A stretch of DNA of 15,213 bases from Lachnospiraceae bacterium (GTDB lineage: Bacteria > Bacillota > Clostridia > Lachnospirales > Lachnospiraceae): positions 1-15,213 of the forward strand of contig JAFSWJ010000099.1 in the NCBI GenBank assembly GCA_017444545.1, given 5' to 3'. Position 1 is the first letter of the stretch; each line of letters starts with the position of its first letter. Shown here in pieces: positions 1 to 15,213 of this stretch. Below the pieces are notes generated by a model that worked only from the letters and a program-made list of their open reading frames with translations, ran no database searches and was not told the DNA's origin. The translations under genes and the position numbers were made by a program.

Positions 1-1030
1 CTCTTTTTTCAAGCACAGCCATCAATAGGTTCAGCCTGTTGAGATCCATTCCCGTTGCCTGACGCCTGGGGAGGCCGAAGCTTGTATCGCACACCAGAGC
101 CTGGATCTCGATGAGCAGAGGCCTGGTCCCTTCCATTATGCAGGTGACCACATTTCCGCTGCTCTTTAATGCTCTTCCCGAAAGCATGTATTCGGACGGA
201 TTTGAAACCTGCCTGAGTCCGTCGGCATACATCTCAAACACTCCTATCTCGTCAGTTGAGCCAAATCTGTTCTTTACGGCGCGCAGAAGCCTGTAGCTTC
301 CCCGGATATCACCCTCAAAGTAAAGGACCGTGTCAACCATGTGCTCTAAAACCTTCGGACCCGCGACGGCCCCCTCCTTTGTCACGTGTCCGACGATGAA
401 CACCGTGATATCAAGCTGCTTTGCGATCCGCATGAGTACCCCGGTAGACTCCCTCACCTGGGAAACGGAGCCTGCGGATGAGGTCACGTTGCCGTTTACC
501 ATCGTCTGTATCGAATCTATGACCACGATCTCCGGATTTTCCTTTTCGATCAGGGTTGTGATGACGTCCAGATCCGTATCACACAGGATCTTCAGCTCCT
601 TTCCGAATTCTCCGAGCCTTACGGCCCTCATCTTTATCTGGGAAGCAGACTCCTCCCCTGACACATACATCAGCTTATGCCCCCTGATGCTCAGGTTCCT
701 GCAAAGCTGGAGCAGAAGTGTGGACTTCCCTATGCCCGGATCTCCTCCTACGAGCACCAGCGATCCCTTCACTATCCCGCTGCCCAGAACCCTGTCCAGC
801 TCTTCTATATCCGAGGACAGCCTCTGCCTTTCATCGTTTTCTATCTCGTCCAGGGTTACGGGCTTAGATCTTTCCTTTCCGGAAAAAGAAGGTCCCTTCT
901 TTTCTTTTTTCACCGCCGGCTCCTCGGTCATGGTATTCCATTCCCTGCAGGCCGGACACTGTCCCAGCCATTTTGCGGACTCAAATCCGCAGTTCTGGCA
1001 AAAAAACACCGTTTCCTTTGATCTTGCCAT
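1..1030 (-). CDS. radA: DNA repair protein RadA (Sms), 3' end outside window
   Basis: RadA is a RecA-like ATPase that helps process recombination intermediates during DNA repair. About 343 N-terminal residues are visible of a family length near 450. In order they show an N-terminal C4 zinc finger (Cys11, Cys14, Cys25, Cys28), a Walker A motif GDPGIGKST at residues 96-104, and the RadA-specific KNRFG motif at about 253-257. The last visible residues (LLMAVLEK) match the region just inside the C-terminal Lon-protease-like domain, which is cut off by the window edge. The ATG at 1030 is chosen because the zinc finger begins a few residues later and GGAG/AAGG sequences lie at 1042-1033. An intrinsic terminator (1043-1074) stands immediately upstream and its T-run touches this ribosome binding site. 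clpC-radA adjacency is common in Firmicutes; here a 137-residue gene lies between them. Confidence 0.96.
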   Translation of the reverse strand, partial: MARSKETVFFCQNCGFESAKWLGQCPACREWNTMTEEPAVKKEKKGPSFSGKERSKPVTLDEIENDERQRLSSDIEELDRVLGSGIVKGSLVLVGGDPGIGKSTLLLQLCRNLSIRGHKLMYVSGEESASQIKMRAVRLGEFGKELKILCDTDLDVITTLIEKENPEIVVIDSIQTMVNGNVTSSAGSVSQVRESTGVLMRIAKQLDITVFIVGHVTKEGAVAGPKVLEHMVDTVLYFEGDIRGSYRLLRAVKNRFGSTDEIGVFEMYADGLRQVSNPSEYMLSGRALKSSGNVVTCIMEGTRPLLIEIQALVCDTSFGLPRRQATGMDLNRLNLLMAVLEKR

Positions 1031-1042
1031 ATCCTTATCTCC

Positions 1043-1074
1043 AAAAAAGCCGCGCCTGTTCCTACAGGCACGGC
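1043..1074 (-). terminator. Intrinsic terminator directly in front of radA
   Basis: Read on the minus strand, an 11-bp stem (GCCGTGCCTGT pairing with ACAGGCGCGGC, with one G-U wobble) closes a 4-nt loop and is followed at once by six T residues at 1048-1043. This is the classic form of a Rho-independent terminator. It lies between the 137-residue gene (stop at 1104) and radA (start 1030). The GGAG of the radA ribosome binding site begins at the next base, 1042. It either ends the clpC-137aa transcript or acts as an attenuator for radA. Confidence 0.85.
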
Positions 1075-1090
1075 CCTTGTCCTTTCTGTT

Positions 1091-1096
1091 ATTATA
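1091..1096 (-). promoter_or_regulatory. Possible -10 box for radA
   Basis: A perfect TATAAT is present on the minus strand, just after the stop codon of the 137-residue gene. No convincing -35 hexamer is seen 16-18 bp upstream, and there is no TG extended -10, so the promoter is uncertain. If used, transcription would start near 1084 and pass through the terminator hairpin before reaching radA. Confidence 0.35.
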
Positions 1097-1103
1097 ATAT
1101 AAC

Positions 1104-1517
1104 CTACGCTTCCCTGACTTCTACATCAACCGTTCCGCAGCCCTCAAGCTCCACGCTTACCGAAAGCTTTCCTCCAAGGTTCGTCTTCATCCTTCCGGCA
1201 TCACTTCCCGAAACAAGCACCTCATATTCCGTATCCGGCTTCAGCCCAACGGTTATCTGAGCATCGTTTGCTCCCTCAACCCTGAATCTCATCCCGTTAT
1301 CGGTCACAACGAGATTGTTCACACTGGTCCCCGGCACCGATTCATATACCAGTTCCCCGTCAGACTCCAGTTTTGTGATGTCCTTAAAGGTCTTAACCTT
1401 GAGACTCTTTCCGTTAAATCTGAAATCCTCAACCTTTTCCTTTGCGGGAAGCTCGTGGTTTCCAAAGCTCAAGCTTCCGTCTGATTCACTGTGTAAAAGA
1501 TCCTTTACTATCGACAT
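1104..1517 (-). CDS. Conserved 137-residue protein of unknown function (endosialidase-like annotation in relatives)
   Basis: A soluble 137-residue protein with no signal peptide and no membrane segment. It is acidic, rich in Asp, Glu, Val and Gly, and looks mostly beta-stranded, with short alternating segments such as AQITVGLKPDTEYEVLV (about residues 85-101), which resembles a fibronectin- or carbohydrate-module strand pattern. From memory, similar proteins in Lachnospiraceae are labelled 'endosialidase catalytic beta chain', but I see no catalytic motif that supports such activity, so no function is assigned. The ATG at 1517 has a strong GGAGAGG ribosome binding site 9-10 nt upstream. The gene lies between clpC (59 nt upstream) and the terminator before radA, so it is probably cotranscribed with clpC. 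Confidence 0.8.
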   Translation of the reverse strand: MSIVKDLLHSESDGSLSFGNHELPAKEKVEDFRFNGKSLKVKTFKDITKLESDGELVYESVPGTSVNNLVVTDNGMRFRVEGANDAQITVGLKPDTEYEVLVSGSDAGRMKTNLGGKLSVSVELEGCGTVDVEVREA

Positions 1518-1576
1518 TTTTGCACCCTCTCCAAAAAAAATAAGTTAAATGCCTGCTTACCTAATTGTATCACGAT

Positions 1577-4048
1577 TTATGACTGATTGCACTTCGGAAT
1601 TATCTTTCCGTCCTTGTATACTATCGTGACCGTGCTGCCCTGTTTTGCGTTGCCCTTCAGCACCTCCTCCGCCAGAGGATCCTCGATCATATTCTGTATC
1701 ATCCTCTTTAAGGGCCTGGCTCCGTACTTCCTGTCAGCACCTTCCTTCACTATGAACTCTTTTGCCTTCGGAGATATCTTCAAAGTGATATCCAGTTCCT
1801 CCTTTGCCCTCTTTATGAGGTTTTTGGAAAGCAGGGTGACGATGTTCTTCATATTATCATCATCCAGCGTCCGGAAAACTATGATATCATCTATACGGTT
1901 GATGAACTCCGGCTTGAATATCCTCTTCACCTCATCCATCACATCACTCTTCATCTTTTTGTAATCGCCATCCGCATCCTCGCCGCTGTCAAAGCCCAGC
2001 TTTTTGGGATCTATGATCCTCTGGGCACCGGCATTGGAGGTCATGATGATCACCGCATTCTTGAAGCTGACCTTCCGTCCCTTCGAATCCGTGATATGTC
2101 CGTCATCAAGAACCTGAAGCAGCACATTGAAGATATCGGGATGGGCCTTTTCGATCTCGTCAAAAAGAACAACGGAATACGGATGTCTCCTGATCTTTTC
2201 GGCAAGCTGCCCTCCTTCGTCAAAACCCACATATCCCGGCGGCGATCCTATCATCTTTGCAACCGAATGTGACTCCATAAACTCTGACATATCCACTCTG
2301 ATGAGTGAATTTTCCGATCCGAAAAGCGCCTCGGCAAGAGCCTTTGACAGCTCCGTTTTACCCACACCGGTAGGTCCGAGGAATAAAAACGATCCTACGG
2401 GACGGTTCGGGTCCTTCAGCCCTACCCTTCCTCTTTTGATCGCCTTTGCCACCAGGGAAACCGCCTCATCCTGTCCCACAACCCGTCCGTGAAGGATGGA
2501 TTCCAGCTTCATCAGCTTTTCATTTTCCTTTTCGGTCAGTTTGCTGACAGGTATCTTTGTCCAAAGTGATACGACGTCGGCTATATCATCCTCGGTGACC
2601 ATCAGGTCCTTTTCCTTTTCGGAGTTCTCAAAATTCTTTTTCAATCTCTCAAACCTGGCTTCTTTCTTCTGCTGGTCACGGTGTATCTCTCCGGCATGGA
2701 CAAAATCACCGGCCTTGATGGCCCTTTCTTTTGATTCTTCCATGGATTCGAGCTCTTTTTTCATGTTCTCTATGGCCGGCGGAACCGTCATCCTGGAAAT
2801 CCGAAGCCTTGATGCAGCCTCATCCATGACATCTATCGCCTTGTCCGGCAGAAATCTGTCATTGATATACCTCGACGACATCTTCACGGCGGCTTCAACA
2901 GCTTCAGGGCTTATCCTGAGATTGTGATGCTCCTCATATTTATCCTTTATACCCATGAGTATGGACACAGCCTGGGCTTCCGTAGGCTCCTCCACCGTCA
3001 CGGGCTGAAACCTTCTTTCAAGGGCTGCGTCCTTTTCGATGTATTTCCTGTATTCATCGATGGTGGTCGCACCTATCATCTGAAGTTCTCCCCGGGCAAG
3101 CGAGGGCTTCAGGATATTGGAAGCATCTATGGCTCCCTCGGCGCCTCCCGCACCAATGAGGGTATGAAGCTCATCAACAAAGAGAATGATATTTCCGGCA
3201 TTTATCACCTCTGCGATCACCCTCTTTATCCTCTCTTCAAACTCACCCCTGTATTTCGAGCCTGCGACCATCCCGGAAAGATCCAGAGATACCACCCTTT
3301 TCCCGATCATGGTCATGGGAACGCTCTCTTCGACGATCTTTACCGCAAAGCCTTCAACTATCGCAGTCTTTCCGACTCCGGGCTCTCCCACAAGACACGG
3401 ATTGTTTTTTGTCCTGCGGCTCAGGATCTGAACAACCCTGGTGATCTCATCCTGTCTGCCTATCACAGGATCAAGCTTTCCGGCTCTGGCAAGCTCTGTC
3501 AGATCCCTGCTGTACTGATCCAGCATGGGAGTTCCGTTTTTCGAGGAAGCTTCCTGCCTGTTCCTGTAATAAGTGCCTGCCTCTTCTCTCGCCTTTGAGA
3601 TATCCTCTCCCATGGCGGTGATGGTATCCATGTACAGCTTCTGGATATTCACTCCCAGCGTGTTCAAAAGCCTCACGCCTGCATTCTCACCTTCTCTGAG
3701 CATGGCCAGAAGGATGTGTTCCGTGCCTATCTCAGGTGCCGAAAACCTCTCAGAAAGCTCACCTGCAAGTTCCAGCACGTGTCTTGCCCTGGGAGTCATC
3801 CCGTCCCTTTCTGCAACAGAAGTGGTCAGCTGCTCTTCCTCCGGAGCTATCAGCTGCCGTATAAGCTCGATCACGTTTGTCTCATGAACATTGTTTCCTA
3901 TAAGAACCTGCGCAGCCACTCCCAAGCCTTCTCTCAGCAGTCCCAGGAGGATATGTTCACATCCTATATAATTCTGTTTCAGCTCCTTCGAACTCTTTTT
4001 TGCAAGTGAAAGAGCTTTTCTTGCCTGTTCTGTATATTCCTGAAACAT
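1577..4048 (-). CDS. clpC: ATP-dependent Clp protease ATPase subunit ClpC
   Basis: ClpC is a cytoplasmic hexameric AAA+ unfoldase that feeds proteins to ClpP. All expected parts are present in 823 residues: a double Clp_N repeat (about 1-145), a first AAA+ domain with Walker A GEPGVGKT (221-228) and Walker B ending LFVDE (289-293), a UVR/middle-domain coiled coil (about 425-475), and a second AAA+ domain with Walker A GPTGVGKT (558-565) and Walker B VVLFDE (626-631). A ClpP-docking tripeptide LGF follows at 684-686. A C-terminal D2-small domain ends near 810. The ATG at 4048 follows GGATGGAG. No ctsR, mcsA or mcsB lies upstream; dapF does. No CtsR heptamer repeat or CIRCE operator is visible in the short gap, so the usual heat-shock control is not evident here. 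Confidence 0.97.
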   Translation of the reverse strand: MFQEYTEQARKALSLAKKSSKELKQNYIGCEHILLGLLREGLGVAAQVLIGNNVHETNVIELIRQLIAPEEEQLTTSVAERDGMTPRARHVLELAGELSERFSAPEIGTEHILLAMLREGENAGVRLLNTLGVNIQKLYMDTITAMGEDISKAREEAGTYYRNRQEASSKNGTPMLDQYSRDLTELARAGKLDPVIGRQDEITRVVQILSRRTKNNPCLVGEPGVGKTAIVEGFAVKIVEESVPMTMIGKRVVSLDLSGMVAGSKYRGEFEERIKRVIAEVINAGNIILFVDELHTLIGAGGAEGAIDASNILKPSLARGELQMIGATTIDEYRKYIEKDAALERRFQPVTVEEPTEAQAVSILMGIKDKYEEHHNLRISPEAVEAAVKMSSRYINDRFLPDKAIDVMDEAASRLRISRMTVPPAIENMKKELESMEESKERAIKAGDFVHAGEIHRDQQKKEARFERLKKNFENSEKEKDLMVTEDDIADVVSLWTKIPVSKLTEKENEKLMKLESILHGRVVGQDEAVSLVAKAIKRGRVGLKDPNRPVGSFLFLGPTGVGKTELSKALAEALFGSENSLIRVDMSEFMESHSVAKMIGSPPGYVGFDEGGQLAEKIRRHPYSVVLFDEIEKAHPDIFNVLLQVLDDGHITDSKGRKVSFKNAVIIMTSNAGAQRIIDPKKLGFDSGEDADGDYKKMKSDVMDEVKRIFKPEFINRIDDIIVFRTLDDDNMKNIVTLLSKNLIKRAKEELDITLKISPKAKEFIVKEGADRKYGARPLKRMIQNMIEDPLAEEVLKGNAKQGSTVTIVYKDGKIIPKCNQS

Positions 4049-4065
4049 ATAAACTCCATCCGTTT

Positions 4066-4087
4066 GGGATCACTTTCAAAAGATCCC
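4066..4087 (-). promoter_or_regulatory. Small inverted repeat between dapF and clpC
   Basis: GGGATC and GATCCC flank a 10-nt spacer in the 45-nt gap between the dapF stop and the clpC start, ending about 17 nt before the clpC ATG. It is too close to the clpC ribosome binding site and lacks a T-run, so it is unlikely to be a terminator. It could be a weak mRNA hairpin or a protein-binding site. It does not match CtsR or HrcA operators. Confidence 0.4.
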
Positions 4088-4093
4088 GCCTCT

Positions 4094-4924
4094 TTACAGA
4101 TCTATCTCGCCTTCAAATACCGTTTCAGCGGGCCCCGTCATGTATACGTGTCCGTCATCGGCATATTCTATCTCGAGTATACCGCCGGTTAGTTTAACAG
4201 CAGTTTTCCGGTCTGTCAAATCATTCAAAACACAGGCAACTGCGCTGGCACATGCTCCTGTCCCACAGGCCAGAGTCTCCCCCGAACCCCTTTCCCATAC
4301 CCTCATCTCGATATGGTTTCTGTCATTTACCTGTACAAACTCTGTGTTGACCCTTTCCGGGAATAACTCATCCGTTTCAAAAAGAGGACCCGTCTCCTCC
4401 ATCTCAAGGTAATCCACATCATCCACAAATACAACGCAATGGGGATTTCCCATGGATACACAGGTGATCCTGTATTCCTTTCCTCCGATCACCACCGGTT
4501 CCGATACGATCTTTTCTCCGGAAAGCCTCACCGGTATCTTTTCAGGATCAAACTCCGGAACACCCATATCCACTCTGACTGTCTTCACCTTTCCATCCAC
4601 CACATTGAGCTTCAGGGTCTTGATGCCTGCTCCGGTTTTGATGCTGACGGTATCCTTGTCGGTCATTCCCCTGTCATAAACAAATTTGCCCACACACCTG
4701 ATCCCGTTCCCGCACATCTGGGCTTCGGACCCGTCGGCATTGAACATATGCATCTCAAAATCCGCTTCATCACAGGGATCTATGAATATCATCCCGTCAG
4801 ATCCGATGCCGAAATGTCTGTCACTGAGTTTTACCGCAAGCTCCGGTCTGTTTTTTACTTTTTCCGCTGCTCCGTCCACATAGATATAATCATTTCCGCA
4901 GCCCTGCATTTTTGTAAATTCCAT
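4094..4924 (-). CDS. dapF: Diaminopimelate epimerase
   Basis: DapF converts LL- to meso-diaminopimelate, the direct precursor of lysine and of the peptidoglycan cross-linking residue. The 276-residue protein has the usual family length. The N-terminal signature MQGCGNDYIYVD is at 6-17. The first catalytic Cys is Cys71 in MCGNGIRC and the second is Cys220 in ACGTGACAS, so the two-base thiol pair of this cofactor-free racemase is complete. The start is set at 4924, not at an upstream in-frame ATG at 4993, because AAGGAGGG lies 5 nt before 4924 and the family begins at MxFxKMxG; the extra 23 residues would come from a hairpin region. clpC follows 45 nt downstream. Its presence implies mDAP-type peptidoglycan, which fits the neighbouring cell-wall genes. 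Confidence 0.97.
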   Translation of the reverse strand: MEFTKMQGCGNDYIYVDGAAEKVKNRPELAVKLSDRHFGIGSDGMIFIDPCDEADFEMHMFNADGSEAQMCGNGIRCVGKFVYDRGMTDKDTVSIKTGAGIKTLKLNVVDGKVKTVRVDMGVPEFDPEKIPVRLSGEKIVSEPVVIGGKEYRITCVSMGNPHCVVFVDDVDYLEMEETGPLFETDELFPERVNTEFVQVNDRNHIEMRVWERGSGETLACGTGACASAVACVLNDLTDRKTAVKLTGGILEIEYADDGHVYMTGPAETVFEGEIDL

Positions 4925-4947
4925 GGCACCCTCCTTGTTTTGTTCCG

Positions 4948-5006
4948 AAAAATTTATCAAAGGTGCCCACGGGTCTTGTGACCACATGAACACCTTCGTT
5001 TTGATA
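4948..5006 (-). terminator. Long stem-loop with U-run between GHL10 gene and dapF
   Basis: Read on the minus strand, TATCAAA (5006-5000) pairs with TTTGATA (4961-4955), enclosing a bulge and a further stem of GGTGTTCATG against CGTGGGCACC, topped by GGTC-ACAA-GACC. The lower stem uses G-U pairs that work only in minus-strand RNA, which agrees with the direction of transcription. Five T residues follow at 4952-4948. It lies 26 nt after the GHL10 stop and 23 nt before the dapF start. Most simply it is an imperfect terminator for the amidase operon, possibly with read-through into dapF. Confidence 0.55.
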
Positions 5007-5032
5007 CATGTTTACTTATATATGCACCCTTT

Positions 5033-6031
5033 TTACCATGCAGCCCTTAAGTTTGCAAGCTCAGCCTGCTGTCCCGCGTTTGGCATCAGCTCGCTTGTGG
5101 CATTATAGAGTATGTATCCGCTGTAGCCCAAAGATGCCGCCTTCTGAGCCTGGAGAGCCAGGTTGTTGTTTGCCCGCATCCAGCCGGGATCACCTGCAAC
5201 CGGGCTTCCGCACCTGTACAGAGCCATACCCACATACATCGGTATACCGATCTTGTTGAGTCCCCTCCACTGTGCCAGTCTCTGCGAAGACATGGCCACA
5301 TTCGCACCAGCTCCGTAATTATCGGTCCAGTAGATCTGGGGTGCGATGTAATCAATATATCCCGGAACCGAGAGCCAGGTTGCCACATCTGCTCCCATCC
5401 TGAGGTTATTCTCCACATTTCCCTGGGGAGCGATGCCAAAGACCTTTCCGTTTGCGGCACATACCTGATGGACCTGTGCGATCATGCTGTTCAGATTTGC
5501 CGCACCAAGAGGCGGGAAATAATCATCAAAATGAATCCCGTCCACAGGATATTTCGTCACTATCTCTGCCACACCCGCTACGATATTGGCATTGTTTGCA
5601 AGAGCAGCATTTCCTGCATATGCTCCGTTTCTGAACCCGTAGGGATTGATCCATGCATGAAATTTCAGTCCCGATGCATGGGCGATCTGTACCATATCGG
5701 CCAGAGGATCAAACCCCGGGTTTGCTCCGTTCAGCATCTGTGTGCTCCACGGATATATATTTGAAGGATAGATCGCATCGTTGTGGGACCGCACATGGAC
5801 AAATACCGCATTGCCGCCGTTTGCCGCAACTGTCGCGCATATCGTCTGAAAACTCTGGTCAAAGGCACCCTGCGGCTTTCCCCGAAGCATCGTCTGTATG
5901 TCAAGGAATGACACCCAGGTTCCCTTCACCGCCGCTGCTGCCGATACCTCTTTTGTCTGCATCTGCGATGCTCCCATGAAAACAAACACTGCCGCAAGGA
6001 GCATTGCCGTGATCTTTCTGATACTCTTCAT
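5033..6031 (-). CDS. Secreted glycosyl-hydrolase-like 10 (GHL10/YngK, DUF187) family protein
   Basis: A 332-residue exported protein. Residues 1-32 form a signal peptide (Lys/Arg start, hydrophobic core, AxA-like cleavage in VSAAAA). The rest is one TIM-barrel domain of the glycosyl-hydrolase-like 10 family (PF02638). Its typical strands are visible: KGTWVSF (36-42), HVRSHNDA (79-86), GLKFHAWINPY (121-131), VDGIHFDDYF (163-172) and YIDYIAPQIYW (225-235). The Asp pair in HFDDYF and the conserved His/Asn in HAWINP are candidate active-site residues. The family is thought to act on cell-wall or other polysaccharides, but the substrate here is unknown. No cell-wall binding domain is present. The gene follows the lipoprotein gene by 23 nt with an AAAGGA ribosome binding site, so it is in the amidase operon. 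Confidence 0.88.
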   Translation of the reverse strand: MKSIRKITAMLLAAVFVFMGASQMQTKEVSAAAAVKGTWVSFLDIQTMLRGKPQGAFDQSFQTICATVAANGGNAVFVHVRSHNDAIYPSNIYPWSTQMLNGANPGFDPLADMVQIAHASGLKFHAWINPYGFRNGAYAGNAALANNANIVAGVAEIVTKYPVDGIHFDDYFPPLGAANLNSMIAQVHQVCAANGKVFGIAPQGNVENNLRMGADVATWLSVPGYIDYIAPQIYWTDNYGAGANVAMSSQRLAQWRGLNKIGIPMYVGMALYRCGSPVAGDPGWMRANNNLALQAQKAASLGYSGYILYNATSELMPNAGQQAELANLRAAW

Positions 6032-6054
6032 CTTTACATCCTTTCTTTGTTAAA

Positions 6055-6681
6055 TTATTCGCTTTTGTATTCTCCGGAGATACCCAAATCTCCATCTTCG
6101 GTCACCTGCAAAACGCCGGTTTCCGCCATCTTAAAGCCGATACTTTCTTTTTTGTCCTCCGACTCCCATGCCGCCCCGTCCTTTTCTATGAAGGCAACAC
6201 CTGTAAGCACTTTCCGGTCCTTTTCATAAACCGTAAACTCAAATGATGAATCATCGGCAGGAAGCAGCTCCACGCTCACATCTCCCTTTGAGAACCTGCC
6301 GTCCCAGCTGATATCCCTGAACCTGCTCTCCGTCTTTTCATAATAAGGAAACTCCGAAAAATCGGAGACTCCTTTTTTCAAAGGATCATATACCTTTACC
6401 TCGCCGGAAAAGCCGTCAACTGCAAGGATCATGTCCATCACCTTTCCCTCAGGGTCAGTTACAGTATATGTATAATAACCGCTTTCGTCAATCTCGATAC
6501 TGTCCCTGTAATCCGCTTTGCAGCCGCTTCCGTCAAGCACTTCTGTCAGGAGATTGTCGGCATCTTCTTTTTTTATTATAAAGACCGGAACCTCCTCTTT
6601 TTCCTGCTTTGTACATCCAAAGTTCAATACTGTGCACAGGGCAAGGAGGATGAGGATCCCCCCTTTTTTCAGTCTCATCAT
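6055..6681 (-). CDS. Small predicted lipoprotein of unknown function
   Basis: A 208-residue protein with a basic start, a hydrophobic stretch (about 7-19) and Cys23 in LNFGC. This is a slightly off-consensus lipobox (Asn and Phe at -3 and -2), consistent with lipid anchoring on the outer face of the membrane. The mature part is acidic with alternating beta-like segments; GYYTYTVTDPEGKVMDMILA (about 68-87) followed by FSGEVKVYD resembles PepSY/YpeB-type repeats only loosely, and I do not assign a domain. The first ATG overlaps the amidase stop codon by 4 nt (ATGA), and a second ATG follows immediately; AGGGG lies 6 nt upstream. Translational coupling to the amidase and the short gap to the GHL10 gene suggest a helper role at the cell wall. 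Confidence 0.75.
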   Translation of the reverse strand: MMRLKKGGILILLALCTVLNFGCTKQEKEEVPVFIIKKEDADNLLTEVLDGSGCKADYRDSIEIDESGYYTYTVTDPEGKVMDMILAVDGFSGEVKVYDPLKKGVSDFSEFPYYEKTESRFRDISWDGRFSKGDVSVELLPADDSSFEFTVYEKDRKVLTGVAFIEKDGAAWESEDKKESIGFKMAETGVLQVTEDGDLGISGEYKSE

Positions 6682-9600
6682 TTATATCCCCTGCTTTCAA
6701 GCACGGCATCCGCTATGGCTCTTCCTGCAGCCTCCCTCATGTCGCCATTATTAAGCTTGCTGTAGTCTCCGTCTATGAAGGCAACCTCGACTATCATTCC
6801 CGTTATCTTGTTTGCGGCAGATCCTCTGATGACACCGTAATAATCTCCGTTGCTTCCGGTCCTGGTCTTCACTCCGCGGCTTTCCGTGCCGATGGCAGCC
6901 GTGACCTTGCTCAGGATCCTGTTTGCCAGGGCATCGTCATGATATTCGGTTATGGATTTCCACACCTCGGTACCGTGACCTCCTCCGGAGTTGCAATGGA
7001 TCGAGATGAAGAGGTTGCAGCCGTTTGAATATGCGATGTTCGGCCTGTCTCCAACGGTCAGATAGGTATCATCATATCTTGTCATGACTACGGGAACATT
7101 GTATTTTTCAAGCTCGGCCTTCATGGCATTTGCCATGGCAAGATTGCAGGTCTTTTCCAAAAGTCCGTTATTTGTTGCACCGCTGTCGCTTCCTCCGTGT
7201 CCGGCATCTATGCAGACCTTGAGCTTTCCGTCACCCGTACCGATGGGATTAACCTTGATGAGGGCATGATTGCTTATGATGGAGCTTCCGCTGATGCTTA
7301 TCCTGCCCGTTGCCTGGACATACACTTCCTTGTTCCACTTTGACATGGCCGTCTTTCCCTTCACCTTTGAGCCCTCAAGAGTAAAGTATTTCTGGCCGGG
7401 CGCTGTCCAGACCACATCCTTTAACGTCGTGCTCTTTGGCAGGAAGGAGATCGGTACCTCCTTTGTCTGTCCCACGGTCACCTCGGTATTTGTAAGTTTT
7501 ATCTTGTAAGGCGTGATGTAGGTCACCTTTTTCGGCACACCGAGGATGAATCCGTCCTTTTCCGGACCTCTGCCGTATTTCTTTGTGGTCGCGCTTTGAT
7601 AAACAGGTGTTACCACATAGACCACCTTGTCACCGTGATAGAAGGGCAGGTTCTTTGTCTGCTTGTTCCTGAAGCCCTTGTAGGATACATACTTCCCGTC
7701 CTTTTTGCTGTTATCAAGCCTCTTTTTTGCCTCCTCCTTTGTAAAAAGCACCACCGATGAACTGCAGTTCTTTTCAAAGGAATCCTCCGTATTTGTCTTG
7801 TATTTGTATACCTTTCTTTCAACCATATAACCCAAAGGCGTACTCTGGCTGAAATCAGCGGAGTGATCCCAGGTGAGAAATCCGTCCGGATAATAGGTAT
7901 ATCCGTTGTCTACTGCCACCCGGTTTAACTGTGCCTTCAGATTCTTTACGCCGGTGGGTCTTCCGGAATCGGTCTTTTGAGCGACAAGTCCCCACTCACC
8001 GGAGGAAAAATAGGAGTCCTTCCTGAATGCGCACACCTCAAATCTGTAGGGCTTTCCCACCAGATCCATATCGGTCTTGCCCTTTTTGGGATCAAGGCTT
8101 CCTCCCGTGCCTCCTCTCCAGGTATGCTTTCCGGGCTTTTTGAATACTTTTTCGGCTACCAGCGCGTCATGGTTTTCCACATCATATACACGCAGCATGT
8201 ACTTTGTGGCGCCCTTGACCTCCTGCCAGGATACATATACCTCATCCATATCCTTCGGCGCGGTGCTCAGCTTCGGAGCTCCCACCTTTGTAGTGGCCAC
8301 GGCCTTCTTCGGATCAGCCGACACATGCCTCTTTCCGTTTTTGGGCTCGGCATAGAACTCATAGGTGTAACCGTGCTTCAGCCCTGTTATGCCAAATTTG
8401 GTTATCGGATCCTTGTTGCTGTCCCTTTTAATGGTAAAGACCTTTCTTTTCCAGGTTGAATCCTTGTTTGAATTTTCCGAGAGCACCGTTCCCGTATGGG
8501 TCTTTGTCGCCCTGTAGGTTATGACCATCTCCTTTGCTCCGGTCACAAAATCGGTGTTCACAGTAACCTTGTTGTAATTATCCACGTTTGCCGAGATCGA
8601 GGTGACATCGCCCATCTGCGGCTTTACGCATACGGACTCACCCGCAAATCCCGTAACCTTGTCAAGTACGACTCTTACCTTGAAATAGTAGTTCTTCTCC
8701 GGTGCCAGACCCTTTACCAGATAGATATACGTAGGATAAGGAGCCTTGTATTTAACCCCGTTCAAGCTGATTTCCCTGTTTGCCGCAACCTTTGTGAGAT
8801 TTGTTACCTCATCTGCATCCAGATCCTTCCCCGTAACCGTTGCAACCACCTTGAAACCTCCCGTGGGAGATGTGGACTGAAGGATCTCGTATTTGTTTTT
8901 GCTGTATTTTTTCGCACTTCCGGTGGGTATGATATCCTCCGAAAGGGCTTCAAAGGCGATGGCTGCGCGGTCAAATCTGGGAGTACCTGCTGATACTACA
9001 TAGGGTGCATAGAACCTGAGCTTTGACTTCACAACGTTTGATACCGCAGACTTCAGCTCCTTTCTTTCAGGGAGCACCGATCCGTCCTCGGCAAAATCCA
9101 CAACCTCCGTCTTCACGTAAGCCCTGTAATGGTAAGTGTCTCCCGCGTCGAGGGACCTGTCCGTTATAAATACTCCCTCTGCAGGTATGACACTTCCCTT
9201 CTTTACCGGTTCTCCGTTATTTTTATATGTAAGCGGAGATGCAAGCTTTGATCCGTAATAATCAAAGTTATCTATCTGATCTGCGGAAACACTGATCACA
9301 GCATCATCAAAATCGTTCTTTTTGCCCGTCAGCGATCTTTCGATGACGTAGGTCTCGGTTCCCCTGATCTTTGAGAACCTGAAATCCATGCTGTTCCTGT
9401 CATGCTGAAGCATGGTCAGACCAAGTCCCATGGGCTGGCATACACCGTAGGAAGGTTCCTTTGCCATTCCGTATTTCGTGTCGCTGTCATAGCCTATGAC
9501 ATTTACCTTGTAGATATAGGTGCTTATATCCTCTCTTCCGGCCTCTTTGTCCACAAACTTCGTTCCGGTCTGACCGAACTTTATGTCAGACTCCTTATCC

Positions 9601-11102
9601 GCCGCTTTTGATTTGTTTGCACCATTGAGCAGGATCCAGTCCTCGTTTACATCATCATACCTGTAGATCATGTATCTGGCCTGATCCATCTTTTTTTCGG
9701 AGGAGCTTTTTTTTCTGTCCTTTTTCTCCTTATTTTTGTAGGTCCTTGCAGCCTTCCATGTGATGGTGACAAATCCCTTGGCGTTTTGCTTCACCGAAGA
9801 GATCACGGGAGCCGTCAGACCGTTTGACGTCCATTCATGTTCCTTCTTTATTATCGTGATGTTTCCCGAAACAAGCCTGACCGAAGCAAAATTTCCCGCC
9901 TTATTATTTGATACGCCATAGATCCTTTTCTTTCCTTCTTCGTTCAGTTCAAACCTGTTCTGGCTGGCGGTCACCGTATCCCCCGAGATCAGGCTTGACT
10001 TATCCCAGTTAAAGCAGGTGGCATCAAGCGCCAGGTTTTTTGACAGAGTGTTCACATCCGCGCCGTCGGCCTCGATGGTAAAGCCCTCCCTTTCAGCCTG
10101 GGTGACAGCCTTCCTGTCAAAATTCTTTCTGAAATCCTTTGACCTGATGACGAGATTGGTTGAAAGCACTGTCAGCTTTCCTGCAGAAACATTTTTTATC
10201 TCATAGTTTCCCGCTATCGCCGACACATCGACATTTATGCCGGATTCTCCCGCGCTGTTTTGGCTTCCCGAAACCTTTATGAGATCCATATCATTCCCGT
10301 ACAGCGTCTTTCCGTCAATCTCATACAGATCCTTTGCATCAGCCACAAGACTGCTTCCGTCATAATATTTCGTCTTTCCGTTTATTGAAAGGGATATTGG
10401 TCCCGCCTTGTTGACGCTTAGGAAAACAACCGCATTGGCACTTACCTTACCGTTCTTTTCCGCATTTACGGAAACGGCATATCTTCCGGCATTTACGGCG
10501 CTGTTATCACTAATCTCAAATTCCTTAGCCGTCGTAGAAACTGCGAGACCGTTTTTTGATATCCCGCTCCCGCTTCGAAAGTCCGCTTCACTGTATTGTG
10601 ACGGTTCAGTCTTTCCGTCATTCGCACTTATCATCCAGGCCGTAAAGGTATACCCTTCCGCCCTGTTCGCACTGATATAAACACCGTGGCTTTTCCCGTC
10701 ATACGATACCGTATCTGCGCTGACAAAAAGCTTTATATCATCACCCGCACCCGCGCTCTCCTCAGCCTCAGCCTCCGGCGCCTCTTTTTCAGGCACCTCC
10801 AGGTCCGCAGATACGGAATCAGGTACTTCCTTTTCGGGATCTGCGTTTTCAGCCGGCTTTTCATCCGAAGGCTCCGGTGTCTCTGCCAAAGGCTCACCGG
10901 CCTCTTCTGCCGGATCTGCGGCATTTTCGCTTTCCTTTGCAGCAGGCTGCGTCTCTTCACCCGACGGCGGCTGCGTCATATTTTCGGATACCGGTGCAGG
11001 GTTATCCGTTATCTCATCCGCAAGCGCCGAAACATTCGATCCGAAGACCATCGAAAGCGCAAGCACCATAGCCAAAACCGATCTGATTCTTTTTCTTCTC
11101 AT
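6678..11102 (-). CDS. Secreted multi-domain N-acetylmuramoyl-L-alanine amidase
   Basis: A 1474-residue exported peptidoglycan hydrolase. Residues 1-28 are a signal peptide (cleavage after ALA). Residues 30-120 are a Pro/Glu/Ala-rich acidic linker. Residues 124-420 look like two or three MBG/YDG-type beta modules (for example VSYDGKS at 132-138 and KYYDGSS at 245-251). Residues 428-1190 hold about seven divergent fibronectin-type-III-like modules. Residues 1195-1285 resemble a Big-type Ig domain. Residues 1295-1474 are an Amidase_3 domain that cleaves the MurNAc-L-Ala bond. Its zinc ligands are His1302 (DAGHGG), Glu1316 (LLEKT) and His1369 (SIHCN), and the catalytic Glu is Glu1439 (VEVAF), so it should be active. 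AAGGAG lies 8 nt before the ATG. No LPXTG or SLH anchor is seen. It heads an operon with the lipoprotein and GHL10 genes. Confidence 0.92.
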   Translation of the reverse strand: MRRKRIRSVLAMVLALSMVFGSNVSALADEITDNPAPVSENMTQPPSGEETQPAAKESENAADPAEEAGEPLAETPEPSDEKPAENADPEKEVPDSVSADLEVPEKEAPEAEAEESAGAGDDIKLFVSADTVSYDGKSHGVYISANRAEGYTFTAWMISANDGKTEPSQYSEADFRSGSGISKNGLAVSTTAKEFEISDNSAVNAGRYAVSVNAEKNGKVSANAVVFLSVNKAGPISLSINGKTKYYDGSSLVADAKDLYEIDGKTLYGNDMDLIKVSGSQNSAGESGINVDVSAIAGNYEIKNVSAGKLTVLSTNLVIRSKDFRKNFDRKAVTQAEREGFTIEADGADVNTLSKNLALDATCFNWDKSSLISGDTVTASQNRFELNEEGKKRIYGVSNNKAGNFASVRLVSGNITIIKKEHEWTSNGLTAPVISSVKQNAKGFVTITWKAARTYKNKEKKDRKKSSSEKKMDQARYMIYRYDDVNEDWILLNGANKSKAADKESDIKFGQTGTKFVDKEAGREDISTYIYKVNVIGYDSDTKYGMAKEPSYGVCQPMGLGLTMLQHDRNSMDFRFSKIRGTETYVIERSLTGKKNDFDDAVISVSADQIDNFDYYGSKLASPLTYKNNGEPVKKGSVIPAEGVFITDRSLDAGDTYHYRAYVKTEVVDFAEDGSVLPERKELKSAVSNVVKSKLRFYAPYVVSAGTPRFDRAAIAFEALSEDIIPTGSAKKYSKNKYEILQSTSPTGGFKVVATVTGKDLDADEVTNLTKVAANREISLNGVKYKAPYPTYIYLVKGLAPEKNYYFKVRVVLDKVTGFAGESVCVKPQMGDVTSISANVDNYNKVTVNTDFVTGAKEMVITYRATKTHTGTVLSENSNKDSTWKRKVFTIKRDSNKDPITKFGITGLKHGYTYEFYAEPKNGKRHVSADPKKAVATTKVGAPKLSTAPKDMDEVYVSWQEVKGATKYMLRVYDVENHDALVAEKVFKKPGKHTWRGGTGGSLDPKKGKTDMDLVGKPYRFEVCAFRKDSYFSSGEWGLVAQKTDSGRPTGVKNLKAQLNRVAVDNGYTYYPDGFLTWDHSADFSQSTPLGYMVERKVYKYKTNTEDSFEKNCSSSVVLFTKEEAKKRLDNSKKDGKYVSYKGFRNKQTKNLPFYHGDKVVYVVTPVYQSATTKKYGRGPEKDGFILGVPKKVTYITPYKIKLTNTEVTVGQTKEVPISFLPKSTTLKDVVWTAPGQKYFTLEGSKVKGKTAMSKWNKEVYVQATGRISISGSSIISNHALIKVNPIGTGDGKLKVCIDAGHGGSDSGATNNGLLEKTCNLAMANAMKAELEKYNVPVVMTRYDDTYLTVGDRPNIAYSNGCNLFISIHCNSGGGHGTEVWKSITEYHDDALANRILSKVTAAIGTESRGVKTRTGSNGDYYGVIRGSAANKITGMIVEVAFIDGDYSKLNNGDMREAAGRAIADAVLESRGYK

Positions 11103-11247
11103 AATAAAAACTCCTTGGATCTCCTCAAAATCCCGTCATTTTTTCTGCCGGGTCAAAGTATGCCTCAGATTCTGCAAAGCCTCTTCATCGCAGGGACAAA
11201 TGCATATATGGTAGGCAATCTCCACCCTGACAACAACATATAGTGAA

Positions 11248-11276
11248 ACTATAGCATAGATTTACATAATAAGCAA
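11248..11276 (-). promoter_or_regulatory. Promoter of the amidase operon
   Basis: On the minus strand a -35-like TTGCTT (11276-11271) is followed after 17 nt by TATAGT (11253-11248), with a TG one base before the -10, making an extended -10 sequence. Transcription would start near 11241 and give a leader of about 139 nt before the ATG at 11102. Confidence 0.55.
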
Positions 11277-11373
11277 ACATAAAATTTCTTCCCACATAAA
11301 TATGCTGTAAGCAACCCGGATTTTTCGGGGTTTGTCTTCCCTGCCCGCCACAAAAGCTCCCGTGCCGGTTTTA

Positions 11374-11402
11374 TTGTAAAAAACGCAAGTTTCTACTATA
11401 AT
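11374..11402 (+). promoter_or_regulatory. Promoter of the FAD dehydrogenase gene
   Basis: TTGTAA (11374-11379), a 17-bp spacer and a perfect TATAAT (11397-11402) form a sigma-A-type promoter. The start point would be near 11409, leaving about 22 nt to the ATG at 11431. A GGAGG ribosome binding site at 11418-11422 has a spacing of 8 nt. Confidence 0.8.
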
Positions 11403-11430
11403 AAGAGCATATTTTTCGGAGGTATATTAA

Positions 11431-12795
11431 ATGGATTATGATGTGATCATTATAGGCGCCGGTCCCGGCGGGATATTTGCCGCATATGAACTGACAAAAA
11501 ACGACCCCTCCCTGAAGGTAGCGGTTTTCGAGGCCGGTCATGCTCTCGAGGACAGGAAATGCCCCATAGACGGAGTGAAGGTCAAAAACTGCATCCACTG
11601 CAAAAGCTGTTCCATCATGAGCGGCTTCGGCGGTGCCGGTGCTTTTTCCGACGGAAAATACAATATCACAAACGACTTCGGCGGAACCCTCCATGAGCAC
11701 ATAGGAAAGGATGAAGCGGTAAAGCTCATGGAATATGTGGATACCATCAATCTGGCAAACGGCGGTGAGGGTACGAAGCTGTATTCCACCACAAATACCG
11801 AACTGAAAAAGATGTGTCTGCAAAACAAGCTCCAGCTCCTTGATGCATCAGTCAGGCATCTGGGAACCGACATCAATTATATCGTCCTCAAAAATCTTTA
11901 CGAAAAGCTGAAGGAAAAAGCCTCGTTTTTCTTTATGACTCCCGTTGAGAGCATCGAAAAGACAGAAGGCGGCTTTCTCATAAAAACACAGACCGGTAAA
12001 TATGAATGCGAAAAGTGCATAGTCTCTGCCGGAAGGATAGGCAGCAAATGGATGGAGGAAACCTGCAAAAGCCTTGATATCCCCACAAAATCAAACAGAG
12101 TGGACATCGGCGTCAGGGTGGAGCTTCCTGCGGTACTTTTTGCCCATCTGACAGATGAGCTCTATGAAAGCAAGATAGTATACCGTACGGAAAAGTTTGA
12201 GGACAGGGTCAGGACCTTTTGCATGAACCCCTACGGCAGCGTCGTTACCGAAAACACAAACGGTATAGTCACCGTCAACGGCCACAGCTTTGACGATCCG
12301 GAAAAGAGGACAAAAAACACGAACTTTGCCCTGCTTGTTGCAAAGCACTTTTCAGAGCCGTTCAAGGACAGCAACGGGTATGGAGAAAGCATCGCCAGAC
12401 TTTCAAACATGCTTGGGGGAGGCGTCATAGTCCAGCGTTTCGGAGATATCATCAGAGGCAGGAGGAGTACCGCAAAAAGGATCAGTGAAAACTTTGTCAC
12501 TCCCACCCTTCAGGCTGAACCCGGAGATTTAAGCCTTGTTCTCCCCAAGAGGATCATGGACGGCATACTCGAGATGATCTATGCTCTCGACAAGATCGCT
12601 CCCGGAACCGCAAACGACGATACCCTTCTCTACGGTGTCGAGGTCAAATTCTACAACATGGAGGTTGAGGTAAACGAAGATCTCGAAACCGCCTACATGG
12701 GTCTCTACATCATCGGTGACGGAAGCGGAGTGACACACTCCCTTTCACACGCCTCCGCAAGCGGTGTTTATGTGGCCCGAAAGATCCTCGCGTGA
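11431..12795 (+). CDS. FAD-dependent dehydrogenase (COG2509 type)
   Basis: A 454-residue cytoplasmic flavoprotein. The N-terminus carries the dinucleotide-binding fingerprint IIIGAGPGG (6-14) followed by an acidic residue at the end of the second strand (FEAG, 33-36). A GGAGAFSDGK block lies at 67-76 and the C-terminal FAD-binding segment IGDGSGVTHSLSHASASG is near 427-444. This pattern fits the uncharacterised FAD-dependent dehydrogenases of COG2509; substrate and acceptor are unknown. Four cysteines (Cys44, Cys54, Cys57, Cys60; spacing C-x9-C-x2-C-x2-C) sit just before the GGAGAFSDG motif and could bind metal or take part in thiol redox chemistry. It has its own promoter. The next gene is 397 nt away, separated by the structured element at 12800-13123. 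Confidence 0.88.
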   Translation: MDYDVIIIGAGPGGIFAAYELTKNDPSLKVAVFEAGHALEDRKCPIDGVKVKNCIHCKSCSIMSGFGGAGAFSDGKYNITNDFGGTLHEHIGKDEAVKLMEYVDTINLANGGEGTKLYSTTNTELKKMCLQNKLQLLDASVRHLGTDINYIVLKNLYEKLKEKASFFFMTPVESIEKTEGGFLIKTQTGKYECEKCIVSAGRIGSKWMEETCKSLDIPTKSNRVDIGVRVELPAVLFAHLTDELYESKIVYRTEKFEDRVRTFCMNPYGSVVTENTNGIVTVNGHSFDDPEKRTKNTNFALLVAKHFSEPFKDSNGYGESIARLSNMLGGGVIVQRFGDIIRGRRSTAKRISENFVTPTLQAEPGDLSLVLPKRIMDGILEMIYALDKIAPGTANDDTLLYGVEVKFYNMEVEVNEDLETAYMGLYIIGDGSGVTHSLSHASASGVYVARKILA

Positions 12796-12871
12796 GATTA
12801 TTCACAGCCAATGCCATTGGTTGAGCAATCGGAACAGTTGATGCGCGAGCAGGGGCGCTGAATGTCCAGTG

Positions 12872-12897
12872 CAAAATATGCCCTTTGGCATATTTTG
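12872..12897. repeat. Perfect 11-bp hairpin inside the element
   Basis: CAAAATATGCC and GGCATATTTTG flank a CTTT loop. It lies about 77 nt after the FAD dehydrogenase stop. No T-run follows, so a terminator role is doubtful, although the arm itself ends in T residues. Confidence 0.85.
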
Positions 12898-12906
12898 AAT
12901 GCCGGT

Positions 12907-12927
12907 TAGATGCGCCAAGCGCATCTA
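12907..12927. repeat. Perfect 9-bp hairpin inside the element
   Basis: TAGATGCGC and GCGCATCTA flank a CAA loop, 9 nt after the previous hairpin. Confidence 0.85.
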
Positions 12928-12950
12928 GCATCGGTACATTCGTTTAGCGC

Positions 12951-12970
12951 CGACCGAAGCGGAGCGTAGA
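12951..12970 (+). repeat. Direct repeat copy 1 (GGAGCG module)
   Basis: CGACCGAAGCGGAGCGTAGA; 19 of 20 bases are shared with copy 2 at 13045-13064. A shorter CCGGAGCG piece also occurs at 12990-12997. Confidence 0.85.
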
Positions 12971-13010
12971 ACCCCGTGCCGAGCACCTACCGGAGCGCAA
13001 GGTACGGGAG

Positions 13011-13045
13011 GACGCATACCGTCCAGTGGACGGTAGTTTTGCGTC
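13011..13045. repeat. Two-part hairpin inside the element
   Basis: GACGCA (13011-13016) pairs with TGCGTC (13040-13045), and inside it TACCGTC (13017-13023) pairs with GACGGTA (13029-13035) around a CAGTG loop. A GTTT bulge lies on the 3' side. Confidence 0.8.
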
Positions 13046-13064
13046 GACCGGAGCGGAGCGTAGA
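13045..13064 (+). repeat. Direct repeat copy 2 (GGAGCG module)
   Basis: CGACCGGAGCGGAGCGTAGA; differs from copy 1 at one base. Confidence 0.85.
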
Positions 13065-13128
13065 CCCTGCGGGAGCAAGAGCCAAAGATTGATATGCTCA
13101 AGTCAATAACATTGGCTGTGAATGCCAA

Positions 13129-13157
13129 CTGACAAAAACCGCAAGCCGTGATACAAT
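13129..13157 (+). promoter_or_regulatory. Promoter of the clpX-like operon
   Basis: CTGACA (13129-13134), a 17-bp spacer and TACAAT (13152-13157) each match the sigma-A consensus at five of six bases. The start would be near 13164. The promoter begins only 5 bp after the end of the 324-bp element. Confidence 0.8.
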
Positions 13158-13172
13158 GAAAAATATTTTTCA
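13157..13172. promoter_or_regulatory. 16-bp palindrome over the clpX transcription start
   Basis: TGAAAAATATTTTTCA is a perfect palindrome that begins in the last base of the -10 box and covers the predicted start site. This is where a repressor operator would sit. It is also A/T-rich, so chance symmetry is possible. Confidence 0.45.
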
Positions 13173-13192
13173 AGCGATATGAAAGGTTAAAC

Positions 13193-14773
13193 ATGCCTGA
13201 TAATACAAACGATCAAAATAAAAAAACCGAATACTGCTCGATCTGCAGGAGAAGCGACAGCGACGCAGGCAGCATGTTCCACCTGCCCGGCGGCATCAAT
13301 ATGTGCAGTGACTGCATGAGAACATCACTGGAATCCATGTCCCGCTTTGGCTTTGCGGACCCTTTTAATACCCAGGCAAAGGCTGCGGTACAGCCAAAAG
13401 AGCAGGAAAAGACCAATGGTCCGGAAGGTGAAAAAACGGTAATAAAGGAAAAGGCCGCTGCTGAGGATATCAGCGTTGAGGAAACCGTTCCTGATGAAAA
13501 CCCTGAAGAGGAAACACAGGAAGAGGAGACACAGGGAAATCCCGGTGCCGGATTTTTCGGCATCCCCAACATCCAGTTCCTCAATCTGTCGGATTTTGGA
13601 AGCCTCGGACTTGGCGCTCCAAAGCCAAAGGCAAAAAAGAAGGATCCCGATGCCCTGAAAAAACAGTTTGATCTGACAAAGATCCCAAAGCCGCACAGGA
13701 TCAGGGAAATGCTCGATGAATACGTGATCGGACAGGATCATGCAAAAAAGGTCATTTCCGTTGCGGTCTACAATCATTACAAGAGGGTAAACGCCGATCT
13801 TTCCGATACAAACAAAAAAGAGATCGAAAAATCAAATATACTGATGATCGGACCCACAGGCTGCGGAAAGACCTATCTGGTACAGACCCTTGCAAAACTT
13901 CTTGATGTACCTCTTGCCATAGCGGATGCCACTTCCCTGACGGAAGCAGGCTACATCGGAGATGATATAGAATCAGTAGTCAGCAAGCTCCTGACCGCCG
14001 CAGGAAATGATGTGGAGAGGGCCGAATGCGGTATCATCTTCATAGACGAGATAGACAAGCTTGCCAGAAAAAAGAATGCCACCACACGCGATGTGAGCGG
14101 CGAAAGCGTCCAGCAGGGTATGCTCAAGCTTCTCGAGGGTTCCGTCATTGAGGTTCCCGTAGGGGCAAACAGCAAAAATGCCATGGTCCCCATGGCAAAG
14201 ATAAATACAAAGAACATCCTGTTCATCTGTGGAGGAGCCTTCCCGGATCTCGACGAGATCATAAAGCAGAGACTTCGAAAGGAGACCTCCATAGGCTTCA
14301 ACGCGGAGCTGAAGGACAAGTGGGACAAGGAAAAGAACATCCTGCAAAAGGTTACGGTAGAGGACATCAAAACCTTTGGCATGATCCCCGAATTCGTCGG
14401 CAGGATGCCCATCATCTGCTCTCTCGAGGGACTGAATGAGGATGCCCTTGTCAGGATCCTCAAAGAGCCCAAAAATGCCATCACGAAACAGTACGAGGCA
14501 TTGCTTGAGATGGATGAGGTAAAGCTTGAATTTACGGACGAGGCTCTTCATCTGATCGCAAAAAAGGCCCTGGAAAAAGAAACCGGAGCCAGAGCCCTTC
14601 GTGCAGTCATAGAGGAATTCATGCTTGACATCATGTATGAGGTCCCGAAGGATGAAAACATAGGAAGGGTCATCATCACAGATGAATTTGTAGAGGGCAG
14701 GGGAGGTCCCGGCATCGAGATGAGGAGCGGCTCACAGGATTCCGTTCCGAGGATCGGATATGCGAACGGTTGA
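13193..14773 (+). CDS. clpX: ClpX-like AAA+ unfoldase with long acidic linker
   Basis: ClpX unfolds substrates and passes them to ClpP. This 526-residue protein is about 100 residues longer than usual. It has an N-terminal zinc finger (Cys15, Cys18, Cys38, Cys41), then an acidic, Glu/Pro-rich linker (about 60-155), then the AAA+ core: Walker A GPTGCGKT (220-227), pore loop GYIG (253-256), Walker B IIFIDE (281-286), box VII GR (403-404) and sensor-2 GARALR (465-470). The ClpP-docking tripeptide IGF is kept (367-369). The RKH substrate loop of canonical ClpX is absent; that stretch reads VPVGANSKNAMVP (321-333). No clpP or trigger-factor gene is adjacent. It may therefore be a second, specialised ClpX of Clostridia. 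AAAGG lies 6 nt before the ATG. The 3' end overlaps the next gene by 14 nt. Confidence 0.9.
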   Translation: MPDNTNDQNKKTEYCSICRRSDSDAGSMFHLPGGINMCSDCMRTSLESMSRFGFADPFNTQAKAAVQPKEQEKTNGPEGEKTVIKEKAAAEDISVEETVPDENPEEETQEEETQGNPGAGFFGIPNIQFLNLSDFGSLGLGAPKPKAKKKDPDALKKQFDLTKIPKPHRIREMLDEYVIGQDHAKKVISVAVYNHYKRVNADLSDTNKKEIEKSNILMIGPTGCGKTYLVQTLAKLLDVPLAIADATSLTEAGYIGDDIESVVSKLLTAAGNDVERAECGIIFIDEIDKLARKKNATTRDVSGESVQQGMLKLLEGSVIEVPVGANSKNAMVPMAKINTKNILFICGGAFPDLDEIIKQRLRKETSIGFNAELKDKWDKEKNILQKVTVEDIKTFGMIPEFVGRMPIICSLEGLNEDALVRILKEPKNAITKQYEALLEMDEVKLEFTDEALHLIAKKALEKETGARALRAVIEEFMLDIMYEVPKDENIGRVIITDEFVEGRGGPGIEMRSGSQDSVPRIGYANG

Positions 14774-15146
14774 GTTTCTTGCTCTGTCATCGTCCATAGC
14801 GGTCGCTGACTGCATAATAAAATCAAAGATAAAGGAGCCCCTGATAACAAAAAACAGGGGCTTTGCACATAACAGACTCGACAGCCACCAGTACATTGTT
14901 GCGATGATATCCGCCCTGATGACAGCCTTCATAGCAAAAAATGCTGTTTTCGGAAATGACAGATCTGTCGGCAGCGCCCTGATACTGGGCGGCGCTCTTT
15001 CAAACACCTATGAAAGACTCTTCAAGGGCTATGTTACCGACTATATAAAGATCGGAAGCACAGTATACAATCTCTCGGATTTTGCCATATTTGCCGGAGC
15101 ACTCATGACAGCTCTCAAAGGCATCAGAGAAGAAAAGGAAGTATGA
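14760..15146 (+). CDS. Short signal-peptidase-II (LspA)-like membrane protein
   Basis: A 128-residue integral membrane protein, shorter than typical LspA (about 150-165). It appears to have three or four hydrophobic segments (about 6-20, 45-60, 70-82, 104-118). The C-terminal half follows LspA closely: GGALSNTYERLFKGYVTDY (77-95) and NLSDFAIFAGAL (104-115). Asp94 and Asp107 correspond to the catalytic aspartate pair of the prolipoprotein peptidase. Asp17 and Asn32 (KNRGFAHN) match the N-terminal conserved positions weakly. It could be an active lipoprotein signal peptidase or a divergent paralogue with another substrate. The ATG lies inside the clpX gene (14-nt overlap) with GAGG 7 nt upstream, so translation is probably coupled. 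It overlaps the next gene by 4 nt. Confidence 0.75.
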   Translation: MRTVEFLALSSSIAVADCIIKSKIKEPLITKNRGFAHNRLDSHQYIVAMISALMTAFIAKNAVFGNDRSVGSALILGGALSNTYERLFKGYVTDYIKIGSTVYNLSDFAIFAGALMTALKGIREEKEV

Positions 15147-15213
15147 AAATGGGAAAGATAAAAGCAGTTGTTTCACTCGGACATGACGCTCTGGGATATA
15201 CCACTTTAGAGCA
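15143..15213 (+). CDS. arcC: Probable carbamate kinase, 5' end only
   Basis: Only 23 codons are visible. The start KAVVSLGHDALGYTTLE resembles the first strand and glycine-rich loop of the carbamate kinase family, which normally reads VIALGGNAL; here GHDAL replaces GGNAL, a variant I recall from Clostridia. Carbamate kinase makes ATP from carbamoyl phosphate and ADP. The first ATG overlaps the previous stop codon (ATGA) but has only 3 nt to AGGA. A second ATG at 15149 has better spacing (9 nt) and is an equally possible start. The identification rests on a short stretch and is tentative. Confidence 0.5.
   Translation, partial: MKMGKIKAVVSLGHDALGYTTLE

Follow-up and report, generated by a model that had tools for sequence, protein, structure and literature searches.

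A 324-bp palindromic repeat beside clpX in a Lachnospiraceae genome: a probable composite mobile element with IS4-like ends and nested hairpins

The clpX locus and the parts of the palindrome

The window, that is the whole stretch of 15,213 nucleotides that was analysed, is contig C344 of a 1.71-Mb draft assembly of a Lachnospiraceae bacterium (381 contigs, 66% complete). A non-coding, self-pairing palindrome of 324 bp (12800-13123) fills the gap between the gene for a FAD-dependent protein (11431-12795) and clpX (13193-14773, identified by its domains). The FAD-protein ORF ends 4 nt before the palindrome, where the preliminary description had counted 5 nt from the stop codon. The promoter that it placed 5 bp after the palindrome was located at that distance as a promoter-like CTGACA-17-TACAAT (13129..13157, plus strand), upstream of clpX and outside the element. 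Any effect of the element on clpX is probably incidental, because this promoter-like sequence lies just outside it. The sole ORF of at least 80 aa that overlaps the palindrome is antisense and 89 aa long (12925-13194), in agreement with the earlier view that the element has no real-looking coding capacity. Elsewhere in the window, the minus strand encodes a 1,474-aa protein whose C-terminal domain is Amidase_3 (6678-11102) near a GHL10 protein (5033-6031).

The outermost 14 bases at each end of the palindrome, read from the sequence, are perfect inverted repeats. The repeat tool reported arms of 20 nt that are 90% complementary with 284 nt between them, and a 32-nt direct repeat inside the palindrome at 88% identity (12942-12973 and 13036-13067). 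Folding gave -84 kcal/mol as DNA (z -8.99) and -154.9 as RNA (z -9.45), and both values beat all 100 dinucleotide-preserving shuffles. The preliminary description of a palindrome with perfect 14-bp ends, a direct repeat and stable hairpins thus held (fold z about -9). No Rfam family reached its gathering score anywhere in the window, and inspection of the flanks by eye revealed no target duplication beside the window copy, as had also been noted previously.

From the outside in, the element consists of IS4-like ends, a 68-bp core, two 55-nt modules and, within the loop of the first module, a double hairpin of 64 nt. Outermost of all lie two palindromic arms that pair with each other, ATTCACAGC (12800..12808) and GCTGTGAAT (13115..13123), as seen in the sequence and with the repeat tool. 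Arms nearly identical to ATTCACAGC flank the C230 copy on both sides and the C366 copy on one side. These outermost arms may be a palindrome that served as target, or they may extend the ends. A repeated target palindrome with ATTCACAGC arms was considered and set aside, as the own genome holds no empty TCACAGCC(0-30)GGCTGTGA.

The terminal inverted repeats are IS4-subgroup-like and decayed, with CAATGCCATTGGTTGAGC on the left (12809..12826, plus strand; the commonest form elsewhere is CAATGTCATTAAGTTAAGC) and GCTCAAGTCAATAACATTG on the right (13096..13114, plus strand). Between them is the core unit, CGCGAGCAGG...CCTGCGGGAGC (12844..13076, plus strand), which measures 233 bp here and 68 bp in module-free copies. 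Within the core, also on the plus strand, are module copy 1 of a 55-nt hairpin-plus-tail unit (12854..12971, 60.2 bits), the central hairpin of the core, CCCCGTGCCGAGCACCTACCGGAGCGCAAGGTACGGGAG (12972..13010, from sequence, core comparison and RNA fold), and the intact module copy 2 (13011..13065, 75.9 bits). The apical loop of module copy 1 is split by the 64-nt double-hairpin insert (12870..12933, plus strand, edges to within a few bases). According to the predicted fold and the comparison with emptier cores, the modules occupy junctions between helices of the core, and the 64-nt unit occupies a loop. The same double hairpin occurs at other places, for example in C320, C324, C43 and C14; in the last two (L014 and L015 of G000) it is held by another composite palindrome of about 200 bp with CATGAG..CTCATG ends.

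Dispersed copies, empty sites and the IS4-like ends

The palindrome matched its own genome in 46 aligned pieces on 30 contigs, with the window counted and some copies represented by several pieces; the list of copies was drawn from searches and from individual stretches of the 66%-complete draft. Matches were obtained in 28 of the 61 genomes searched, all 28 from the same genus (28/37 same-genus genomes with the own genome included, and 0/24 from other families), and repeats of the window element recur in Lachnospiraceae records.

At the junction of the FAD-protein gene and clpX, the element is absent in the three closest relatives by FAD protein, namely G026 (95% identity), G012 (93%) and G029 (92%), in all of which clpX starts within about 150 bases of the FAD-protein gene. 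The empty site of G026 retains the promoter-like sequence as ATGACA-17-TACAAT (by eye). Eight further relatives (L064-L066, L068-L072) were uninformative, with no clpX start within 400-620 bases downstream. A second copy sits between ruvA and ruvB (gene identities by eye). The corresponding junction in G012, identified by a 97% identical RuvB stretch, is a few bases long and free of the element, and three other relatives (L341-L343) have no element there either.

A search for dispersed copies with empty orthologous sites had been proposed in the preliminary description as a way of telling a mobile repeat from a structured RNA present once per genome. It was run and found both, and the palindrome is read as a mobile repeat because of these many dispersed copies and empty sites; the single-copy RNA reading was not supported, dispersed copies being found instead. 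The element is short and non-coding with terminal inverted repeats, its copies are dispersed, and sites differ in being occupied or empty, as in a MITE. A structured ncRNA or cis-regulatory element for clpX, with its fold under selection, would suit the very stable fold and the compensatory changes in the module stems described below, but it is highly improbable given the empty orthologous site in three close relatives, the related pieces on 30 own-genome contigs, the lack of an Rfam match at gathering score and a location outside the leader, on the upstream side of the promoter-like sequence of clpX; the stems of mobile DNA hairpins would covary too. Chance build-up of palindromes, the accidental alternative that had been allowed for at the outset, has practically no probability in view of the 46 aligned pieces in the own genome, the covarying module stems, the module in 71 of 150 genomes and the fold z of about -9.

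The source of the outer ends was sought in intact insertion sequences. Ends resembling CAATGTCATTAAGTTAAGC with at most 2 mismatches were present in 10 of 41 genomes, and the backwards control gave none. The IS-like end form AATGTCATTWAGTTAAGR was found exactly in 30 of 299 Lachnospiraceae genomes, the own genome not included because its ends carry C at the last place. Genome G251 contains five IS copies of 1,625-1,626 bp bounded by CAATGTCATTAAGTTAAG ends. All five carry CAATGTCATTAAGTTAAGGA at both ends, which fits -AATR--------WTW---- (a pattern of this kind had been used to find them), and all five have target duplications of 10-11 bp (by eye). The one copy that was translated has a 443-aa ORF scoring 84.3 bits with DDE_Tnp_1 and 167.2 bits with NF033592 (IS4) against a cut-off of 115, and Y(2)R(3)E(6)K was read from the translation as YHMRWGIETAFDQLK. 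De Palmenaer et al. 2008 (PMC2266710) describe subgroup IS4 by the motif Y(2)R(3)E(6)K, ends -AATR--------WTW----, duplications of 10-13 bp and lengths of 1400-1650 bp. Judged by these sequence features, the intact G251 IS, as distinct from the window element, fits the IS4 family, subgroup IS4. Another IS with such ends, in G346, codes for a 434-aa IS4-family protein.

The ends of other copies match the G251 IS, and the window's own ends are decayed, missing the published IS4-subgroup consensus at one of seven fixed places per side (PMC2266710). Compared with subgroup IS4 as set out in the same source, the window element has no transposase, decayed ends and a nested-hairpin interior. Copy L165, from another genome, has a 10-bp duplication, GTCCCACGAG. 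Within the own genome, inspection by eye showed no duplication at the remaining copies that have IS4-like ends. A search of the own genome (66%-complete draft) with the G251 transposase produced no match, and the same query gave two weak partial matches among 37 genomes. The IS4 family search matched 11 of the 37 genomes, with one match over the cut-off (G012:C52), around which no such ends were found; the own genome had one match, below the cut-off.

All five G251 copies lie inside palindromes, for example GGGGACGGGGTT-TTTTCAAAAA-AACCCCGTCCCC (by eye). A precedent for IS4-family insertion in REPs is ISRm22 of Sinorhizobium meliloti (Tobes and Pareja 2006, PMC1525189), whose copies in REP palindromes parallel the G251 copies in REP-like palindromes. 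ISRm22 differs in being a full IS from another phylum, and the available text of that report describes no nested non-coding derivative.

The best explanation, with a probability of about 0.72, is a composite non-autonomous mobile repeat (MITE), in which an IS4-like outer unit was moved in trans and nested hairpins lie inside. A DDE transposase of IS4 type, acting in trans, would most likely have placed the outer shell at the window site. The MIC231 and IS231 cassettes of Bacillus cereus have IS4-family ends without a transposase, are moved in trans and carry genes. The window element resembles them in its transposase-less IS4-family ends and, unlike them, has hairpins as cargo and not genes.

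IS4-like ends were also observed around or beside other sequences. In L227 (G052:C3, about 62999-64264) they bound a 1,266-bp cassette in which no transposase was seen and a 284-aa ORF resembles aldo/keto reductase (by eye), a layout like that of a mobile insertion cassette. In G005 (L243, L248, L253) and G018 (L234, L256) they lie beside other hairpin repeats, of the TTGTCATCCTGAGCG and CTTCCCCCATTGGGGGAAGG types. The IS4-like shell seems to hold differing contents in different species.

The 55-nt module and its spread

The exact pattern of the module tail was found in at least 117 stretches; most of 80 titles were Lachnospiraceae or their genera, with exceptions among the matches listed such as Neglectibacter. 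Modules were cut from 80 of these stretches, giving 77 distinct segments, of which 75 passed a loose stem test. The flank-preference and helix tests used 62 modules (at most one outer-stem mismatch and enough flank), and the alignment used 58 of usual length. The model was limited to 30 longer-type modules, since the 52- and 54-nt types could not be brought into register at the inner stem in an alignment of 55 rows. Rows were chosen by the outer stem, and the inner stem alone is independent of that choice. In 30 of the best 58 modules, the 14-pair structure had 97.6% of 420 cells paired, with two-sided changes in 71 cells over 9 pairs, and pairing fell to 27.9-45.0% in slid-partner controls. 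The near invariance of the tail stems from the query, which required it.

Covariance model R1 detected at least 373 module copies in at least 71 of 150 Lachnospiraceae genomes (70 of 149 sampled genera). Copies per genome reached at least 28, and the own genome contained at least 27; no more than 38 candidates were scored in any genome. In the window the model R1 recovers both modules and shows the 64-nt insert in the loop of one of them.

Several modules lie in sequences that resemble known genes. In L120 and L131 a module breaks the T arm of a tRNA-Glu-like gene, which in L131 has an intact tRNA-Glu next to it, and L115 has a module in a tRNA-Gly 3' fragment (all by eye); at these three loci ARAGORN called other, intact genes only. 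In L111 a single module lies in a frame that reads like an integrase (by eye). Of 62 modules, 58 are preceded by G or C and 43 are followed by C. Single cases were found of a module inside a module loop (L112) and of a module in the loop of the core's central hairpin (L109). Head-to-tail tandem modules occur in L134 and L141 with a spacing of 51 and 53 bp. A GGATTGCGGGAGCACGCAGTGCGGAGCAATCC-like hairpin, more or less altered, adjoins the module in L119, L124, L145, L146, L154 and L175, and in L117 the module lies inside such a hairpin.

Tentatively, the 55-nt module may be an independent gene-less mobile unit that some enzyme has spread across the Lachnospiraceae without target duplication; the joined sites would then have G or C before the module and often CC after it. 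If that proved true, units entering one another would build ever larger branched palindromes stepwise, with the intermediates kept in one genome.

Insertion into hairpin loops as a general rule for the module was not upheld in three tests. Pairing between left and right flanks of 74 modules averaged -13.3 kcal/mol, and flanks taken from different modules averaged -12.6 kcal/mol (permutation p 0.028). Uninterrupted helices of at least 7 near the junction were found in 3 of 62 modules against 0.49 expected (p 0.016), and helix cut-offs of 5, 6 and at least 8 gave p 0.22, 0.14 and 0.14. When the flanks were joined, for 58 of 75 modules, the junction fell in a predicted hairpin loop at 0.07 against a surrounding mean of 0.16, the lowest of 80, and the unpaired probability at the junction was slightly low (0.36 against 0.40 around it).

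The module is a small hairpin with GTAG near its 3' end, and a partial Y1_Tnp gene lies at an own-genome contig end; both would accord with a REP/BIME-type repeat, the module being the REP and a Y1 (RAYT/TnpA-REP) transposase its mobiliser. This origin is nevertheless improbable. Y1_Tnp was found in 43 of 71 genomes with the module and in 45 of 79 without it (Fisher p 0.74), both searches having been run with the same settings on the same 150 genomes and each naming only some of the genomes that gave no match, so Y1/RAYT was rejected as the module's mobiliser on the grounds that presence of the two is unrelated. Moreover, 6 of 18 genomes with at least 8 module matches had no Y1_Tnp match, and the own-genome Y1 gene is adjoined by a different repeat (by eye). 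That partial gene (L059, end of G000:C265, 1459-1701) has GGGACAGGGGACGTATCTGTCCC-type repeats just upstream, and the two are probably a RAYT/REP pair of another family. No candidate enzyme gene was recognised between close module pairs among the ORFs of L325, one of ten such stretches.

The size ladder of cores and its meaning

Twenty related cores were recovered with the ends CGCGAGC...GGGAGC, the core finder requiring both end motifs with at most one mismatch and a chance match (L205) being excluded from the 20. By length they comprised 68 bp (7 cores), 118-120 bp (10), 170-171 bp (2) and 233 bp (1, the window), and by location 16 were in the own genome, 3 in G026 and 1 in L165 (a rumen MAG contig). 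In order of length, the cores contain no module, one module, two modules, and two modules plus the 64-nt insert. Outside the 20, with altered or cut ends, were C28 (L009), the contig-cut L100 and the G012 copy L109.

Cores were found without IS4-like ends (C379 and the three G026 copies; C49 has at most one, decayed), and IS4-like ends were found with little inside at C342 (56 bp in all) and at C377 (81 bp). The 81-bp form retains the left 11 bases of the core and may for that reason be a deletion and not a precursor; other small forms could likewise be deletion products instead of precursors. Several cores (C232, C253, C230) keep TTAAGC and have different outer arms, which is unexplained by transposition of one shell.

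From the size ladder we infer an order of assembly. A 68-bp folded core inside IS4-like ends would have taken up two 55-nt modules, each at a different inter-helix junction, and the 64-nt double hairpin would then have entered the loop of one of these modules. The core and the modules would join by a route other than the shell's transposase. An account without transposition of the inner units, in which hairpins are swapped by template switching or gene conversion between stem-sharing repeats, is on the whole unlikely. Different module types were found at one and the same core position, modules occur in tandem, and small base changes exist at some junctions (the 64-nt insert in module 1, the module in tRNA-like sequence), all of which it would explain, but lone modules lie in unrelated sequence such as the tRNA-like genes and the integrase-like frame of L111 (by eye), and core lengths step by whole units. 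Allomyces double-hairpin elements are tiny mobile mitochondrial hairpins. Yeast mitochondrial GC clusters are also tiny mobile hairpins, whose merging and shuffling are discussed (PMC4478555). By description, both resemble the window element as tiny mobile hairpins, and both are mitochondrial.

Mutual insertion of modular MITE-like repeats is already known from Streptococcus pneumoniae, where BOX, RUP and SPRITE are short, folded, often intergenic and inserted into one another, and BOX is modular with optional middle units and grows by tandem boxB units (PMC3049150). Compared by description, the window element is like them in its short folded modular repeats and mutual insertion. Unlike BOX as portrayed there, it has different families nested at helix junctions and in a loop, and each nested family also occurs elsewhere, alone or in another setting. 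Among the titles and abstract openings listed in searches of open-access literature (subscription papers and preprints excluded), none describes the element, the 55-nt module or the nested-hairpin ladder.

Large bacterial palindromes are usually treated as single units. The ladder suggests that this one was put together out of smaller mobile hairpins; forms of every lower size are still present, which makes the order of assembly testable. The 55-nt module, with its pairing conserved, is common in a major family of gut bacteria, and the search for its mobiliser is a concrete task. The case also shows an IS4-type shell enclosing nested hairpin structures.
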